Source: Caminibacter pacificus
GTDB lineage: Bacteria; Campylobacterota; Campylobacteria; Campylobacterales; Nautiliaceae
Length of the DNA stretch: 64,000 nucleotides
Reading direction: 5' to 3'
Assembly: GCF_003752135.1 (NCBI RefSeq)
Contig: NZ_RJVK01000001.1
Location: 62,001-126,000, forward strand
Made by a program: the position numbers and the translations under genes. Positions 1 through 64,000 of this stretch are shown here, piece by piece (position 1 is the first letter of the stretch; each line of letters opens with the position of its first letter). Under the pieces are notes generated by a model. That model saw nothing but the letters and a program-made list of their open reading frames with translations, was not told where the DNA came from and did no database searches.

Positions 1-83
1 TTTTTCTTTTTTCTTTTCAATAAGTGACTGACGCTAATAGTTCAATTGTGCTCTCTTATCTCTCGTAAGATTTTCAATTTATT

Positions 84-102
84 AAAAAAGCCCGAAAAGG
101 GC
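84..102 (-). terminator. Rho-independent terminator of the broken octaheme gene
   Basis: Read on the minus strand, a GCCC-TTTTC-GGGC hairpin lies directly after the stop codon at 110-112 and is followed by a run of six T. The same hairpin core follows the second octaheme gene at 1792-1810, so the tandem duplication seems to have included the terminator. Confidence 0.75.
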
Positions 103-109
103 AAAAAAA

Positions 110-1637
110 TTACTCGTGAGTTACAACCGGCATAGGCGGTTCATTTTTAAGTACTTTTTTAGCATTATGGTATTTTTTGTACATTTTCATTCTGTAATTA
201 TAGATGTCGTTCATTTCTCTGATATCTTGCATTACTTGGAAAACTCCGTGCCAATGAGCATAATCCGGACTACCCATTGCGGCTGCATGTCTGAATCTCG
301 TACCTTCATAATGCCATAAATAATAGTACAATTTAAAAAACGGATCACTCCATAAATCTTCTTTAATTAGACCTTTTGATGCTAATGTTTTAAACATTTT
401 TGAAGCAGAAGCTTCATATTGATTAAATACTTTTACAGCAGCGTCGCTTCTTTGGAAAAAGTTGTTTGTAAACGTTACTTGGTGACAAGCTAAACAAACT
501 TTTTTCATATCGGCTCGGACCTTTAGGATTTCCTGTTTTTACATTTCCTCTAATTACGGTTTTTCCCGGTATGATTTTTCCTCCGCCTTGCCAATAAGCC
601 CAACCTGCCGTTTCGTTTCCTCCGGTTCTTTCAAAACTTGAAGGCGCCCATAAATTCCATTTTAGTCTTAACGAAACATTATGAGTTGATTTTAATCCGT
701 TTATATTACTCATATGACAAACAAAACATGTTGCGGCTCTAACTGTTTTACCTGGGATGATTTTTTTTGAGTTAAAGTCGTAATTTTTTTTATTGGTTTC
801 AAAAATATGTCCGTGTACGCTTGAATGAAAAATTTCTTTGTCAGGATGATCTGGGCCTAAATGACAATTGCTACAGCTTGCGGGATTTCTGGCTTCTGCT
901 GCGCTAAATTTATGTCGTGTATGACAAGCGAGACAATTTCCAACACCTCCGTCAGGATAAAGTGCCGCTATTCCGTCACTAGGCCATGTATCAGGAGATG
1001 GTACGCCGTTTTTATCGAGTTTGATTGCCGTACCGTGGCATTGTACGCATAAATTTGCAACGTTTAAATCTGCAAGTTTAGGATTGTTTTGGTTCGCTCT
1101 ATAAACAGATAAGTCGTTTCTGATTCCCTTAACCATTTCTTTTCCGCTTATTCCATAAGAGGGATTGTTTCCTTTTAAACTTTCGTAATGATAAGCGATT
1201 TTGGTCATCAAAATCCCATTGCCTGATTTGTTATATGCAATCCATTGCGCTCCGGCTCTTGAATGTCCGGAATTTAGATATTCTGTTACTTCTTTGGCGT
1301 GACATTTAGCACATGTAACAGAAGATACGGTAATTTGTACCGTCCAATTTTTACCTTGGAAAGGATGAGATTTGAAAGAGGTCGGATAGTCTTTTGGAAC
1401 TACGTGACATTGAACGCATCCGATTCCGGCTTTTGCATGTTTTGAATGTTGCCAATCTGCGACGATTCCAGGGTCCATTACTTTGTGACAAATTAAGCAT
1501 TGGTTGGTTTTTACTGCAGGATTTGGTTTAAAGTTTTTTAACTTTATGTAATTTGGATTAGAAGTTAGAGAATTTGCAGCCAAAGATACGGTTGTGAGTG
1601 TTGCTACACTTAGTCCGGTTGAAATTATTTTTTTCAT
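110..1637 (-). pseudogene. Octaheme hydroxylamine-oxidoreductase-like cytochrome c, frameshifted copy
   Basis: This is a paralogue of the intact gene at 1819-3351. The start at 1637 is preceded by AAAGGA and followed by a Sec signal peptide (MKKIISTGLSV...). The first reading frame (1637 down to 423) carries seven CxxCH haem motifs (CLICH, CVQCH, CAKCH, CVQCH, CLACH, CSNCH, CFVCH). It runs in register with the paralogue up to GNPKGP and then reads into about 36 unrelated residues. The rest of the protein, from MKKVCLACHQ (eighth haem) to PPMPVVTHE, continues in another frame at 508-110. Alignment with the intact copy shows an 11-nt deletion near 518-522, removing about four codons and shifting the frame. 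Promoter boxes and terminator remain intact. The truncated product would lack haem 8 and the C-terminal helical part and is probably non-functional. An 11-nt loss is an unlikely sequencing error, but that cannot be excluded from sequence alone. Confidence 0.85.
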
Positions 1638-1666
1638 GATTAATCCTTTAATCATCCCACAAAACG

Positions 1667-1698
1667 AGTATATGCCTTCCAAGTGCTTCTAGAGTGCT
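1667..1698 (-). promoter_or_regulatory. Direct-repeat activator site and -10 box of the broken octaheme gene
   Basis: On the minus strand, AGCACTCT (1698-1691) and AGCACTTG (1687-1680) form two boxes 11 bp apart, start to start. Exactly 7 nt after the second box comes TATACT (1672-1667), a good -10 hexamer about 30 nt upstream of the start codon at 1637. The architecture matches that at 3385-3416 and 12807-12838. Tandem half-sites with an 11-bp period that replace the -35 element are typical of OmpR/PhoB-family activators. Assignment to the regulator at 10546 is inference. Confidence 0.65.
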
Positions 1699-1791
1699 AT
1701 ATGAAAGTTTTAGAGGTCAGTTAAGTTTTTGTAATATTTAATATAAGAAGGAGTTATCTATTAGTAGTGTCTGTGAGTTTTATTTTATAAT

Positions 1792-1810
1792 AAAAAAAGC
1801 CCGAAAGGGC
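1792..1810 (-). terminator. Rho-independent terminator of the intact octaheme gene
   Basis: On the minus strand, a GCCC-TTTC-GGGC hairpin closely follows the stop codon and is followed by seven T. It duplicates the terminator at 84-102. Each octaheme gene therefore has its own promoter and terminator. Confidence 0.75.
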
Positions 1811-1818
1811 CAAAAAGA

Positions 1819-3351
1819 TTATTCGTGAGTAACAACCGGCATTGGAGGTTCGTTTTCAAGAACTTTTTTAGCGCTTCCGTATTTTTTAAGCATTTTCATT
1901 CTATAGTTGTAGATATCGTTCATTTCTCTGATATCTTGCATTACTTGGAATACACCATGCCAGTGTGCATAGTCAGGTGATCCCATGGCAGCACCTTGTC
2001 TGAATCTTCTTCCTTCATGATGCCATAGGTAGTAGTATAGTTTAAAGAACGGATCGCTCCATACGTCTGATTTAATTAGACCTTTAGCTTTTAGTTCTTT
2101 CATCATTTTGTTTGCTGCAGCTTTGTATTGGTTGTAAATTTTAACTGCCGCATCTACTCTTTGGAAGTAGTTGTTTGTAAATGTTGCTTGGTGACAAGTC
2201 ATACAAACTTTTTTCATATCTGCTCTTGCAGCTTCAGGACCGTTAGGGTTACCAGCTTTAGGGTTACCTCTTGTTACAGTAGTATCAGTAACTTTTCCTC
2301 CACCTTTCCAGAATGCCCAACCAGCAGTTTCATGTCCGCCAGTTCTTAGGAAACTATCCGGTGCCCAAAGGTTCCATTTAAGTCTTAGAGATACGTTGTG
2401 AGTTGCTTTAAGACCATTGATTCCACTCATATGACATGTGAAACATGTAGCGGCTCTAACTGTTTTTCCTGGGATTTGTTCTCCAGTGTCGAATTTGTAA
2501 TCTTCTTCATTTGTATCAAAGATATGTCCGTGAACGCTTGATTCGAATACTTCTTTATCTGGATGGTCAGGACCTAAGTGACAGTTAGTACAAGCTGCCG
2601 GATGTCTTGCTTCAGCTGCGCTGAATTTATGTCTGCTGTGACATGCTAGACAGTTTCCAACACCACCGTCCGGATATAGAGCAGCAATACCGTCGCTTGG
2701 CCAAGTAGTCGCGTCAGGTCTACCTTGTTTGTCAAGTTTAACTACAGTACCGTGACATTGGATACAAATGTTAGCTACGTTTAGGTTTGCTGTTCTTGGA
2801 TTGTTTTCGTTTGCTCTATAAACAGGAAGGTCGTTTCTGATACCTTTTTCCATAGTTTTACCGTCAACTAGGTAAGACTTATTAGCACCTTTTAAGCTTT
2901 CATAATGATATGAAAGTTTTGTCATAAGGTAACCGTGTTTGTTTTTAGGAGTAGCAAGCCATTGAGCAGCACCTCTTGCGTGTCCTGAATTTAGATATTC
3001 TTGTACTTCTTTTGCGTGACATTTAGCACAAGTTACAGATGAAACTGCGATTTGTACCGTCCAGTTTGCACCTTGCATTGGGTGAGCTTTGAATGCAGTT
3101 GGATAATCTTTTGGAACAACGTGACATTCAACACATCCTACACCAGCTTTTGCGTGTTTAGAATGTTGCCAGTCTGCAACGATTCCAGGATCAGTAGTTT
3201 TGTGACACATTAAACATTGGTCGTTACTTACACCCTTAGGTTTGAAATTTTTAAGTTTTTGATAATTCGGGTTTGAATCTAAGCTGTTAGCTGCGAAAGC
3301 AACACTTGCAATAGCAGCTACGCTTAACCCAGCTGTAAGTGCTTTTTTCAT
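1819..3351 (-). CDS. haoA: Octaheme hydroxylamine-oxidoreductase-like cytochrome c (epsilon-Hao type)
   Basis: This is a periplasmic octaheme c-type cytochrome of about 510 residues. The start at 3351 was chosen because AAGGAG lies 6-7 nt upstream and a Sec signal peptide follows at once (MKKALTAGLSVAAIASVAFA). Eight CxxCH motifs are visible: CLMCH, CVECH, CAKCH, CIQCH, CLACH, CTNCH, CFTCH and, after a gap, CMTCH. The C-terminal region contains GSPDYAHWHG, typical of the HAO family. In Campylobacterota, related enzymes are regarded as reductive, converting nitrite to hydroxylamine and/or ammonium. With the neighbouring periplasmic nitrate reductase this fits the nitrate-ammonification route proposed for Nautilia. 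The likely electron donor is the tetraheme quinol-linked cytochrome at 12860. Whether the haem-crosslinking tyrosine of oxidative HAO is present cannot be settled by eye. The family call is firm; the direction of the reaction is inferred. Confidence 0.9.
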   Translation of the reverse strand: MKKALTAGLSVAAIASVAFAANSLDSNPNYQKLKNFKPKGVSNDQCLMCHKTTDPGIVADWQHSKHAKAGVGCVECHVVPKDYPTAFKAHPMQGANWTVQIAVSSVTCAKCHAKEVQEYLNSGHARGAAQWLATPKNKHGYLMTKLSYHYESLKGANKSYLVDGKTMEKGIRNDLPVYRANENNPRTANLNVANICIQCHGTVVKLDKQGRPDATTWPSDGIAALYPDGGVGNCLACHSRHKFSAAEARHPAACTNCHLGPDHPDKEVFESSVHGHIFDTNEEDYKFDTGEQIPGKTVRAATCFTCHMSGINGLKATHNVSLRLKWNLWAPDSFLRTGGHETAGWAFWKGGGKVTDTTVTRGNPKAGNPNGPEAARADMKKVCMTCHQATFTNNYFQRVDAAVKIYNQYKAAANKMMKELKAKGLIKSDVWSDPFFKLYYYLWHHEGRRFRQGAAMGSPDYAHWHGVFQVMQDIREMNDIYNYRMKMLKKYGSAKKVLENEPPMPVVTHE

Positions 3352-3384
3352 TTTCACTCCTTTTCGAGACATTCTCTCTTAAAA

Positions 3385-3416
3385 ATTCTACAAAAACAAA
3401 GTGTCTCAAAAGTGCC
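3385..3416 (-). promoter_or_regulatory. Direct-repeat activator site and -10 box of haoA
   Basis: On the minus strand, GGCACTTTTGAGACACTTT (3416-3398) contains two boxes, GGCACTTT and GACACTTT, with an 11-bp period. TAGAAT (3390-3385) follows after exactly 7 nt and serves as a -10 hexamer about 34 nt upstream of the start codon at 3351. The arrangement is the same as at 1667-1698 and 12807-12838. Confidence 0.7.
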
Positions 3417-3462
3417 AAAATGAAACAAAAATTAAAAAAACGGGGGAAAAAGAGAGGAAAGA

Positions 3463-3807
3463 TTAATATTTACCTTTAAGAGAACCGAAATATCCAACTT
3501 CTTCGGCTTTTCTGTCAGTATTTAATTCTTCTACTGTAGCATTTAGGTCCATATCTTTTTTCATTTCTTCAAGTTCTTCTTCACAGTAACTCATATGCAT
3601 ATCGGCACTGATTACATATGGAATGTCTTGGATTTTTGTTAATTTGTCTATCTCTTCTTCGACGTTTTTTCCTTCGATAGTTATAATAATAATACCTTTT
3701 TCTTTATCTCCGAAATGTACTTCGCACAGTCCGCTATCGATAAGATTCATCCAAACTGAATCATAATTTTGAGGTAAAGTTTTTACTATAATACTTGAAA
3801 TATTCAT
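3463..3807 (-). CDS. napD: NapD, chaperone of periplasmic nitrate reductase
   Basis: A small cytoplasmic protein (114 aa) with the NapD fold signature: N-terminal MNISSIIVKT, a central IIIITIEGK strand, then a helix and IPYVISADMHMSYCEEE. NapD binds the Tat signal peptide of NapA and holds back export until the molybdenum cofactor is inserted. It is the last gene of napAGHBFLD, 2 nt after napL, with a clear AGGAG ribosome site before the ATG at 3807. It is somewhat longer than the usual 80-95 aa because of an acidic C-terminal tail of about 35 residues of no known role. Sequence and position agree. Confidence 0.88.
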   Translation of the reverse strand: MNISSIIVKTLPQNYDSVWMNLIDSGLCEVHFGDKEKGIIIITIEGKNVEEEIDKLTKIQDIPYVISADMHMSYCEEELEEMKKDMDLNATVEELNTDRKAEEVGYFGSLKGKY

Positions 3808-3809
3808 GG

Positions 3810-4766
3810 TTACTCCTTTAAGTTCCAGATTATTACTTCTCCGGTTGAGAAGCTTATTATTTTATTTTCGTTGATATAATAAATTCCGTTTAACGGCATA
3901 CTGTGACCTCTTAATATATAAAGTAATTTTTTATTAAAATCATAAACTCTTATATCATTGTTTTCGTCGTATTGTAAAGCGAAAGTATCGAGTTTAGGTG
4001 ATAGTGCTACCGCATAAGGAAGAAAGTTTGCTGTCATTTCGATTTTGGAATATTTTGTCGTAATATCGTAAACGGCGACTCTTTTATCACTGCTTCCGTT
4101 TATTACGTAATTTTTTACAAAATCAAGACTTAAAGTTTTATCTTTATTGAATCCCATTATTTTCGCAAGTATTTTTCCGTTTTTTACCTCAATGATTTTA
4201 ACTGAACCACTTTCATCACCTATTGCCGCTTTCGTTTTTACTCTATTTAACGCAAAAGTAGAGAAAACATAACTGTCGGCTTGGACTTTATATAAAAATT
4301 TTTTTTGATTCAAATCGTAAAGAGTTACTTCATCACTTAGAAGACCGAAAAAGATTTGGTGGTTATTGATAAATCTTGCTTTCATAAGAGTCTCTTTTGT
4401 AGTGAAGACTTTTGTTAATTTATGAGTTTCCAAATCGAATAAAAACAAATCTCTTTTTGCTTCTTCGTCTTCAGTTAAGATAAGCAAAGTTTTTCCATTT
4501 GGCGAAATATCCAAAGAATATACCGGCATTGGTTGTAAATCACCCATAAAATCATGAATTTTAGGAAGTTTTATCGTATATATCGTCTCATATGTTTTGG
4601 CGTCTTTTATTTCAACCGTAGAGTTTTCAAGACCGCCTATTATAAATTTTTGATTAAAGGCCAATTTATCGATATAACTTGAAAAGTGAATAACTTTTAA
4701 CGGTTTAACGATTTGTGATGCAAAAGCAAATATTATTGTTAATGTTAATAATAAAATTTTTTTCAT
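3810..4766 (-). CDS. napL: NapL, periplasmic beta-propeller protein of the nap operon
   Basis: A protein of about 318 aa with a Sec signal peptide (MKKILLLTLTIIFAFA) and WD40-like beta-propeller repeats, for example YSLDISPNGKTLLILTEDE, YAVALSPKLDTFALQYDEN and ILRGHSMPLNGIYYIN. NapL is found in nap operons of Campylobacterota and is thought to support nitrate reductase assembly or activity; its exact role is unsettled. The start at 4766 was chosen because the signal peptide begins there, with AAAGG upstream. The longer frame starting at 4817 would overlap napF by about 40 nt. It sits between napF and napD. Confidence 0.85.
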   Translation of the reverse strand: MKKILLLTLTIIFAFASQIVKPLKVIHFSSYIDKLAFNQKFIIGGLENSTVEIKDAKTYETIYTIKLPKIHDFMGDLQPMPVYSLDISPNGKTLLILTEDEEAKRDLFLFDLETHKLTKVFTTKETLMKARFINNHQIFFGLLSDEVTLYDLNQKKFLYKVQADSYVFSTFALNRVKTKAAIGDESGSVKIIEVKNGKILAKIMGFNKDKTLSLDFVKNYVINGSSDKRVAVYDITTKYSKIEMTANFLPYAVALSPKLDTFALQYDENNDIRVYDFNKKLLYILRGHSMPLNGIYYINENKIISFSTGEVIIWNLKE

Positions 4767-4776
4767 GTCAAGACCT

Positions 4777-5253
4777 TTATAGAGGTTTGTATTCGATAGC
4801 GTCGGTAGGACATACACCTACGCAAAAGCCACATCCGGTACATTTTTCCATATCTATTACCGGACTAAACATTCCGTTGTATATTATAGCATTTTCTTCG
4901 CAGATATCTTGACATGAAAAGCAGATTGTTTGATTCCATGCGAGACATTTATTCGGAATTAGAATAATATCCGCTATTTTTTCTTTTTTGTTTTCTATTT
5001 TCAATACTCCGTGAGGACAGGTTTGTGCGCAGGCGTCACAGAAAGTACAACCACTGTTTGAAAAATCTAAAACGGGCATTTCATTTTCTATTTTTATGAT
5101 TTTTTCTTCGCATGCAGTCAAACAATCTTTTGTTTCGCATTCCATACATTTTAAGAAATCTTCTTTTTTTTCGAAATATGGAGGATAAATGAAAGATTTA
5201 AAAGGAGAGTTTTTAACTCTCCTAAAAAGGTTTCTTCTGTTTTTGTCTATCAT
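4777..5253 (-). CDS. napF: NapF, polyferredoxin-like Fe-S protein
   Basis: A 158-aa cytoplasmic ferredoxin-type protein with several cysteine clusters: CMECETKDC, CTFCDACAQTCPHG, CFSCQDIC and CTGCGFCVGVCPTDA. The N-terminus DKNRRNLFRRVK is typical of NapF. NapF is thought to interact with NapA before export and to help mature its Fe-S centre or MoCo site. Its start overlaps the napB stop by 4 nt (ATGA), suggesting translational coupling. It lies between napB and napL in the Campylobacterota order. Confidence 0.9.
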   Translation of the reverse strand: MIDKNRRNLFRRVKNSPFKSFIYPPYFEKKEDFLKCMECETKDCLTACEEKIIKIENEMPVLDFSNSGCTFCDACAQTCPHGVLKIENKKEKIADIILIPNKCLAWNQTICFSCQDICEENAIIYNGMFSPVIDMEKCTGCGFCVGVCPTDAIEYKPL

Positions 5254-5750
5254 AGACCTTGATTAGCTTTCATAGTTTCGAATTTGTTTTCGATAACAGG
5301 GTCAAGTTTAGCTTGAGGTGCGTGACAAGTAGTACAGAAATATCTGCTTCCTGCAACTTTTGGTTTAACTTTATCTCCTTCGAAGTTATCTACAAAGTGA
5401 TCTTTTGGCATTGCAGGAATACCAAGAGCTTTAGCTTGTTGAGGCATATGGCAGCTTAGACACATATTTTTTCCTACTTTAATAGGCACCATTCCTTTGA
5501 TACTGTGAGGAATCATAGGAGGTGCAGTAACGAAAGATTTTTTGAATCCTTGTACTTTTCCAGGGATTGGAGCCGGTGCGTGATATTGAACTACAGGAAG
5601 GTTTTCACTACCTGCGTTTAAGTCAGTTTTTCTAATTCCTGTAACTTGTACAGTTTTATTGCTTACAGCGTTAGTTTGAGTATTGTTTGTACTACATCCA
5701 GCAAGTACAAACATTGCTGCAATACCACTAATTAGTAGCAGTTTTTTCAT
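5250..5750 (-). CDS. napB: NapB, dihaem cytochrome c subunit of nitrate reductase
   Basis: The electron-transfer subunit of periplasmic nitrate reductase, 166 aa. Two haem motifs are visible (CLSCH, CTTCH), along with the NapB-type sequences GMVPIKVGKNMCLSCHMP and GSRYFCTTCHAPQ. It passes electrons from NapGH to NapA. The start at 5750 has AAGGAG upstream and overlaps the napH end by 23 nt. The N-terminus MKKLLLISGIAAMFVLAGCS reads as a lipoprotein signal with a lipobox (LAGC), so this NapB may be membrane-anchored; most described NapB proteins are soluble. The lipidation is inferred from the motif. Confidence 0.9.
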   Translation of the reverse strand: MKKLLLISGIAAMFVLAGCSTNNTQTNAVSNKTVQVTGIRKTDLNAGSENLPVVQYHAPAPIPGKVQGFKKSFVTAPPMIPHSIKGMVPIKVGKNMCLSCHMPQQAKALGIPAMPKDHFVDNFEGDKVKPKVAGSRYFCTTCHAPQAKLDPVIENKFETMKANQGL

Positions 5751-6576
5751 TGTTTTCTCCTTTTTTGTTGATTATATATCTTAGTGTAAATTCAAGAGCG
5801 TTGTCATTACATACTTCGATACATCTTCCGCAATTCGTACATTCGATTCCGGAAATGTAATCGCTTTTTTTGTCTATTACAGGTGATAATACCTGATTTT
5901 CAGGGCAAATTTTTAAACATTCACCGCAAGCGGTACAATTGTCTTTGTTATGCCAAACTCTAATAATACTCTTAGAGCCTACAATGCTATACATTGCGCC
6001 TACAGGGCAGATATGACCGCACCATCCGTTTTTCAGTACGAATGCGTCAAAAATGAAAATTACAAGTAACCAAACCCAACTAAAACCTAAAGTAAATGCC
6101 ACGGCTCTTGTAAACATACCGATAGGACTGATAAATTCAAAAGCCGCCGCACCTACTACAGTAGATACGATTAACATCATAACCATAAAAACGTATCTGA
6201 AGTTTCTAATTTTAGTTGCATTTATCAAATTGTCTTTTTCATGGTGTGTTTTTCTTCTAACCCATGCTGCGAAATCCGTAATCATATTAACAGGGCATAC
6301 CCAGCTACAATAAGCTCTTCCGCCTATTAAACCGTAAAAAAGTAAAATAATTACGACACCGATTATCAAATCGCTACTAATAACCGCTCCCGCAAATAGC
6401 ATTTGCAAAAAAGCATAAGGGTCAGTTAACGGAATGGTGTTAAAAAGTTTTGAAAAACTTAAGTTACCCATCAAAATTTTAAGACCCCAATAATTAGCCG
6501 CAAAATACAAAAATAGAATTGTTAGCTGGGATATTCTTCTTAGAATCAAATATCTGTTTTTAATTATTGATCCCAT
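5728..6576 (-). CDS. napH: NapH, membrane ferredoxin-type quinol dehydrogenase subunit
   Basis: A 282-aa polytopic membrane protein with four or so transmembrane segments, two conserved cysteine motifs near membrane helices (CSWVCPVN, CGHICPVGA) and two C-terminal [4Fe-4S] ferredoxin clusters (CTACGECLKICPEN, CTNCGRCIEVCNDN). NapH with NapG takes electrons from menaquinol and delivers them to NapB in organisms lacking NapC, as here: no napC lies in this operon. It overlaps napG by 13 nt and napB by 23 nt, consistent with tight co-translation. Confidence 0.92.
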   Translation of the reverse strand: MGSIIKNRYLILRRISQLTILFLYFAANYWGLKILMGNLSFSKLFNTIPLTDPYAFLQMLFAGAVISSDLIIGVVIILLFYGLIGGRAYCSWVCPVNMITDFAAWVRRKTHHEKDNLINATKIRNFRYVFMVMMLIVSTVVGAAAFEFISPIGMFTRAVAFTLGFSWVWLLVIFIFDAFVLKNGWCGHICPVGAMYSIVGSKSIIRVWHNKDNCTACGECLKICPENQVLSPVIDKKSDYISGIECTNCGRCIEVCNDNALEFTLRYIINKKGENNEKTATN

Positions 6577-7385
6577 GTTACGCCTTGGTTAAGATTTTGA
6601 ATAGGACTAAGCTTGCTTCTACCAGTTTCAGTCGTTGTTTTCGTAGAAGCGTTTTTGACTCTTTGTTGGTCTTTTTTATCCCAGCCTTTTACGTATCTAT
6701 CACCGGCTTTTCCTAAGAATACGTCTCTTGGGAATACTTTAATAGCTGCTTTTTCAGTAACGCATGCCATTTCGCACATACCGCATCCGGTACAAGCGTC
6801 TTCATGTACTACTGGAATACGATAAGCGTGTTTCCCGGTTCTTTCGTTCTTTTTCCATTCGATAGTTATCGCTTTATCCATTTCTGGACAAGCTCTATAG
6901 CAAGCCGTACATTGTAATCCCCAAAAGGCGATACAACTGCTCGGGTCGATTACCGCAACGCCCATTTTCGCATAGTCGATTGCGACTTCGCCTTTGTCGT
7001 TTTTACACATATCGGGCGTTAATGCCCCTGTCGGGCATGCATACATACACGGAATATCATCACACATAAAACAAGGTCCGGTTCTTGCTATAAAATAAGG
7101 CGTACCTATAGCGACGTTGTCTCCGGGTGCGCCTAATTTTAAAGTTATGATTTCATTTCCGTCAATTATTACTTTGTTTTCTCTGTTTTTACATGCTTCG
7201 ACGCATAATCCGCATCTAATGCATGTTTTTAGAAAATCTTCTTCTTTTAAAGCCCCAGGAGGTCTTAATGTTAGGGGCTTGTTTTTATTTTCTTCAACAA
7301 AAGCGCCAACAATAGTACCTCCAGCAGCCGCAGCTGCTGAGGCTTGTATCAAAGAAGTGATAAACTGTCTTCTTTTGTTATCCAC
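6564..7385 (-). CDS. napG: NapG, exported ferredoxin-type subunit
   Basis: A 273-aa Fe-S protein with a twin-arginine signal (KRRQFITSLIQASAAAAAGG) and four ferredoxin clusters, including CIRCGLCVEACKN, CFMCDDIPCMYACPTGA, CTACYRACPEM and CTGCGMCEMACVTEKAA. It accepts electrons from NapH on the periplasmic side and passes them to NapB. It follows napA after 9 nt, in the standard napAGH order. Family, signal and context all agree. Confidence 0.92.
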   Translation of the reverse strand: MDNKRRQFITSLIQASAAAAAGGTIVGAFVEENKNKPLTLRPPGALKEEDFLKTCIRCGLCVEACKNRENKVIIDGNEIITLKLGAPGDNVAIGTPYFIARTGPCFMCDDIPCMYACPTGALTPDMCKNDKGEVAIDYAKMGVAVIDPSSCIAFWGLQCTACYRACPEMDKAITIEWKKNERTGKHAYRIPVVHEDACTGCGMCEMACVTEKAAIKVFPRDVFLGKAGDRYVKGWDKKDQQRVKNASTKTTTETGRSKLSPIQNLNQGVTWDQ

Positions 7386-7394
7386 AAATTACCT

Positions 7395-10229
7395 TTACGC
7401 TTTATAAATTTTAACTGCCGCTTTTTTATAGTCTGTTTCTTTACTCATAGGACATGTCGCGTCAAGACAAACTTTGTTGATTAATACTTTTTCGTCGAAC
7501 CATGGAACGAATACAAGTCCTCTTGGCGGTTTGTTTCTTCCTCTTGTTTCGACTCTTGCTTTTACTTTACCTCTTCTACTTTCGATAACTACAAGATCGA
7601 ATCTTTGAAGACCTAATTCTTTAGCGTCTTTAGGGTTCATATAACAAAGTGCTTCAGGCATTGCTCTATAAAGTTCCGGTACCCTCATTGTCATTGTACC
7701 ACTATGCCAATGTTCAAGTACCCTACCTGTACATAGCCAGAAGTTATATCCGTCATTATCGTATTTAGGATCTTCTGGGTGAACCATAAACGGTCTGAAG
7801 AATATTTTCGCTTTGTTTGGTAACGGATATTTTTTCTTAGGATTAATAGGTCCTTGTAATGTTCCTTTTGGAATTGCTTTAAGAAGAGGACCGTAGAATG
7901 CGAATTTTTCACCAGGTTTAGCATATTTTCTTGCATATGGGTCGTAGTTAACGTTGAATCTCCATTTAGTTTCTCTTCCGTTTACTACCGGCCATCTTAG
8001 ACCTCTAACTTTATGATATGTATCGAAGTCCGCAAGGTCGTGTCCGTGTCCAAGACCGAATTTTCTGTATTCTTCCCAAAGTGCTTTTTGAATGAAGAAT
8101 CCGTATCCTTTAAATACTTTTCCGTCACTTCCAACAACGTTTCTGAAGTCTCCCTCAGCTTCTGTGTTAGGATGCATTTTTCCTGTTTGAGGGTTTTTAG
8201 CAATCGGATCTGGCCATGGGAAGTTTTTGTGATATTCAGGTCTATTGAATAGAACGTCAAATAGTGTATCTTCAGGGCTGTATCCCATTGCTTTTGCTTC
8301 TTCTAATACGTCTGGAAGTACTGTTCCGTCAGGAAGTTTCCACTCATGCCATACTTCTTTAAGTTTAAATCTTTTTGCGAATTCAGCCATTGTCCAAATG
8401 TCAGTCATTGCGTTACCCGGAGCTACTACTTGTTGTCTCCAATGTTGTGTTCTTCTCTCAGCGTTTCCGTATGCTCCCCATTTTTCATAAATCATAGCTA
8501 CCGGTAGGATTAAGTCTGCAACTCTTGCAGATACACCAGGATAACATTCGTTTACAACAATGAAGTTATCCATTGTTCTTGCTGTTTTTAACCAGTGGTT
8601 AGCGTTAGCTGTGTTTTGCCATGGGTTGTTTACGTGTACCCAAGCCCATCTGATTTTACCTTCTTCCATATCTCTCATGATTTTTAGGAAGTGGCTACCT
8701 ACTTTAGGGTTAAGTGTTCCGTGTGGTAATTTCCATAATTTTTCAGTAATTTTTCTATGTTTAGGATTTGCTACAAGCATATCCGCCGGAAGTCTGTGTG
8801 CGAACGTACCAACTTCTCTTGCTGTACCACATGCACTTGGTTGTCCTGTAAGTGAGAACGCACCGTTTCCTGGTTCGGCTTGTTTTCCTAATAAGAAGTG
8901 AACTGTGTATACGATTTCGTTAATCCAGCTACCTCTTACGTGTTGGTTGAATCCCATAGTCCAGAAAGATACTACTTTTCTATTCGGGTCACAGTAAAGG
9001 TCTGCAAGTTTTTTAAGTTTTCTTTTGAAGCTTTCAAGTGATTCGTCTTTATCACCTTTTGCTACTTTCGCTACATAATCAAGTGTATAAGGTTCTACCG
9101 CTTTTTTGAAATCTTCAAAGCTGATTTGCCAGTGTTTGAAAGGAGCTTTTCCTTTGTTGTGTTTCATAACCATTTCATCACCGGCTTTCCATTTACCGAT
9201 TGCGCTAAGTGCTACTGCTTCTTCAGGTGTAACAACTTTAACGTCTTGTTTTCTAATTGTTTGCATTTCTTTTTCAGAGTATCCTAGTTCTTTTGCTTTT
9301 TTAGGATCTCTTAGACCGTATCCCGTATCAACAAAACCTGTTGCGAAGATTGTGTGTTTTTTAACAAAATCCCAATTTACTGCGTTTCTATGAAGAATTT
9401 CTCTTGCGATATAGTTCATAATAGCAAGGTCTGTGTTTGGTCTGAAGATAATTTCCATATCCGCAAGGTTAGAACATCTGTTTCTATATGTAGATAGGTT
9501 AACTACATAATATTTATCAGGGTTGTTTAGTTTAGCATCCGATACTCTTGACCATAAAATCGGATGCATTTCAGCCATATTTGCACCCCAAGTTACAACA
9601 GTGTCAGTAAGTTCGATGTCGTCATAACATCCTGCAGGTTCGTCAATACCGAATGTTTGATAGAAACCTACAACCGCACTTGCCATACAGTGTCTAGCAT
9701 TTGGGTCGATGTTGTTACTTCTCCATCCACCTTTTACAAGTTTAACCGCAGCGTAACCTTCTTGAATAGTATATTGTCCAGAACCGAATACCGCTACGCT
9801 TGTTGGTCCGTATTTGTTGTAATATTTTTTAAATTGTTTTTCCATTTCGTCAAAAGCTCTTTTCCAGCTTACAGGTCTGAATGGAGCGTTTTTGTCGAAT
9901 TCTCCGTTTTCGTTTAATCTTAGTAACGGTTGAGTAAGTCTGTCGGCACCGTACATAATTTTCGCGTTGAAATATCCTTTGATACAGTTAATACCTCTGT
10001 TTACAGGGTTTTCAGGGTCACCTTTTACCGCAACAACTTTATTACCTTTTGTTGCGATCATGATACCACATCCGGTACCACAGAAACGGCAAACCGCTTT
10101 ATCCCATTGCCATCCTGCTTCAGCAGCATTTGCAGCAGCTTTTGCTTCTTCAGGAATAGTTAATCCTGCAGCGCTTGCAGCTGCAACTGCCGCTGTAGTT
10201 TTTAGAAAATCTCTTCTTGTCATTGACAT
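7395..10229 (-). CDS. napA: NapA, catalytic molybdenum subunit of periplasmic nitrate reductase
   Basis: A 944-aa bis-MGD molybdoenzyme that reduces nitrate to nitrite in the periplasm. It carries a Tat signal ([20 protein letters not shown]). The N-terminal [4Fe-4S] ligands are Cys47, Cys50 and Cys54 (CRFCGTGCG) with Cys82 (NCIKG), and the molybdenum ligand is Cys181 (ARHCMASAV). The length matches the longer NapA of Campylobacterota (about 925 aa). The start at 10229 has AAGGAG 7-8 nt upstream. It is the first gene of napAGHBFLD. The 316-bp upstream region is shared with the divergent response regulator gene and contains a direct-repeat site (10317-10335). Confidence 0.97.
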
Positions 10230-10545
10230 TATGCACTCCTTTTTGGATTTTTACATAATAATAATACCGCTTTTTACTTTAATTTAACATAAAATTAATT
10301 GTTTTTTTGCTTTTGTGGCACTTTAAAGGCACTTTACAGAAGAGATAAAATGTCCTATTTTATGGGCTTTTTTATAATTTTTAATTATTGCGATAACAAC
10401 AAAAAAATGAATGAGCGGTTATTTATATTCTCAGTCACTTTCTTTTAATGCCTAAATTTTCGCTATTTTAAAGTTTCGATTTTTTCTTAATATTGTGTTA
10501 ATATAACTATTTTTTATGATATAATCAATCAAAAAAAGGATTTGC
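10230..10545. promoter_or_regulatory. napA / response-regulator divergent intergenic region
   Basis: No gene was found in these 316 bp. They hold the GGCACTTT direct repeat (10317-10335), the palindrome ATAAAATGTCCTATTTTAT (10345-10363, arms of 7 with a 5-nt centre) and a TATAAT hexamer (10520-10525) 20 nt upstream of the regulator's GTG start. The direct repeat points toward the regulator gene, unlike at the octaheme and tetraheme genes, where it points at the gene it should activate. It may therefore serve autoregulation, nap control from the reverse orientation, or both. Confidence 0.6.
10317..10335 (+). promoter_or_regulatory. Direct-repeat activator site in the nap/regulator region
   Basis: GGCACTTTAAAGGCACTTT contains two identical 8-bp boxes, GGCACTTT at 10317-10324 and 10328-10335, with an 11-bp period. 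It is the most perfect of the four such sites in the window. No good -10 lies at 7 nt; TAAAAT at 10346-10351 is 10 nt away. Confidence 0.65.
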
Positions 10546-11196
10546 GTGAAAATATTGCTTGTAGAAGATGATGATTTTATCGGTGAATCTATAAAAGAAT
10601 ATTTGGAAATGCAAGGAAATAAAGTTGATTATTTTTCATCACCTACAAAAGCGCTTGAGACAATATATCCGAGTCATTACGACATATTTTTATTGGATAT
10701 CAATATGCCGGAAATCAACGGATACGAATTTTATGAAGAATTAAAAAATTATACGTCTGATGTACCTGTTATTTTTATTACGGCATATTCCGATATCGAC
10801 CATGTAGAAAAAGCATTCAAATTAGGTGCGGCGGATTATATTAAAAAGCCTTTTGAGCTTAAAGAGCTCGAACTTAGAATAAAAAGATTGGTATTTAAAA
10901 ATACAAATAGAATTAAAATTACGGATAATTACTCTTTTGACTTGGGTAAATTAAAGCTTTTTTACAATGATGAAGAGGTTGAACTGACTCAAAATGAAAG
11001 ATATTTTCTAGAAATCTTAGTAAAAAACATCGGACAGGTAGTTGATATGAGCACTTTAAGAGACTACGTTTGGGAAGGAAAAGATATTTGTGACAATACC
11101 ATTAGAACCCAAGTTAAAAAATTAAGAAGTAAGTTAAAAGAGAATTTTATTAAAAACGTAAGAGGGAGCGGATACAAAATTGAGAAAAACGGATGA
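10546..11196 (+). CDS. OmpR/PhoB-family response regulator
   Basis: A 216-aa two-component regulator. The receiver domain (1-115) shows the acidic pocket VEDDD, phospho-acceptor Asp51 (LLDINMPEINGYE), the T/S position ITAYSD and the lysine motif YIKKPF. The winged-helix domain (about 125-214) has LTQNERYFLEILVKN and a recognition-helix region DNTIRTQVKKLRSKL, ending RGSGYKIE. It starts with GTG behind AAAAAAAGGA, with TATAAT 20 nt upstream. The sensor kinase gene overlaps its end by 17 nt. Its position between nap and the tetraheme gene, and the 11-bp-period direct repeats at those promoters and the octaheme genes, suggest it regulates nitrate/nitrite respiration. That role is inferred. Confidence 0.93.
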   Translation: MKILLVEDDDFIGESIKEYLEMQGNKVDYFSSPTKALETIYPSHYDIFLLDINMPEINGYEFYEELKNYTSDVPVIFITAYSDIDHVEKAFKLGAADYIKKPFELKELELRIKRLVFKNTNRIKITDNYSFDLGKLKLFYNDEEVELTQNERYFLEILVKNIGQVVDMSTLRDYVWEGKDICDNTIRTQVKKLRSKLKENFIKNVRGSGYKIEKNG

Positions 11197-12799
11197 ATTT
11201 AAATTCGATATCATAACCGCCTTTTCTATTTTTGCATTTTTAATAATTGTTGCCGTAACATATACAGCTATTTACATTTTTACGGATATCACAACTCAGG
11301 AATTCAAAGACAAAGTAAAACTTTCGGCCGATAATATCTACTATATTTATCAAGAAAAAGTAAATAATATAAAGAATGCTACAATCGCACTTTCCAATAA
11401 TGATATTTTTAATACTAAATTTACAGTAAATCCCGAAGTAATAAAATCCGTATTTAAAACTATGCTACTTGCCAATTCCAATTTAAGCGAAATAAACTAT
11501 TATAATCGATACGGAAAATACGTAATAGGTTGTGAAAAAGTAAAAAACAGAGTTTTTTGTTTAAATCGGGATTCCAAAACACTTCAAGTAAATAATTACA
11601 AGTCCAATAAGAATCTTTTTTTTAAAGAGTATTTGAGTGATAAAGGACTTAATTTAACGCTTATCAGTCCTATTCAAAAAGGTAATAATAACGGATTTAT
11701 TGAGGTTAGGGCTTTAATAAATAAATTGGATACGTTAAACAGTGATCTTTTTTATACGGTAATTATTAATAAAAAGGGGCAAATTTTCTTATCTAATTTT
11801 TATAAAGCAAAAAGTATTTACGATTTATTTAGCTATTCTCTTGGAGATAAGATATTAAAAACGAAAGAAGGTTTCGTAACCGATGATATTTACGTAAAAG
11901 AGCTTTCGCCTAATATAAAAATAGTTTTGATACAAAATAAAAACCTTATAAACAAAACCAATGAAGTATCTAAGAAAATGGTATTAATAATGATAGCGAT
12001 TTCTATTTTGCTTGCTATTCCTCTTGGAATTTTCTTTTCGAAACCTTTATATAAATTTTATGAAGAACTTGATTTGAGGGTAAAAGAAGAGATAGAAAAA
12101 AGACAGCAAAAAGAACAAATGCTTATGCACCAAAGTAAACTCGCTTCTCTTGGAGAAATGTTAGGTAATATCGCACATCAATGGAGACATCCGCTAACAA
12201 GACTTTCACTTTTAATTCAAAATCTAGAAATGGCCGCGCAAATGAATAAACTTGATAAAGATTTTATTCAAAAATTTAAAGAAAAAGCGCAAGCTCAAAT
12301 AGAATATATGTCTCAAACGATTGACGATTTTACGAATTTCTTTAAAAAAGATACGAAAAAAGTGGAATTTTGCCCTAAAGAGATTATAGAAGACGCTTTA
12401 AAACTTATGGAAGGTAGAATTAAGCAAAACAAAGTAGAGGTTGTTTTGGATATTAAAAAAACGGAGCCTATTTTAGGGTATAAAACTGAATTTTCTCAAG
12501 TCGTTTTAAACATTATTAATAACGCTATTGACGTTTTGAAAGAAAGAGATATCAAAGATAGAAAAATTTTCATAAGAATCGACGGTAAAAAAATTGAAAT
12601 CGAGGATAACGCAGGAGGGATTCCGGAAGAGATAAAAGATAAGATTTTCGAACCTTATTTTACTACTAAGTTTCAATCTCAAGGTACCGGAATAGGGCTT
12701 TATATGAGTAAAATCATTATATCTCAGCATTTTAAAGGCAAGCTTTATGCTTACAACTCCGAAAAAGGCGCCGTTTTTGTTATAGATTTGTCAAATTAA
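11180..12799 (+). CDS. Membrane sensor histidine kinase
   Basis: A 539-aa kinase partner of the preceding regulator, starting with TTG at 11180 (GGGAGCGG upstream) and overlapping it by 17 nt. Transmembrane helices lie at about residues 15-37 and 265-288 and enclose a periplasmic sensor region of about 225 aa, probably Cache-like, with two cysteines (GCEKVKNRVFC). A short coiled coil leads to the dimerisation domain, with the phosphorylated histidine near residue 332 (GNIAHQWRHPL). The HATPase domain has an N-box (NIINNAIDVL), a G1 box (IEDNAGGIP) and a G2 box (GTGIGLYMSK). The ligand is unknown; nitrate or nitrite is plausible from context only. Confidence 0.92.
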   Translation: MRKTDEFKFDIITAFSIFAFLIIVAVTYTAIYIFTDITTQEFKDKVKLSADNIYYIYQEKVNNIKNATIALSNNDIFNTKFTVNPEVIKSVFKTMLLANSNLSEINYYNRYGKYVIGCEKVKNRVFCLNRDSKTLQVNNYKSNKNLFFKEYLSDKGLNLTLISPIQKGNNNGFIEVRALINKLDTLNSDLFYTVIINKKGQIFLSNFYKAKSIYDLFSYSLGDKILKTKEGFVTDDIYVKELSPNIKIVLIQNKNLINKTNEVSKKMVLIMIAISILLAIPLGIFFSKPLYKFYEELDLRVKEEIEKRQQKEQMLMHQSKLASLGEMLGNIAHQWRHPLTRLSLLIQNLEMAAQMNKLDKDFIQKFKEKAQAQIEYMSQTIDDFTNFFKKDTKKVEFCPKEIIEDALKLMEGRIKQNKVEVVLDIKKTEPILGYKTEFSQVVLNIINNAIDVLKERDIKDRKIFIRIDGKKIEIEDNAGGIPEEIKDKIFEPYFTTKFQSQGTGIGLYMSKIIISQHFKGKLYAYNSEKGAVFVIDLSN

Positions 12800-12806
12800 T
12801 GTAAAA

Positions 12807-12838
12807 AGCACTTTTGGAGCACTTTTTTTGCATATAAT
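12807..12838 (+). promoter_or_regulatory. Direct-repeat activator site and -10 box of the tetraheme cytochrome gene
   Basis: AGCACTTT occurs at 12807-12814 and 12818-12825 (11-bp period). After exactly 7 nt comes TATAAT (12833-12838), 21 nt upstream of the ATG at 12860. Box orientation and spacing to the -10 are identical to the two octaheme promoters. Confidence 0.7.
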
Positions 12839-12859
12839 GCTCTAAAAAAAGGTGGATAA

Positions 12860-13420
12860 ATGAAAAAATCAACAGTAGGTGCGTTAATTGTAGGAGCATT
12901 AATCGGTCTTGGAATTTCTTATGTTGCCGCTGTAGCGGTAGATAAAACGGGAACACCTGCGTTTTGTTCTAGCTGTCATACGATGAAACCGATGGTTGAA
13001 AGTTTTCATTATAGTGTGCACGGAGGAAACAACCCGCAAGGATTTGCAGCTCATCATTGTACGGATTGTCACTTGCCTCACAACAGCTTAATCGGATATT
13101 TGGTAGCTAAAGGAATCAGCGGAACAAGAGACGCATTGGCACAGTTCGGAATTATCAAAAGAGTTGATTTCAAAGAAAACTTCTGGGAAATGAAACATTA
13201 CGTATATGATAGTGCTTGTTTAAAATGTCACCATGGTATAAAAGAACCTGAAAAAGCTATCGGTCTTGCAGATAACGTAAAAGAACTTCATCAAAAATAT
13301 TATTGGGATGCGAAAAAAGCAGGAAAAGACGTAAGTTGTGTAAGTTGTCATAATGACTATACAATGTCTCATTTTGCACATCCAAACCTTCTTGAAACGC
13401 TTTCAAACGAGTCAAAATAA
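12860..13420 (+). CDS. Tetraheme quinol-oxidising cytochrome c, NapC/NrfH/CycX family
   Basis: A 186-aa membrane-anchored cytochrome with one N-terminal helix (about residues 6-27) and four haem motifs (CSSCH, CTDCH, CLKCH, CVSCH). The sequence CSSCHTMKPM and the length match NrfH-type menaquinol dehydrogenases. NapC is not needed by this nap system, which has NapGH, and no nrfA is in the window. The likely partner is therefore the octaheme cytochrome at 1819-3351, as in the Hao/quinol-dehydrogenase module proposed for Nautilia. A shared promoter architecture supports the link. The exact subfamily cannot be fixed without a tree. Confidence 0.88.
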   Translation: MKKSTVGALIVGALIGLGISYVAAVAVDKTGTPAFCSSCHTMKPMVESFHYSVHGGNNPQGFAAHHCTDCHLPHNSLIGYLVAKGISGTRDALAQFGIIKRVDFKENFWEMKHYVYDSACLKCHHGIKEPEKAIGLADNVKELHQKYYWDAKKAGKDVSCVSCHNDYTMSHFAHPNLLETLSNESK

Positions 13421-13498
13421 TTTTTTTCCTCTTTTTTCTTCGATTAATATAAATTTAATGTAATTTTTTTGTTACAATACAACAAAAAAGGCGAAAAA

Positions 13499-13921
13499 AT
13501 GAGAAAGTTTTTAGCATTGGCACTTTTTGTTGTGTCCGTTTTCGCTTTTGAGTGGAGCGGAAAAGTAAACTGGGCTATGAATTATCAGCTTGCAAAACAG
13601 CTGGCACAAAAAGAGCATAAGCTCATAATGGTGGATATCGCTCTTACTAAATGTCCTCCGTGTAGATATCTTGCTACTAAAGTATATACCGACGATAAAG
13701 TTGCGAATTACATTAATCAAAATTTCGTACCGGTATTTTATTTAGCCGACCAAGATCAAATTCCAGCTGAGGTGGAAGCTTATTTTACAGGTTCTACTCC
13801 GACTATTTTATTTATCAAACCGAACGGTGAGTTGTATTTTAGAATGATTGGAGCAAGACCTCCTCAAATGTTTCTAAAAATTTTAAAAGATGTAAACGAA
13901 AAATATAAAGGTGCGAAATGA
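13499..13921 (+). CDS. Periplasmic thioredoxin-like protein of cytochrome c maturation
   Basis: A 140-aa exported thioredoxin-fold protein. A signal peptide (MRKFLALALFVVSVFAF) is followed by a thioredoxin domain with active site Cys52-Pro-Pro-Cys55 (TKCPPCRYLA) and the cis-proline region GSTPTILF. The start at 13499 was chosen because the signal peptide begins there; TACAAT at 13473-13478 is a possible -10. The stop overlaps the ccsBA start by 4 nt (ATGA). In CcsBA systems a ResA/CcsX-like thioredoxin reduces the apocytochrome CxxCH cysteines, and that is the probable role here, inferred mainly from coupling to ccsBA. Confidence 0.8.
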   Translation: MRKFLALALFVVSVFAFEWSGKVNWAMNYQLAKQLAQKEHKLIMVDIALTKCPPCRYLATKVYTDDKVANYINQNFVPVFYLADQDQIPAEVEAYFTGSTPTILFIKPNGELYFRMIGARPPQMFLKILKDVNEKYKGAK

Positions 13922-16401
13922 GTGTAGTTAAAAGAATATCAAGAGCGTTTTTCTCTCTTGAAGTTGCGGTAGTATTGTCAATATTTTTTATGGTGGCGCA
14001 AATTTACGCTACTTTGGGATTCGCTTCAATGACTGAAGCGTGGAAGTATGTGTATGAAACAAAATGGTTTGAAGCGATAATGTGGCTTTTGGGATTGAAT
14101 TTAGTTGGTGTTATGATTAGATACAAAACTTACAAAAAAACACCTATTTTTCTTTTACACGTTTCAATTATCGTAATTTTGTTAGGAGCTGCTATTACTA
14201 GATATTTCGGCTATGAAGGAACTCTTCATTTAAGAAACGGTGAAACCAAGTCGGTAATTATGGTACAAAAAAGCAAAGGAAACCCGAGTAACGTTTATCC
14301 TGTTAAATTAGGGTTTGAAGTTAGACTTGATAAATTCGTTATGAGAAAATATCCGGGTAGTATGCAACCGAGCTCATATGATAGTTACGTAACGGTTATA
14401 GACAAAAAACATAATAAAGAATTCCAATACCATATCTATATGAACCATATTTTGGTTTATGGCGGATATAGGTTTTATCAGATGAGTTACGATCCGGATG
14501 AGAGAGGTTCTATTCTTTCCGTTAATCACGACCCGGGAATGTGGGTGACTTATTTCGGTTATATCTTACTTGCGATAGGGTTTTTATGGAGTATGATTTA
14601 TAAAAAATCAAGATTCAGACTTACTATTAAAAAATTACAACAAAGCGGACTTTTTGCTATCTTACTTATGCTAATGATTGGCGGAACTTACGCAAAAGCG
14701 TTTGATTTTAACGAATACGCTCAAAAATCAAAAGCGGTGGCTGATGAGTGGAGTAAAGTACTTGTACAGCAAAGAGGAAGAATCGAGCCTATGGATACGC
14801 TTGATTTGGATATAGTGCATAAACTTACATATAAAGCTAAAATGTACGGAATGAACTATAATCAAATCGTAGCAGGAATGGTGGCATATCCTGATGAGTT
14901 TCAAAAACTACCTCTTATTTACGTAGGACATCCGGCAATTAGAAAAATGCTCGGAATTAAAGGAAAATACGCTCCATACAATGCATTTTTCTTACCGAAC
15001 GGGAATTTTAGATTCAGTAAAGAAATAGACGAAGCGTTTAAAACTCCTGACAAAGACAGAACAAAATTACAAAGAGAATTTTTAAAAATAAATGAAAGAG
15101 TTTATGTTGCATTTACCGTTTATACGGCTAAAATTTTCAAGATTTTTCCGACTCCTAATTCTAAAAAAATGAATTATCGCTGGTTTAGTATTGATGATAT
15201 TAAACAGGCGGTAAAAATGAATCTTATGGACCCGATGACTGCTAATTTTTATTTTAATTTATTCAAAGATTTGGCTACGGGTATCAAAACATATAACGTA
15301 AAACTTGAAAAAGAGACAAGAGAAAAAATCTATCAGCTTCAAAAAGACTACAGCGGTGAGATATTACCAAGCCCTGGTAGGATAAAATGGGAAATTACAT
15401 ATAATAGATTACAAATTTTCCCTAAACTTATCGGTGTTTATACGACACTCGGTCTTTTAGCGATTATTTTAGGATTTATCGAAATTATCAAACTCAAAAG
15501 ATTCCCGAAACTTGAAACTACTATTGTATTATTAGGATATTTGGGATTACTAATACATACTGCGAATATGCTTTTAAGATGGTATGTGGCCGGGCACGCT
15601 CCTTGGTCGGATGCATACGAATCAATTGTATTTATTGCATGGGGTTCAGCTTTTGCATCGTTAATTTTCTTTAGAAAATCAATGCTTGCTCTTGGTGCTG
15701 GTCTTTTTGTAGCGGGAATGTTTATGATGGTAGCTCACTTAAACAATATTAACCCTCAAATTACGAATATGGTGCCTGTATTGAAATCATATTGGTTATT
15801 GATTCACGTGGCGGTTATTACTTCAAGTTACGGTTTCTTGGGTGTTGGAAGTATGTTAGGACTTCTTAACTTGATACTTTTTGCAATGAGAAAAAAATAT
15901 GACCTTGATAAACAGATTAAACAGTTAAATAATATTATCTATATCGCGTTATATATCGGACTTGCCCTGCTTAGTATCGGTACTTTCTTAGGCGGTGTTT
16001 GGGCGAATGAGTCTTGGGGTAGATATTGGTCTTGGGACCCTAAAGAGACTTGGAGTTTGATTACTATGATTGCTTATGCATTAATTATTCATACTAAAAT
16101 GATTCCTAAAATGAGAGGAGAGTTTATATTCTCATTACTTGCATTCTTATCGTTTTTCTTTGTATTGATGACATATTTCGGAGTGAATTTCTATATCGCT
16201 CAAGGTCTTCATAGTTACGGTCAAGGTACTGCGGAAGGATATTGGTGGATTAATGTAATATTTGCAGGTATGGGAGCTTGGATTGCAGTTGTACTTGTAA
16301 CTTTATTTATGGGAATAGTTCAAAAAATGAATAAACCTATCGAATTAAAAGATGATAATCACGCTAATGATTATCATCCGGAATATAAAGGAGAAAAATA
16401 A
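13918..16401 (+). CDS. ccsBA: CcsBA, fused cytochrome c haem lyase (system II)
   Basis: An 827-aa polytopic protein fusing ResB/CcsB (about residues 1-250) to CcsA (about 500-815), with a long periplasmic region between. The haem-handling WWD motif is visible near residues 698-712 (WGRYWSWDPKETWS). It exports haem and attaches it to CxxCH cysteines of apocytochromes in the periplasm. The fused form is characteristic of Campylobacterota. Here it serves a genome region encoding octaheme, tetraheme and dihaem cytochromes. It is coupled to the thioredoxin gene by a 4-nt overlap and to the downstream phnA-like gene by TAATG. Confidence 0.95.
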   Translation: MSVVKRISRAFFSLEVAVVLSIFFMVAQIYATLGFASMTEAWKYVYETKWFEAIMWLLGLNLVGVMIRYKTYKKTPIFLLHVSIIVILLGAAITRYFGYEGTLHLRNGETKSVIMVQKSKGNPSNVYPVKLGFEVRLDKFVMRKYPGSMQPSSYDSYVTVIDKKHNKEFQYHIYMNHILVYGGYRFYQMSYDPDERGSILSVNHDPGMWVTYFGYILLAIGFLWSMIYKKSRFRLTIKKLQQSGLFAILLMLMIGGTYAKAFDFNEYAQKSKAVADEWSKVLVQQRGRIEPMDTLDLDIVHKLTYKAKMYGMNYNQIVAGMVAYPDEFQKLPLIYVGHPAIRKMLGIKGKYAPYNAFFLPNGNFRFSKEIDEAFKTPDKDRTKLQREFLKINERVYVAFTVYTAKIFKIFPTPNSKKMNYRWFSIDDIKQAVKMNLMDPMTANFYFNLFKDLATGIKTYNVKLEKETREKIYQLQKDYSGEILPSPGRIKWEITYNRLQIFPKLIGVYTTLGLLAIILGFIEIIKLKRFPKLETTIVLLGYLGLLIHTANMLLRWYVAGHAPWSDAYESIVFIAWGSAFASLIFFRKSMLALGAGLFVAGMFMMVAHLNNINPQITNMVPVLKSYWLLIHVAVITSSYGFLGVGSMLGLLNLILFAMRKKYDLDKQIKQLNNIIYIALYIGLALLSIGTFLGGVWANESWGRYWSWDPKETWSLITMIAYALIIHTKMIPKMRGEFIFSLLAFLSFFFVLMTYFGVNFYIAQGLHSYGQGTAEGYWWINVIFAGMGAWIAVVLVTLFMGIVQKMNKPIELKDDNHANDYHPEYKGEK

Positions 16402-16871
16402 TGGTTTGTGATTTATGCGGAAGTGATAATAATGTTACGGCTTATAAAGTCGAACCGAAAGACGAATATGTGAATTTATGCGAAACTTGTCTCTCTCAAA
16501 TCGAGAGCGGCGAGCTTGATGAAAATCATTTTCAATGTTTAAACGATTCAATGTGGAGTGAAAAAAGTGCGGTTAAGGTGTTGACATATAGACTTTTAAA
16601 GAAATTAGGCAGAGGCGATTTGCTTGATATGATGTATCTTGAACCCGAAGAGCTTGCTTGGGCGGAAGCGGAAGCGGAAGAAAAAAGAGACGCAAACGGA
16701 AATCTTTTGAAAAACGGCGATAACGTAATGGTTATAAAAGATTTGAACGTAAAAGGCGGAGATACTATAAAAAGAGGTACGATTTTCAAAAACATCAGAC
16801 TCGGAGACACTCCGGGGCATATTCTGGCAAAAAATATATATATCAAAACGGAGTTTATTAAAAAGGTGTAG
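16401..16871 (+). CDS. PhnA-like zinc-ribbon protein
   Basis: A 156-aa protein with an N-terminal zinc ribbon (CDLCGSDN ... CETCLSQ) and a C-terminal PhnA/YjdM domain (DANGNLLKNGDNVMVIKDL ... KRGTIFKNIRL ... IKTEFIKK). Despite its name, the family is not required for phosphonate breakdown and its function is unknown. Its start overlaps the ccsBA stop (TAATG) and hemA follows after 2 nt, so it lies in a ccsBA-phnA-hemA run. A role in haem or metal metabolism is possible from position only. Confidence 0.82.
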   Translation: MVCDLCGSDNNVTAYKVEPKDEYVNLCETCLSQIESGELDENHFQCLNDSMWSEKSAVKVLTYRLLKKLGRGDLLDMMYLEPEELAWAEAEAEEKRDANGNLLKNGDNVMVIKDLNVKGGDTIKRGTIFKNIRLGDTPGHILAKNIYIKTEFIKKV

Positions 16872-16873
16872 CT

Positions 16874-18133
16874 ATGTATTTTGTAATAAGTTTTAATTAT
16901 CGCAACTCCGATGTGGTTTTAAGAAGTAAATTAAGTGAGCTGACTTTAGAAGATTTTGCAGATTTTAAGGAAGTGATGTTCTTAAAAACGTGTAATAGAG
17001 TTGAGGTGATTTTCGATAAAAAAAGAGATATAAACGAACTCTATGATAAAGTTTTTCATAAGGTAATAACGCCAGAAGAGATGTTAAAAGCCGAAATTTA
17101 TCAAGATAATGAAGCAATCGAGCACGTTTTTAAGGTTGCGGCTTCTCTTGATTCTATGGTTGTTGGTGAGACTCAAATTACGGGGCAATTAAAAGAAGCT
17201 TTTTATGAAGCGTATGAGAAAAATTATATTGCTCAAGATTTGACGAGATTAATTCATTTTTCTTTTAAATGTGCGAAAAAAATAAGAAATCAAACAAGTG
17301 TTTCAAGCGAGCCTGTGAGTGTTGCGAGTATTGCGGTTAGAAAAGCAAAAGAGATTTTGAAAGATTTGAGCGGTTATAGTGCCGTTGTAGTAGGGGTCGG
17401 TGATACAGCAAGAATAGTATGTAAAAATTTAATAAAAGAGGGAGTTAATATCGTTTTGGTTAATAGAACGGTTGAAAATGCTTTTGCTTTAAAAGAGGAG
17501 CTTGGTGATGAAGTAAATATCGACGTGCATTCACTTGATAGTTTGCCAAAACTTATCAATAATTATAGACTTTTGTTTAGTGCTACGGCTTCAAACTATC
17601 CCGTCATAAGAAACGAACACGTAAAAGAGACGAAATTCAAAAGACTTTGGTTTGATTTGGCTATCCCGAACGATATCGAAAAAATGACATGCTCGAATAT
17701 CGATGTAATTACGGTCGATGACTTAAAAGAGATTAGTAAAAGAAATATGAAAAAAAGAGAAAAAGAAGTTCAAAAAGCGAATGCTTTAATTGAAAAATGC
17801 GTTGAAGAATTTGAAAAGTATCTTCAATCTGTATCGATTGAGCCGGTAATTAAATTTTTACAAGACAAAGCGCACGAGTGTTCTAAAGCTGCACTTAAAA
17901 ACGCGGTAAAAAAACACTATATTCCAAAAGAACTTGAAGAAGAAGTCGAAAAAGTTTTACATAACGCTTTTAAAAGATTTTTACATCATCCGAATCTTAC
18001 TCTTAGAAAAATGGCGGATAGCGCGGAAGTAGATATTTTCGTATCTGTAATTAAAAGGCTTTTTGGGGAAAATGATTTGAAAATGGATATGAATAAATGC
18101 GAATATCATATGGAAAAAGGGATTTTTAAGTAG
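16874..18133 (+). CDS. hemA: Glutamyl-tRNA reductase
   Basis: A 419-aa enzyme that reduces Glu-tRNA to glutamate-1-semialdehyde, the first committed step of C5-route tetrapyrrole synthesis. The catalytic cysteine is Cys40 (FLKTCNRVEV). The family motif DSMVVGETQITGQLK and the NADPH-binding region (VVVGVGDTARIVCKNL) are clear. It opens a haem cluster hemA-hemE-hemB-hemC-hemN, although the 86-nt gap before hemE holds a repetitive sequence and may carry a separate signal. Confidence 0.96.
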   Translation: MYFVISFNYRNSDVVLRSKLSELTLEDFADFKEVMFLKTCNRVEVIFDKKRDINELYDKVFHKVITPEEMLKAEIYQDNEAIEHVFKVAASLDSMVVGETQITGQLKEAFYEAYEKNYIAQDLTRLIHFSFKCAKKIRNQTSVSSEPVSVASIAVRKAKEILKDLSGYSAVVVGVGDTARIVCKNLIKEGVNIVLVNRTVENAFALKEELGDEVNIDVHSLDSLPKLINNYRLLFSATASNYPVIRNEHVKETKFKRLWFDLAIPNDIEKMTCSNIDVITVDDLKEISKRNMKKREKEVQKANALIEKCVEEFEKYLQSVSIEPVIKFLQDKAHECSKAALKNAVKKHYIPKELEEEVEKVLHNAFKRFLHHPNLTLRKMADSAEVDIFVSVIKRLFGENDLKMDMNKCEYHMEKGIFK

Positions 18134-18187
18134 GTAAAGTAGTGAAATTGTGAAATAGTGAATTGGTGAAATTGTGAGTTTGTGAGT
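18134..18187. repeat. GTGAAATT-type short tandem repeat between hemA and hemE
   Basis: The hemA-hemE gap contains irregular iterations of GTGAAAT(T/A)GTG (for example GTGAAATTGTGAAATAGTG). Related stretches occur at 23878-23912, 24094-24132 and, in hairpin form, at 31787-31836. The unit is too imperfect for a simple microsatellite, and no coding or known regulatory role is evident. Confidence 0.6.
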
Positions 18188-18219
18188 GGAAAAAAAGGAA
18201 AAATAGAAAAGGAGAATGA

Positions 18220-19254
18220 ATGATTTTTGTTGATGCTTGTTTTGGAAAAGAGACACCTTATACACCTGTTTGGATGATGAGACAAGCGGGTAGGTATCTT
18301 CCTGAATATATGGAAGTTAGACGCAAAGTCGGAAATTTTCTTGATATGACGAGAAATCCGGAAGTTGCCGCTGAAGTTACTCTTCAGCCAATAGATATTC
18401 TCGATGTAGATGCGGCTATACTTTTTAGCGATATTTTGAATTTACCTATGGAAATGGGCTTGCCGCTTAGATTTGAAAAGGGAGTAGGTCCGATTTTTGA
18501 TAAAACTATTAGCACGGAAGAAGATATCGACGCTCTTGATGCGAGTGCCGATGAAAAAATCTCTTATGTATATGAAGCGGTAAAACTTATTAGAGAGCGC
18601 CTAAATCCTGAAAAAGCTCTTATCGGATTTGCAGGGAGTCCTTGGACTATCGCTACTTATATGGTTGAAGGAAGAGGCTCTAAACAATACGCAAAAATTA
18701 AAAAAATGGTATACGCAAACCCTATGCTTCTTCATAGACTTCTTGCGTTTAATACAAAAGAAACTATTGAATATCTAAGTAAACAAATTGAAGCCGGAGC
18801 AAATGCGGTAATGATTTTCGATAGTTGGGGCGGAGCGCTTGAGAGAGAGAAATTTTTTGAATTTTCTTGGAATTATATGAAAGAGATAGCAAGAACCCTA
18901 AAACAAAAATATCCTCATATTCCGGTTATAGGATTTTCTAAGGGTGTAGGGCTTTATATGGGAGATATGGACGGAGATTTTGATGTAATAGGTGTTGATT
19001 GGAACACTCCTATTGATTACGCTCTTGGTATTTTCAAAGACAATTATACTCTCCAGGGAAATATGGATCCTACAAGACTTTATAGTAAAAGCGCGACAAA
19101 AGACGCTGTTGAGAAGATTGCAAGAATTATGAAAGGTCATAGACATATATTCAATTTAGGACACGGAATTTTACCTGACGTACCTGTAGAAAACGCTAAA
19201 TATTTCGTTGATTTGTGTAAGGAAGTGAGTAGAAAATTAAGGGAGGAGTCATGA
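18220..19254 (+). CDS. hemE: Uroporphyrinogen decarboxylase
   Basis: A 344-aa cytoplasmic enzyme that removes the four acetate carboxyls of uroporphyrinogen III to give coproporphyrinogen III. The signature [15 protein letters not shown] is near the N-terminus, [16 protein letters not shown] follows in the middle and [14 protein letters not shown] at the C-terminus. AAGGAG precedes the ATG at 18220; an out-of-frame ATG lies 4 nt earlier. The stop overlaps the hemB start (ATGA). Confidence 0.96.
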
Positions 19255-20234
19255 ACTTAAGACGCCTAAGACTAAACAGCAATATAAGAGATTTGGTAAG
19301 GGAGCATTACGTAACAAAAAACGACCTTATTATGCCTGTTTTTATAAAAGAGGGGCTTGATGGCAAAAACGAAATCCCTTCAATGCCGGGAATTTATCAA
19401 TTCGGTGAAAACTCTTTTTTGGATGAAGTAGCCGAGTGTATAGACCTTGGAATCAAAGCCGTTATACTTTTTGGTATCCCGAAACTAAAAGATTCTTGCG
19501 GTAGCGATGCACTTGATGAAGAGGGGCTTATTGCAAGAAGCGTTAGAAAAATAAAAGAGACGTTCGGAGACAAAATCGCGGTTATTACGGACCTTTGTTT
19601 TTGTGAATTCACAGACCACGGACACTGCGGGATTATAAATCCGCACTTAAAAACGGTTGATAACGACGCAACGCTTGAAATTTCAAAAAAACAAGCGGTA
19701 ATTCATGCAAAAGCGGGTGCGGATATGATAGCACCAAGCGGAATGATGGACGGAATTGTCGAGGCTTTAAGAGAAGGACTTGATAGTGAAGGATTTAAGC
19801 ATATTCCTATTATGAGTTATTCGACAAAATTCGCAAGCGCTTTTTACGGACCTTTTAGAGATGCTGCGGAGAGTGCGCCTGTGGAGAGTGATTATTTGCC
19901 AAAAGATAGAAAAACATACCAAATGGACGTTGCAAACGCAAGAGAAGCTCTTTTGGAGAGCCTTATCGATCAAGAAGAGGGGGCTGATATTTTAATGGTA
20001 AAACCTGCCCTTGCGTTTATGGATGTTATCAAAACTATTAAAGAAAACACCTTAAAACCTCTTTGCGTTTATAACGTTAGCGGTGAATATTCTATGGTAA
20101 AAGCGGCGGCAATGAACGGCTGGATGAATTATGAAGCTTTAATGATGGAAATACTTACAAGTTTTAAAAGAGCTGGAGCGGATATGATTATAAGCTATCA
20201 CAGCAAAGACGCTGCAAAATTAATTCAAAATTAA
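19251..20234 (+). CDS. hemB: Delta-aminolevulinic acid dehydratase (porphobilinogen synthase)
   Basis: A 327-aa enzyme that condenses two 5-aminolevulinate molecules into porphobilinogen. The Schiff-base lysine motif [10 protein letters not shown] and the second lysine region [19 protein letters not shown] are present. The metal-binding stretch [15 protein letters not shown] has the cysteines of the zinc-type enzyme. It overlaps hemE by 4 nt. Confidence 0.96.
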
Positions 20235-20266
20235 GTAAAATAATAAAAATTTTATAAAGGATGTGA

Positions 20267-21151
20267 ATGAAACTGACAATTGCGACTCGCGGTAGTAAGC
20301 TTGCTTTGTGGCAGAGCGAATGGGTAAAAAAAAGACTTGAAAATTTAGGACATGAAGTGGATTTGAAAATCGTAGTAACTACGGGAGATAAAATAATAGA
20401 TAAACCTCTTGCAAGTATCGGAGGAAAAGGACTTTTTATTAAAGAAGTGGAAGAAGCAATGCTAAACGGCGAAGCTCAAATCGCCGTACATTCTTTGAAA
20501 GATTTTCCTACGGAATACGATACAGAACATTTTACTCTTGCGGCTATTCCTAAAAGAGAAGCGGTTGAGGATGTATTTTTGAGTGAAAATTTCGAAACGT
20601 TAGCGGAACTTCCTCACGAAGCGGTTGTAGGAACAAGCTCAATCAGACGTGCTATGCAGCTTAAAAAATTCAGACCCGATTTGGTGATTACTGATTTAAG
20701 AGGAAATGTCGATACGAGAATTAATAAACTAAAAAGAGGCGAATACGATGCGATTATTTTGGCGTATGCAGGAGTTAAGAGACTCGGAATTATCAAAGAA
20801 GTGAAATATTTTGAAATTTTAGATACCGATATTATGGTACCTGCTATGGGACAAGGGGCTCTTGGAATTGAGACGATTAATGACCCGGCTGTTATCGAGG
20901 CGGTAAAACCTCTTAACGATTTAAGAACTCAAATAGAAACGACAATCGAAAGAGATTTCGTAGATGAACTTAAACTCGGATGTCACGCTCCTGTCGGTGT
21001 AAATGCCAAAATGATGATAGACGATTCTATAAAAATAAAAGCTGCACTTGAAATTAAAGGAGAAGTGGTAAAAAGAGATTTGGTCGTAGCGTTTGACGAA
21101 TGGCAAAATGCGGGTAGAGATTTTGCAAGAGAGTTTAAAAAATTAATGTAA
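20267..21151 (+). CDS. hemC: Hydroxymethylbilane synthase (porphobilinogen deaminase)
   Basis: A 294-aa enzyme that polymerises four porphobilinogens into hydroxymethylbilane. The N-terminus ATRGSKLALWQSEWV, the DFPTE loop (HSLKDFPTE), GTSSIRRAMQL and DLRGNVDTRINKL are characteristic. The dipyrromethane-bearing cysteine is in KLGCHAPVG near residue 238. It lies 32 nt after hemB and 10 nt before hemN, in the same operon. Confidence 0.96.
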   Translation: MKLTIATRGSKLALWQSEWVKKRLENLGHEVDLKIVVTTGDKIIDKPLASIGGKGLFIKEVEEAMLNGEAQIAVHSLKDFPTEYDTEHFTLAAIPKREAVEDVFLSENFETLAELPHEAVVGTSSIRRAMQLKKFRPDLVITDLRGNVDTRINKLKRGEYDAIILAYAGVKRLGIIKEVKYFEILDTDIMVPAMGQGALGIETINDPAVIEAVKPLNDLRTQIETTIERDFVDELKLGCHAPVGVNAKMMIDDSIKIKAALEIKGEVVKRDLVVAFDEWQNAGRDFAREFKKLM

Positions 21152-21161
21152 TGGAGTTATT

Positions 21162-22520
21162 ATGAGCGGAATCGATTTTAAAAAATTAAGCAAATTTTCA
21201 AGACACGCACCAAGATACACCTCTTATCCGACGGCTGTTGAGTTTAGAGACTTAACTCCCGAGGATATTATAGATGAGCTAAAATCAGATAAGCCTCTAA
21301 GTCTTTATTTTCATCTTCCTTTTTGTAGAAGTGCTTGTTATTTTTGCGGATGTAACGTAGTATATACAAGTAAAGCCGATAAAAGAAGAAGATATATCGA
21401 TTATCTAAAAAGAGAGCTTGATATCTGGGCTAAATATTTAGATACCAGCAGAATGGTAAGACAGCTTCATTTCGGAGGCGGGACACCTACGTTTTTTACT
21501 CCAGAAGAACTTGAAGAAATTTATGAAATAATCTATTCTCATTTCAAAAATTTCGAAGACGATGCCGAAATCAGTGTGGAAATAGACCCGAGATTTTTCT
21601 CTCAGAAACATATGGATGTAATGAGAAAATACGGAGTTAACAGAATAAGTTTCGGGGTTCAGGATTTTAACGAAGAGACTCAAAAAGCGGTAAATAGAAT
21701 CCAGCCTTTCGATTTGACAAAAGAAGCGGTGGATATCGCAAGAGCTGCCGGAATAGACTCTATAAACGTAGACCTTATTTACGGACTTCCTTTTCAAACG
21801 CTCGAAACTTTCAAAAAGACTCTTGAACTTGTAAAAGAACTCGACCCGGATAGACTTGCGGTGTTTAATTACGCGCACGTTCCGTGGCTGAAAAAAGGTA
21901 TGAGAAAAATTGACGAAACTACTCTTCCAAGTCCTGAAGAAAAACTTAAAATTTTCAAATACGTAATCGACTTTTTTGAAAACAACGGCTATAAAATGGT
22001 CGGAATGGACCATTTCGCAAAGCCTGATGACGAGCTTTTTAAAGCTATCGAAAAAGGTGAACTTCACAGAAACTTCCAAGGTTATACCACTAAAGGCGGT
22101 GCGGATTTAATCGGATTCGGTTTAACATCCATCAGTGAAACTGAAAACGCTTATTTTCAAAATTACAAAGATTTAAAAAACTACGAAAAAGCTATCGATG
22201 AAGGAAAACTTCCGACTTTTAGGGGAGTTATCTTAAACGAAGAAGACAAAATCAGAAAATATGTCATTATGGAGATGATGGCGAATTTCTCATTTGACAT
22301 TAAAAGATTCGAAGAGAAATTCGGAATCGATTTCTTTAAAAAATTCGAAAATGAAATAAAAGAACTTCAAGAATTCGTTGATGAGGGGCTTGTTGAGATT
22401 ACGCCTGAGAAAATATCGGTAAATAAAACAGGAACACTTTTAATCAGAAATATCGTACTTCCGTTTGATGAGTATTTCAAAAAAATGAAAAATCAAAAAG
22501 TGTTTTCAAAGAGTATTTAG
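21162..22520 (+). CDS. hemN: Oxygen-independent coproporphyrinogen III oxidase
   Basis: A 452-aa radical-SAM enzyme that decarboxylates coproporphyrinogen III to protoporphyrinogen IX without oxygen, as an anaerobe needs. The [4Fe-4S] motif is Cys55-x3-Cys59-x2-Cys62 (CRSACYFCGC), with the SAM-binding GGGTPTF, the HemN region INVDLIYGLPFQT and the C-terminal HemN domain. Length and N-terminal extension (YTSYPTAVEF) fit true HemN rather than HemW. Its stop lies 3 nt from the convergent LPP20-type gene. Confidence 0.95.
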   Translation: MSGIDFKKLSKFSRHAPRYTSYPTAVEFRDLTPEDIIDELKSDKPLSLYFHLPFCRSACYFCGCNVVYTSKADKRRRYIDYLKRELDIWAKYLDTSRMVRQLHFGGGTPTFFTPEELEEIYEIIYSHFKNFEDDAEISVEIDPRFFSQKHMDVMRKYGVNRISFGVQDFNEETQKAVNRIQPFDLTKEAVDIARAAGIDSINVDLIYGLPFQTLETFKKTLELVKELDPDRLAVFNYAHVPWLKKGMRKIDETTLPSPEEKLKIFKYVIDFFENNGYKMVGMDHFAKPDDELFKAIEKGELHRNFQGYTTKGGADLIGFGLTSISETENAYFQNYKDLKNYEKAIDEGKLPTFRGVILNEEDKIRKYVIMEMMANFSFDIKRFEEKFGIDFFKKFENEIKELQEFVDEGLVEITPEKISVNKTGTLLIRNIVLPFDEYFKKMKNQKVFSKSI

Positions 22521-22523
22521 GGA

Positions 22524-23102
22524 TTACTCCCCGAACTCTTTGTCGATTTGATACTCAAGCTCTTCTTGAGCTTTTTTCGCTTTAAATTCCTGCCATAAAG
22601 CTTCGTCGTTTTTATAAGTCGTTTTTACTGCGTTTTTTAGTGAGTTTTTAATGTCTTCGTTTGTCATACCTACAAGTACGAACATCGTACCCTTAGGAGA
22701 TACCCATGTGTTTATCAAATGAGAACCTCTAAGTGTTTGTTTTGTTAGCTGTTTAGATACGCTGGTAACGACTCTTTCTGCCGTTTGATTGTTTACGGTA
22801 CCCGTGCTTGAATAGTATCTTTTTAGTAGGTTTTTAACTTTTAAATCGAGTCTTCTTGCTATTTCGTCTCTTGCAATTGCCATTGCTTCTTCTCTTTGGA
22901 AACTATACCCGAGGGGAGATTTCGGAGCGCTTCCTACGGCATAAATTCCGTCTTTCATATTCGCAGCTCCGTTACATACCCATGCCGGAGCTTTCGCACC
23001 GTCGATTGAGCATTGGATTTGATTAGGATTTGGTTTTTTCGAGCTACATCCCGTTATCAAAAGCAGTGCCCCAAGCGACATTAACGCAATTTTTAATTTC
23101 AT
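22524..23102 (-). CDS. LPP20-family lipoprotein
   Basis: A 192-aa predicted outer-membrane or periplasmic lipoprotein with the lipobox LLITGCSS (Cys19). The conserved APAWVC motif is followed by a region like the Helicobacter LPP20 family (IYAVGSAPKS ... REEAMAIARDEIARRL ... VLVGM). The C-terminus is charged and probably helical. The family's function is not well defined. It is transcribed alone, convergent with hemN. Confidence 0.75.
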   Translation of the reverse strand: MKLKIALMSLGALLLITGCSSKKPNPNQIQCSIDGAKAPAWVCNGAANMKDGIYAVGSAPKSPLGYSFQREEAMAIARDEIARRLDLKVKNLLKRYYSSTGTVNNQTAERVVTSVSKQLTKQTLRGSHLINTWVSPKGTMFVLVGMTNEDIKNSLKNAVKTTYKNDEALWQEFKAKKAQEELEYQIDKEFGE

Positions 23103-23171
23103 ATTATCTCCTTAGTCATTTTATGATATTATATACAAAAATTTTAATATAATTGTGAAAAAAGGTAAACC

Positions 23172-23867
23172 ATGAGAATTTCAATCGGAAATCTTCCTTT
23201 AAAAAATATTGATGCCGATATTTTTCTACATCCCGTAAAATATAAAGATTCTATCGCTTATGAACCTATGGCCGAAGAAGCTGTAATCGCTTTGATAGCT
23301 AAACATTTTACTTATGATAACGTTCCTGAGCATATTAGGGATTATTTTGACGAAATGGATGACGGATATCTTTTTAGTGAGAGTAACTTTGACGAATTCG
23401 ACCTTGAAAAACTTCAACAAGGTACTTTAATAATAGGCAAAGATATTCATTTACATCCGAAAGTTGAAAATATAAAAAAATTTTTGTGTATTTTAAGAGA
23501 TTTCGGAGGTTTTAAAATAGAAGGAATCAAACTCCCGGAATTTTTAAAACCGAGCGATCCTATTTTAGAAGAGATAATGGAAACTGAAAAAACTTACGAA
23601 ATGGCACTTGAAGAGATTGACGAACTTCCGAGTTTTGACGGAAGCGTAGTTTATGCGTGTGACGATCCGAATGTCGTAAAAGATGATGAACTATTATGTT
23701 CTCATCAGTTTGTAATCGCAAATAAAATCAAAGCTTTAAAAGTAAAAGTGGACGGAGAGATTAAAAATCTAAGAAAAATCCCGGAACTTAAAGGTACTTT
23801 CGGAGTCGTATTGAAAAAAGTGGACGAGTATCCGTTTTTAAGAGTTAAGATTGAGAATGTGGGGTAG
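23172..23867 (+). CDS. Conserved hypothetical acidic protein
   Basis: A 231-aa soluble protein that I do not recognise. It has no signal peptide or membrane segment. It is acidic in the first two thirds (DEMDDGYLFSESNFDEFDLEKL), contains YACDDPNVV and a cysteine-containing LLCSHQFVIANKIKALKV, and ends in a basic beta-rich part (LKGTFGVVLKKVDEYPFLRVKI). AAAAAGG precedes the ATG, with a TATAAT about 25 nt upstream. It is monocistronic: a 357-bp non-coding stretch follows. Confidence 0.7.
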   Translation: MRISIGNLPLKNIDADIFLHPVKYKDSIAYEPMAEEAVIALIAKHFTYDNVPEHIRDYFDEMDDGYLFSESNFDEFDLEKLQQGTLIIGKDIHLHPKVENIKKFLCILRDFGGFKIEGIKLPEFLKPSDPILEEIMETEKTYEMALEEIDELPSFDGSVVYACDDPNVVKDDELLCSHQFVIANKIKALKVKVDGEIKNLRKIPELKGTFGVVLKKVDEYPFLRVKIENVG

Positions 23868-24224
23868 GGAAAAGAGATGGTGATATTGTGAAATTGTGAG
23901 ATAGTGAAATTGAAGAGTTGATATAAATGTAAAATTAAGCAACCTGAAACAATTGCAAATTTTAATGGAAAAAAAGCATTAAAAAAAAGCACACGAGCTC
24001 GAAGAGGTTTGTGCTTTTTAGCTTTTTTGGAATGGTCGAAATTTGCTCTTTTGTTGAAGGTGGTTAATTTTTTATAGTGATATATGGAAAATAAATGGTA
24101 AAGTAGTAAATAAGTGAAATCGTGAAATTGGATGAGGTGGTGTGGAGAAAAGGAATAAAAACATCAAAAGTTAGTTGAGATATGAAAGAAAATTTAGTAT
24201 AATAAACTAAAAAAGGAGGCGAAA
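23868..24224. other. Non-coding stretch with GTGAAATT repeats and a long hairpin
   Basis: No gene is apparent in this 357-bp interval. It holds two GTGAAATT-type repeat tracts (about 23878-23912 and 24094-24132), a strong hairpin (23984-24019) and, at its right end, TATAAT (24198-24203) and AAAAAAGGAGG serving the DJ-1-family gene. The second tract shares GGTAAAGTAGT with the tract between hemA and hemE. Confidence 0.6.
23984..24019 (+). terminator. Hairpin, possible terminator or small structured RNA
   Basis: AAAAAGCACA (23984-23993) and TGTGCTTTTT (24010-24019) form a perfect 10-bp stem with a 16-nt loop containing the palindrome CGAGCTCG. An outer, imperfect A/T-rich extension (about 23972-24028) ends in AGCTTTTTT, so it could terminate transcription in either direction. 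Confidence 0.5.
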
Positions 24225-24779
24225 ATGGCAGTAAATGTATGTGTTCCGCTTGCAAACGGATTTGAAGAAATCGAAGCTATGAGCTTGATTGACGTAATGA
24301 GAAGAGGCGGTCTTAACGTAATAGTAGCTGGAGTCGGCGGCGATGTAATTTACGGAGCTCATAACGTAAGAGTTATTCCTGATACTAAAATCGAGCTTGT
24401 AAATGCTGATGAACTTGATTTGGTGGTATTACCGGGAGGACTGCCTGGAGCGATTAATTTAGCTGAAGATGAGCACGTTCAAAAATTATTAAAAGAGATG
24501 GACGAAAAAGGAAAATACGTAGGTGCGATTTGTGCGGCGCCATATGCTCTTAAAACTGCCGGAGTGTTAAAAGACAAATATACGGCGTACCCGGGATGGG
24601 AAGGTAATATTAGAAAGGAAGGATACGTAAGTGACGCAAAAGTTGTAGAAGATAAAAACGTATTAACTTCAAAAGGACCTGGTACTGCGATTTGTTTCGG
24701 ACTTGAAATAGTTAGAAAATTTGCAGGCGAAGATACTTATAAAGCATTAAAAGAAGGGCTTTTAGCAGACTACTGCTAA
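24225..24779 (+). CDS. DJ-1/PfpI-family protein
   Basis: A 184-aa protein of the DJ-1/ThiJ/PfpI superfamily. The nucleophile-elbow cysteine is Cys103 (VGAICAAPYAL), with a conserved glutamate near the N-terminus (NGFEEIEAMS). Length and motifs match YajL/DJ-1-type members, variously described as protein or nucleotide deglycases, chaperones or redox-protective proteins; the activity is debated. TATAAT (24198-24203) and AAGGAGG precede the ATG. The small gene at 24800 follows after 20 nt. Confidence 0.85.
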   Translation: MAVNVCVPLANGFEEIEAMSLIDVMRRGGLNVIVAGVGGDVIYGAHNVRVIPDTKIELVNADELDLVVLPGGLPGAINLAEDEHVQKLLKEMDEKGKYVGAICAAPYALKTAGVLKDKYTAYPGWEGNIRKEGYVSDAKVVEDKNVLTSKGPGTAICFGLEIVRKFAGEDTYKALKEGLLADYC

Positions 24780-24799
24780 AACCTTAAAGGAGGGGAATC

Positions 24800-25102
24800 A
24801 TGAGAGGACTTGAAGCGCTTGAGTATTTTTTGGAAAATTGGGATTCTAAAATAAGATGTTTTGATGAGGTCCAAGAGTTTGAAGCAATGGTTGAGTATGC
24901 TCTTGGAAACGATGTTAGGGTTGTAAATACGAAAGTTATAATCGATAGATTTTTTGATAGAGTAATAAGATTCGAAAACGAAGAGTTTTTCGACCTTAAG
25001 ACCTCTTTTTTACCGGAAGAGATAGAATATGACCCGTTTAGCGGGAATCTGTATATAAATAGAAATCTTTACAGAATAAAAATCGCTCCTAAAATCTGCT
25101 AA
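24800..25102 (+). CDS. Small conserved hypothetical protein
   Basis: A 100-aa soluble protein with no recognised domain, preceded by AAGGAGGGG and probably cotranscribed with the DJ-1-family gene 20 nt upstream. It is acidic and aromatic-rich (LEYFLENWDSKIRCFDEV, FFDLKTSFLPEEIEYDPFSG). It ends 7 nt before the convergent hypA gene. Coding status is supported by the strong ribosome site and tight spacing. Confidence 0.7.
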   Translation: MRGLEALEYFLENWDSKIRCFDEVQEFEAMVEYALGNDVRVVNTKVIIDRFFDRVIRFENEEFFDLKTSFLPEEIEYDPFSGNLYINRNLYRIKIAPKIC

Positions 25103-25109
25103 AACGGAC

Positions 25110-25460
25110 TTAATCGTCCGTTTCGAGCTCCAAACTCATAAGATACATATCTTCCCCGTCTATAATTTTAATATTACCGCTTTGACATTGGGGACATAAA
25201 TATTCGTCTTTGCTTAATTCGCCTTCGAAGCCGCATTTTTCACACCGCACGACTACCGGTTGTATTTTCATTATGAATTCGGCTTCTTCACACATGGTTC
25301 CTTCTTTAAAAGTATCAAAAGCCGTTTTTAACAAATCAGGTTCCACGCCGCTTAAAACACCTATTTTTATTTCGAGCTTGGTTACTTTTTTTGCGTTGTT
25401 TTTTATAGCGTGTTCTTCTGCAAGTTGAAGTAGTGAATCGACTATTGAATATTCATGCAT
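25110..25460 (-). CDS. hypA: HypA, nickel-delivery protein for [NiFe] hydrogenase maturation
   Basis: A 116-aa metallochaperone. N-terminal MHEYS has the His2 nickel ligand, and the zinc site is CEKCGFEGEL ... CPQC. With HypB it delivers nickel to the hydrogenase large subunit. It is divergent from the tetR-hupUV genes. In Campylobacterota HypA can also serve urease, but no urease genes are seen here. Confidence 0.95.
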   Translation of the reverse strand: MHEYSIVDSLLQLAEEHAIKNNAKKVTKLEIKIGVLSGVEPDLLKTAFDTFKEGTMCEEAEFIMKIQPVVVRCEKCGFEGELSKDEYLCPQCQSGNIKIIDGEDMYLMSLELETDD

Positions 25461-25477
25461 TCATAACCTTTTTTTAA

Positions 25478-25492
25478 AATTATATTATAATT
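25478..25492. promoter_or_regulatory. Palindrome in the hypA/tetR divergent promoter region
   Basis: AATTATATTATAATT is a perfect 15-bp inverted repeat centred in the 52-bp gap between hypA and the TetR gene. It overlaps a TATAAT hexamer. TetR-family repressors often bind such sites at their own promoters, but the sequence is pure A/T in an A/T-rich genome, so chance is possible. Confidence 0.35.
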
Positions 25493-25512
25493 AAGGAAAA
25501 AAAAGGATAAAA

Positions 25513-26094
25513 GTGAGTAAAGAGGCTAAAAAAGAACAAATTATGAAAACAGCTCTTGAACTTTTTGCAAAAAAGGGCTTTTATACTACTACGATAGCGG
25601 ATATAGCACGTGAAATGGGAATGAGTGTCGGGAATATGTATAATTACTTTCCATCAAAAGAGTCTTTGGCAAAAGAGCTTTTAATATACACGTCAAAAAA
25701 ATTCGGTGATGAAATCAGAAAAATTAACGATATGGATATCAGTTCTAAAGAAAAAATAAAAAAAATTGTTGAATTGTACTTCAAAATGGCAAAAACCGAA
25801 CCCGAACTTGTAGATTATTTTATGAGAGTTTATCTATCTAATAAAGAGATTTTTAATAACGGATGCGAAGGAATGCTTTGTGTTTCTGCTTTTGTGACCG
25901 AGATTATGATCTTTTTTGAAGAGGGAGTTAGAAAAAAAGAGCTTAAAAACCAAGATTTTTTTGCTGCGTTCGGACTTTTTATGGGATATATCGGCGGACT
26001 TGCGTTTTTGAATAGAGAGGGTATTTTGGGAAAAGATTTGGATGAATATATCGAACCGGTAAGCGAGAATATCTACAATGCACTCAAAGCCTAA
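25513..26094 (+). CDS. TetR-family regulator linked to a sensor-type hydrogenase
   Basis: A 193-aa transcription factor. The N-terminal TetR helix-turn-helix (about residues 8-55) reads QIMKTALELFAKKGFYTTT ... MSVGNMYNYFPSKESL, followed by an all-helical ligand/dimerisation domain containing NGCEGMLC. It starts with GTG behind AAAAAAGGA. Its 3' end overlaps the HupU-like gene by 17 nt, so the two are translationally coupled. Overlap with a cytoplasmic [NiFe] hydrogenase suggests it relays the hydrogen signal, in place of the HoxJ-type kinase used elsewhere. That coupling is inference. Confidence 0.9.
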   Translation: MSKEAKKEQIMKTALELFAKKGFYTTTIADIAREMGMSVGNMYNYFPSKESLAKELLIYTSKKFGDEIRKINDMDISSKEKIKKIVELYFKMAKTEPELVDYFMRVYLSNKEIFNNGCEGMLCVSAFVTEIMIFFEEGVRKKELKNQDFFAAFGLFMGYIGGLAFLNREGILGKDLDEYIEPVSENIYNALKA

Positions 26095-26953
26095 ACTTAT
26101 ATGGATTGATGCCGTAGGATGTAACGGGTGCAGTCATTCTTTTTTTAATTATCCGGAATTTAAGGAAATATTTAAAAAAATCGAGCTACTTTACCATCCT
26201 TTAATCGATACTGAAGAATTTAAAATTCAAGATTGCGATATTTTGGTTATAGAGGGTGCTTTAAAATCCAATTTTACAAGACTCGGTTATGAGCTTCATA
26301 ATTTAATTACTTCACTTTTTTCTTCGGCAAAAAAAGTTATTGCTCTTGGAACGTGTGCGGTTTATGGTGGAATGTTTGGTGAAGGAATTGTTTATAACAA
26401 AGAATCTCACGGTAAATTTTATAAATGTAAAGAAAAAGTAATCAATATTCCCGGATGTCCGGCACATCCTGAGTGGCTTGCATATGTGCTAAATATGATT
26501 ATAGAGAATAAAAAAATAGATTTGGACTCTGAAAATAGACCTCTTGAAACATTTTCTTATACTTCTCATATGGGGTGTATACGTAACGAATATTTCGAGT
26601 GGAAAATAGACGCAGAGAGTTTCGGTACGAAAGAAGGGTGTTTATATTATTTTCAAGGATGTCAAGGACCTTTTACTCATAGTAGTTGTAATAAAATACT
26701 TTGGAACGAAGTAAATTCCAAACCTCGTGCCGGGACTCCGTGTTTCGGTTGTACGGAAAGTACGTTTCCTAAAAAAAATCTTTTTAAAACCGAAACGTTT
26801 ATGGGAATTCCGGCTAATTTACCGCTTGGTGTTAGCAAAAGAGCATATTTAACACTTGCCGGAGTTGCAAAAAGCCTTAAAAATGAACGATTAAATAAAC
26901 CTTTAATAGAATATGGGGATTGTGATGAAAATAACACAAAAAATAGTAAATAA
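26078..26953 (+). CDS. HupU-like [NiFe] hydrogenase small subunit (cytoplasmic, sensory type)
   Basis: A 291-aa small subunit with no Tat signal peptide, unlike HydA, so it acts in the cytoplasm. The proximal cluster ligands are in VGCNGCSH (Cys15, Cys18), GTCAVYGG and NIPGCPAHPEW; medial and distal cluster cysteines follow (HMGCIRNE ... GCLYYFQGCQGP ... CNKILW ... GTPCFGCTESTFP). It falls in the group 2 hydrogenases (HupUV/HoxBC-like). It overlaps the TetR gene by 17 nt and the large-subunit gene by 29 nt. Confidence 0.85.
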   Translation: MHSKPKLIWIDAVGCNGCSHSFFNYPEFKEIFKKIELLYHPLIDTEEFKIQDCDILVIEGALKSNFTRLGYELHNLITSLFSSAKKVIALGTCAVYGGMFGEGIVYNKESHGKFYKCKEKVINIPGCPAHPEWLAYVLNMIIENKKIDLDSENRPLETFSYTSHMGCIRNEYFEWKIDAESFGTKEGCLYYFQGCQGPFTHSSCNKILWNEVNSKPRAGTPCFGCTESTFPKKNLFKTETFMGIPANLPLGVSKRAYLTLAGVAKSLKNERLNKPLIEYGDCDENNTKNSK

Positions 26954-28082
26954 AATTGAAGGCGAAGCCAATCTTAAAATATACGGAGAAGATATTGTAG
27001 ATTTTGTCGAAATAGAGTTTTGGCAATATAGGGGGATTGAAAATTATTTGGTAGGGCGTCATTATATGGATGCACTTGTAATAAATCCTCGTATTTGCGG
27101 TATTTGCGGTCATTCGCATTTATTGGCAAGTGCCAAAGTTATCGAACAAGCGTTTGGTTTGGAAGTTTCTAAAAAAGCAGAAATTTTAAGAGATATAACA
27201 GTCGGTCTTGAGATTATTCAAAATCACCTCAAATGGTTTTACGTAACGCTTTTTCCGACTCGAATTAAAGATAGGAAATTTATGTTTAAAGGTCTTGATA
27301 TCGCAAGAGAAGCTTCTAAAATTATTGCGTTAATAGCAGGTCAGTTTCCACATAATTCGTATATTGTTCCGGGTGGAGTTACTTGTGATTTGACTAATCT
27401 TGAAGTTTTTAAAATAAAGGATATGTTAAAACATTTAAAAGAGAATATAGAAAAAAACGTCGTAGATGAAAACGGAAAAAGTGAAGATTTGGAAACTTTT
27501 TTTGAAGATTTGCCAAAAGAGATAGGAAAAAGCTTAGGTAGATTCTTGGTCCTTGGGAATAATCTTTATTTTGAAACTAACGGAGATATTACAAAAATTG
27601 ATGAAGAAAAAAATTCTTCATTAAGTAAAAATGTTTTTTATAAAAATAGGCTTGTGGAAGTCGGGTCTTTAGCGAGAAATCTTTTTAACGAAAAAGTGCG
27701 CGAAAAATACGAAATATATTCAGATAGTATTTATACGAGAGTTTTTTCTCGTATTTACGAGGTATATTTGGTTATTGATTATTTATTGAAAATAGTTAAT
27801 GATATAGATGTATTGGAGCCTTCTTATATAAAATATAATAAGAAAAGCGGTAAAGGTAAAATCGCAATAGAAGCACCAAGAGGAAGTTTGATTCATGAAA
27901 TTGAAATAGATGATGAAGTTATAAGAAAATATAATATCATAGTACCTACACAGTTTAATCTCTCTTCGTCTTCAAAAGAAAATCCTTCTGCGGCACAAGC
28001 AGCCATGATGGGCGAAAAAACAGAATATATCGACACGATTTTTAAATGTTTCGATATTTGTGCCGTTTGTGTGTCTCATTAG
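26925..28082 (+). CDS. HupV-like [NiFe] hydrogenase large subunit without a cleavable tail
   Basis: A 385-aa large subunit. The Ni-Fe ligand motifs are RICGICGHSH (N-terminal) and DICAVCVSH (C-terminal). The protein ends exactly at the C-terminal histidine, so it has no extension for a maturation protease. That is typical of H2-sensing regulatory hydrogenases and contrasts with HydB in the same window. It is shorter than catalytic large subunits. The start at 26925 was preferred to 26913 because GGGG lies 8 nt upstream and MKITQKIVNKIEGEA matches family N-termini. It is probably an H2 sensor; a low-activity uptake enzyme is the alternative. Confidence 0.85.
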   Translation: MKITQKIVNKIEGEANLKIYGEDIVDFVEIEFWQYRGIENYLVGRHYMDALVINPRICGICGHSHLLASAKVIEQAFGLEVSKKAEILRDITVGLEIIQNHLKWFYVTLFPTRIKDRKFMFKGLDIAREASKIIALIAGQFPHNSYIVPGGVTCDLTNLEVFKIKDMLKHLKENIEKNVVDENGKSEDLETFFEDLPKEIGKSLGRFLVLGNNLYFETNGDITKIDEEKNSSLSKNVFYKNRLVEVGSLARNLFNEKVREKYEIYSDSIYTRVFSRIYEVYLVIDYLLKIVNDIDVLEPSYIKYNKKSGKGKIAIEAPRGSLIHEIEIDDEVIRKYNIIVPTQFNLSSSSKENPSAAQAAMMGEKTEYIDTIFKCFDICAVCVSH

Positions 28083-28122
28083 AAAAAATTATCTAAAATA
28101 TTAAAAAAATATTAATTTTTCC

Positions 28123-28150
28123 TTGCTTTTTGATAATTTTTTATTATAAA
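28123..28150 (+). promoter_or_regulatory. Candidate promoter of the hyd operon
   Basis: TTGCTT (28123-28128) and TATAAA (28145-28150) are separated by 16 nt and lie 36 nt upstream of the hydA start. They fit a housekeeping-type promoter in the 103-nt gap after the HupV-like gene. Confidence 0.45.
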
Positions 28151-28185
28151 ATAATGATGAATGAATTCTAATTCGGAGGAAGACG

Positions 28186-29319
28186 ATGAATGATGCACTT
28201 ATGAAACAAATGAAAGAGAGAATTGAAGCTCTTAAAAAGCTTCCGGGAGTTGGAAGCAAATCGATTAAAGATGTACTTGAAGAGAACGGATTTACAAGAA
28301 GAGATTTTCTAAAATGGTCAGCTGCAATGGCAGCAATGTTAGGACTTCCAGCATCATTTGCTCCGGTAGTGGCAGAAGCTGCTGAGGTAAGTGACAGACT
28401 TCCAGTGGTATGGCTACACTTGGCAGAGTGTACTGGTTGTAGTGAAAGTTTGCTAAGAACGGATGCTCCTACAATTGACGATTTGATTTTTAACTACATC
28501 AATCTTCAATATCATGACACTATTATGGCTGCTGCGGGATGGCAAGCAGAAGAAAACTATGAAGAAGCACTTGAAAAATTTGCAGGAAGATTTATCTTAT
28601 GTGTAGAAGGTGGTGTTCCTACAAAAGACGGTGGAGAATATTTAACAATCGGACCTGAAGCTGAAACAGGGCTTGCAAAACTTAAAAGAACTGCAAGCAA
28701 AGCCGCTGCAATTATTGCTGTTGGTACTTGTAGTAGTTTCGGTGGTATCCAAGCTGCATATCCAAATCCTACAGGAACAGTTGGAATCAATAAAGTATTA
28801 AACAAACCTGTAATTAATGTACCCGGATGTCCTCCAAGTGCAAAAAATATTGTAGGTACAATAGTTTATGTGATTCTTTACGGACAATTACCTGCTGTTG
28901 ATAACTTCAACAGACCTAAATGGGCATACGGACTTAGAATCCATGACCTATGTGAAAGAAGAGGTCATTTCGACGCAGGTGAATTCGTAGAACAATTCGG
29001 TGATGCAGGAGCTGAAAACGGATTCTGTTTATATAAAGTAGGATGTAAAGGTCCATATACTTTCAACAACTGTAGTAGAGAAAGATTCAATCAACATACT
29101 TCATGGCCTGTTCAAGCGGGACACGGATGTATCGGATGTAGTGAGCCTGATTTCTGGGATAGTATGGCACCGTATGAAGAGCCTCTTGCAAATAAAAAAT
29201 TTATGTCGGTAGATGCTGACGCTACTGCTGATAAAGTAGGTATCACAATCTTAACAGTAGCTGGTGTAGCGATTGCAGCACATGCAGCACTAAGCGCAAT
29301 TAAAAATCCTAAGGAGTAA
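28186..29319 (+). CDS. hydA: HydA, small subunit of membrane-bound uptake [NiFe] hydrogenase
   Basis: A 377-aa exported small subunit with a late Tat motif (TRRDFLKWSAAMAAMLG, about residues 37-53) after a long N-terminal region, typical of group 1 hydrogenases of Campylobacterota. Cluster ligands include AECTGCSES, GTCSSFGG, VPGCPPSA, CERRGHF and GHGCIGCSEPDFWD. A C-terminal hydrophobic helix (GITILTVAGVAIAAHAAL) anchors it to the membrane. It passes electrons from H2 oxidation to cytochrome b HydC and menaquinone. AGGAGG-like sequence precedes the ATG, and hydB follows after 3 nt. Confidence 0.96.
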   Translation: MNDALMKQMKERIEALKKLPGVGSKSIKDVLEENGFTRRDFLKWSAAMAAMLGLPASFAPVVAEAAEVSDRLPVVWLHLAECTGCSESLLRTDAPTIDDLIFNYINLQYHDTIMAAAGWQAEENYEEALEKFAGRFILCVEGGVPTKDGGEYLTIGPEAETGLAKLKRTASKAAAIIAVGTCSSFGGIQAAYPNPTGTVGINKVLNKPVINVPGCPPSAKNIVGTIVYVILYGQLPAVDNFNRPKWAYGLRIHDLCERRGHFDAGEFVEQFGDAGAENGFCLYKVGCKGPYTFNNCSRERFNQHTSWPVQAGHGCIGCSEPDFWDSMAPYEEPLANKKFMSVDADATADKVGITILTVAGVAIAAHAALSAIKNPKE

Positions 29320-29322
29320 TAG

Positions 29323-31059
29323 ATGGCTAAAAGAGTAGTAATTGACCCGATTACAAGAATTGAAGGGCACTTAAGAGTAGAGGTTGTTTTGGATGAAAAC
29401 AACGTAATTAAAGACGCGTATTCTTCTGCGACATTATGGAGAGGTATCGAAGTAATTCTAAAAGGAAGAGACCCGAGAGACGCAGGTTTTATGACACAAA
29501 GAATTTGTGGTGTTTGTACTTATTCACATTATAAAGCAGGTATCACTGCTGTTGAGAACGCTCTTGGTATCGAGCCGCCTCTAAATGCGAAACTTACAAG
29601 AACATTACTTGATTTCGCACTATTTTTCCATGACCATATCGTACACTTTTATCAACTTCATGCACTTGACTGGGTTGATATTATCAGTGCGCTTAAAGCG
29701 GACCCTAAAAAAGCGAGTGAAGAAGCTTTCAAATATGTTCCGAAAGGTTATGAACCTATCGCAACAGGTGAAGATCATCTAAGAGAAGTTCAAAAAAGAG
29801 TAGCTAAATTTGCTGAAAAAGGTGACTTAGGACCATTCAAAAATGCATATTGGGGTCACCAAACAATGAGATTTACTCCGGAACAAAACCTAATTGCACT
29901 TTCTCACTACCTAAAAACACTTGAAATGCAAAGAATTGCCGCTCAAATGATGGCAATTTTCGGTGGTAAAAACCCACATCCGCAAAGTTTAACCGTAGGT
30001 GGTGTTACTTGTGTTATGGATTTACAAGACCCTGCAAGACTTGCTGAGTATATGACTAAATTTAAAGAACTTGCAGATTATACAAACAGAGCATACTATG
30101 CCGACATCGTAATGGCAGCTGCTGCTTATGGTAACGAGCCGAGCGTCGTACAAAAAAATAACTTAGGTAACTACCTAACATACAGAACTATGCAAACAAG
30201 TGCTAACTCTTGGTTATTTGACGCTTGCGGTTATATTAAAGATTTCGATTTAAGCAAATTCTATGAAATAGATGAAAGCAAAATCGAAGAAGACGTAACT
30301 CACTCTTGGTACAAAGATACAGGATTCAGACATCCGTATAACGGTGAGACTGTTCCTGAATATACAGGATACGTAGACGGTGAAAGTATTAACGGTGAAG
30401 GAAAACTTGTTCATACAAAAGTTGCGAATCCGGAAGGAAAATATTCTTGGATTAAATCTCCAAGATACAATAAAGAACCTATGGAAGTTGGTCCTCTTGC
30501 ATGTATGGTTGTTAACTATGCAAAAGGAAATGAAAAAGTTAGAAAAGTTGTTGATGAGTTCTTAGCTCAAACTGGTCTTCCTGCTGAAGCGTTATTTACG
30601 ACTCTTGGAAGAACTGCGGCAAGAATGCTTCAAACTAAAACAATTGCTGATTACGGTCTTGAAGCATTTAACAACTTAGTAGAAAACCTAAAAGTAGATA
30701 AAACTACAGTAACACCTTATGTAATTGATAAAAACAAAGAATACAAAGGTAGATTTATCGGTGACGTTCCAAGAGGAATGCTAAGCCATTGGTGTAGAAT
30801 TAAAGACGGTAAAATTGAAAACTGGCAAGCTGTAGTTCCTTCAACTTGGAATGCAGGTCCTGTAGACGGTAACGGTAAAAAAGGTGCTTATGAAGTTAAC
30901 CTAATCGGTATGAAACTTGCAGATCCGACTAAACCTCTTGAAGTTATCAGAAATATTCACTCTTACGACCCATGTATTGCTTGTGCGGTTCACGTAATGG
31001 ACGTAAAAGGTAAAAAACTTGGTGAATTCAAAGTAGACCCACTTTACGGTGCATGCTAA
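29323..31059 (+). CDS. hydB: HydB, large catalytic subunit of uptake [NiFe] hydrogenase
   Basis: A 578-aa subunit carrying the Ni-Fe(CN)2CO centre. The N-terminal motif is RICGVCTYSH and the C-terminal one DPCIACAVH, followed by a 21-residue extension (VMDVKGKKLGEFKVD...) that the protease HydD would remove after maturation. It oxidises H2 in the periplasm, exported together with HydA through Tat. The start lies 3 nt after hydA behind AAGGAG. Confidence 0.97.
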   Translation: MAKRVVIDPITRIEGHLRVEVVLDENNVIKDAYSSATLWRGIEVILKGRDPRDAGFMTQRICGVCTYSHYKAGITAVENALGIEPPLNAKLTRTLLDFALFFHDHIVHFYQLHALDWVDIISALKADPKKASEEAFKYVPKGYEPIATGEDHLREVQKRVAKFAEKGDLGPFKNAYWGHQTMRFTPEQNLIALSHYLKTLEMQRIAAQMMAIFGGKNPHPQSLTVGGVTCVMDLQDPARLAEYMTKFKELADYTNRAYYADIVMAAAAYGNEPSVVQKNNLGNYLTYRTMQTSANSWLFDACGYIKDFDLSKFYEIDESKIEEDVTHSWYKDTGFRHPYNGETVPEYTGYVDGESINGEGKLVHTKVANPEGKYSWIKSPRYNKEPMEVGPLACMVVNYAKGNEKVRKVVDEFLAQTGLPAEALFTTLGRTAARMLQTKTIADYGLEAFNNLVENLKVDKTTVTPYVIDKNKEYKGRFIGDVPRGMLSHWCRIKDGKIENWQAVVPSTWNAGPVDGNGKKGAYEVNLIGMKLADPTKPLEVIRNIHSYDPCIACAVHVMDVKGKKLGEFKVDPLYGAC

Positions 31060-31069
31060 GGAGGCACAA

Positions 31070-31762
31070 ATGAAATTCTTAAAAACAATGGGAGAGTATC
31101 TCGGCGGGATTGAATTCTCTGCCGGATACAGATGGCAACACTGGATAAGAGCTATTTCTATATTTGCTCTTATCGCAACAGGATTTTATATTGCAAATCC
31201 TTTTATTACATACGCAAACGTATCTCCTGAGCCGACAAGATTTTTGCAAGCTCAGATTAGAGAATGGCATATTATTTTCGGTTTTGCGATGATAGGTGCC
31301 GTTTTATATAAAACATTTTTCTTCTTCTTTTTCAGAGAAGGAAAATATGAAAGATTATCCATCCTGGATGCTTTTAACATTAAACTAATGTTAGAGCAAG
31401 TAGGATATTATTTATTAATCAACAAACACCCACACACAAAAGGTGTTTATAATCCGTTACAATTTTGGGCGTATACTATGCTTTACGTATTCTTTTACGG
31501 TATTATTATCACAGGGCTTGCATTATACGCCGAAGTTTATCATAACGGTCTTGGAGGAGCTTTATATCCTTTAGCAAAAGCGGTTGAGAGCTTTTTTGGC
31601 GGTCTTGCGTATGTTAGACTTTGGCATCATATTTTTATGTGGGCTATTATTATCGTAGTATTTATCCACATCTATATGGCCGTATATAACGCAGTATTTG
31701 GCAAAAACGGTGGAATGGACGCAATTTTCTCAGGTATGAAATGGGAAAAAGAAGAACATTAA
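31070..31762 (+). CDS. hydC: HydC, membrane cytochrome b subunit of hydrogenase
   Basis: A 230-aa dihaem cytochrome b with about four transmembrane helices and conserved histidines (YRWQHWIRA, REWHIIFGFA, VRLWHHIFMWAIII, FIHIYMAVYNAVFG). It transfers electrons from HydA to menaquinone. The start at 31070 has AAGGAGG at the right spacing; the frame open from 31049 would start inside hydB without a good ribosome site. Confidence 0.94.
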   Translation: MKFLKTMGEYLGGIEFSAGYRWQHWIRAISIFALIATGFYIANPFITYANVSPEPTRFLQAQIREWHIIFGFAMIGAVLYKTFFFFFFREGKYERLSILDAFNIKLMLEQVGYYLLINKHPHTKGVYNPLQFWAYTMLYVFFYGIIITGLALYAEVYHNGLGGALYPLAKAVESFFGGLAYVRLWHHIFMWAIIIVVFIHIYMAVYNAVFGKNGGMDAIFSGMKWEKEEH

Positions 31763-31786
31763 TTTATTTTTCCCCTTTTGGGGAAT

Positions 31787-31836
31787 AAAGTGAAAAATGA
31801 AAAACGAATAAAACTTCTTTTTTCACTTTTCACTTT
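31787..31836 (+). repeat. Long hairpin of GTGAAA-type sequence between hydC and hydD
   Basis: The arm AAAGTGAAAAATGAAAAA (31787-31804) pairs with 31818-31836 (TTTTTTCACTTTTCACTTT) over about 17 bp with one mismatch. A smaller CCCC-TTTT-GGGG hairpin precedes it at about 31772-31783. Neither is followed by a proper T-run on the plus strand, so processing or stabilisation of the hydABC messenger is as likely as termination. Confidence 0.5.
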
Positions 31837-31866
31837 ACATTCTTCACTTAAACTCGAAAGGTTGTT

Positions 31867-32454
31867 ATGAAAATATTAGTTCTTGGTATAGGGAATATAT
31901 TATTCGGAGACGAAGGAATCGGCGTTCATATGGTTAACTATTTGGATGAAAAATATAATTTTAAAGGTCCTCATCAAGTTGATTTGATAGACGGCGGAAC
32001 ACTTGCGCAAAGATTGATTCCTATAATAGTGGAATACGATAAAGTATTTATATTTGATACCGTTGATGTTGATGAAGGAGAAATAGGCGATGTCTATTTT
32101 TTTGATTTTTTGGAAGTTCCGGAGTGTGTGAGTTGGCAGGGAAGCGCTCATGAAGTGGAAATGCTTCAAACTCTTGAAATGATACATATGATGGGTGATT
32201 TACCGGAAACTAAAATAATCGGTGTAGTTCCTTATGTAATCGGAGAAGATACTACTTTTACAATTACCGAACCGGTAAAAAAAGCCGCAAAACTAATGGA
32301 AAAAATTTTAATAGACGAGCTTAAAAAATTGGGAGTCGAAATAGAAGTGAAAAATCCTGATGTCGATTTACAAGAAATAGCGAGAATTTCTTATAAAAAA
32401 GGCGTACCTGAAGAATCGCTAAGAGGTTATGAAGCTATGAAGGATATGCAATGA
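31867..32454 (+). CDS. hydD: HydD, hydrogenase maturation endopeptidase
   Basis: A 195-aa protease of the HyaD/HupD family that cleaves the C-terminal extension of HydB once nickel is inserted. The N-terminus ILVLGIGNILFGDEGIGVHMV has the nickel-binding glutamate; DLIDGGT and SAHEVEMLQTLEM carry the other metal-binding regions. Its stop overlaps the hydE start by 4 nt (ATGA). The HupV-like subunit in this window lacks a tail and should not be a substrate. Confidence 0.94.
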   Translation: MKILVLGIGNILFGDEGIGVHMVNYLDEKYNFKGPHQVDLIDGGTLAQRLIPIIVEYDKVFIFDTVDVDEGEIGDVYFFDFLEVPECVSWQGSAHEVEMLQTLEMIHMMGDLPETKIIGVVPYVIGEDTTFTITEPVKKAAKLMEKILIDELKKLGVEIEVKNPDVDLQEIARISYKKGVPEESLRGYEAMKDMQ

Positions 32455-34190
32455 TATTAAAATTTGTATTCGAAACTCCTTCAAGAGCCGGAATTATTGA
32501 AAAAATTTCAAAAAGAGTTGCGAAAAAAGTCGGAGTCAAAATAGGATTTGATAGAGATTTGGAAAATATTTACGCTTACATCGAAGGGGACGAAAAAGAT
32601 ATCGAAAGTTTTTCAAGAGAACTTGCTAACGAACTTCCTTTATCAATATTTTTAAAATCATTAAACGCCGAAGTTGTCGAAGAGTTTAGAGATGAAAAAA
32701 TTGATGAATTTCCTAATATTTCATTACCTCCTTGTCCTAAATGTTTAAGAGAATTTAAAGATATAAATAGCGAATATTACTTGGATATTTTTCATCATTG
32801 CGAAGTGTGCGGATATGACGTGAGAGAAAAAGCTGATATTCAAAATCCAAAAGAGTTTTTTTCAGCACTTGTTAAAAAGTTAAAAGAAAATGGAAAAATT
32901 ACCGTTCAAACGATGAACGGAGCTTATGAATTGTCTCAAAATTTAGAAGAAGCTCAAATCGTGGCGGCTAAAGATTTGGCAAGTATTGCAAAATATTTTA
33001 TGGCTTTTGAAGGTGATGCAAAAGCGCTTGCGAGTATAGAAAAACCTCTTGTTAAATTAAAAACGAATCTTGAATTTAAAAAAACATTCGGTCTTTCTAT
33101 TCCTGCATTTGACGTAAAACTTCCCGATTGTTTGGTTTTAGAAGCGATTTTCGAGCTTGGAGATTTTGATATTTTAGGGCTTAAAAAATGCGATAATCCT
33201 CAAGATTTAGCTTTTGATGTTGCGGTCGAAAAGACTCCTATGGCAGTTGTTACGGATTCAGTGAAAAAAGATATTTTGTTATATGATGGAGATAGAGGAA
33301 TTATTCCTACGTTTGAAAAAGCACAATTAAGCGGAATTTTAGGGGTTCATAAACAATACGGAGCTTATAGCGACCAAAAGAGAAGTATTATTGATAATAA
33401 AAATTTTCCTAATTTTGAAAAAAAAGAAGCTAAACCCGCTTTTGCAGGATTTTACGGAGTATTAAGTCAATGGGAATTGGAAGAAAAAAATATTATGGGA
33501 TTTTGTTTTTATAAAGAAGATGAGAGTAAAATTTTTATCAATTCTCCGAAATTCGGTCTTGTGGAGTATATCGATTTTATATTTAAGTTTGAAAATTTCG
33601 AAGAAATTTTTGCATTGATTAGTGCAATGAACGATACCGGCAAAAAATTAATTCAAAACTTCGCAAAAAGAGAACCCGAACTATTCGAGAAAGCTCTAAA
33701 AGCGGATATTTCAAGTGATAAAAACGGAATTTATTATTTATGGGGATTAATTGGGGTGGTTTTAGGATTTGCCGATAATGTAGAAAATGCAGCCGATAAA
33801 CTTTTGAAGTATGCTAACGAAGCAATGACAAAAAAAGGTCCTCGGATAGACTATAAAATGAACGGAAATAATTTGGATCCTCTTTGGGCTATAAGAACGG
33901 CTATGAGTTTTCATATGGCAGGAGTGGATAATTATCTTTTAAGCTATGGTGTTATTGAAAGTTTTGCCGAATTTTTAAGTAATAATTACGACCAAGTAAA
34001 TAAGGAAACTCCTCTTGATGGTGCTATAATCGTAGGAGATTTGTTTGAAGGTGAATTTTTAAATAAAATTTACAGTTATATCGATAAAAATTACAAAGTT
34101 TATACGCCAAAAGCATTGCCTATTAGCGGTGCTATTGAAGCATACGGAAGTTTGGTTATTAATTCGAATTTGGAAAAAAATAATAAATAA
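32451..34190 (+). CDS. hydE: HydE, hydrogenase accessory protein with HypF-like zinc motif
   Basis: A 579-aa cytoplasmic protein corresponding to HydE of Wolinella/Campylobacter hyd operons, where it is needed for active hydrogenase. The N-terminal ~90 residues resemble an acylphosphatase-like domain and are followed by a zinc finger CPKCLREF ... CEVCGYDV like that of HypF. The rest shows weak HypF-type features (YDGDRGIIPTFEKAQLSGILGVHKQYG). The biochemical role is not established. It overlaps hydD by 4 nt. Confidence 0.85.
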   Translation: MILKFVFETPSRAGIIEKISKRVAKKVGVKIGFDRDLENIYAYIEGDEKDIESFSRELANELPLSIFLKSLNAEVVEEFRDEKIDEFPNISLPPCPKCLREFKDINSEYYLDIFHHCEVCGYDVREKADIQNPKEFFSALVKKLKENGKITVQTMNGAYELSQNLEEAQIVAAKDLASIAKYFMAFEGDAKALASIEKPLVKLKTNLEFKKTFGLSIPAFDVKLPDCLVLEAIFELGDFDILGLKKCDNPQDLAFDVAVEKTPMAVVTDSVKKDILLYDGDRGIIPTFEKAQLSGILGVHKQYGAYSDQKRSIIDNKNFPNFEKKEAKPAFAGFYGVLSQWELEEKNIMGFCFYKEDESKIFINSPKFGLVEYIDFIFKFENFEEIFALISAMNDTGKKLIQNFAKREPELFEKALKADISSDKNGIYYLWGLIGVVLGFADNVENAADKLLKYANEAMTKKGPRIDYKMNGNNLDPLWAIRTAMSFHMAGVDNYLLSYGVIESFAEFLSNNYDQVNKETPLDGAIIVGDLFEGEFLNKIYSYIDKNYKVYTPKALPISGAIEAYGSLVINSNLEKNNK

Positions 34191-34315
34191 TTTTAAATTT
34201 AATACAATTTTAATCCTATTTATTTATAATTCAAATGCAAAAAGCTTTTTCATTTTTTCTCCTTTTTTATTTTTCCCTCCTTTTGTTGTAAAATTACTTC
34301 TAAAAAAGGCAAAAC

Positions 34316-36499
34316 TTGCGTGTTAAATACAAAATCAACGGAATCGTTCAAGGTGTCGGATTTAGACCTACCGTTTATAAGATAGCCAAGAAACTTAATT
34401 TAAAGGGTTATGTTTTAAACAGTAGTGACGGAGTGATAATTGAAATAGAAGGTGAAAATAAAGATAAGTTTTTAGACGAACTCAAAAAAAACCTTCCGCC
34501 TCTTGCGAGGATTGATTCGATAGAGAGTGAAATATTGGATTTTGTGGGATTTAAGGATTTTGTAATAAAAGAATCTCAAAATACTCAAAAAACCACTTCA
34601 ATCTCTCCTGATATTGCCGTTTGTGATGATTGCTTAAAGGAGATGTACGATAAAAACGACAGAAGATATCTTTATCCTTTCATAAATTGCACTAACTGCG
34701 GTCCGAGATATACTATAATCGAAAATATTCCTTATGACAGAAAAAATACTTCAATGAAAAAATTTAAAATGTGTAAATTTTGCGAAATTGAGTATAACGA
34801 CCCTCTAAACAGAAGATATCACGCTCAGCCTATCAGCTGTTATGACTGCGGTCCGAAACTTGATGTAAAACGTAAAGATGATAGTGGAAAATGGAAAAGT
34901 CTTAATTTTGATGATGAAATTCATAAAATTAAATATATTGCTAAAAAAATAAAAGAAGGGAAAAATGTCGCAATAAAAGGGCTTGGAGGGTTTCATCTCG
35001 TATGTGATGCGACGAATGAAGAGGCTGTTGGAAATCTTAGAGAGAGAAAAAGACGACCGAGTAAGCCTTTTGCCATGATGTTTAAAAATTTGGATATGAT
35101 AAAAGATTATTGCGATATAACGGATAAAGATGTCGCTTTGATAACTTCTAAAGAAAAACCTATCGTACTTGTTAAGAAAAAGAAGGATTTAAAAGGTATA
35201 GCCGATAAAATAGACAGATACGGCGTTTTTTTGCCTTATACACCATTGCATTATCTGCTTTTTGATTTTTTAGATTTTCCGATAGTCGCTACAAGTGCGA
35301 ATATTTCGGACGAGCCGATTATAAGAGATAGTGATGAGCTTATCGAAAAGTTATCGAATGTAATTGATTATATTTTAGATAACGACAGAGATATTGTAAA
35401 TGCGTGTGACGATAGCGTGGTGCAGGCTGTAGGGGATGAATATATTACGATGAGATGTGCTCGGGGATATGCGCCTTTAATGGAGAATGATAAAAGTGAA
35501 AATGAAAAGTCGTATGGCAAACTTAATATTTTAGCCGTCGGTGCCAATCAAAAAAACACTATTTCCCTTGCTTTTAAAGACAAATTTATTCTTTCTCCTC
35601 ATATCGGAGATTTGGGGACTCTTGGAAGTATCGAATATTTCCAAAGGACGATTGAGACTTTTAGAAGGCTTTATGAATTTGAAGAAGATGTAATTATTTG
35701 TGATAAACATCCGTATTACGAATCGACAAAATGGGCTTTGTCCCAAGATAAAAAAATCTTTCAAGTTCAGCACCACTACGCTCATGCTTTGGCTACGATG
35801 TTCGAGCATAATTTAAAAGGAGAATATCTTTGTTTTATATTCGACGGTACCGGATACGGAGATGACGGGACTATTTGGGGTGGTGAAGTATTTATAGCTA
35901 ATAGGAATGATTATAAGAGAATACATCATATCAAACCTTTTAAATTAATAGGGGGTGAGAAAGCCGTTAAAAATCCGGCGAATATGGCTGTTGCTTTGAT
36001 TGATGAGGAGCTTGCTAAAAATTATCCGAATTACAAAATAGCAAAAGCCCTGAATAACGCCTCTTTTCCTCTGACAAGCTCTATGGGTAGAATGTTTGAT
36101 ATGGTTGCGTTTTTGTCTGGGATGATTGAAAAAAACGAATGGGAGGGAATAAGCGGATTATTGATTGAAAAATATTATAATCCGGAAATTAACGAAAAAA
36201 TAGAGCTTAAAATCGAAAAAGAGATAGACTTTAGACCGGTTTTGAATTTCGCGGCTGCAAATAGAGGTGAATTTGAGAGAGTTTCGAGTGTTTTTATAAA
36301 TACTTTGGTCGATTTGATTGAGAAAATCGCAAAAATTTACGACTTACCGGTGATCGTAGGAGGCGGGGTTTTTCAAAATAAAACTCTTCTTACGCTTGTA
36401 AATAAAAGGCTTAATCCTTACTTTAACAAAAAAATACCGATTAATGACGGAGGTGTGAGCGTAGGTCAGGCGGCATGGGGGATTTGGAATTTAAAATAA
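34316..36499 (+). CDS. hypF: HypF, carbamoyltransferase for hydrogenase cyanide ligand synthesis
   Basis: A 727-aa maturation factor that makes the thiocarbamate on HypE from carbamoyl phosphate. An N-terminal acylphosphatase domain (VKYKINGIVQGVGFRPTVYK) is followed by two zinc fingers (CDDCLKEM ... CTNCGPRYT; CKFCEIEY ... CYDCGPKL), a YrdC-like domain and a Kae1-like domain with QVQHHYAHALA and VGGGVFQNKTLL. It begins with TTG at 34316 behind AAAAAAGGC. The stop overlaps the convergent gene at 36491-37093. Confidence 0.95.
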   Translation: MRVKYKINGIVQGVGFRPTVYKIAKKLNLKGYVLNSSDGVIIEIEGENKDKFLDELKKNLPPLARIDSIESEILDFVGFKDFVIKESQNTQKTTSISPDIAVCDDCLKEMYDKNDRRYLYPFINCTNCGPRYTIIENIPYDRKNTSMKKFKMCKFCEIEYNDPLNRRYHAQPISCYDCGPKLDVKRKDDSGKWKSLNFDDEIHKIKYIAKKIKEGKNVAIKGLGGFHLVCDATNEEAVGNLRERKRRPSKPFAMMFKNLDMIKDYCDITDKDVALITSKEKPIVLVKKKKDLKGIADKIDRYGVFLPYTPLHYLLFDFLDFPIVATSANISDEPIIRDSDELIEKLSNVIDYILDNDRDIVNACDDSVVQAVGDEYITMRCARGYAPLMENDKSENEKSYGKLNILAVGANQKNTISLAFKDKFILSPHIGDLGTLGSIEYFQRTIETFRRLYEFEEDVIICDKHPYYESTKWALSQDKKIFQVQHHYAHALATMFEHNLKGEYLCFIFDGTGYGDDGTIWGGEVFIANRNDYKRIHHIKPFKLIGGEKAVKNPANMAVALIDEELAKNYPNYKIAKALNNASFPLTSSMGRMFDMVAFLSGMIEKNEWEGISGLLIEKYYNPEINEKIELKIEKEIDFRPVLNFAAANRGEFERVSSVFINTLVDLIEKIAKIYDLPVIVGGGVFQNKTLLTLVNKRLNPYFNKKIPINDGGVSVGQAAWGIWNLK

Positions 36500-37093
36500 A
36501 TCCTTAACTTCAATTTTGAATCCGTTAAATCTAAATTCCGCTTCTTTTAGGTAATAAAAGAAGTTTTCTTCGCTTACTCCTTTGAATTTTTTAATAAAAT
36601 TTTCGAAATATTCCCAAAATTTGTAAATATTTGCGTGATTTTGGACTTTTATTATTCTACTTTGTCTAAAAAAACTTTTTATTTTTTCTTCATCAAATCC
36701 GGCGTAATTTTTCATTGGGCTTAGCATAATGTTATAAATTTTTCCGCCGTAGTCGATTGTGAGGAAGTTTTGGGCTTTTATAAGTTCTTTTGAAGTTTTT
36801 GGTAGATATAGATATTCTTCGAATTCTTTTATTTCATCTTTTTTCAAAAACTCTTCTTCACATATCGAAGCGATAACTTTTCGTATATTTTTAATCTCTT
36901 TTACCACCGTTGCGTATGAAATGGAATATTTTTGACTGATTTCTTGAGGGGTTAGTTCGTCTAAAAAGCCTTTTAGGATTTCGGCTTTTCTTTCAACTCT
37001 TTTTGGTGAAAATTTTCTTTTACATTTGGCGCATTTATAATATCCGTCTTTTAATTTGTATAAGATGTAATGATTACAGTAAATACAACTCAT
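36491..37093 (-). CDS. Transposase-like zinc-ribbon / HTH protein without a catalytic domain
   Basis: A 200-aa protein whose first 75 residues resemble the DNA-binding part of IS1595/ISL3-type transposases: a zinc ribbon (CIYCNHYILYKLKDGYYKCAKCKRKFSP) followed by a helix-turn-helix (LTPQEISQKYSISYATVVKEIKNI). The remaining 125 residues show no DDE/DEDD motif, and no terminal inverted repeats were seen nearby. It may be a solitary DNA-binding protein derived from a transposase. It overlaps hypF at its 3' end by 9 nt and the membrane-protein gene upstream by 4 nt. Confidence 0.65.
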   Translation of the reverse strand: MSCIYCNHYILYKLKDGYYKCAKCKRKFSPKRVERKAEILKGFLDELTPQEISQKYSISYATVVKEIKNIRKVIASICEEEFLKKDEIKEFEEYLYLPKTSKELIKAQNFLTIDYGGKIYNIMLSPMKNYAGFDEEKIKSFFRQSRIIKVQNHANIYKFWEYFENFIKKFKGVSEENFFYYLKEAEFRFNGFKIEVKDLF

Positions 37094-37605
37094 TTTTTCT
37101 TAACCATACACAAAATTACAACGCCCAAAATTCCTAAAAATCCCAAAAGTCCTAAATACTCGCTTCTGTTTTTCTTTTTTGCTATATATGTCGAGATAGC
37201 GATATATCCGAGTCTTCCGGATATTGATAATATAGCCCCGAGTACGAAAGCTCCTATTAAAACTGCTTGAGAGAGATGTTTATTATAGAGCGCTATATCG
37301 ATTAAAAGTGTACCTATAATTGAAAAAGTCGTGACGATTAAAATAAGATTTTCGATTTTATTAGAGAAGAAAAGCGTCAAAAATTCTTCATATTTTTTAA
37401 TAACCAAAAATCCTGCTAAAACGAACATAATTAAAAAAACGAATGAAAATAGAGGCGAAAAAAAAGATAAATACAAAAAGAAACTAAGACTCACGGGAAT
37501 TAGTATAAAAAGATTGTTTCTTTTCGGGTGCAAAATATAATTTTCTTTGCTACACATCAGATATGCTACGGCTGTTAGAGCGATTACAACGATTAAAATT
37601 AACAT
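37090..37605 (-). CDS. Hypothetical polytopic membrane protein
   Basis: A 171-aa protein with five or six predicted transmembrane helices (LILIVVIALTAVAYLMC; NLFILIPVSLSFFLYLSFF; FVFLIMFVLAGFLVI; LILIVTTFSIIGTLLIDIAL; AVLIGAFVLGAILSI; LLGFLGILGVVILC) and a basic C-terminus. I do not recognise the family. Its stop overlaps the start of the transposase-like gene by 4 nt, so the two are probably cotranscribed. AAAGGAGG precedes the start. Confidence 0.7.
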   Translation of the reverse strand: MLILIVVIALTAVAYLMCSKENYILHPKRNNLFILIPVSLSFFLYLSFFSPLFSFVFLIMFVLAGFLVIKKYEEFLTLFFSNKIENLILIVTTFSIIGTLLIDIALYNKHLSQAVLIGAFVLGAILSISGRLGYIAISTYIAKKKNRSEYLGLLGFLGILGVVILCMVKKK

Positions 37606-37733
37606 TTTTCCTCCTTTTTAGTTCTATAATTATACAAGAAAATTGAGCTTTTAAGAAAAAATTAAGTTTTTTTGTTATTATTTTATCGACCACTTTATAA
37701 AATCTCTTCTTCTTTTTGAATCAAGGAAAATTC

Positions 37734-38720
37734 ATGAAAAGATTTCTGATATTAGTTTTAATCGTAAGTGCTCTTTTTGCAAAAAAAGATTTTTTAAATA
37801 GAGAAGTTAAGATTCCTAAAAATATTCATAAAATAGTATGTATAGGACCCGGTGCGTTAAGACTTGTGGTTTATTTACAAGCTCAAAACAGAGTAGTAGG
37901 GATTGAAGAGAGGGAATTTAAATATATTTTTGCAAGACCGTATATTTTAGCTCATAAAGAGCTTTTAAAACTTCCGGTAATAGGAATGGGAGGAGTTTAC
38001 CCTAATATTAATATAGAGAAAATAATTTCTTTAAAGCCGGATTTAATTATTGCAGGATATATAACTAAAAAATATGCCGATTATTTACAAAAAAAGAGTG
38101 AAGTTCCCGTATTTGTAGTTCGATACGGACCGATAGGTTCTTTTGACGATAAAAAGTTTTTAAAAGCTATTAAAGTGCTCGGAGAAATTTTAAATAAAAA
38201 AGAAAGAGCAATCGAAATTTCAAAATATATTGAAAAACTGAATTCAAACTTACAAAAAGTGACAACCAATAAGAAAATATATATAGGCGGAGTGGCTTTT
38301 AAAGGTTTGCACGGTCTTACTTCAACTATAAGCGATTTTCCGGTGTTTTTAAAAGTCGGTATCAAAAATGCGGTAACGTCGAAAATAAAAACACCTTTTT
38401 TTATAAATGAAGAGGAGCTGTTTAGAATAAATCCGGATATAATTTTTATCGATGAAAGTGCTTTAGGTTTGATCGATTTTAAAAAGTATCAAATTTTAAA
38501 AGCGTTTAGGGAAAAACAGGTATACGGGCTTTTGCCTTATAATAATTACGCAACTAATATAGATACCGCGTATCTTGACAGTTATTACGTCTTAAGCGTA
38601 GTAGGAAATAAAAAAATAGATATGGAAAAATTAAGCGGTGAAGTTTATAAATTTTTTGTCGGCAAAGACGTATACGAGAGTATGAAAAAATTTTTCGGAG
38701 GATTTAAAAAGATTGATTAA
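37734..38720 (+). CDS. Periplasmic metal-chelate-binding protein of an ABC transporter
   Basis: A 328-aa substrate-binding protein of the iron-siderophore/cobalamin (FepB/BtuF-like) class. A signal peptide (MKRFLILVLIVSALFA) is followed by two lobes; the ligand-side sequences IVCIGPGALRLVVYL and LKPDLIIAGY are visible, and YGLLPYNNYATNIDTAYLDSYYV is a C-terminal family feature. The start at 37734 begins the signal peptide behind AAGGAAAA. The substrate is uncertain. Position between hydrogenase genes and a nickel transporter makes a nickel chelate possible, but iron chelate or cobalamin is equally compatible with the fold. Confidence 0.85.
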   Translation: MKRFLILVLIVSALFAKKDFLNREVKIPKNIHKIVCIGPGALRLVVYLQAQNRVVGIEEREFKYIFARPYILAHKELLKLPVIGMGGVYPNINIEKIISLKPDLIIAGYITKKYADYLQKKSEVPVFVVRYGPIGSFDDKKFLKAIKVLGEILNKKERAIEISKYIEKLNSNLQKVTTNKKIYIGGVAFKGLHGLTSTISDFPVFLKVGIKNAVTSKIKTPFFINEEELFRINPDIIFIDESALGLIDFKKYQILKAFREKQVYGLLPYNNYATNIDTAYLDSYYVLSVVGNKKIDMEKLSGEVYKFFVGKDVYESMKKFFGGFKKID

Positions 38721-39600
38721 ATATTTATCGGCTTTTATATTTTTATTAATAATTTCGTTGTTTTCCGTTTATTACGGTGCGAATGATTTTATTGCTTATA
38801 ATATCAGACTGCCAAGAGTGTTATCGGCGATTGCAGCGGGTGCGGCGCTTGGGATTGCCGGATTTATAATGCAAGTCGTTTTAAAAAACGATTTGGCTTC
38901 TCCTTTTACTTTGGGAATTACGCACGGAGCTCTTTTTGGTGTTAGTTTATCTGTTGTTTTTGGAATCGGAAGCGTTTTTTTGTTTTCTTTTTTAGGTGCT
39001 TTTATCGTAATAGTTTTTATTTTAGCTGTTGCGTTTTTAAGACGACTTTCAAGCCAAAGTATTATTTTAAGCGGAATTGCGATAAGTGCTCTTTTTGGCG
39101 CGGGAAGTATGTTTTTGCAATATTTTGCCGATGAATCTCAACTTGCTAATATTGTAATTTGGAGTTTCGGAGATTTAAGCAAGGGAGATTTTTTTAATAT
39201 TTTTTTGTTATTTTTTATGATTATGCTTTCATTGATATTTTTTTTAATCAATAGTTGGAATTTTAACGCTTTGAGTTTGGAATGTGCTAAGAACGTAGGG
39301 GTTAAAACAGAAACTTTAATTTTTATATCTATGATTATCGTAACTCTTTTAAGCGCTTTAGTAGTCGCAAATTACGGTATTATAGGGTTTGTGGGGCTTG
39401 TGGCTCCTCATATTGTGAGATTTTTTGAAAATAGTTTTAAATCGCTTTTGATATTAAGTGCTCTTTACGGAGCGATTTTGCTTGTGATATCGGATTATAT
39501 CGCCAGAAATATAATATATCCGGTCGAAATACCTGTAGGAATAGTGACGTCGTTTATTGGGGCACCGATGTTTTTATATCTTTTAATGAGGAAAAAATGA
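38713..39600 (+). CDS. FecCD-family ABC transporter permease
   Basis: A 295-aa membrane permease with about eight helices. Family motifs include YNIRLPRVLSAIAAGAALGIAGFIMQ, NDLASPFTLGITHGA and the coupling-helix region FVGLVAPHIVRFF. It starts with TTG at 38713, overlapping the binding-protein gene by 8 nt, and overlaps the ATPase gene by 4 nt. Confidence 0.93.
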   Translation: MIKYLSAFIFLLIISLFSVYYGANDFIAYNIRLPRVLSAIAAGAALGIAGFIMQVVLKNDLASPFTLGITHGALFGVSLSVVFGIGSVFLFSFLGAFIVIVFILAVAFLRRLSSQSIILSGIAISALFGAGSMFLQYFADESQLANIVIWSFGDLSKGDFFNIFLLFFMIMLSLIFFLINSWNFNALSLECAKNVGVKTETLIFISMIIVTLLSALVVANYGIIGFVGLVAPHIVRFFENSFKSLLILSALYGAILLVISDYIARNIIYPVEIPVGIVTSFIGAPMFLYLLMRKK

Positions 39601-40262
39601 GTCTTATTGTTAAAAATTTAAATTTTAAATATAAAGAAAAAGAGATTTTAAAAGATATAAATTTAGAGTTTCAAAAAGGCAAGATGTACGCGATTTTGGG
39701 TCGTAACGGAGCTGGTAAAAGTACTTTTTTAAAATCTATTGCCAAAATTTTAAAACCTAAAGGTGAGATTATTTTTTATGAAAATATTGATAATTTATCC
39801 GTAAAAGAGTTTGCCAAAAAAATTGCTTTTCTTTCACAAATTCAAAATAATTCCTCTCTTAGTGTTTATGAGTTTGTAATGCTCGGAAGAAAACCTCATT
39901 TTAGGTTTTTGCCAAAATTGACGGATAAAAAAACGGTTGAGAGGGTTTTGGAAAAATTAAATTTAAAAGAGAAAAAAAAGATACCGCTCAATTCGTTAAG
40001 CGGAGGAGAGAGACAAAGAGCTGCAATTGCAAGGATATTAGCGCAAAATACGGAGGTTATATTACTTGACGAGCCTACGAATAATTTAGATATAAAATAT
40101 CAAATTGAAATAATTAAATTTTTAAGAGAGATAAAAGAGGATAAAATAATAATTTCGGTTATTCATGACATAAATTTGGCTTTAAAATATTTTGACGAAT
40201 ATATTTTTTTAAAAAATGGTAAAATAATTAATAAAGGTAATCAAGAGATGGTTAATGAATAG
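39597..40262 (+). CDS. ABC transporter ATPase of the metal-chelate system
   Basis: A 221-aa ATPase. Walker A is GRNGAGKST, the signature is LSGGERQRAAIAR, Walker B is VILLDEPTNNLD, and the switch histidine is in VIHDIN. It completes the binding-protein/permease/ATPase operon, overlapping the permease by 4 nt (ATGA). It is a little shorter than the usual 250 aa. Confidence 0.93.
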   Translation: MSLIVKNLNFKYKEKEILKDINLEFQKGKMYAILGRNGAGKSTFLKSIAKILKPKGEIIFYENIDNLSVKEFAKKIAFLSQIQNNSSLSVYEFVMLGRKPHFRFLPKLTDKKTVERVLEKLNLKEKKKIPLNSLSGGERQRAAIARILAQNTEVILLDEPTNNLDIKYQIEIIKFLREIKEDKIIISVIHDINLALKYFDEYIFLKNGKIINKGNQEMVNE

Positions 40263-40348
40263 TTGATATATGAAGTTTATGATATAAAAGTTGAGCTTTG
40301 TGAGTATAAAAATAGAAAATTTATTGTTTTTTAATATTCGTTTAAGGT

Positions 40349-40368
40349 AAATGAGTTATCATTCAATA
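40349..40368. promoter_or_regulatory. Upstream copy of a palindromic motif before nikM
   Basis: AAATGAGTTATCATTCAATA contains the inverted repeat AATGA-GTTA-TCATT and matches the motif at 40511-40530 at 16 of 20 positions. It sits inside an outer inverted pair AAGGT ... ACCTT (40344-40375). It lies about 100 nt upstream of the candidate nik promoter. Confidence 0.45.
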
Positions 40369-40450
40369 TAACCTTTTAGAAAACTTCTTCTTTTCCTTTT
40401 TTTCTCATTTTTAATAGTGACAGACTCATAAAATTAACTTAATAATTCTT

Positions 40451-40479
40451 TTGTCAATATTTAGTTCTAAAAATATACA
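40451..40479 (+). promoter_or_regulatory. Candidate promoter of the nik operon
   Basis: TTGTCA (40451-40456) and TATACA (40474-40479) are spaced by the ideal 17 nt, about 70 nt upstream of the nikM start. Confidence 0.5.
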
Positions 40480-40510
40480 AGAGTTGATTTGTTTTAAGTT
40501 TTTTTTAAGA

Positions 40511-40530
40511 AAATGAGCTATTATTCATTT
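40511..40530. promoter_or_regulatory. Downstream copy of the palindromic motif before nikM
   Basis: AAATGAGCTATTATTCATTT has perfect 6-bp arms (AAATGA ... TCATTT) around an 8-nt centre. It lies between the candidate promoter and the ribosome site of nikM, a typical place for a repressor. A nickel-responsive regulator such as NikR is the obvious candidate, though arm spacing differs from the well-known NikR operators. Confidence 0.45.
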
Positions 40531-40549
40531 AAAAAAAAAAGGAGTGCGT

Positions 40550-41197
40550 ATGCATATTGCGGACGGATATCTTTCCCCTGCTACGGTTGCGGTGAGTTAT
40601 GCTGTTGCCGTGCCTTTATGGGTGTACGGATTTAAAAAACTAAAAGAAAAACTTAACGAAGAGACTCTTCCTATGATTGGAGCTCTTGCGGCACTTAGTT
40701 TCGTAATTATGATGTTTAACGTTCCCGTACCCGGAGGTACGAGCGGACATGCGGTGGGAGCTGCGTTAATTGCTATACTTTTCGGACCTTGGGTTGGGTT
40801 TATTAGTGTGAGTTTGGTACTTTTGATTCAAGCTATTGTTTTTGGAGACGGAGGAATCAGCGCTTGGGCTGTTAATTCTTTGGCTATGGGCTTTATCGGT
40901 AGTTTTGTGGGATATTACGTATTTAAGTTATTAAAAGACAAAACGAAATTCGCTCCGTTTTTTGCCGGATATATTTCGATTGTAACGGCTGCGCTTTTTG
41001 TTGGTATCATTCTTGGAATTCAGCCGATATTCTGGACTCATAACGGACATCCGTTATATTTTCCGTTTTCACTTAAAATCTCGGTACCAGCCATGGTTGG
41101 AGAACACGCTTTGTTTTTCGGAATCGTAGAGGGTATTTTTACACAGCTTGTATATAATTTCCTCACTAAAAAAGAAAACGAAAAGGTTGCGGCATGA
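40550..41197 (+). CDS. nikM: NikM, substrate-capture component of ECF nickel transporter
   Basis: A 215-aa CbiM/NikM-family membrane protein. The start at 40550 was chosen over the in-frame GTG at 40544 because it gives the family N-terminus MHIADGYLSP, in which His2 takes part in metal binding, and because AGGAG is then ideally spaced. The conserved PGGTSGHAVGAAL region and several membrane helices are visible. It captures Ni2+ for the hydrogenases; cobalt specificity is less likely given the hyp context. nikN overlaps by 4 nt. Confidence 0.9.
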   Translation: MHIADGYLSPATVAVSYAVAVPLWVYGFKKLKEKLNEETLPMIGALAALSFVIMMFNVPVPGGTSGHAVGAALIAILFGPWVGFISVSLVLLIQAIVFGDGGISAWAVNSLAMGFIGSFVGYYVFKLLKDKTKFAPFFAGYISIVTAALFVGIILGIQPIFWTHNGHPLYFPFSLKISVPAMVGEHALFFGIVEGIFTQLVYNFLTKKENEKVAA

Positions 41198-41499
41198 GTA
41201 TGAAAAAGAAATTATTAATCGTTCTTGGAGTTTTACTTGCACTCGTTCCTCTTGGAGTGCTTACGGATAATCCTGCTTGGGGTGAATGGGATTTGGATTA
41301 TTATAAAGAAAAATTAGGTTTCATTCCTCAAGGAATGGCGCATGCAAGCTCTATTAAGCCTTTGATTCCTGATTATGAAGTACCGGGGCTTGGTACGATT
41401 AGCGGATATTATATCAGCGCGATTGTCGGAGTGATTTTGGTGTTTGCTATCTATTTTATCCTTGCGAAGGTATTAAAGGGCAAAAAAGTTGAAAGATAA
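41194..41499 (+). CDS. NikN-like auxiliary component of the nickel transporter
   Basis: A 101-aa protein with two transmembrane helices (KKLLIVLGVLLALVPLGVL and YYISAIVGVILVFAIYFILAKVL) and an extracytoplasmic loop with DNPAWGEWDLDYYKEKLGF, replacing the PDGLE motif of typical family members. NikN/CbiN-type small proteins assist metal loading of NikM. It overlaps both nikM and nikQ, which supports the assignment. Confidence 0.8.
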   Translation: MSMKKKLLIVLGVLLALVPLGVLTDNPAWGEWDLDYYKEKLGFIPQGMAHASSIKPLIPDYEVPGLGTISGYYISAIVGVILVFAIYFILAKVLKGKKVER

Positions 41500-42049
41500 T
41501 TTTTTTAGAATAGCTTTTATCGCTCTTTTTTTCCTCTTTTTGTCACTTAGAGATATAAAAATCATCTCTTTTTTACTTGCTTTGTTGATTGTAGTGACAT
41601 TTATAATAGATAAAAATCTAAAAATTTTTTTTAAAGCGTTGAAGTCGATATTGCTTTTTAATTTGGGTGTGAGTTTGGGGTATATAATTTTGGCTTATTT
41701 TAAGCATATAAATCCTTGGCATTATATTTTGTATATCAATCTTAAAGTTATTTTGATGACGTATTATGTTTTTTGGTTTTTTTCAAAAGTCAGTATTGTC
41801 AGATTTTTTTCTTTTAGCAAAGAGCTTAGTTATTTACTCACGATTACTCTTTCTCAGATTTTTTCATACAAAAAAACGTTTACCGATTTTAGGGACGCTT
41901 TTAGAGCAAGGGTGGTGAATATAAGAGATAAGGAAAAAACTTTTATTACAAATACTTTTCAGTTTTTTTTGACAAAAGCGATGAAAGATTCAAAAGAAAG
42001 AGCGCTTGCTATGAAAGCGAGAGGTTTTTTCGAAGAAGGTGAAAAATGA
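41489..42049 (+). CDS. nikQ: NikQ, ECF transporter T-component
   Basis: A 186-aa CbiQ-type membrane protein. About four to five helices are followed by the C-terminal coupling motif ERALAMKARGF. It is shorter than the usual 220-260 aa, missing some N-terminal sequence relative to typical family members. It starts with TTG, overlapping nikN by 11 nt, and overlaps nikO by 4 nt. Confidence 0.87.
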   Translation: MKDNFFRIAFIALFFLFLSLRDIKIISFLLALLIVVTFIIDKNLKIFFKALKSILLFNLGVSLGYIILAYFKHINPWHYILYINLKVILMTYYVFWFFSKVSIVRFFSFSKELSYLLTITLSQIFSYKKTFTDFRDAFRARVVNIRDKEKTFITNTFQFFLTKAMKDSKERALAMKARGFFEEGEK

Positions 42050-42807
42050 GTTTTATAGATTTGAAAAATGTCACGTATAAATACGAAAATGAATTTTTAG
42101 CGCTTGATGATGTAAGTTTTTCTATTGAAAAAAATGAAAAAGTTGTACTTTTAGGAAGCAACGGAAGTGGAAAATCTACAATTTTAAGAATACTTGCCGG
42201 ATTATATTTCCCAAAAAAAGGCGAATATTTTTTCGGGGGAGTAAAAATTACCAAAAAAAGCGTTAAAAAAGATTTTAGGAAAAAGGTCGGAATTTTATTT
42301 CAAAACCCCGATTCGATGATTTTTAATCCGACCGTATTTGATGAAATAGCTTTTAGTTTAAAAGAGTTCGGGTTTGATAATATCGAAGATAGAGTAAATG
42401 AAATAGCTAAAAAATTCGGAATCGAAAAACTTCTAAAAAAATCGCCTCTTCATTTAAGCGGAGGAGAAAAACAAAAAGTTATGCTTGCGAGTATTTTGGT
42501 ATATGAACCGGAATTTTTAATTCTTGATGAGCCCACAGCCGCAATGGACCCGAGGACTACGGGATGGTTTTTGGATTTTATGTATGAACTTGAACTAACC
42601 ACTATAGCGGCTACTCACGATTTGGCACTTGCGTACGAGCTTAGCGATAGGGCGCTTGTAATGAGTGAAGAGCATAAGCTTTTATATGACGGAGATATGG
42701 AAGAGTTGATGAAAGATTTGGATACTTTAATAAAAGCGAACCTTATCCACAAACACAAACATAAACACAAAAAATTTATCCATTCTCACTATCATTTACA
42801 TTTCTGA
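42046..42807 (+). CDS. nikO: NikO, ECF transporter ATPase with histidine-rich tail
   Basis: A 253-aa ATPase of the CbiO/EcfA class. Walker A is GSNGSGKST, the Q-loop FQNPDSMIF, the signature LSGGEKQKVMLA, Walker B FLILDEPTAAMD and the H-loop ATHDLAL. The C-terminus is strikingly histidine-rich (HKHKHKHKKFIHSHYHLHF), suggesting nickel binding or storage on the cytoplasmic side next to the His-rich HypB encoded 94 nt downstream. That role is inferred. Confidence 0.93.
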   Translation: MSFIDLKNVTYKYENEFLALDDVSFSIEKNEKVVLLGSNGSGKSTILRILAGLYFPKKGEYFFGGVKITKKSVKKDFRKKVGILFQNPDSMIFNPTVFDEIAFSLKEFGFDNIEDRVNEIAKKFGIEKLLKKSPLHLSGGEKQKVMLASILVYEPEFLILDEPTAAMDPRTTGWFLDFMYELELTTIAATHDLALAYELSDRALVMSEEHKLLYDGDMEELMKDLDTLIKANLIHKHKHKHKKFIHSHYHLHF

Positions 42808-42900
42808 AGTGCAAAAACTATATAAGAAAAATAAAATTTTAAGAGATTTTTAAGAAATCTATGTATAATACGACTAAACAATAATTCATAAGGAGTTAAA

Positions 42901-43671
42901 ATGTGTGATTCTTGCGGATGTGCAACTGGGCACAAACATGATCATAACCATGGACATAAAGAAGAGGTGATTAACGAAGATATTAAAAATAATCCCCAAC
43001 TATCTCACAAAGTGACCGTAATTGAAAAAATTCTCTCAAAAAATAACGCAATGGCCGATGAAATAAGAAAAACATTTGATGAGCATAAAATCACTTGTTT
43101 TAATATGATGAGCTCTCCGGGAAGCGGAAAAACGACGACTCTTGAAAATTTAGCGGATAAGCTTCCTTATAAATTTGCGGTAATCGAAGGAGACCTTGAG
43201 ACTTCTCGCGATGCCGAGAGAATTAGAAATAAAGGAATTTGGTCTTTTCAACTTCAAACGGGTAGGGCGTGTCATCTTGACGCCGGAATGGTAAAACACG
43301 CAATTCCTCATTTTCCTTTTGACGAAGTTGAAGTGGCTTTTATCGAAAACGTAGGAAATTTGGTATGTCCGGCAAGCTATGATGTTGGAGCTCATTATAA
43401 TATGGTGTTTGTTAGCGTGCCTGAGGGTGATGACAAGATAGAAAAATATCCGGTAATGTTTAGAAAAGCGGATATCGTAGTTATCACAAAAGCCGATATG
43501 CTTGAATTTTTCGATTTTGACGTAAAAAGAGCAAAAGAAGCGGCAAATAAACTAAAGCCCGGAGTTCCTGTAGTGCTTTTAAACAACAAAACCGGTGAGG
43601 GGCTTGATGAAATAATCGAATGGATTAAGAGTAAAAGAGAAGAGCATTTAAAGTCTCTTGAAAACAGATAA
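42901..43671 (+). CDS. hypB: HypB, nickel-inserting GTPase
   Basis: A 256-aa GTPase for nickel delivery to hydrogenase. The N-terminus has the high-affinity metal motif CDSCGCATG followed by a histidine cluster (HKHDHNHGHKEE) for nickel storage. P-loop SSPGSGKTT, then ENVGNLVCPASYD and TKADML of the GTPase domain. TATAAT-like sequence at about 42863 and AAGGAG precede it. It heads hypB-hypC-hypD. Confidence 0.96.
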   Translation: MCDSCGCATGHKHDHNHGHKEEVINEDIKNNPQLSHKVTVIEKILSKNNAMADEIRKTFDEHKITCFNMMSSPGSGKTTTLENLADKLPYKFAVIEGDLETSRDAERIRNKGIWSFQLQTGRACHLDAGMVKHAIPHFPFDEVEVAFIENVGNLVCPASYDVGAHYNMVFVSVPEGDDKIEKYPVMFRKADIVVITKADMLEFFDFDVKRAKEAANKLKPGVPVVLLNNKTGEGLDEIIEWIKSKREEHLKSLENR

Positions 43672-43696
43672 TTTTTATAAATATTAAGGAGCAATA

Positions 43697-44008
43697 ATGT
43701 GTTTGGCAATTCCGAGTAAAGTTTTGAAAATAACGGAAGATAATATGGCCGAAGTGGATACTTTGGGAGTTAAAAGGGTTGTTAGTCTCGATTTGATGCC
43801 CGAACCTGTAAAAGAGGGAGATTACGTACTTATTCACGTCGGATACGCTATGGGTAAAATCGATGAAAAAGAAGCACTTGAAAGTATAGAAATTTATAAG
43901 CAGCTTGCCGAAGCCGCAATGCAGGAAGAATACGAAATCGACCCTGAAAAGTTAGTGACGGAAGACGGTCCGCTTTTATACAAGCCTCCTACGGAGGATG
44001 AAAAATGA
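43697..44008 (+). CDS. hypC: HypC, hydrogenase maturation chaperone
   Basis: A 103-aa chaperone with the essential N-terminal Cys2 (MCLAIPSKVLKI) and the family region GDYVLIHVGYAMGKID. With HypD it carries the Fe(CN)2CO precursor and presents it to the large subunit. It overlaps hypD by 4 nt (ATGA). It is slightly longer than average (75-95 aa). Confidence 0.96.
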   Translation: MCLAIPSKVLKITEDNMAEVDTLGVKRVVSLDLMPEPVKEGDYVLIHVGYAMGKIDEKEALESIEIYKQLAEAAMQEEYEIDPEKLVTEDGPLLYKPPTEDEK

Positions 44009-45120
44009 GTTTAACTCTTAAAGATTTGTATTTTAAATTCAGAGACCCCGAAGCCATAAAAACTTTAAATAAACTCATCCATAAAGAAGCCGCAAAATTA
44101 AAAGAGCCTATGAGAGTTATGGAAATTTGCGGCGGTCATACCCATACTATTATGAAATACGGCTTAAAACAACTGATGCCCGAAAATATTACTTTTATTC
44201 ACGGTCCAGGGTGTCCCGTGTGCGTAATGCCAAAAGAGAGAATCGACCATGCAATAGAACTTGCCAAACAACCGGATGTTATTTTAGCGACTCTCGGGGA
44301 TATGATAAGAGTACCGGGTAGCAAATCAAGCCTTGCTAAAGTCAGAGCCGAGGGTGCCGATGTTAGACCTCTTCATTCGACTTTTGACGTATTGCAAATC
44401 GCAAAAGAAAACCCTGATAAAAAAGTGGTATTTTTTGCTATAGGATTTGAGACGACGACTCCTATGACGGCCGCACTCATGGATAGAGCGTTTAAAGAAG
44501 GAATCAAAAATATCTATTATCATATCAATCACGTTTTGGTACCGCCTCCGATGAGGGCTATTATGGATAGTGGAGAAGCTAAAATCAACGCATTTATAGG
44601 ACCGAGCCATGTTAGCGTTATTATCGGTGCTAAGAGCTATCAGTTTTTGACCGATGATTATAAAACACCTGTAGTGGTTGCGGGGTTTGAGCCCGTGGAT
44701 GTAATGGAGAGTATTTTAATGCTTTTAAAGCAAAAAAACGAAGGCAGATGTGAAGTTGAGATTCAATATAAAAGAGCGACTACTTGGGAAGGTAACGTAG
44801 TGGCTCAAAAAATGATAGATAAATATATGGAAGTAAGAGATACGTTTAGATGGAGAGGTCTTGGGGATATTCCAAAAAGCGCTTTGAAATTAAGAGACGA
44901 ATTCGCTGAATTCGATGCCGAAAAAATTTGGGCCGATGTTTTACCGAACGAACCGATTGACGACCATAAAATGTGTATCTGTGGTGATATTTTAAGAGGT
45001 CTTGCCACTCCTAAAGATTGTAAAGTATTCGGCACGGCATGTACGCCTGAAAATCCTCTCGGAAGCTGTATGGTTAGTGATGAGGGTGCTTGTAACGCGT
45101 ATTATAGGTATGATAGGTAA
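44005..45120 (+). CDS. hypD: HypD, Fe-S protein assembling the Fe(CN)2CO group
   Basis: A 371-aa protein with EICGGHTHTI, HGPGCPVCV, GFETTTPMTA and the C-terminal [4Fe-4S] cysteines (CICGDILRG ... CKVFGTACTPENPLGSCMVSDEGAC). It is complete, ending NAYYRYDR. The last 57 nt (45064-45120) reappear in degraded form at 45811-45866, beyond the toxin-antitoxin pair. In the usual hypBCDE order hypE would follow directly, but here it is 2.76 kb away. Confidence 0.96.
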   Translation: MSLTLKDLYFKFRDPEAIKTLNKLIHKEAAKLKEPMRVMEICGGHTHTIMKYGLKQLMPENITFIHGPGCPVCVMPKERIDHAIELAKQPDVILATLGDMIRVPGSKSSLAKVRAEGADVRPLHSTFDVLQIAKENPDKKVVFFAIGFETTTPMTAALMDRAFKEGIKNIYYHINHVLVPPPMRAIMDSGEAKINAFIGPSHVSVIIGAKSYQFLTDDYKTPVVVAGFEPVDVMESILMLLKQKNEGRCEVEIQYKRATTWEGNVVAQKMIDKYMEVRDTFRWRGLGDIPKSALKLRDEFAEFDAEKIWADVLPNEPIDDHKMCICGDILRGLATPKDCKVFGTACTPENPLGSCMVSDEGACNAYYRYDR

Positions 45121-45123
45121 TTT

Positions 45124-45158
45124 GGTATAATAAACAAAAAGGCTTTTGATGACTAAAA
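45124..45158 (+). repeat. Left direct repeat of the island (promoter plus start of mntA)
   Basis: The sequence starts GGTATAATAAACAAAAAGG and continues through TTTGATG into the first codons of mntA. A 36-nt relative at 47732-47767 matches it at about 30 positions, with one extra A. Both include TATAAT and an ATG. Part of the likeness is generic promoter sequence (compare 24196-24216), so the repeat is suggestive, not proven. Confidence 0.5.
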
Positions 45159-45439
45159 GAGAAATCCTGAATTTTCTTAAAAGTCATAAAAATGAAATTT
45201 ATCAAAAGTTTAAAGCAAAAAAGATAGGGCTTTTTGGCTCTTTTGCTAAAAATGAGAATTCAAAAAACAGTGACATTGATATTTATGTTGAATTTGAAGA
45301 AAAAAATTTCGATAATTTAGTTGGACTTTATGAATATTTGGAAAATAGCTTTCATCAAAAAGTTGATATCTATTATCCTCATAAATTTAGTGACAAAAGG
45401 GTATTGGAAAAAATTAAAAAAGAAGTGATTTATGGATAA
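45149..45439 (+). CDS. mntA: MntA-like minimal nucleotidyltransferase antitoxin
   Basis: A 96-aa minimal nucleotidyltransferase. The signature GLFGSFAKNENSKNSDIDIYVEF contains GS (Gly30-Ser31) and the metal-binding Asp42 and Asp44. In MntA/HepT (type VII) systems this protein neutralises the toxin by AMPylating a tyrosine near its active site. The ATG at 45149 is preferred over an in-frame TTG 3 nt earlier. It overlaps the HEPN gene by 8 nt. Confidence 0.88.
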   Translation: MTKREILNFLKSHKNEIYQKFKAKKIGLFGSFAKNENSKNSDIDIYVEFEEKNFDNLVGLYEYLENSFHQKVDIYYPHKFSDKRVLEKIKKEVIYG

Positions 45440-45794
45440 AAGTGAGATTTTAGTTCTTTTGGAGTTTATTTTAGAAAGTATTGAATTAATTGAGAAAAGG
45501 TTTAAAAAAATAAAGAGTGTTGATGATTTTTTAACAGAAGATGGACTTTTAATACTTGATGCAATTTCAATGAGACTTCAAGCTGTTGGAGAAGCTTTAA
45601 AAAATATTGATAAAAAAGATAAAGAGTTTTTATTACAAGTTGATGATAAAGAGTATTGGAGCAAAATTATAAAAACAAGAGAAATAATTTCTCATCATTA
45701 TATAAATTTAGATGCAGAAATTGTTTATATGATTTGTGATGAAAAGCTTGAAGAATTAAAAGATAAAATTATTAGGTTGATTAGTTTAACATAG
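45432..45794 (+). CDS. hepT: HepT-like HEPN-domain ribonuclease toxin
   Basis: A 120-aa all-helical HEPN protein. The catalytic RX4HXY motif is Arg83-Glu-Ile-Ile-Ser-His88-His-Tyr90 (TREIISHHYINLD), with Tyr90 the expected AMPylation target. The middle part, LDAISMRLQAVGEALKNID, is typical of the DUF86/HepT family. Paired with mntA by an 8-nt overlap. Likely a toxin acting on RNA, restrained by MntA. Confidence 0.88.
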   Translation: MDKSEILVLLEFILESIELIEKRFKKIKSVDDFLTEDGLLILDAISMRLQAVGEALKNIDKKDKEFLLQVDDKEYWSKIIKTREIISHHYINLDAEIVYMICDEKLEELKDKIIRLISLT

Positions 45795-45810
45795 TTTGTA
45801 CTCTAATTGT

Positions 45811-45866
45811 AGTTGTATGGTAAGTGACGATTGGCTTGTAACGCAAATTATAGGTCTGATAGGTAA
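45811..45866 (+). repeat. Degraded second copy of the hypD 3' end
   Basis: This 56-nt segment aligns with the last 57 nt of hypD (45064-45120) at about 47 positions with one gap, including the shared GGCTTGTAACGC-like stretch, ATTATAGGT, TGATAGGTAA and the stop region. The gap and substitutions destroy the reading frame. The mntA-hepT pair thus sits between two copies of the hypD tail, as if inserted there with duplication or brought in by recombination. Confidence 0.75.
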
Positions 45867-45867
45867 A

Positions 45868-46632
45868 TTAAAAAATAATTATAAAATTTATAAATTTTTC
45901 CCATTCTTTTTCTTCTATATTTAGCTCTTTTTTTAATAATGTCAAATATCTGAGATATAGATAAAAAAAATATAAATAAATGCTTTGTTTTTTATATTCA
46001 AAGGAGATATATTTTTCAAAAGTTTTAAATTTAATTAATTGGTTGTTTTTTATTATATTTCTTATGTTTCTTTTTTCGTGAGGAGTCATATTGAATATTT
46101 TGCTATTAAAAAATGCTTTTAATAAATTTTTTTCTTTTTCTATTTTATAATATGTAAAAAAATTTTTTGTGTTTTCTTTAATTCCTGGGAACAGATTTTT
46201 GCTCCAGGTTATAAGATTAAAATACGAAGCTTTTAAAGTAATGATTTTTGATTTTGTAAATTTTTTGTTAGTTATGTCTTCAATTTCATCATTTTTAAGA
46301 AATTTTTTTAATACGTCATAATTTTCAATAGGTTCGTTTTTAATAATATTTTCTTCAATTTTAGCTAGCTCGTAAAGTTCAGGTAGAAGTTTAAATGTTT
46401 CAATAAAATTACTTTCTAAATGTTTTAAAATTAAGTTTATTTCTTCTTTTTGGGATTTTTCAAGTTGATTTTTTAAAGGTAAAAAGTTTGAGTCTTTTTT
46501 TGATTTTATAAGTTTATTTTTTATTGTGTTTTTATTATATCCACTGATTTTTCCTAATATTGTTGATAGCTTATTAAGAGTGAATAAATCCTTGTTTATT
46601 TCAATGAAATGATCAATATGAATTAAAACCAC
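45868..46632 (-). CDS. Unknown lysine-rich protein divergent from viperin
   Basis: A 254-aa protein of unknown family, very rich in Lys, Ile, Asn and Phe. It seems all-helical, with no signal peptide; the C-terminal third has aromatic-hydrophobic stretches (YKKQSIYLYFFYLYLRYLTLL). The N-terminal 60 residues (FTLNKLSTILGKISGYNKNTIKNKLIKSKK) could hold a helix-turn-helix-like unit, but this is weak. It starts with GTG at 46632 behind AAAGGA and is transcribed divergently from the viperin gene across a 57-nt gap. Regulator, partner or separate defence gene are all possible. Confidence 0.6.
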   Translation of the reverse strand: MVLIHIDHFIEINKDLFTLNKLSTILGKISGYNKNTIKNKLIKSKKDSNFLPLKNQLEKSQKEEINLILKHLESNFIETFKLLPELYELAKIEENIIKNEPIENYDVLKKFLKNDEIEDITNKKFTKSKIITLKASYFNLITWSKNLFPGIKENTKNFFTYYKIEKEKNLLKAFFNSKIFNMTPHEKRNIRNIIKNNQLIKFKTFEKYISFEYKKQSIYLYFFYLYLRYLTLLKKELNIEEKEWEKFINFIIIF

Positions 46633-46649
46633 TTTTTTCCTTTATTTTT

Positions 46650-46683
46650 CTCCTTTTTTTCATATTCTTCGAAAAAAAAGGAG
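46650..46683. promoter_or_regulatory. Inverted repeat covering the viperin ribosome-binding site
   Basis: CTCCTTTTTTT (46650-46660) and AAAAAAAGGAG (46673-46683) are perfect 11-nt inverted arms around a 12-nt loop. The right arm is the Shine-Dalgarno of the viperin gene (GGAG at 46680-46683, ATG at 46690). In RNA starting upstream of 46650 the hairpin would hide the ribosome site; in DNA it could be an operator shared with the divergent gene. Confidence 0.5.
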
Positions 46684-46689
46684 TATAAA

Positions 46690-47508
46690 ATGAAAGAGAT
46701 TGTTATTAATTGGCATATTATACAAAAATGTAATTATAGATGTTTTTACTGTTTTGCAAAGTATGAAAAATCGGAAAGAGAAATATATTTTGATAAAAGT
46801 AATAGTTTAAAACTGTTAAAAGAAGTATATAGTTATTTTGCTCAAAATTATAAAAGAATTAGACTTAATTTAGCAGGTGGAGAGCCTTTGTTGGTAAAAG
46901 ATTTGAATTTTATTATTAAAAGTGCTAAAAGCATTGGTTTTGATGTTTCTATAATTACCAACTTTTCTAATTCAGATAAGATTTTAGAGAGTGTAAACTT
47001 TTTAACTATGATTGGAATTAGTGTTGATTCTTTAAAAGAAGATACCATAAAAAAAATTGGGAGGTTTGATAAAAAGATTTTAAATAGAGAATATTTTTAT
47101 GAGAAAATTAAGTTAATAAAAAGTTTAAATCCAAATATCCAAATAAAAATAAACACAGTCGTAAATAGGTTTAATTATAACGAATTTTTAGGTGACTTTA
47201 TAGAAAAAATAAATCCTAATAAATGGAAAATATTACAAGCATTTCCTTTTAAAAAAACTGTTTTTTGTGAAGATTGGCAATATGAAAGGTTTAAAAAGTT
47301 GCACATAAAAGTAAATGTTAATAAGTTTTTTGAATCAAGTGAAGATATGAGAGAATCGTATATTATGGTAGACCCTTTTGGTAGGTTTTATCAAAATAGT
47401 AATTTAGAATATCAATATAGTGAAAGTATTTTAAAAGTAGGAGCAAAAAAAGCGTTTTCTCAAGTTACTTTTATGAAAGATAAGTTTTATAAAAGGTGTC
47501 AAAAATGA
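46690..47508 (+). CDS. Prokaryotic viperin (antiviral radical-SAM enzyme)
   Basis: A 272-aa radical-SAM protein with Cys14-x3-Cys18-x2-Cys21 (KCNYRCFYCF) and the SAM motif NLAGGEPLL. Beyond the radical-SAM core it follows animal viperin closely: LLKEVYS, ISVDSL for ISCDSF, IGRFDKK, KINTVVNRFN for KINSVINRFN, NKWKILQAF for VRWKVFQC, ESYIMVDPFGRF for DSYLILDEYMRF, and SILKVGAKKA for SILDVGVEEA. Viperins convert CTP, GTP or UTP into 3'-deoxy-3',4'-didehydro nucleotides that terminate viral RNA synthesis. The nucleotide used here cannot be predicted by eye. No nucleotide kinase is adjacent. It is followed, with ATGA overlap, by a HicA-like gene. Confidence 0.87.
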   Translation: MKEIVINWHIIQKCNYRCFYCFAKYEKSEREIYFDKSNSLKLLKEVYSYFAQNYKRIRLNLAGGEPLLVKDLNFIIKSAKSIGFDVSIITNFSNSDKILESVNFLTMIGISVDSLKEDTIKKIGRFDKKILNREYFYEKIKLIKSLNPNIQIKINTVVNRFNYNEFLGDFIEKINPNKWKILQAFPFKKTVFCEDWQYERFKKLHIKVNVNKFFESSEDMRESYIMVDPFGRFYQNSNLEYQYSESILKVGAKKAFSQVTFMKDKFYKRCQK

Positions 47509-47738
47509 AACTTACTAACATTACCGGAAGAGAGTTTATTAAAATTTTAAAAAAGTTGGGGTTTTATCTTGATAGACAAAATAGAGGAAATCACAGAATC
47601 TTTAAGAATGATAAAGGAGAAATTATCGTTGTTCCGGCTTATAAGAAGAAAGTATTAAAACCTGGACTTTTAAAGGGAATATTAAGTCAGTTAAATATCA
47701 ACAAGGATGAGTTTATAAAGCTTAGGGATATGGTATAA
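47505..47738 (+). CDS. HicA-like mRNA interferase toxin, no HicB partner seen
   Basis: A 77-aa protein with the double-stranded-RNA-binding-like HicA fold: TGREFIKILKKLGFYLDRQNRGNHRIF, with the catalytic histidine at His30, then IIVVPAYKKKVLKPGLLKGILSQLNI. The ATG at 47505 overlaps the viperin stop (ATGA); a longer GTG start at 47496 is less likely. HicA is normally paired with a HicB antitoxin, but none follows: only a short remnant lies before hypE. Either it is an orphan, or it is controlled by another gene in the island. Confidence 0.85.
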   Translation: MKLTNITGREFIKILKKLGFYLDRQNRGNHRIFKNDKGEIIVVPAYKKKVLKPGLLKGILSQLNINKDEFIKLRDMV

Positions 47739-47767
47739 TAAACAAAAAAAGCATTTGATGTCTAAAA
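47732..47767 (+). repeat. Right direct repeat of the island
   Basis: This segment starts GGTATAATAAACAAAAA and runs through TTTGATG, closely matching 45124-45158. It supplies the stop of the HicA gene (TAA within TATAATAA) and a new ATG at 47758 that opens a reading frame broken after 12 codons. Confidence 0.5.
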
Positions 47768-47887
47768 AAGTAGAATATAAAAAAATCTTTAAATAGGCTT
47801 TTTGAGTTATCTAAAAATTATAAACTTGATAAAAATTTTCAAGTTTCAAAAGAAGAGCTTATTATGCAAGAAAAAGGAAGAAAATGA
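47758..47887 (+). pseudogene. Coding remnant before hypE
   Basis: From ATG at 47758 the frame reads MSKKVEYKKIFK and stops at 47794. In the +1 frame, 30 codons from 47795 read RLFELSKNYKLDKN... to QEKGRK and end at a TGA overlapping the hypE start (ATGA). Together they look like a small basic protein of about 42 aa split by a frameshift. No family was recognised; it does not look like HicB. Confidence 0.4.
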
Positions 47888-48861
47888 AAATAACTTTGAG
47901 CTACGGTGGTGGTGGAAAAGAGACCAATAAACTTATAAACGAACTTTTTTATAAATATTTCGATAATGAAATTTTGACAAAGTCGGAAGACGCCGCGATT
48001 ATTGAGGGTAGTGAGAGACTTGCTTTTACTACCGATTCTTTTACCGTTTCCCCTATATTTTTTAACGGAGGAGATATCGGAAAATTAAGCGTTGTGGGTA
48101 CCTGCAATGATTTGGCAATGATGGGAGCAAAACCCAAGTACCTAACATGCGGGTTTATGATTGAAGAGGGGCTTGAGTTTGACGAACTTGAAAAAATAGT
48201 TAAAAGTATGGCCGAGGAGCTTAAGAAAACGGGAGCTAAAATCGTAGCGGGAGATACGAAAGTAGTGCCGGCCGGAAGTGTGGATAAGATATTTATCAAT
48301 ACATCGGGAATCGGTGAAGTTATAAGGCCTGGAATCAGTGCTTCCAACTTAAAAAAAGGCGATAAGATTCTTGTAAGCGGAGATATCGGAAGACACGGAA
48401 CGGTAATAATGGCTCACAGATACGGGGTTGAAACCGAGCTTAAGAGCGATTGTAAATTGCTTTGGGATGAGGTAAAAGCTTTGATTGATGCAGGTTTGGA
48501 TATAAAAGCCCTTAGAGATGCTACAAGAGGCGGAATAAGCGCCGTACTTAACGAATGGAGCGAGGCAAGCGGTGTCGGAATCGAGATAGAAGAAGAAAAA
48601 CTACCTATTAGTGACGAGGTTGTGGGACTTTGTGAAATTTTCGGTTTTGAACCTATGGATTTGGCGAATGAGGGTACTTTTATAGTTGCTGTAAGTGAAA
48701 AAGACGCTTTAAAGGCTGAGGAAATTTTAAAAAGCTTTAATCAAAACGCTTCGATTATCGGTGAAGTGACTGATGATGACAAGGTAATTTTAAAATCTCC
48801 ATGGGGCACTAAAAGAGTGATAGAACTTCCTAAAGGTGAACTTCTTCCGAGAATCTGCTGA
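47884..48861 (+). CDS. hypE: HypE, cyanide-ligand synthesis protein
   Basis: A 325-aa protein that dehydrates the thiocarbamate delivered by HypF into the thiocyanate used for the Fe-CN ligands. It carries the acceptor C-terminal cysteine (LPRIC). ATP-binding features include LSYGGGGKETNKLI, FTTDSFTVSP and VGTCNDLAMMGAKP, with LRDATRGGISAVLNEW in the AIRS-like domain. It is separated from hypBCD by the accessory island and may rely on promoters inside it. Confidence 0.96.
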   Translation: MKITLSYGGGGKETNKLINELFYKYFDNEILTKSEDAAIIEGSERLAFTTDSFTVSPIFFNGGDIGKLSVVGTCNDLAMMGAKPKYLTCGFMIEEGLEFDELEKIVKSMAEELKKTGAKIVAGDTKVVPAGSVDKIFINTSGIGEVIRPGISASNLKKGDKILVSGDIGRHGTVIMAHRYGVETELKSDCKLLWDEVKALIDAGLDIKALRDATRGGISAVLNEWSEASGVGIEIEEEKLPISDEVVGLCEIFGFEPMDLANEGTFIVAVSEKDALKAEEILKSFNQNASIIGEVTDDDKVILKSPWGTKRVIELPKGELLPRIC

Positions 48862-48918
48862 TTTTCTCTCTTTTTTTGGTACAATTTGAGAAATGAATAG
48901 TTATTTATAGGGGGCTAA

Positions 48919-49620
48919 GTGAGTAAACAAGAACAGATTGTAAGAATGTTTGACTCTATCGCTAAAAAATATGATTTTGTAAATAGAGTATTGACATTCG
49001 GAATCGATAAAAAATGGAGAGAAAAAGCTGTAAAAAAGACTCTTGAATTAATCGATAAAAAAGATGTAAAAATCTTAGATGTTGCTTGCGGTACTGGTGA
49101 TATGATAGAAATATGGAAAAAAGAGGCGAATAAAAAAGATATTAACATAAAAATATGCGGTCTTGACCCGAGTGTCGGTATGCTTGAAGTAGCAAAAAAA
49201 AGATTTCCGGAAGTTAAGTTTTATAAAGCGTATGCTACAGATATTCCATGTGAGAGTAAAACTATTGACGGCATTAGTATATCTTTCGGAATAAGAAACG
49301 TTTTGGAGATAAAAAAAGCGATTTGCGAATTTAAAAGAGTGTTGAAAAAAGACGGGATAGTTTTGGTCCTTGAATTTACAAAAGCGGAAAAACCTAATAA
49401 ATTTAGGGAATGTGTGGATTTTTATTCGAATAAAATTCTTCCTAAAATCGGCGGAATCTTAAGTAAAAACAAAGAAGCTTATGAATATTTACCCAATTCC
49501 ATCGAGAATTTTTATACTCCAAATGAACTTGCCGCGCTTTTTATAGAGTGCGGTTTCAATATCGAAAAGCTCGAAACGTTTAACTTCGGGCAAGTGACGA
49601 TGTTAATCGCCCGAAGTTGA
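48919..49620 (+). CDS. ubiE: Demethylmenaquinone/ubiquinone C-methyltransferase
   Basis: A 233-aa SAM-dependent methyltransferase of the UbiE/MenG family. The SAM-binding motif is ILDVACGTGDM; ISFGIRNVLE and VLEFTKAEKP are family signatures, and the C-terminus has LPNSIENFYTP. In an anaerobic Campylobacterota it would methylate demethylmenaquinone, the quinone used by hydrogenase and nitrate reductase. GTG start with TAGGGGG upstream and TACAAT at 48880-48885. Confidence 0.92.
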   Translation: MSKQEQIVRMFDSIAKKYDFVNRVLTFGIDKKWREKAVKKTLELIDKKDVKILDVACGTGDMIEIWKKEANKKDINIKICGLDPSVGMLEVAKKRFPEVKFYKAYATDIPCESKTIDGISISFGIRNVLEIKKAICEFKRVLKKDGIVLVLEFTKAEKPNKFRECVDFYSNKILPKIGGILSKNKEAYEYLPNSIENFYTPNELAALFIECGFNIEKLETFNFGQVTMLIARS

Positions 49621-49621
49621 A

Positions 49622-50689
49622 TTAAGCTTTTTCTTCTACCATATCGTCTAATAATTTATACATTGTTTTTGTTTCGTTTTGTGCTTTTTTATACTCTCCC
49701 AAAGAATCTTTCATAGACATATTCATAGCGTCTTTGAAATTATCTTCAAGTCTGTTTTGGGATGAACTTATCTGTTTGTAACTATCGGTTTTACCGAATG
49801 TTTTTTCGGATGAGCTGTACCATTCGTCAAAGCTGTGAGAACCTTTGTCTTTAAATGCTTTTTGCTCTCCTATTAATTTTTCCTGATAGTTTTTGATTGT
49901 GTAAAACATATTGTTTATTTTTTGTTGTAATGCAGTTAATGCGTCGGCTAAATTTTCGAAATTTTCAAATGTTTGAATATCTATTTCGTATAATTTGTCA
50001 AAACCTTCTTTAAAATCTTTCATAAAATTACTCATAAGCTCGATAATCGAGTCAAGTTTATGGCCTTCATCAGTCATATTGGAGCTGTTTTGTTTTAGTA
50101 CGTTTATCGTAACTTCAACTTCGTGAGTCGCTTTTTGAGTTCTTTCGGCAAGTTTTCTAACTTCATCCGCCACAACCGCAAAACCTCTACCCGCTTCCCC
50201 GGCTCTTGCGGCTTCGATAGCGGCATTTAAAGCGAGCAGGTTGGTTTGATCGGCAATATCTTTAATAAGCTGGATAACATGCGAGATATTCTCGACACTT
50301 TCGTTTAAATTTACGATATTTTCTTTTGCTGTTGCCGCAAAATTTATAAGGTTTTTAATTTCAGACATAAATTTATCAAATGTTTCACGAAGTTCGTGAA
50401 TTTCTCCTTTGACTTCTCGGTTAATTTCTACTAATTCATGTATTTGGCTTATATTTTCGTCTGCATTTTCAGCAATTTCGGAAATGTTTTCATTACTTAT
50501 TTCCAGAAGATGTTCTACTATTGCCATTTTGTCTTGATTAGTGTTATAATTATATAAAGATTGTTTGAGTCTGTAATTTTCTTGTTTTAAATTTGAAAGT
50601 TCATTGTTAAGTCTTTCAATTTCTTCTTTTAATTTTAAATTTTCTCTTGATAAGTCAACATTTTTTGTATCGGTTTTTTTAAATAACAT
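49622..50689 (-). CDS. Soluble methyl-accepting chemotaxis-like protein
   Basis: A 355-aa protein with no membrane helix. An N-terminal coiled coil (about residues 10-60) is followed by an MCP signalling domain whose hairpin tip is recognisable: [41 protein letters not shown]. The C-terminal ~120 residues are helical without a clear CZB or other sensor domain. The start at 50689 was chosen for AAAGGA at the right spacing; an in-frame ATG at 50716 lacks one. It probably signals to CheA from the cytoplasm. It is divergent from an orphan response regulator. Confidence 0.85.
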
Positions 50690-50736
50690 TTGAATCCTTT
50701 CATATGAAAAATTCATTTAATTATATTTTTTTATTC

Positions 50737-50758
50737 TGTCAAATTTATGTCAGATTTT
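50737..50758 (+). promoter_or_regulatory. 11-bp direct repeat between MCP-like and response-regulator genes
   Basis: TGTCAAATT (50737-50745) and TGTCAGATT (50748-50756) repeat with an 11-bp period, the spacing bound by OmpR/PhoB-type dimers. It lies about 60 nt upstream of the orphan regulator gene and could be its autoregulatory site. Its sequence differs from the GCACTTT boxes of the nap region. Confidence 0.45.
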
Positions 50759-50818
50759 ACTCAATGAACTTTTTTTTTAACCAAAAATGCCGATTTTGAG
50801 TCGGTGAAAGGATAGGTT

Positions 50819-51427
50819 ATGACAGTAGGATTAGTAACTTTGGATGAAAAAATTATTGAAAATCTATCAAAAATCATACTTCATAACGGATATAAAGTAA
50901 TAATTTATAAAAATTTAAACTTTATAAACGAAAAAGAGAAATATAGTTTTTTAATAGCGGATTTGGATATGAATAAAAATATGATAATAGACGCAATAAA
51001 AAATTATAAAATAAAAGATGTGATTTTAATAAGCACTGAGAAAAGTGTTGAACTTATTAGAAAAGTATATGCGTTAGGTATTGCGGATTTTATTCAAAAA
51101 CCGGTATTTTTAGAGGAGATTATTTTTAAACTTAAAAAATATTGTCCTAAAAAAATCAGATTAAATGATATCGAAATAGATTTTTATAACAAAATTGTAA
51201 GTAAAAACGGCGAATTGGTAAAACTTACTCAAAAAGAGTCCTCTCTTTTATTTTTATTATTGCAATATAAAAATAGAATCGTAACTTATGAGATGATAAG
51301 AGATGATATTTACGGCTATACCTATCCGAGCGATAATGCGATACATCTGCTCGTTAGCAGACTGAAAAAAAAACTTAAATTAAATATCATTTCCGTACCG
51401 AAAGAAGGGTATATTTTAAAAGTTTGA
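50819..51427 (+). CDS. Orphan OmpR-family response regulator
   Basis: A 202-aa regulator with a receiver domain (Asp48 in LIADLDMNKN; ISTEKS; FIQKPV) and a winged-helix domain (LTQKESSLLFLLLQYKN ... DNAIHLLVSRLKKKL ... VPKEGYILKV). The acidic pocket is reduced to TLDE, so phosphorylation may be weak or atypical. No kinase lies next to it. fabD follows 25 nt later. Confidence 0.88.
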   Translation: MTVGLVTLDEKIIENLSKIILHNGYKVIIYKNLNFINEKEKYSFLIADLDMNKNMIIDAIKNYKIKDVILISTEKSVELIRKVYALGIADFIQKPVFLEEIIFKLKKYCPKKIRLNDIEIDFYNKIVSKNGELVKLTQKESSLLFLLLQYKNRIVTYEMIRDDIYGYTYPSDNAIHLLVSRLKKKLKLNIISVPKEGYILKV

Positions 51428-51452
51428 TATAATTTTGCAAAAAAGGATAGGT

Positions 51453-52364
51453 ATGAAACTTGGACTTTTGTTTCCTGGGCAAGGTTCTCAGTTTGTGGGA
51501 ATGGGAAAAGATTTTTATGATAATTCACAAAAAGCTCGTGAAATGTTTGAAATCGCAAGTGAAGCGATAAAAACTGATTTTAAAAAGTTGATGTTCGAAG
51601 AAAACGACGATATCAATAAAACGGAATTCACACAACCTGCAATTTTGCTTTATTCCGCTATCGCGTATGAACTTTTTAAAGATACTCCTTTTGATTTTCA
51701 GTATGCTTTGGGGCACTCTTTAGGAGAATTCAGTGCTTTATATGCCGCAGGCGCTCTTGAACTTGCCGATGCTATTAAGCTTGTACACGAAAGAGGAAAA
51801 CTTATGAACGCCGCTTTTAAAGACAAAGTCGGCTCAATGATGGTTGTTTTGGGACTTGATGACGAAACTGTAGAAGAAGTGTGTAAAAATTCCAACCTTC
51901 AAGTTTGGCCTGCGAATTATAATAGCGACGGGCAAATCGTAATTGCTGGAATTAGAGAAGATTTGGAAAAATTGGAGCCCGTATTAAAAGAAAAAGGCGC
52001 TAAAAGAGTTATGCTTTTAAATATGAGCGTTGCAAGTCATTGTCCTTTGCTTGAGAGTGCGAGCGAGCCTCTAAAAGAACTTGTAAACGAATATGTAAAA
52101 GATGAGTTTTTACCTGTTGTTAGTAACGTGACGGCTAAAAAATATACGACAAAATCGGAAGCTCTTGAAGTTTTACCCGTACAGCTTACAAAACCGGTAC
52201 TTTATAAACAATCTATCAAAAATTACGAAGATGAAGTTGATATGTTTGTGGAATTCGGCGGAAAAGTTTTGATGGGTATCAATAGAAAAATCACTAAGAA
52301 AAAAACTCTGCCTATTACTGATATGGCAAGTTTGGAAAAAGTAATTAACACTATTCAAGGATAA
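51453..52364 (+). CDS. fabD: Malonyl-CoA:ACP transacylase
   Basis: A 303-aa enzyme that charges acyl carrier protein with malonate for fatty acid synthesis. Motifs: FPGQGSQFVGMGKD, the nucleophile elbow GHSLGEFSAL, the arginine region VHERGKLMN, and the C-terminal VEFGGKVLMGINRK. The start at 51453 gives the family N-terminus MKLGLLFPGQG behind AAAGGATAGGT. Confidence 0.95.
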   Translation: MKLGLLFPGQGSQFVGMGKDFYDNSQKAREMFEIASEAIKTDFKKLMFEENDDINKTEFTQPAILLYSAIAYELFKDTPFDFQYALGHSLGEFSALYAAGALELADAIKLVHERGKLMNAAFKDKVGSMMVVLGLDDETVEEVCKNSNLQVWPANYNSDGQIVIAGIREDLEKLEPVLKEKGAKRVMLLNMSVASHCPLLESASEPLKELVNEYVKDEFLPVVSNVTAKKYTTKSEALEVLPVQLTKPVLYKQSIKNYEDEVDMFVEFGGKVLMGINRKITKKKTLPITDMASLEKVINTIQG

Positions 52365-52366
52365 TA

Positions 52367-53110
52367 ATGAAAATAGCTTTAGCTCAAATAAGACCAAAAC
52401 TCTCACCCGATAATCTTGATAAACATTTGGAGTTTATTAAAAAAACCGATGTCGATTTGGTCGTTTTTCCGGAACTCAGTATGAACGGATACAAAGTGAA
52501 AGACGCGTTATTGGAAGACGCTTTTAATGAGGAGTTTTTTAAAAACCTAAGCTTTGATAAAGACGTGGTTTTGGGAGCGGCGATTAAAGATAAAGGAAAA
52601 ATTTTTAATTCCGCTTTATATATCGGAGATAGTTTTCACAGACACGACAAAGTTCATCTTCCTACATACGGGGTTTTCGAAGAGGGTAGATTTTTCTTCG
52701 GAGGCAGCGGATTTTCTACTTTTGATACGAAATTCGGAAAAACCGCGATGTTCGTTTGTGAAGACGTATTTAGCGGGGATAGTATAGAGTTTGTGGGAAG
52801 AGAAAAGCCCGATTTGATAATCGTAATAGCTGCATCTCCGGCAAGAGAATTTAAAGAAGGTAAACTTTTAATCGAAGAGCATTGGGAATCCATCTTGAAA
52901 AATATGGCAATTTTAAGCGGCGGGTATGTCGCTTTTTGTAATAGGGTAGGTTTTGAAGACGGTCTTGGTTTTTGGGGAAAAAGCAAAGTTATAAACCCTA
53001 AAGGCGAAATTGAGATTGAAGCGAAATATTTTGATGAAGATTTGGTGGAGTGTGAGCTTAATAATCATCTTACATTTACGCAAAAATATTTTTTAAGGAA
53101 AGAAAGTTGA
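52367..53110 (+). CDS. Carbon-nitrogen hydrolase (nitrilase family)
   Basis: A 247-aa hydrolase with the nitrilase triad: Glu in VVFPELSMNGY, Lys in DKVHLPTYGVFEEGRFF, and Cys in AMFVCEDVFSGD. It resembles the single-domain members that act on amides or omega-amides; the substrate cannot be told. It lies 2 nt after fabD and overlaps the nucleosidase gene by 4 nt, so fabD, this gene and mtnN form one operon. Confidence 0.9.
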   Translation: MKIALAQIRPKLSPDNLDKHLEFIKKTDVDLVVFPELSMNGYKVKDALLEDAFNEEFFKNLSFDKDVVLGAAIKDKGKIFNSALYIGDSFHRHDKVHLPTYGVFEEGRFFFGGSGFSTFDTKFGKTAMFVCEDVFSGDSIEFVGREKPDLIIVIAASPAREFKEGKLLIEEHWESILKNMAILSGGYVAFCNRVGFEDGLGFWGKSKVINPKGEIEIEAKYFDEDLVECELNNHLTFTQKYFLRKES

Positions 53111-53793
53111 TAGGAATAATGTGCGCAATGGTAGAAGAGCTTGAGCCGATTTTGGAGCAAGTGGAAGTAAAAGATAAAATTCATCACGGAAACAATACCT
53201 ACTATTTGGCAAGTTTCGATAATAAAGATATCGTACTTGCTTATAGTAAAATCGGAAAAGTAAACGCTGCAATTACCGCGACTGCAATGATTGAAAAATT
53301 CGGTGTTGAAAAACTTCTTTTTAGCGGTGTGGCGGGAGCAATTGATGAAGATTTGAAAATAGGAGATTTGATAGTCGCAACCGAAGTTTGTCAGCACGAT
53401 ATAGACCTTACCGTATTCGGATATAAGCACGGCTTTATTCCTGAGAGTCAGATATTTTTCGATTGTGACTCCAATCTTATAAATATCGCCGAGCATGTAG
53501 CCGATAAGCTCGGTATTAAACTGAAAAAAGGAATAATCGCAAGCGGGGACCAATTCGTTCACAGCAAAGAGAAAAAAGAGTGGATAAAAGAGGTCTTCGG
53601 CGCAAGTGCAATCGAAATGGAAGGCGGGGCTGTCGGATGTGTTACATGGAATTATCAGGTGCCTTTTTTTATGCTTAGAGCCATAAGCGATACGGCAGAA
53701 GAGGGTGCCGGAGTCGATTTTGACGCCTTTTTGGAAGAATCGAGCAAAGTAAGTGCAAAATTTTTACTTGAAATGTTAAAGGAAATTAAATGA
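53107..53793 (+). CDS. mtnN: MTA/SAH/aminodeoxyfutalosine nucleosidase
   Basis: A 228-aa nucleosidase with IGIMCAMVEELEP, LFSGVAGAIDEDLKIGD, GDQFVHS, the nucleoside-binding IEMEGGAVG and the catalytic aspartate in AISDTAEEG. In Campylobacterota MTAN hydrolyses methylthioadenosine and S-adenosylhomocysteine and also 6-amino-6-deoxyfutalosine in menaquinone synthesis. It starts with TTG within the upstream stop (TTGATAG). Confidence 0.93.
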   Translation: MIGIMCAMVEELEPILEQVEVKDKIHHGNNTYYLASFDNKDIVLAYSKIGKVNAAITATAMIEKFGVEKLLFSGVAGAIDEDLKIGDLIVATEVCQHDIDLTVFGYKHGFIPESQIFFDCDSNLINIAEHVADKLGIKLKKGIIASGDQFVHSKEKKEWIKEVFGASAIEMEGGAVGCVTWNYQVPFFMLRAISDTAEEGAGVDFDAFLEESSKVSAKFLLEMLKEIK

Positions 53794-54995
53794 AAAATTC
53801 AAAACTGCTCGTAATGTTTATAACTTTTGCGATAATGATTGCAATTACGCCTTTTATTTTTAATAAATTAATGAACGCAAAATTCAATCAAATGCTTGAT
53901 AATTTGAAAAAAGAGGGTGTGGTAATTAAAGAGTTAAAATCAAAAAGCACTTATCTGACTACGGATAGGGTTTTTGATGTAGAAATTCCTCAAAAAGTTC
54001 TTGGTGATAACGGAATAAAATATATCAAATTAAGAGTTGAAGCCGTTTTTAAAAACCTTCCTGTTACTGACGTGAAGTTTTTCGGGAAAGTTAAAGAGGT
54101 AATACTTAAAAACTTTACGGATATTCAAAATGCACAATTTAACTCGGTTATAAAAGACAAAATCAAATTTTTAGTGATAACTCCTAATTTTAAAACATAT
54201 AAATACAAAGTTTTCGATAATAAAATTTTACTTGATGATAACGGAGCCGTATTAGGATATGAAGGAATAAACGGAATTGTGTATATCCACAATGACTTGA
54301 TAAAAGAGAGTACTAATATTCCGAAACTATATCTTAACGATAATAAAAACTTTTTGTTTCAATTAAATTCTTTAAAAGAGAGTTCTGTTAGTGAAGCTAA
54401 CGTAACGAAATCTTCTTCTAATATGAACATTATAATCAAAATAAAAGATAAGACTATTTCTCTAAATAACATTAATACGAATTCTGTATCGACAATTGCA
54501 AAAAGAGCTAATGCGATTGCTAAAGTATCTGTTAATGATATAAATATTTTCAATAAAATCTTTTTAAATAAAGTGGATTTGAATTTTGAGATTAAAAACG
54601 TTTATTATCCTATAGTTGAAAAAATACAAAATAAGCCGAAACCTAATGAAAATGACCTAATTGTTTTAATTGAAAAAGGACTGAATTTAAATTACGGTTT
54701 AAAAATAAAAAATATAAAAATTCAAAATAAAGATTTAGGCTTTATAGATTTAAATGCAAAAATAAAAGTTAGACCGACTCAAAATATAAAAGAGAAAATT
54801 AATCAAAAGAATTTAGATTTTATAGATTTGACTTTCAATCTAAAAACTACTCCTGAAATCGAAATGATTTTGATGAACGTCATTCCGCAAAGTGCGTTTG
54901 CTTTTGCTGCGGCCGATAAGAAAAACGGAATTATTGATTTACAAATCGAATTTAAAAACAACGAAGTTTATATAAATGGACAAAAAGTTAAGTAA
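53790..54995 (+). CDS. Membrane-anchored protein of unknown function
   Basis: A 401-aa protein with one N-terminal transmembrane helix (LLVMFITFAIMIAITPFIF) and a large extracytoplasmic part rich in alternating beta-type sequence. It loosely resembles DUF945/YdgA-type proteins, but the match is weak. It overlaps the nucleosidase gene by 4 nt and ttcA by 20 nt, so it belongs to the same operon. Confidence 0.75.
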   Translation: MKNSKLLVMFITFAIMIAITPFIFNKLMNAKFNQMLDNLKKEGVVIKELKSKSTYLTTDRVFDVEIPQKVLGDNGIKYIKLRVEAVFKNLPVTDVKFFGKVKEVILKNFTDIQNAQFNSVIKDKIKFLVITPNFKTYKYKVFDNKILLDDNGAVLGYEGINGIVYIHNDLIKESTNIPKLYLNDNKNFLFQLNSLKESSVSEANVTKSSSNMNIIIKIKDKTISLNNINTNSVSTIAKRANAIAKVSVNDINIFNKIFLNKVDLNFEIKNVYYPIVEKIQNKPKPNENDLIVLIEKGLNLNYGLKIKNIKIQNKDLGFIDLNAKIKVRPTQNIKEKINQKNLDFIDLTFNLKTTPEIEMILMNVIPQSAFAFAAADKKNGIIDLQIEFKNNEVYINGQKVK

Positions 54996-55767
54996 TCCGA
55001 TAAAAGATATATTTTTTAGTAAAAAAGTTACTAAATTCGTCGGAAGAGTTCAGGGAAAATACGAACTCATAAAACCCGACGATAAAGTTTTGGTCGCTTT
55101 TAGCGGCGGAAAAGATAGTTTCGTATTGCTACACGTCTTAAAAAGAATGCAGTTAATCGCTCCTTTTTCTTTCGAGCTTGCCGCTATTACTATCGATGCC
55201 GGTACCGGAATTGATTATTCTCCTTTAAAAGAGTGGTGTGAGAGATTCGATATTCCTTATATTTTATACGAAACTCCGATTTTGGAAATTATGAATGAAA
55301 AAAAACGCCCCGGAAGCAGTCCTTGCGGTTTTTGCGCGAGAATGAGAAGAGGAGCGCTTTATAGTAAAGCTAAAGAGCTCGGGTTTAATAAATTGGCTTT
55401 AGGGCATCATTTTGACGATGCGGTGGAGACTTTTTTTATGAGTATGTTTTATAACGGAATGATGAAATCAATGCCTCCTATCTATACGGCAAACACCGGA
55501 ATTCAGGTAATCAGACCGATGATTAAGGTAAGAGAAAAGTGGATAGAGTATATGGCAAGTAAAAACGAATTTCCGATAATAGACGGAGAAGCTACTTGTC
55601 TTGCGTTAAAAGACAGCGAAGGAGTAAAAACTCCTTATGCAAGAGCTAAAATTAAAAAGTGGCTTAAAGAAATGGAAGAGGAAGAACCCAAACTTTTTCA
55701 AAGACTTGAAAGCGCTTTTGAAAATATCGAATGCCATACCTTTTTTATGAAGGAATTTTTGAAATGA
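54976..55767 (+). CDS. ttcA: tRNA 2-thiocytidine synthetase TtcA
   Basis: A 263-aa tRNA thiolase. PP-loop SGGKDSF, the Fe-S cysteines of SSPCGFCARMRRGALY, and GHHFDDAVETFFMSMFYNG are diagnostic. It thiolates C32 in certain tRNAs. It overlaps the preceding gene by 20 nt; mnmA follows after 25 nt, so two tRNA-thiolation genes are adjacent. Confidence 0.94.
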   Translation: MDKKLSNPIKDIFFSKKVTKFVGRVQGKYELIKPDDKVLVAFSGGKDSFVLLHVLKRMQLIAPFSFELAAITIDAGTGIDYSPLKEWCERFDIPYILYETPILEIMNEKKRPGSSPCGFCARMRRGALYSKAKELGFNKLALGHHFDDAVETFFMSMFYNGMMKSMPPIYTANTGIQVIRPMIKVREKWIEYMASKNEFPIIDGEATCLALKDSEGVKTPYARAKIKKWLKEMEEEEPKLFQRLESAFENIECHTFFMKEFLK

Positions 55768-55792
55768 TGAATTTAATGATGAGGAGTGAATT

Positions 55793-56815
55793 TTGAGAGT
55801 ATTAGTCGGAATAAGCGGCGGGGTTGATAGTGCGGTAACTACATATCTTTTAAAAGAAGCGGGATACGAAGTGGTGGGGCTTTATATGAAAATGCATAGC
55901 GGTGTCAATCACAAGGAAAATTTGGAAAAGATAGAGAAACTCAGCAAACTTATCGGGTTTGAGTATCATGTCGAGGATGTGGAAAAAGAGTTTAGAAAAG
56001 AGGTATATGATTATTTTGTAAAAAGTTACGAAGAAGGCTCCACCCCTAATCCTTGTGCGATGTGTAACAGACAGATAAAATTCGGTATTTTTATGAATTT
56101 TTTGGAAAAATACGGATGTGATAAAGCAGCTACGGGACATTACGTAAGAAACGACGGGGAATTTTTATATGAAGCGAAAGACAAAACCAAAGACCAAAGC
56201 TATTTTTTATTTGGTATAAAAAAAGAGGTCTTACCGAAAGTGCTTTTTCCTCTTGGGGAATATACGAAAGACGAGATAAAAGAAATTGCCAAAAAAATAG
56301 GTCTTGAAGAGTTTGCCTCTCAAAAAGAGTCTCAAGATATCTGTTTTATCGATACGAATTATATTGACGTTTTAAAATTTCATTTTAACCCTGAAAAACC
56401 GGGAAAAGTCGTTGATAAAAGAGGCAGAAAAATAGGAACTCATAGAGGATATGCTTTTTATACGATAGGACAGAGAAAAGGTTTTAGGCTTTTTAAATCG
56501 CATAAACCTCAATATGTCATCGGGATTGACGCAAAAACAAATACTCTTATCGTAGGTGATAAAGAAGATTTGGGTAAAACCAACGTCTTTTTAAAAGGTG
56601 TCAATCTTTTTATAGACGAGAAAGTCTTTGAGTGTGAGGCTAAGGTGAGATATAGAGCCCCAAAACTGCCGGCAATTGTTAAAATGGAGACAAAATCAAA
56701 AGCTGTTGTTAAATTTAAAGAGCCTGCTATAGGAGTGGCTAAAGGTCAGGCGTGTGTGTTTTATGAGGGAGAAAAGCTTCTTGGAGGAGGTTGGATTAGA
56801 GGGGCTAAAAGATAA
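55793..56815 (+). CDS. mnmA: tRNA-specific 2-thiouridylase MnmA
   Basis: A 340-aa enzyme that thiolates U34 of tRNAs for Lys, Glu and Gln. PP-loop GISGGVDSAV, first catalytic cysteine in TPNPCAMCNRQIKF, second in ESQDICFI, with KDQSYFLFGI between. It starts with TTG behind GAGGAG. Confidence 0.95.
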   Translation: MRVLVGISGGVDSAVTTYLLKEAGYEVVGLYMKMHSGVNHKENLEKIEKLSKLIGFEYHVEDVEKEFRKEVYDYFVKSYEEGSTPNPCAMCNRQIKFGIFMNFLEKYGCDKAATGHYVRNDGEFLYEAKDKTKDQSYFLFGIKKEVLPKVLFPLGEYTKDEIKEIAKKIGLEEFASQKESQDICFIDTNYIDVLKFHFNPEKPGKVVDKRGRKIGTHRGYAFYTIGQRKGFRLFKSHKPQYVIGIDAKTNTLIVGDKEDLGKTNVFLKGVNLFIDEKVFECEAKVRYRAPKLPAIVKMETKSKAVVKFKEPAIGVAKGQACVFYEGEKLLGGGWIRGAKR

Positions 56816-56957
56816 ATTTTTTAAAGTGAATTTGATTATGGGTTTTAAATTATAAACTTTTAAGATTTAATCTTTAATAAATGTAAAATTTGTGTAAAAA
56901 ACAGAATTTTTTAAGATTAATTTGTTACCATTTCATTAACAAAACAAAGGAGTTAAA

Positions 56958-57884
56958 ATGAAATTCAAACTTTTTAGCGGTACGGCGAATCCAAAAGTTG
57001 CGGAAGATATTGCATATTATCTCGATAGACCGCTTAGTAAGATTACGGTTAATAGATTTAGTGACGGAGAAATAAACGTTCAAATCGGTGAGAGTATCAG
57101 GGGTGTTGATTGTTTCATTATTCAGCCTACCTGTGCACCGGCAAACGATAATTTAATGGAGCTTTTGATTATTACGGATGCGATGAGAAGAGCGAGCGCT
57201 AAAAGTATTACTGCTGTAGTGCCGTATTTCGGATACGCAAGACAAGACAGAAAAGCGGCTCCGAGAGTTCCTATTACCGCAAAGTTGGTAGCTAATATGA
57301 TGGAAAAAGCGGGAATTGACAGAGTAGTAACTATCGACCTTCACGCAGGGCAAATTCAAGGATTTTTCGATATTCCTGTGGATAACCTTTACGGAAGTAT
57401 TCTGTTTTTTGACTATTTTAAAGAGATGAATTTAAAAAATCCTATTATCGCTTCTCCTGATATCGGTGGTGTTGCAAGAGCGAGATATTTTGCAAGTAAA
57501 CTCGGACTTGATATGGTGATTGTTGATAAAAGAAGAGAAAAAGCGAATGTTAGTGAAGTTATGAATATTATCGGTGACGTAGAAGGAAAAGACGTAATCT
57601 TAATCGACGATATGGTAGATACGGCGGGTACTATGGTAAAAGCCGCAAAAGCTCTCAAAGACAGAGGTGCTACATCCGTTAGAGCGTTTGCAACTCACGG
57701 AGTATTATCAGGACCTGCAATAGAGAGAATCAAAGATTCGGTACTTGAAGAGCTTATTATTACCGATACTATTCCTTTTAACAAAACGTGCGAAAAAATC
57801 AGAGTTCTTAAAACAGGAAAACTTTTTGCCGAAGTTATAAGAAGAATAGTTTATAACGAAAGCATTAATAAACTTTTTGATTAA
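56958..57884 (+). CDS. prs: Ribose-phosphate pyrophosphokinase
   Basis: A 308-aa enzyme making PRPP from ribose-5-phosphate and ATP. Motifs: [56 protein letters not shown] and the PRPP loop [21 protein letters not shown] precedes the ATG after a 142-nt intergenic region. The YigZ-family gene starts at its last base. Confidence 0.97.
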
Positions 57885-58438
57885 TGAAGACGGTCAATAA
57901 ACTTTTTGCCGCAAGTATCGAGGTAAAAAAGTCTAAATTTCACTCCTTTTTAGTTCCTTTCTCTTCTTTTGAAGAAACCTTAAACGACTTAAAAAAACGA
58001 CACCCAAAAGCAAATCATCACGTAACCGCATTCAGATATTTAAACGAACATAATCAAATAGTGGAAGGTTCTTCAGATGACGGAGAGCCAAGAGGTAGCA
58101 GCGGAAGACCTACTCTTAAAGTTTTGCAAGGTCACAACCTTATAAATGTGGGAATAATAACCGTCAGATATTTCGGAGGTATTCTTTTGGGAGTCGGCGG
58201 ACTTGTAAAAGCTTATAGCGACGCTGCGAATGAAGTTATAAAAAGAGCCGAACTTATTGAATATAAGCAAGTTTTTGAGTATGATTTTAGCGTAGCTTAT
58301 GATAAGACCAGGGAAATCGAGTATATTTTAAAAAAACTTGACGTTTACGTTGTGGATAGAGGGTTCGGAAGTGAGGGGATAGAATACAAAATCCGAGACG
58401 ATATCGAAAAAATAAAGAAAATTAAGGAGATATTATGA
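57884..58438 (+). CDS. YigZ/IMPACT-family protein
   Basis: A 184-aa protein with the UPF0029 N-terminal domain: KSKFHSFLVPF, HHVTAFRY, SSDDGEPRGSSGRP and ITVRYFGGILLGVGGLVKAYSDAA, the family signature. The C-terminal small domain is present. The bacterial protein's function is unclear; links to translation or proline peptides have been suggested. It overlaps prs by 1 nt and the RNase gene by 4 nt. Confidence 0.92.
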   Translation: MKTVNKLFAASIEVKKSKFHSFLVPFSSFEETLNDLKKRHPKANHHVTAFRYLNEHNQIVEGSSDDGEPRGSSGRPTLKVLQGHNLINVGIITVRYFGGILLGVGGLVKAYSDAANEVIKRAELIEYKQVFEYDFSVAYDKTREIEYILKKLDVYVVDRGFGSEGIEYKIRDDIEKIKKIKEIL

Positions 58439-59082
58439 AAAAGCTTTTAGCGTTAACTTTACTTTTTTCATCATTGCTTTTTGCCGTGTCAAAAGAAAAT
58501 ATTTTGGCTCTTACTTGGTTAAATAGCTTTTGTAAAGTGGAAAACAAAAAAGTATGTAGAATGAGAAGGCCGGGAGATTATTCTCTTACTCATTTTACGC
58601 TTCACGGACTTTGGCCTAAAAATAGAAATTATTGTCATATCGGATATAAATTCAAACTTTCACCTTTAATGTGGAAAGTTCTCGAAAAATTTATGCCGGG
58701 CGCAAAAGACGGATTTGCAAGATACGAATGGAAAAAACACGGAACTTGTTTCGGAACCGATGCTCAAACTTATTTTTTAACCGCAGTTAAACTGACTCAA
58801 CAATTTAACGAAACTCAATTTTTAGATTTCGTAAGAATGCATATGGGACAATGGGTTAGTCTTCAAAGAATCAGATTTGTTTTCGGCGGAGCTTTCGGAG
58901 AAAAAAATAAAAGAAAATTTCAATTGATTTGTAAAAGAAAAAAAGGACAAATCTATATAACCGAAATAAGAATAAACCTCAAAGGAGACCCGACTAAATT
59001 AGGACTTCAAGAATTAATTGACAACGCAAAACCGATGGTAGGTGTGAGACAATGTCAAGGAGGAGTATTCGCTCTTCCGTAA
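58435..59082 (+). CDS. Secreted ribonuclease T2
   Basis: A 215-aa RNase T2 with a signal peptide (MKKLLALTLLFSSLLFA). Both active-site segments are intact: CAS1 FTLHGLWP and CAS2 ARYEWKKHGTCFG, with catalytic histidines in each. It would act in the periplasm or outside, degrading RNA for nutrients. It overlaps the YigZ-family gene by 4 nt. Confidence 0.93.
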   Translation: MKKLLALTLLFSSLLFAVSKENILALTWLNSFCKVENKKVCRMRRPGDYSLTHFTLHGLWPKNRNYCHIGYKFKLSPLMWKVLEKFMPGAKDGFARYEWKKHGTCFGTDAQTYFLTAVKLTQQFNETQFLDFVRMHMGQWVSLQRIRFVFGGAFGEKNKRKFQLICKRKKGQIYITEIRINLKGDPTKLGLQELIDNAKPMVGVRQCQGGVFALP

Positions 59083-59101
59083 AAATTTTTAAGGAGAAAG
59101 T

Positions 59102-59962
59102 TTGAAGAAGGTTTTATTTTTTTTTGTTTTGATAGGGGTTTTATTTGGAGCCGAGTTTGAATACGGAAAAGGTACGTTTAGTATAAAAGGTGGGCTTTTC
59201 GGTTTAAGTAAAACCGTAAGTCAAGATATCGATGTATTTGCTTTTTATAATCATCACAAAAATATTTTAGGTACAAAATTTTTCTTTTCATATAAACTTG
59301 CTTTTTATAAATCAAAAAGCGTTACAAATACGATAAATACATATAATTCGGTCGTGAGTTCTAATACGCTAACAAACTCTTTAACTTTTGATTATAAGCT
59401 GCAAGGGGTTGATGCGAATATAGTTTTAGGAAGAGATTTTTATAGAGAGGGTGGAGATTATCTGGGTGTTGGTGTTTTGCTTGGTATCAGCGGACCGTAT
59501 ATAAAAAGTAAAGGAGACGATTCTGCTAGTTCGGATTCCGATAATGTTGATAATACTCTTCCGGGATATGGATATTTAAGCGATTCGGAAACGGATTTTA
59601 CTACTTATAAAATCGGGCCTAGTGTCAGAGCTCAAAAAGAGATTCTAAGCTTTTTAACCGTTTATGGAGATGCTCAGTATGCATATCAAATGGCTCGCGT
59701 AAAAAATAAAGAAGCAGGTATCGATCAATACGATAGCGGTAATTATTTGAGTTATGATATCGGTGTAAAACTTCAAGCTAAAGCCGGAAGAAAGAAAATT
59801 TGGATTATTTCGTTTTCTCCGAAATTTTTCGTAACTTTCGGATATAGATATAACTATTGGAAAGTAAAAAACGTAGAAATAAACGGAGTAAACTTGATAG
59901 GTCCGGCGGATTTGTCTTTTAGTGTGGAATATGCATATTTCGGTTTAGGGTATGATTTTTAA
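59102..59962 (+). CDS. Predicted outer-membrane beta-barrel protein
   Basis: A 286-aa exported protein with a signal peptide (VLFFFVLIGVLFGAEF), alternating aromatic/polar strands and a terminal FSVEYAYFGLGYDF ending in phenylalanine, typical of outer-membrane barrels. It starts with TTG behind AAGGAGAAAG, 19 nt after the RNase gene. The family is not recognised. It converges with the DUF202-like gene, overlapping by 4 nt. Confidence 0.78.
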   Translation: MKKVLFFFVLIGVLFGAEFEYGKGTFSIKGGLFGLSKTVSQDIDVFAFYNHHKNILGTKFFFSYKLAFYKSKSVTNTINTYNSVVSSNTLTNSLTFDYKLQGVDANIVLGRDFYREGGDYLGVGVLLGISGPYIKSKGDDSASSDSDNVDNTLPGYGYLSDSETDFTTYKIGPSVRAQKEILSFLTVYGDAQYAYQMARVKNKEAGIDQYDSGNYLSYDIGVKLQAKAGRKKIWIISFSPKFFVTFGYRYNYWKVKNVEINGVNLIGPADLSFSVEYAYFGLGYDF

Positions 59963-60342
59963 AACCAAATCATCGAGAGAATCAATATAACCGCAATAGC
60001 GGCGACAAAAAGGGCTAATACTAAAAAAACCTTTTTGTCGGTGTCTAACTCTCCTTTTTGTAAAAGTTCTATCCATTTCGTGTAATAAAAATATGAATAA
60101 ATTGCTAAAATCGCACCCGCTAAAATAATACTTATTCCCATCCATTTATAAAACGATGCATTTTCTACCGCTTTTATCGAAAGAGACTTATTGCCTAACT
60201 GCATTGCTACAAGATGTAAAAAAAGCTCGAATTTTTCGATAATAAATCCAAGTGCGATAAACGATATCGCAATTCCTATAAGCGCTGCAACGGCTCTCTC
60301 AAGAGCCATTAAATTTTTGGGATCAATTTTAGAAGAGTTCAC
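59959..60342 (-). CDS. DUF202-family membrane protein
   Basis: A 127-aa protein with three transmembrane helices (AVAALIGIAISFIALGFIIE; WMGISIILAGAILAIYSYF; VFLVLALFVAAIAVILILSMIWF) and N-terminal LMALERAVAALIGIA, typical of YidH/DUF202 proteins of unknown function. It overlaps the permease gene upstream by 14 nt. Confidence 0.8.
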   Translation of the reverse strand: MNSSKIDPKNLMALERAVAALIGIAISFIALGFIIEKFELFLHLVAMQLGNKSLSIKAVENASFYKWMGISIILAGAILAIYSYFYYTKWIELLQKGELDTDKKVFLVLALFVAAIAVILILSMIWF

Positions 60343-61636
60343 CCGTTAGACCTTTAATTTGTTTTTTGACGGTACGATTGAAGAATTTTCTTAAAATTAT
60401 CTCGATTATGTAAGCTATTACGAATCCGCCGATTAAGTAATAAATAATTTTGATATCTTGTTTTGCATTATAGTACAATGTAGCTAAAACTACGAAAGTC
60501 ATAAGTAAAAAAGCGAAAATTATAACTCCTTTATTCGCTCCGGTTTTAGGAGTTAATTTGATATGTCCGAAATGCACTAAAGCTTGAATAATCAATACGC
60601 TAAGCGCAGCAACCGTAGTTATTTCGCTTAGATTGAAAAATAAAACCATAGGGATAATCAAAGCGGTGGAAATAAGCAGACCTTCATACGAATGAAAAAC
60701 ATTGTATTCGTAAATTTTCGGAAGTTCGCCTTTTTTTGCAAGAGTATAGCTGATTTCCGTAGCGGCGTAGATTGTCGCATTAATAGCACTTGTTGCCGAA
60801 ATAAGAGCAACAACGGACATAATTTTAAATCCGAGCTCTCCGAAAACCGGTTTTGCCGCTTCTGCAAGAGCGTAATCTTTTGCTTTTATAACTTCGCTAA
60901 GAGGTAAATTCCCAAGTACTGCAATACTAACGCTTACATAAAGAATCGTTACCACTCCTATTGCTATAAACATAGCTTTTAGTACCGTTTTGCTCGGATT
61001 TTCCATATCTTCTATTGCGTTTGTAATTACGCTGTATCCCTGATATGCGAAGAATGTGAGACCTATAGCAAAAACGGCGTTAATAATCGGAGGTGCGTCT
61101 TTCATGGATAGATATTGAGGTTTTATCGTCATTAGTGCTGCGATTGTAAAGATAGTTAGGGCTATCAGTTTAATTGCGACTATTATATTTTCGCTTTTTG
61201 CTACAAGAGTCGCTCCGAGTAGATTAATAAACGTAAAAAATAGAATTATTCCAACTGCAAAAGCGTCAATCATAAATTTCGAATGATAACCAAAAAGCCT
61301 TGCTCCGTATTCTCCAAAACTTTTAGCAACAGCCGCAAGCGTTACGAGTTGAGCAAAATAAAACATTACGCTCAAAGACCCCGAAAAAGGATTTTCTCCG
61401 AATTCTTGGACTAAATATTCGATAATCCCGCCTCTGCTCGGAAATCTGATGGCGAGTTTTGCTAAAGAGTAACCGCTAAGAAGAGCAATAATACCGCCGA
61501 TTACAAAAGAGATCCAAACAAGATTACCCGCAATACTACCGGCAAGTCCGATAACGATAAAAATACCGATACCCACCATTGTACCGATTCCAAGCATTGC
61601 CGCTGAGAGAGTATTGAATGCTTTTTTTTCACTCAT
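60329..61636 (-). CDS. APC-superfamily amino acid permease
   Basis: A 435-aa transporter with about twelve helices. The substrate-binding loop of helix 1 is MLGIGTMVGIGIFIVIG, and the second family region GGIIEYLVQEFGENPFSG is clear; FFAYQGYSVITNAIEDMENPSKTVLKA marks helix 6. It probably imports amino acids; the substrate is unknown. AAGGAGC precedes the start. Confidence 0.9.
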   Translation of the reverse strand: MSEKKAFNTLSAAMLGIGTMVGIGIFIVIGLAGSIAGNLVWISFVIGGIIALLSGYSLAKLAIRFPSRGGIIEYLVQEFGENPFSGSLSVMFYFAQLVTLAAVAKSFGEYGARLFGYHSKFMIDAFAVGIILFFTFINLLGATLVAKSENIIVAIKLIALTIFTIAALMTIKPQYLSMKDAPPIINAVFAIGLTFFAYQGYSVITNAIEDMENPSKTVLKAMFIAIGVVTILYVSVSIAVLGNLPLSEVIKAKDYALAEAAKPVFGELGFKIMSVVALISATSAINATIYAATEISYTLAKKGELPKIYEYNVFHSYEGLLISTALIIPMVLFFNLSEITTVAALSVLIIQALVHFGHIKLTPKTGANKGVIIFAFLLMTFVVLATLYYNAKQDIKIIYYLIGGFVIAYIIEIILRKFFNRTVKKQIKGLTGELF

Positions 61637-61669
61637 TGCGGCTCCTTTACTAAGAGCGATTTAGTTAAA

Positions 61670-62161
61670 TTATATCATAGTTTTTAACTTCAGATACCCC
61701 ATATATAAAATTCCCGCAAAAATTCCTCCGAAAATTCCGGCTAAAATATCATCGCCCATAACTCCGAGACCGCCTTTTGCTTTTTGGTCTATTTTTCCGA
61801 TAATCGAAGGTTTCCAAATATCAAAAAGCCTAAAAGATATGAAAGCCAAAAGGAGTTTTATAAAAGTGTCGTGTTTCAAATCCCCTAAAACGCCTATGGT
61901 TATCAAAACTCCGGCGATTTCGTCTATTACGATTCTTTTGTCGTCGTGAATTCCTCCGTTTGCTTCGTATTCGTTTACGAGTTTAAAGCCTATTATTGAA
62001 AAAAGTGCCGCTAAAAGCATAATAGTCATATTCGGATTTGGCATATACGCAATAACCAAATAAGCTATTATCACACCAACAATACTTCCCCAAGTGCCGG
62101 GAGCCTTTGGCAAAAGACCGCTATAAAATCCGGTTAGTAAGAACCAATTTAGTTTATTCAT
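61670..62161 (-). CDS. pgpA: Phosphatidylglycerophosphatase A
   Basis: A 163-aa membrane phosphatase of phosphatidylglycerol synthesis. N-terminal TGFYSGLLPKAPGTWGS, the catalytic-region DDKRIVIDEIAG and the terminal GLGVMGDDILAGIFGG are diagnostic. It overlaps the phosphoribosyltransferase gene by 8 nt. Confidence 0.93.
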   Translation of the reverse strand: MNKLNWFLLTGFYSGLLPKAPGTWGSIVGVIIAYLVIAYMPNPNMTIMLLAALFSIIGFKLVNEYEANGGIHDDKRIVIDEIAGVLITIGVLGDLKHDTFIKLLLAFISFRLFDIWKPSIIGKIDQKAKGGLGVMGDDILAGIFGGIFAGILYMGYLKLKTMI

Positions 62162-62798
62162 GAAGTAAATTCTCCTTTCTTAAATCATACAACATATCAA
62201 TCACCTCATCATCGCTTAAATCATGAAAATCGTCATAAAAATTTGCCACTGCAAAAGGTTTGTTTTCGCTTTCGATAAGACAATAGACTTCGTCAAAATA
62301 ATTTTCAAGCATTTTTTTCGTTTCTTTCGGACACACGGGGGCTATTGCGATTATTTTATCGGGATGTAGTTTTTTTAGGTATTCATAAGCGGCTATTGCG
62401 CTATATCCGCTGGCAAATCCGTCATCCACTACGATAGCCGTTTTTCCTTTTAAAGATGAGTAACCTCTTGAGTTTCTGTAAAGATCGTTTCTTCTAAGTA
62501 CTTCGTTCAATACGTCTTTTGCAATCTCTTCAACAGGAATTTGAGAAAATAAAGCATCAAACGCCGGATTCAAAATCGCTCTTGCGTCCATATTAATAGC
62601 CCCGAATCCGGCTTCCGGATTACCGGGGATCGGGAGTTTTCTTACAACAATTAAATCCATTGGGATTTTTTTTGTTTTTGCTATTGCATATCCTACGGGT
62701 ACTCCGCCCCTTGGGATTGCAAAAATAACGGAGTTTTCAGGAAACTCAAACACCTCGCTAAGTTTTACTCCGGCATCGAATCTGTCTTTGAACGTCAT
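62154..62798 (-). CDS. Phosphoribosyltransferase-family protein
   Basis: A 214-aa protein with a type I phosphoribosyltransferase core: IFAIPRGGVPVGYAIA, VVRKLPIPGNPEAGFGAI and the PRPP loop TAIVVDDGFASGYSAIAA. Stand-alone members of this type have no assigned substrate. It lies 8 nt after the ATP-sulfurylase-like gene and overlaps pgpA. Confidence 0.88.
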   Translation of the reverse strand: MTFKDRFDAGVKLSEVFEFPENSVIFAIPRGGVPVGYAIAKTKKIPMDLIVVRKLPIPGNPEAGFGAINMDARAILNPAFDALFSQIPVEEIAKDVLNEVLRRNDLYRNSRGYSSLKGKTAIVVDDGFASGYSAIAAYEYLKKLHPDKIIAIAPVCPKETKKMLENYFDEVYCLIESENKPFAVANFYDDFHDLSDDEVIDMLYDLRKENLLHE

Positions 62799-62806
62799 TT
62801 TTTTCC

Positions 62807-63982
62807 TTATGTTAAAGAGCTCGTTTGATAAAGTTTCATAAGTGCAATATAAAAATCTTCTTCTTTATTTTCTTCGATAAGCCCTTTATTCGGGGCTATA
62901 TCGTAATAGAGTTTTTGTAGGTTTTTAAATCTATTCGGGAACATATGAGCTAAAAATTTAGCGCTTATCTCTTTTCTCATCAAAATTGTAGGCGGCATAA
63001 GCCCCGTTTTTATAAGCTCGAAAATCGAATCGCTGTGATAGCTGATATGGTGATGACTACCGTGAGGACATGAATTGACGCTTACGATAGTTTTGCATTT
63101 GTCGCAATAAACGTATTCGTTTATAGTTTCGATTTCTATTCCGATATCCATTGAATCGAAAATGCTTTTTAAATGGTCCGCTTCGTAATATATGCCTAAA
63201 CCTTTGTGTGTTTGCCCCATAATAAATTTGGTACAACCGAAATTTTTTGCCATCATGGCATCAAGTATCGCTTCGTTAACTCCTGAGAAGATATATGTGT
63301 TTAGTAGAGGAATTATAATGATTTTGTCTTTTGGAAAATAGTTTTCAACAACGAATTTTAAAGATTCGAATCTTAATTTATAAGGCACTTCGTCTTCTTG
63401 AATGTTTTTTATCAAAAAAATAATTAATAAGTCGTTTTTTTCGATAGCTTGTCTCATAATTTTTTCGTGTACTCTGTGAATCGGCTTTGCGTGCATTGTC
63501 ATACCGACAACTTTTTCTTTGTTTTTTATAAGCTCTCTTGCGTAGTCTATCTTTTTTTTGATTCCGTAATCTTCAACCCAAAAATCACCTGCAATAGCGT
63601 ATTTTCCGAGCCTTTTTAACGTTCTTGCGACTTGAGGGTAGTTTTTGGTATCTTTGGTGCCGTAAATTGTTTCGACTCTTTTTAGCGGGTCTATTTCATA
63701 TATCTCTTCTACATTCACTTCGCCTATTTTTTTATTGTTGTAGTAAAGTTCTATTTTTTGGGGATTTTGTTTTAGGACTTCTTCGTTTCTTTTTCCGGCA
63801 GGTGCCAAAATAAAAGAAAAAGGTACCGATTTTCCTTTGTATTTTTTTTCCGTATCAGCGATTTTCGCTTCTTTGCTGTTCATCAGTTTATCTATCGGAT
63901 TTAATAATCCCGCTTGCACCATTGCAAGCGTATAATAGGCTTCTTTGTCTATAAAAATCTTATTTTTGTTTGAAGATTCCAT
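62807..63982 (-). CDS. ATP-sulfurylase-like nucleotidyltransferase with altered motifs
   Basis: A 391-aa protein with the overall organisation of bacterial sulfate adenylyltransferase: a PUA-like N-terminal domain, a nucleotidyltransferase core and a C-terminal zinc-binding-type region (YCDKCKTIVSVNSCPHG). The catalytic motifs are altered. The canonical QTRNPMHRAHE becomes MHAKPIHRVHE, so the sulfate-binding Arg and the Asn are gone. GRDHAG becomes GQTHKG. It may use a substrate other than sulfate or have lost activity. Annotation simply as Sat would be risky. The start at 63982 is near the window edge, but the gene appears complete. Confidence 0.75.
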   Translation of the reverse strand: MESSNKNKIFIDKEAYYTLAMVQAGLLNPIDKLMNSKEAKIADTEKKYKGKSVPFSFILAPAGKRNEEVLKQNPQKIELYYNNKKIGEVNVEEIYEIDPLKRVETIYGTKDTKNYPQVARTLKRLGKYAIAGDFWVEDYGIKKKIDYARELIKNKEKVVGMTMHAKPIHRVHEKIMRQAIEKNDLLIIFLIKNIQEDEVPYKLRFESLKFVVENYFPKDKIIIIPLLNTYIFSGVNEAILDAMMAKNFGCTKFIMGQTHKGLGIYYEADHLKSIFDSMDIGIEIETINEYVYCDKCKTIVSVNSCPHGSHHHISYHSDSIFELIKTGLMPPTILMRKEISAKFLAHMFPNRFKNLQKLYYDIAPNKGLIEENKEEDFYIALMKLYQTSSLT

Positions 63983-64000
63983 ATTTTTTCCTTTTCTCCC

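Follow-up and report, generated by a model that had tools for sequence, protein, structure and literature searches.

Organization of the tetR-hupUV locus

The window analyzed here, which is the whole 64,000-nucleotide stretch taken from the 1.86-Mb genome of Caminibacter pacificus, carries three intact, overlapping genes, tetR, hupU, and hupV, on the forward strand within positions 25513 to 28082, just upstream of the uptake hydrogenase genes hydABC (Table 1). The tetR and hupU genes overlap by 17 nt, and hupU and hupV overlap by 26 nt, or by 41 nt if the alternative hupV ATG at 26913 is used; hydABC starts 104 bp downstream of hupV. A preliminary description of this DNA had reported an overlapping tetR-hupU-hupV set upstream of the hyd operon, and both the ORF coordinates and the Pfam matches agree with it.

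Table 1. Features of the tetR-hupUV locus and associated genes (window positions)
Feature	Position	Strand	Basis
hypA, nickel metallochaperone, divergent from tetR	25110..25460	-	Pfam HypA 1.6e-33; adjoins tetR across Nautiliaceae
tetR, TetR-family regulator, GTG start	25513..26094	+	Pfam TetR_N 5.7e-16 (58.5 bits)
C118 codon (25864-25866) and C123 codon (25879-25881), C-x4-C in ligand domain	25864..25881	+	
hupU, [NiFe] hydrogenase small subunit	26078..26953	+	Pfam Oxidored_q6 and NiFe_hyd_SSU_C; conserved C-terminal tail
hupV, [NiFe] hydrogenase large subunit	26928..28082	+	Pfam NiFeSe_Hases 1.3e-39
-10-like TAAAAT, 5 bp 5' of putative operator	28147..28152	+	Sequence
Putative TetR operator at hydA, TGAATGAATTCTAATTCG	28158..28175	+	13/16 defined positions; degenerate
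hydA, uptake hydrogenase small subunit, putative target	28186..29319	+	TIGR00391 1e-156; TAT_signal
hydB, uptake hydrogenase large subunit	29323..31059	+	Pfam NiFeSe_Hases 1e-204
hydC, cytochrome b subunit by position	31049..31762	+	ORF and synteny
hydD, maturation endopeptidase by position	31867..32454	+	ORF and synteny
Second putative operator, TAAATGAGTTATCATTCA, 178 bp 5' of nikM	40348..40365	+	2 mismatches
cbiM/nikM, nickel/cobalt ECF transporter	40544..41197	+	Pfam CbiM 4e-60
hypB-, hypC-, and hypD-like genes, run headed by cbiM/nikM	42901-45120		ORFs; hyp names from sequence by eye

Conservation of the tetR-hupUV unit

Of 100 genomes surveyed from the order, 43 have the TetR orthologue (threshold, >230 bits; 58 to 91% identity to the C. 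pacificus protein), and exactly these 43 also have HupU (43/43 co-occurrence), with a partial HupU match in G058 and a hupU gene cut by the contig end in G038 counted as present. The latter genome was considered as a case of TetR without HupU and was rejected, as its contig ends inside hupU. The TetR orthologue was never found without HupU in these 100 genomes, about 30 of which have HydA but neither of the two proteins. In the order set, 39 of 40 loci have tetR immediately 5' of hupU in the same orientation, separated by no more than 15 nt. A second, named set shows this order at 76 of its 79 loci; it includes Nautiliaceae, Nitratiruptor, Sulfurimonas, Sulfuricurvum, Sulfurovum, and Hydrogenimonas records and shares some contigs with the first. 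These counts show that the arrangement is not due to chance, and it is ancient. Its conservation across Campylobacterota, proposed in the preliminary description as a check, is thus borne out by both sets of loci and by the 43 genomes, and the opposing case raised there, HupUV relatives without tetR, is nearly absent: at one locus (L205, G022) the tetR gene sits on a different contig, and the one remaining case is L214. The hydABC genes are usually downstream of tetR-hupUV, with exceptions (e.g., L065, L079, and L085), and are divergent in L078. Since hydABC is not always adjacent, the tight unit is tetR-hupUV rather than tetR-hyd.

At one locus (L074), in this one assembly, a stop breaks the tetR frame (G042:C37:102566-103138) with hupUV and the hydA operator still in place, which may be decay or a sequencing error. 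Campbell 2009 (PMC2628731) had noted a resemblance of the sensing and uptake hydrogenase operons to those of other vent Epsilonproteobacteria.

Features of the HupUV hydrogenase

No Tat signal was detected in HupU, as the preliminary description had it; HydA has one (Pfam TAT_signal). The C terminus of HupV is exactly DICAVCVSH, so that the large subunit does stop at the last nickel-ligand motif, and CxxCxx(H/Q/K) is likewise the end of HupV in each of the 38 relatives whose gene is complete. The HupV NiFe ligands C57, C60, C378, and C381 are invariant among 39 sequences; in the same alignment of relatives, the HupU ligands of the medial and distal Fe-S clusters do not vary either. In the proximal CxxC motif of HupU (residue 18), the second Cys is replaced by Asn (CxxN) in about 80% of the Campylobacterota relatives. 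C. pacificus and Nautiliaceae HupU keep CxxC, and CxxN is also present in the aligned Huc sequence. Gas-channel residues were set aside as evidence: the Ile of CGIC does not vary, but the residue at position 101 does, and the mapping of that position is unsafe.

The best PDB sequence match of both HupU and HupV is Huc of M. smegmatis, and the best 80 of 280 HupUV relatives in GTDB genomes are all from Campylobacterota. In two papers, the Campylobacterota homologues are labelled hydrogenase group 2d (PMC12286921), and the enzyme is compared with Aquifex aeolicus hydrogenase III (PMC2628731). Given the Huc match and these placements, the earlier designation "HupUV-type" is a loose name and a functional guess rather than a family assignment, and the group 2d label itself comes from the literature on homologues.

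The intact active-site ligands and the mostly intact Fe-S ligands would also suit an ordinary catalytic enzyme. Whether the cytoplasmic group 2 hydrogenase of Campylobacterota is a sensor or a ferredoxin-linked enzyme has been called a matter of speculation (PMC4584964; PMC2628731). A ferredoxin-linked role, as for Aquifex hydrogenase III, was proposed for Nautilia profundicola (PMC2628731) and, as one of several possible roles, for Sulfurimonas denitrificans (PMC4584964). Such an enzyme would feed or drain ferredoxin for the reductive TCA cycle, TetR would sense some other small molecule, and the operon would merely be shared. We regard this as rather unlikely: the operon has no conserved gene for ferredoxin or for another electron partner, and catalysis would not need 43/43 co-occurrence with a TetR that targets a different hydrogenase. 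In addition, no soluble uptake activity was seen in S. denitrificans (PMC4584964), and in Sulfurospirillum multivorans hupL is barely transcribed (PMC5357620). In S. multivorans hydB is constitutive (PMC5357620), which, with the low transcription of hupL, is also a caution for the reading of the locus as an H2 switch.

A candidate operator at hydA

In the upstream regions read, a palindrome, TGAATGANTANTCATTCA, lies just upstream of the hydA ribosome binding site in most TetR-positive genomes. Sites were scored by their match to the 16 defined positions of TGAATGANTANTCATTCA, with a threshold of at least 13/16. The hydA operator reached this threshold in 30 of 41 TetR-positive genomes versus 2 of 33 TetR-negative genomes (Fisher p 3e-9, with the kinship of the genomes uncorrected), a comparison that is partly post hoc, since the consensus was chosen after the TetR-positive hydA promoters had been viewed. 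The contrast between TetR-positive and TetR-negative genomes is also seen within families, at 3/3 versus 0/2 in f4, 4/4 versus 0/1 in f6, and 2/3 versus 0/4 in f9. The two TetR-negative genomes with a site (G065 and G091) both belong to f20 and lack TetR-HupUV, perhaps through recent loss of tetR-hupUV. In the named set, 39 of 53 hydA upstream regions reach 13/16.

In 14 of 30 hydA promoters, versus 7% of control windows, the operator directly adjoins a -10 element of the form TAnAAT, which is the position expected of a repressor. Relative to the -10 element and the ribosome binding site, the C. pacificus site at 28158 to 28175 is placed as it is in distant relatives. The hydA sites of families f1 and f10 are weak (11 to 13/16), that of C. 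pacificus included, and six Nautiliaceae relatives match at 11 to 12/16, with several of their sites between -35- and -10-like elements. The attribution of this putative operator to TetR is by co-occurrence and has strong support from comparative genomics.

Two regions had been named in the preliminary description as possible TetR binding regions. The one upstream of hydA (28083 to 28185) holds the palindrome, and the one upstream of tetR (25461 to 25512) holds none of this type. Autoregulation of tetR via the operator was considered and rejected, since inspection by eye of about 40 regions upstream of tetR revealed no such palindrome. A tetR promoter without the operator is a point in favor of a catalytic, ferredoxin-linked enzyme. 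The published operator of B. subtilis FadR, TGAATGAMTANTCATTCA, is the same as the palindrome found here.

Hydrogenase and nickel genes preceded by the palindrome

An exact search of the 100 genomes with TGAATGANNATTCAYT returned 36 sites, 33 of them in TetR-positive genomes. These 33 sites precede hydA (21 sites), NicO (6), CbiM/NikM (2, in G022 and G071), and hypB (1), with one further site at a TetR paralogue's own promoter and two unassigned; hydA, nickel transporter, or hypB genes thus follow 30 of the 33. The NicO calls combine sub-cut-off Pfam scores, the HAFGPDH motif, and strong mutual similarity, and the one in G003 was made by eye in a shifted frame. The nickel and group 4 targets played no part in choosing the consensus.

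The best site in the C. pacificus genome, with one mismatch (C1:192312), lies 15 bp upstream of a group 4 hydrogenase operon, and the site at C1:20395 precedes a second group 4 hydrogenase operon. Counterparts of the first site are present in G062, G048, G033, and G088, which makes 5/5 among the Nautiliaceae genomes with that operon in which a site was found. For the second operon, sites are present in G088 and G033, the one in G033 being inside the predicted first gene. Within the 64-kb window, the only matches with at most three mismatches are the hydA site and the one at 40348 to 40365 upstream of cbiM/nikM; against 0.79 expected in 64 kb, two matches are not significant by count, and it is their positions that matter. 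Raw counts of near matches in Nautiliaceae likewise show little enrichment over a reversed-pattern control, and only the positions are informative. TetR very probably controls a hydrogenase-nickel regulon through the palindrome site.

The only published expression data found to bear on the proposed switch, and in its favor, are from Arcobacter butzleri: in H2-grown cells both hynAB sets are upregulated 2.3- to 6.2-fold and the group 2d huaSL genes are downregulated (PMC12286921), in a comparison that also switched the electron donor and pathway (acetate versus H2). One gene cluster of A. butzleri contains hupSL together with two membrane hydrogenases (PMC2147049), and G070 has a layout of the same kind, with operator sites at both hydA genes. 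In the part of the literature covered, no paper describing a TetR partner or a hydrogenase-nickel regulon was found.

Operator-like sites also occur near other genes. In three Nautiliaceae (L267 site 1788, equal to G000:C1:206287; L288; and L294), they lie between a FAD/NAD oxidoreductase gene and a 411-aa proA-like gene, and at L166, in an f9 genome, a site precedes another pyridine nucleotide oxidoreductase gene, which together with the Nautiliaceae sites may indicate an extra regulon member. A two-mismatch site (L269 site 1628, G000:C3:117127) is located some 100 bp 5' of the complex I gene nuoA. In three Nautiliaceae (L274, L295, and L296), a conserved site-like palindrome lies near genes for a small secreted protein and a porin-like protein. 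Within the window, the region between the hyp genes and nikM (37716 to 40262) encodes a binding protein, a FecCD permease, and an ATPase, possibly a nickel ABC importer. Next to hypF (36491 to 37093, reverse strand), a zinc-ribbon-like protein of 200 aa is encoded; by eye it resembles proteins from L169, L171, L172, and L175, whose genes are beside or divergent to operator-bearing nickel transport or hypB genes in other genomes.

The TetR protein

In the alignment of relatives, the mean identity to the C. pacificus protein is 66% for TetR, 53% for HupU, and 43% for HupV. Among the hupUV-linked orthologues, conservation is strong even in the ligand domain, the part that usually varies in TetR proteins. 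C118 and C123 are identical in all 39 hupUV-linked TetR orthologues, and the TetR paralogues that do not adjoin hupUV (37 to 46% identical) lack this pair; a paralogue downstream of hydE in G023 has a differently spaced Cys pair. The AF2 model of TetR (pLDDT 89.7) has a FadR-like fold, with the TetR family HTH and an all-helical ligand domain. In a Foldseek search, B. subtilis FadR (3whc/3whb) was among the best structural matches (TM 0.83), and with the NCBIfam FadR profile TetR scores 47.9 against a cut-off of 200 bits. The invariant Cys pair would make a redox link between the hydrogenase and TetR plausible at most.

The same Cys pair, together with the nickel importers and hypB in the regulon, would also suit a TetR that senses nickel or a thiol or oxidant, with C118 and C123 as ligands or as a disulfide and HupUV as one more member of the nickel-enzyme set. 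We hold this to be improbable. Nickel control would normally move nickel import and the synthesis of nickel enzymes in opposite directions, yet both share the site type; TetR tracks HupUV and not HydABC; and no conserved His is present in the alignment of hupUV-linked TetR orthologues.

TetR paralogues are also encoded directly downstream of hydE or divergently from a group 4 hydrogenase operon (L281 5391-6588, L283 4071-4652, and L176 3643-4224). One of this group carries the palindrome at its own promoter, and they may represent a hydrogenase-associated TetR subfamily beyond HupUV.

A proposed kinase-free switch

No kinase is conserved at the tetR-hupUV locus among the 120 loci examined, as expected from the kinase-free locus first described. 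Conserved neighboring kinases were looked for, and the candidates were rejected as genus-limited two-component genes, mostly in f10. A PAS kinase elsewhere in the genome had been named as a finding that would speak against the idea; the C. pacificus genome encodes 13 histidine kinases, none of them with a Pfam-detectable PAS domain. These 13 kinases leave room for HupUV to signal via an unlinked histidine kinase and a response regulator, as in HoxBC-HoxJ-HoxA, with TetR acting independently. Given the absence of a conserved kinase and of PAS domains, and a TetR-linked palindrome that accounts for the targeting of hyd, this route is extremely improbable.

In the switch that we propose, TetR would be a repressor that binds the palindrome, which would cover the start region of the hyd promoter, and that also acts at the promoters of other hydrogenase and nickel operons. 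HupUV would be a [NiFe] hydrogenase of the cytoplasm that activates H2, and the operon has no further partner gene for it. When H2 is present, HupUV would alter the DNA binding of TetR, most likely lifting repression, and the C118 and C123 thiols are a possible route for this effect. We infer the binding of TetR to the site, the repression, the H2 response, and the direct coupling of HupUV to TetR. It is fairly probable that tetR-hupU-hupV is a kinase-free, hydrogen-responsive switch of the hydrogenase-nickel regulon, and H2, acting through HupUV, is to a similar degree the likely signal. The Cys pair as the route of the signal is a tentative suggestion, with a chance appreciably below even. 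The fullest form of the proposal, to which we give a chance only a little below even, is that electrons or a conformational signal from H2 go straight from HupUV to DNA-bound TetR via the Cys pair, in a two-part kinase-free sensor that controls hydrogenases, nickel import, and maturation across Campylobacterota. The preliminary description had suggested that TetR reads the state of the hydrogenase directly; this is partly supported, its regulatory half being much strengthened and its biochemical half, from HupUV to TetR, being still conjectural.

The conserved partner regulator, the candidate operator, and the regulon make the role of the group 2 hydrogenase directly testable. If H2 is sensed through TetR, the unit would be a hydrogen sensor that needs neither a kinase nor phosphorylation, and it could serve as a compact part for H2 reporters.

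Comparison with known systems

B. subtilis FadR (YsiA) responds to long-chain acyl-CoA and controls a fatty acid degradation regulon. TetR shares its fold (TM 0.83) but has about 20% identity to it, an invariant C-x4-C in the ligand domain, and hydrogenase and nickel genes as its putative targets. Huc (group 2a) of M. smegmatis is an energy-yielding enzyme. Its likeness to most Campylobacterota HupU proteins is the CxxN in place of the proximal CxxC, which C. pacificus HupU keeps.

The group 2d HuaSL enzymes and A. aeolicus hydrogenase III have the same cytoplasmic two-subunit form, and the Campylobacterota homologues are so labelled. However, they were proposed to be catalytic and ferredoxin linked, and the accessible text of the two reports mentions neither a tetR linkage nor a hydrogenase-nickel regulon (PMC12286921, PMC2628731). 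The HoxBC/HupUV sensors (group 2b, with the kinase HoxJ/HupT and the regulator HoxA/HupR; PMC10073562) are similar in being cytoplasmic, in lacking a Tat signal and a C-terminal extension of the large subunit, and in having their genes near the uptake operon, and their presumed job, H2-dependent control of hydrogenase genes, is alike. They differ in that the partner there is a PAS kinase, whereas here it is a TetR-family protein of the same operon, and the enzyme here is placed in group 2d by the literature (PMC12286921), with Huc as its closest solved relative. The output would differ as well, being a repressor at a palindrome near +1 here and an activating response regulator there.
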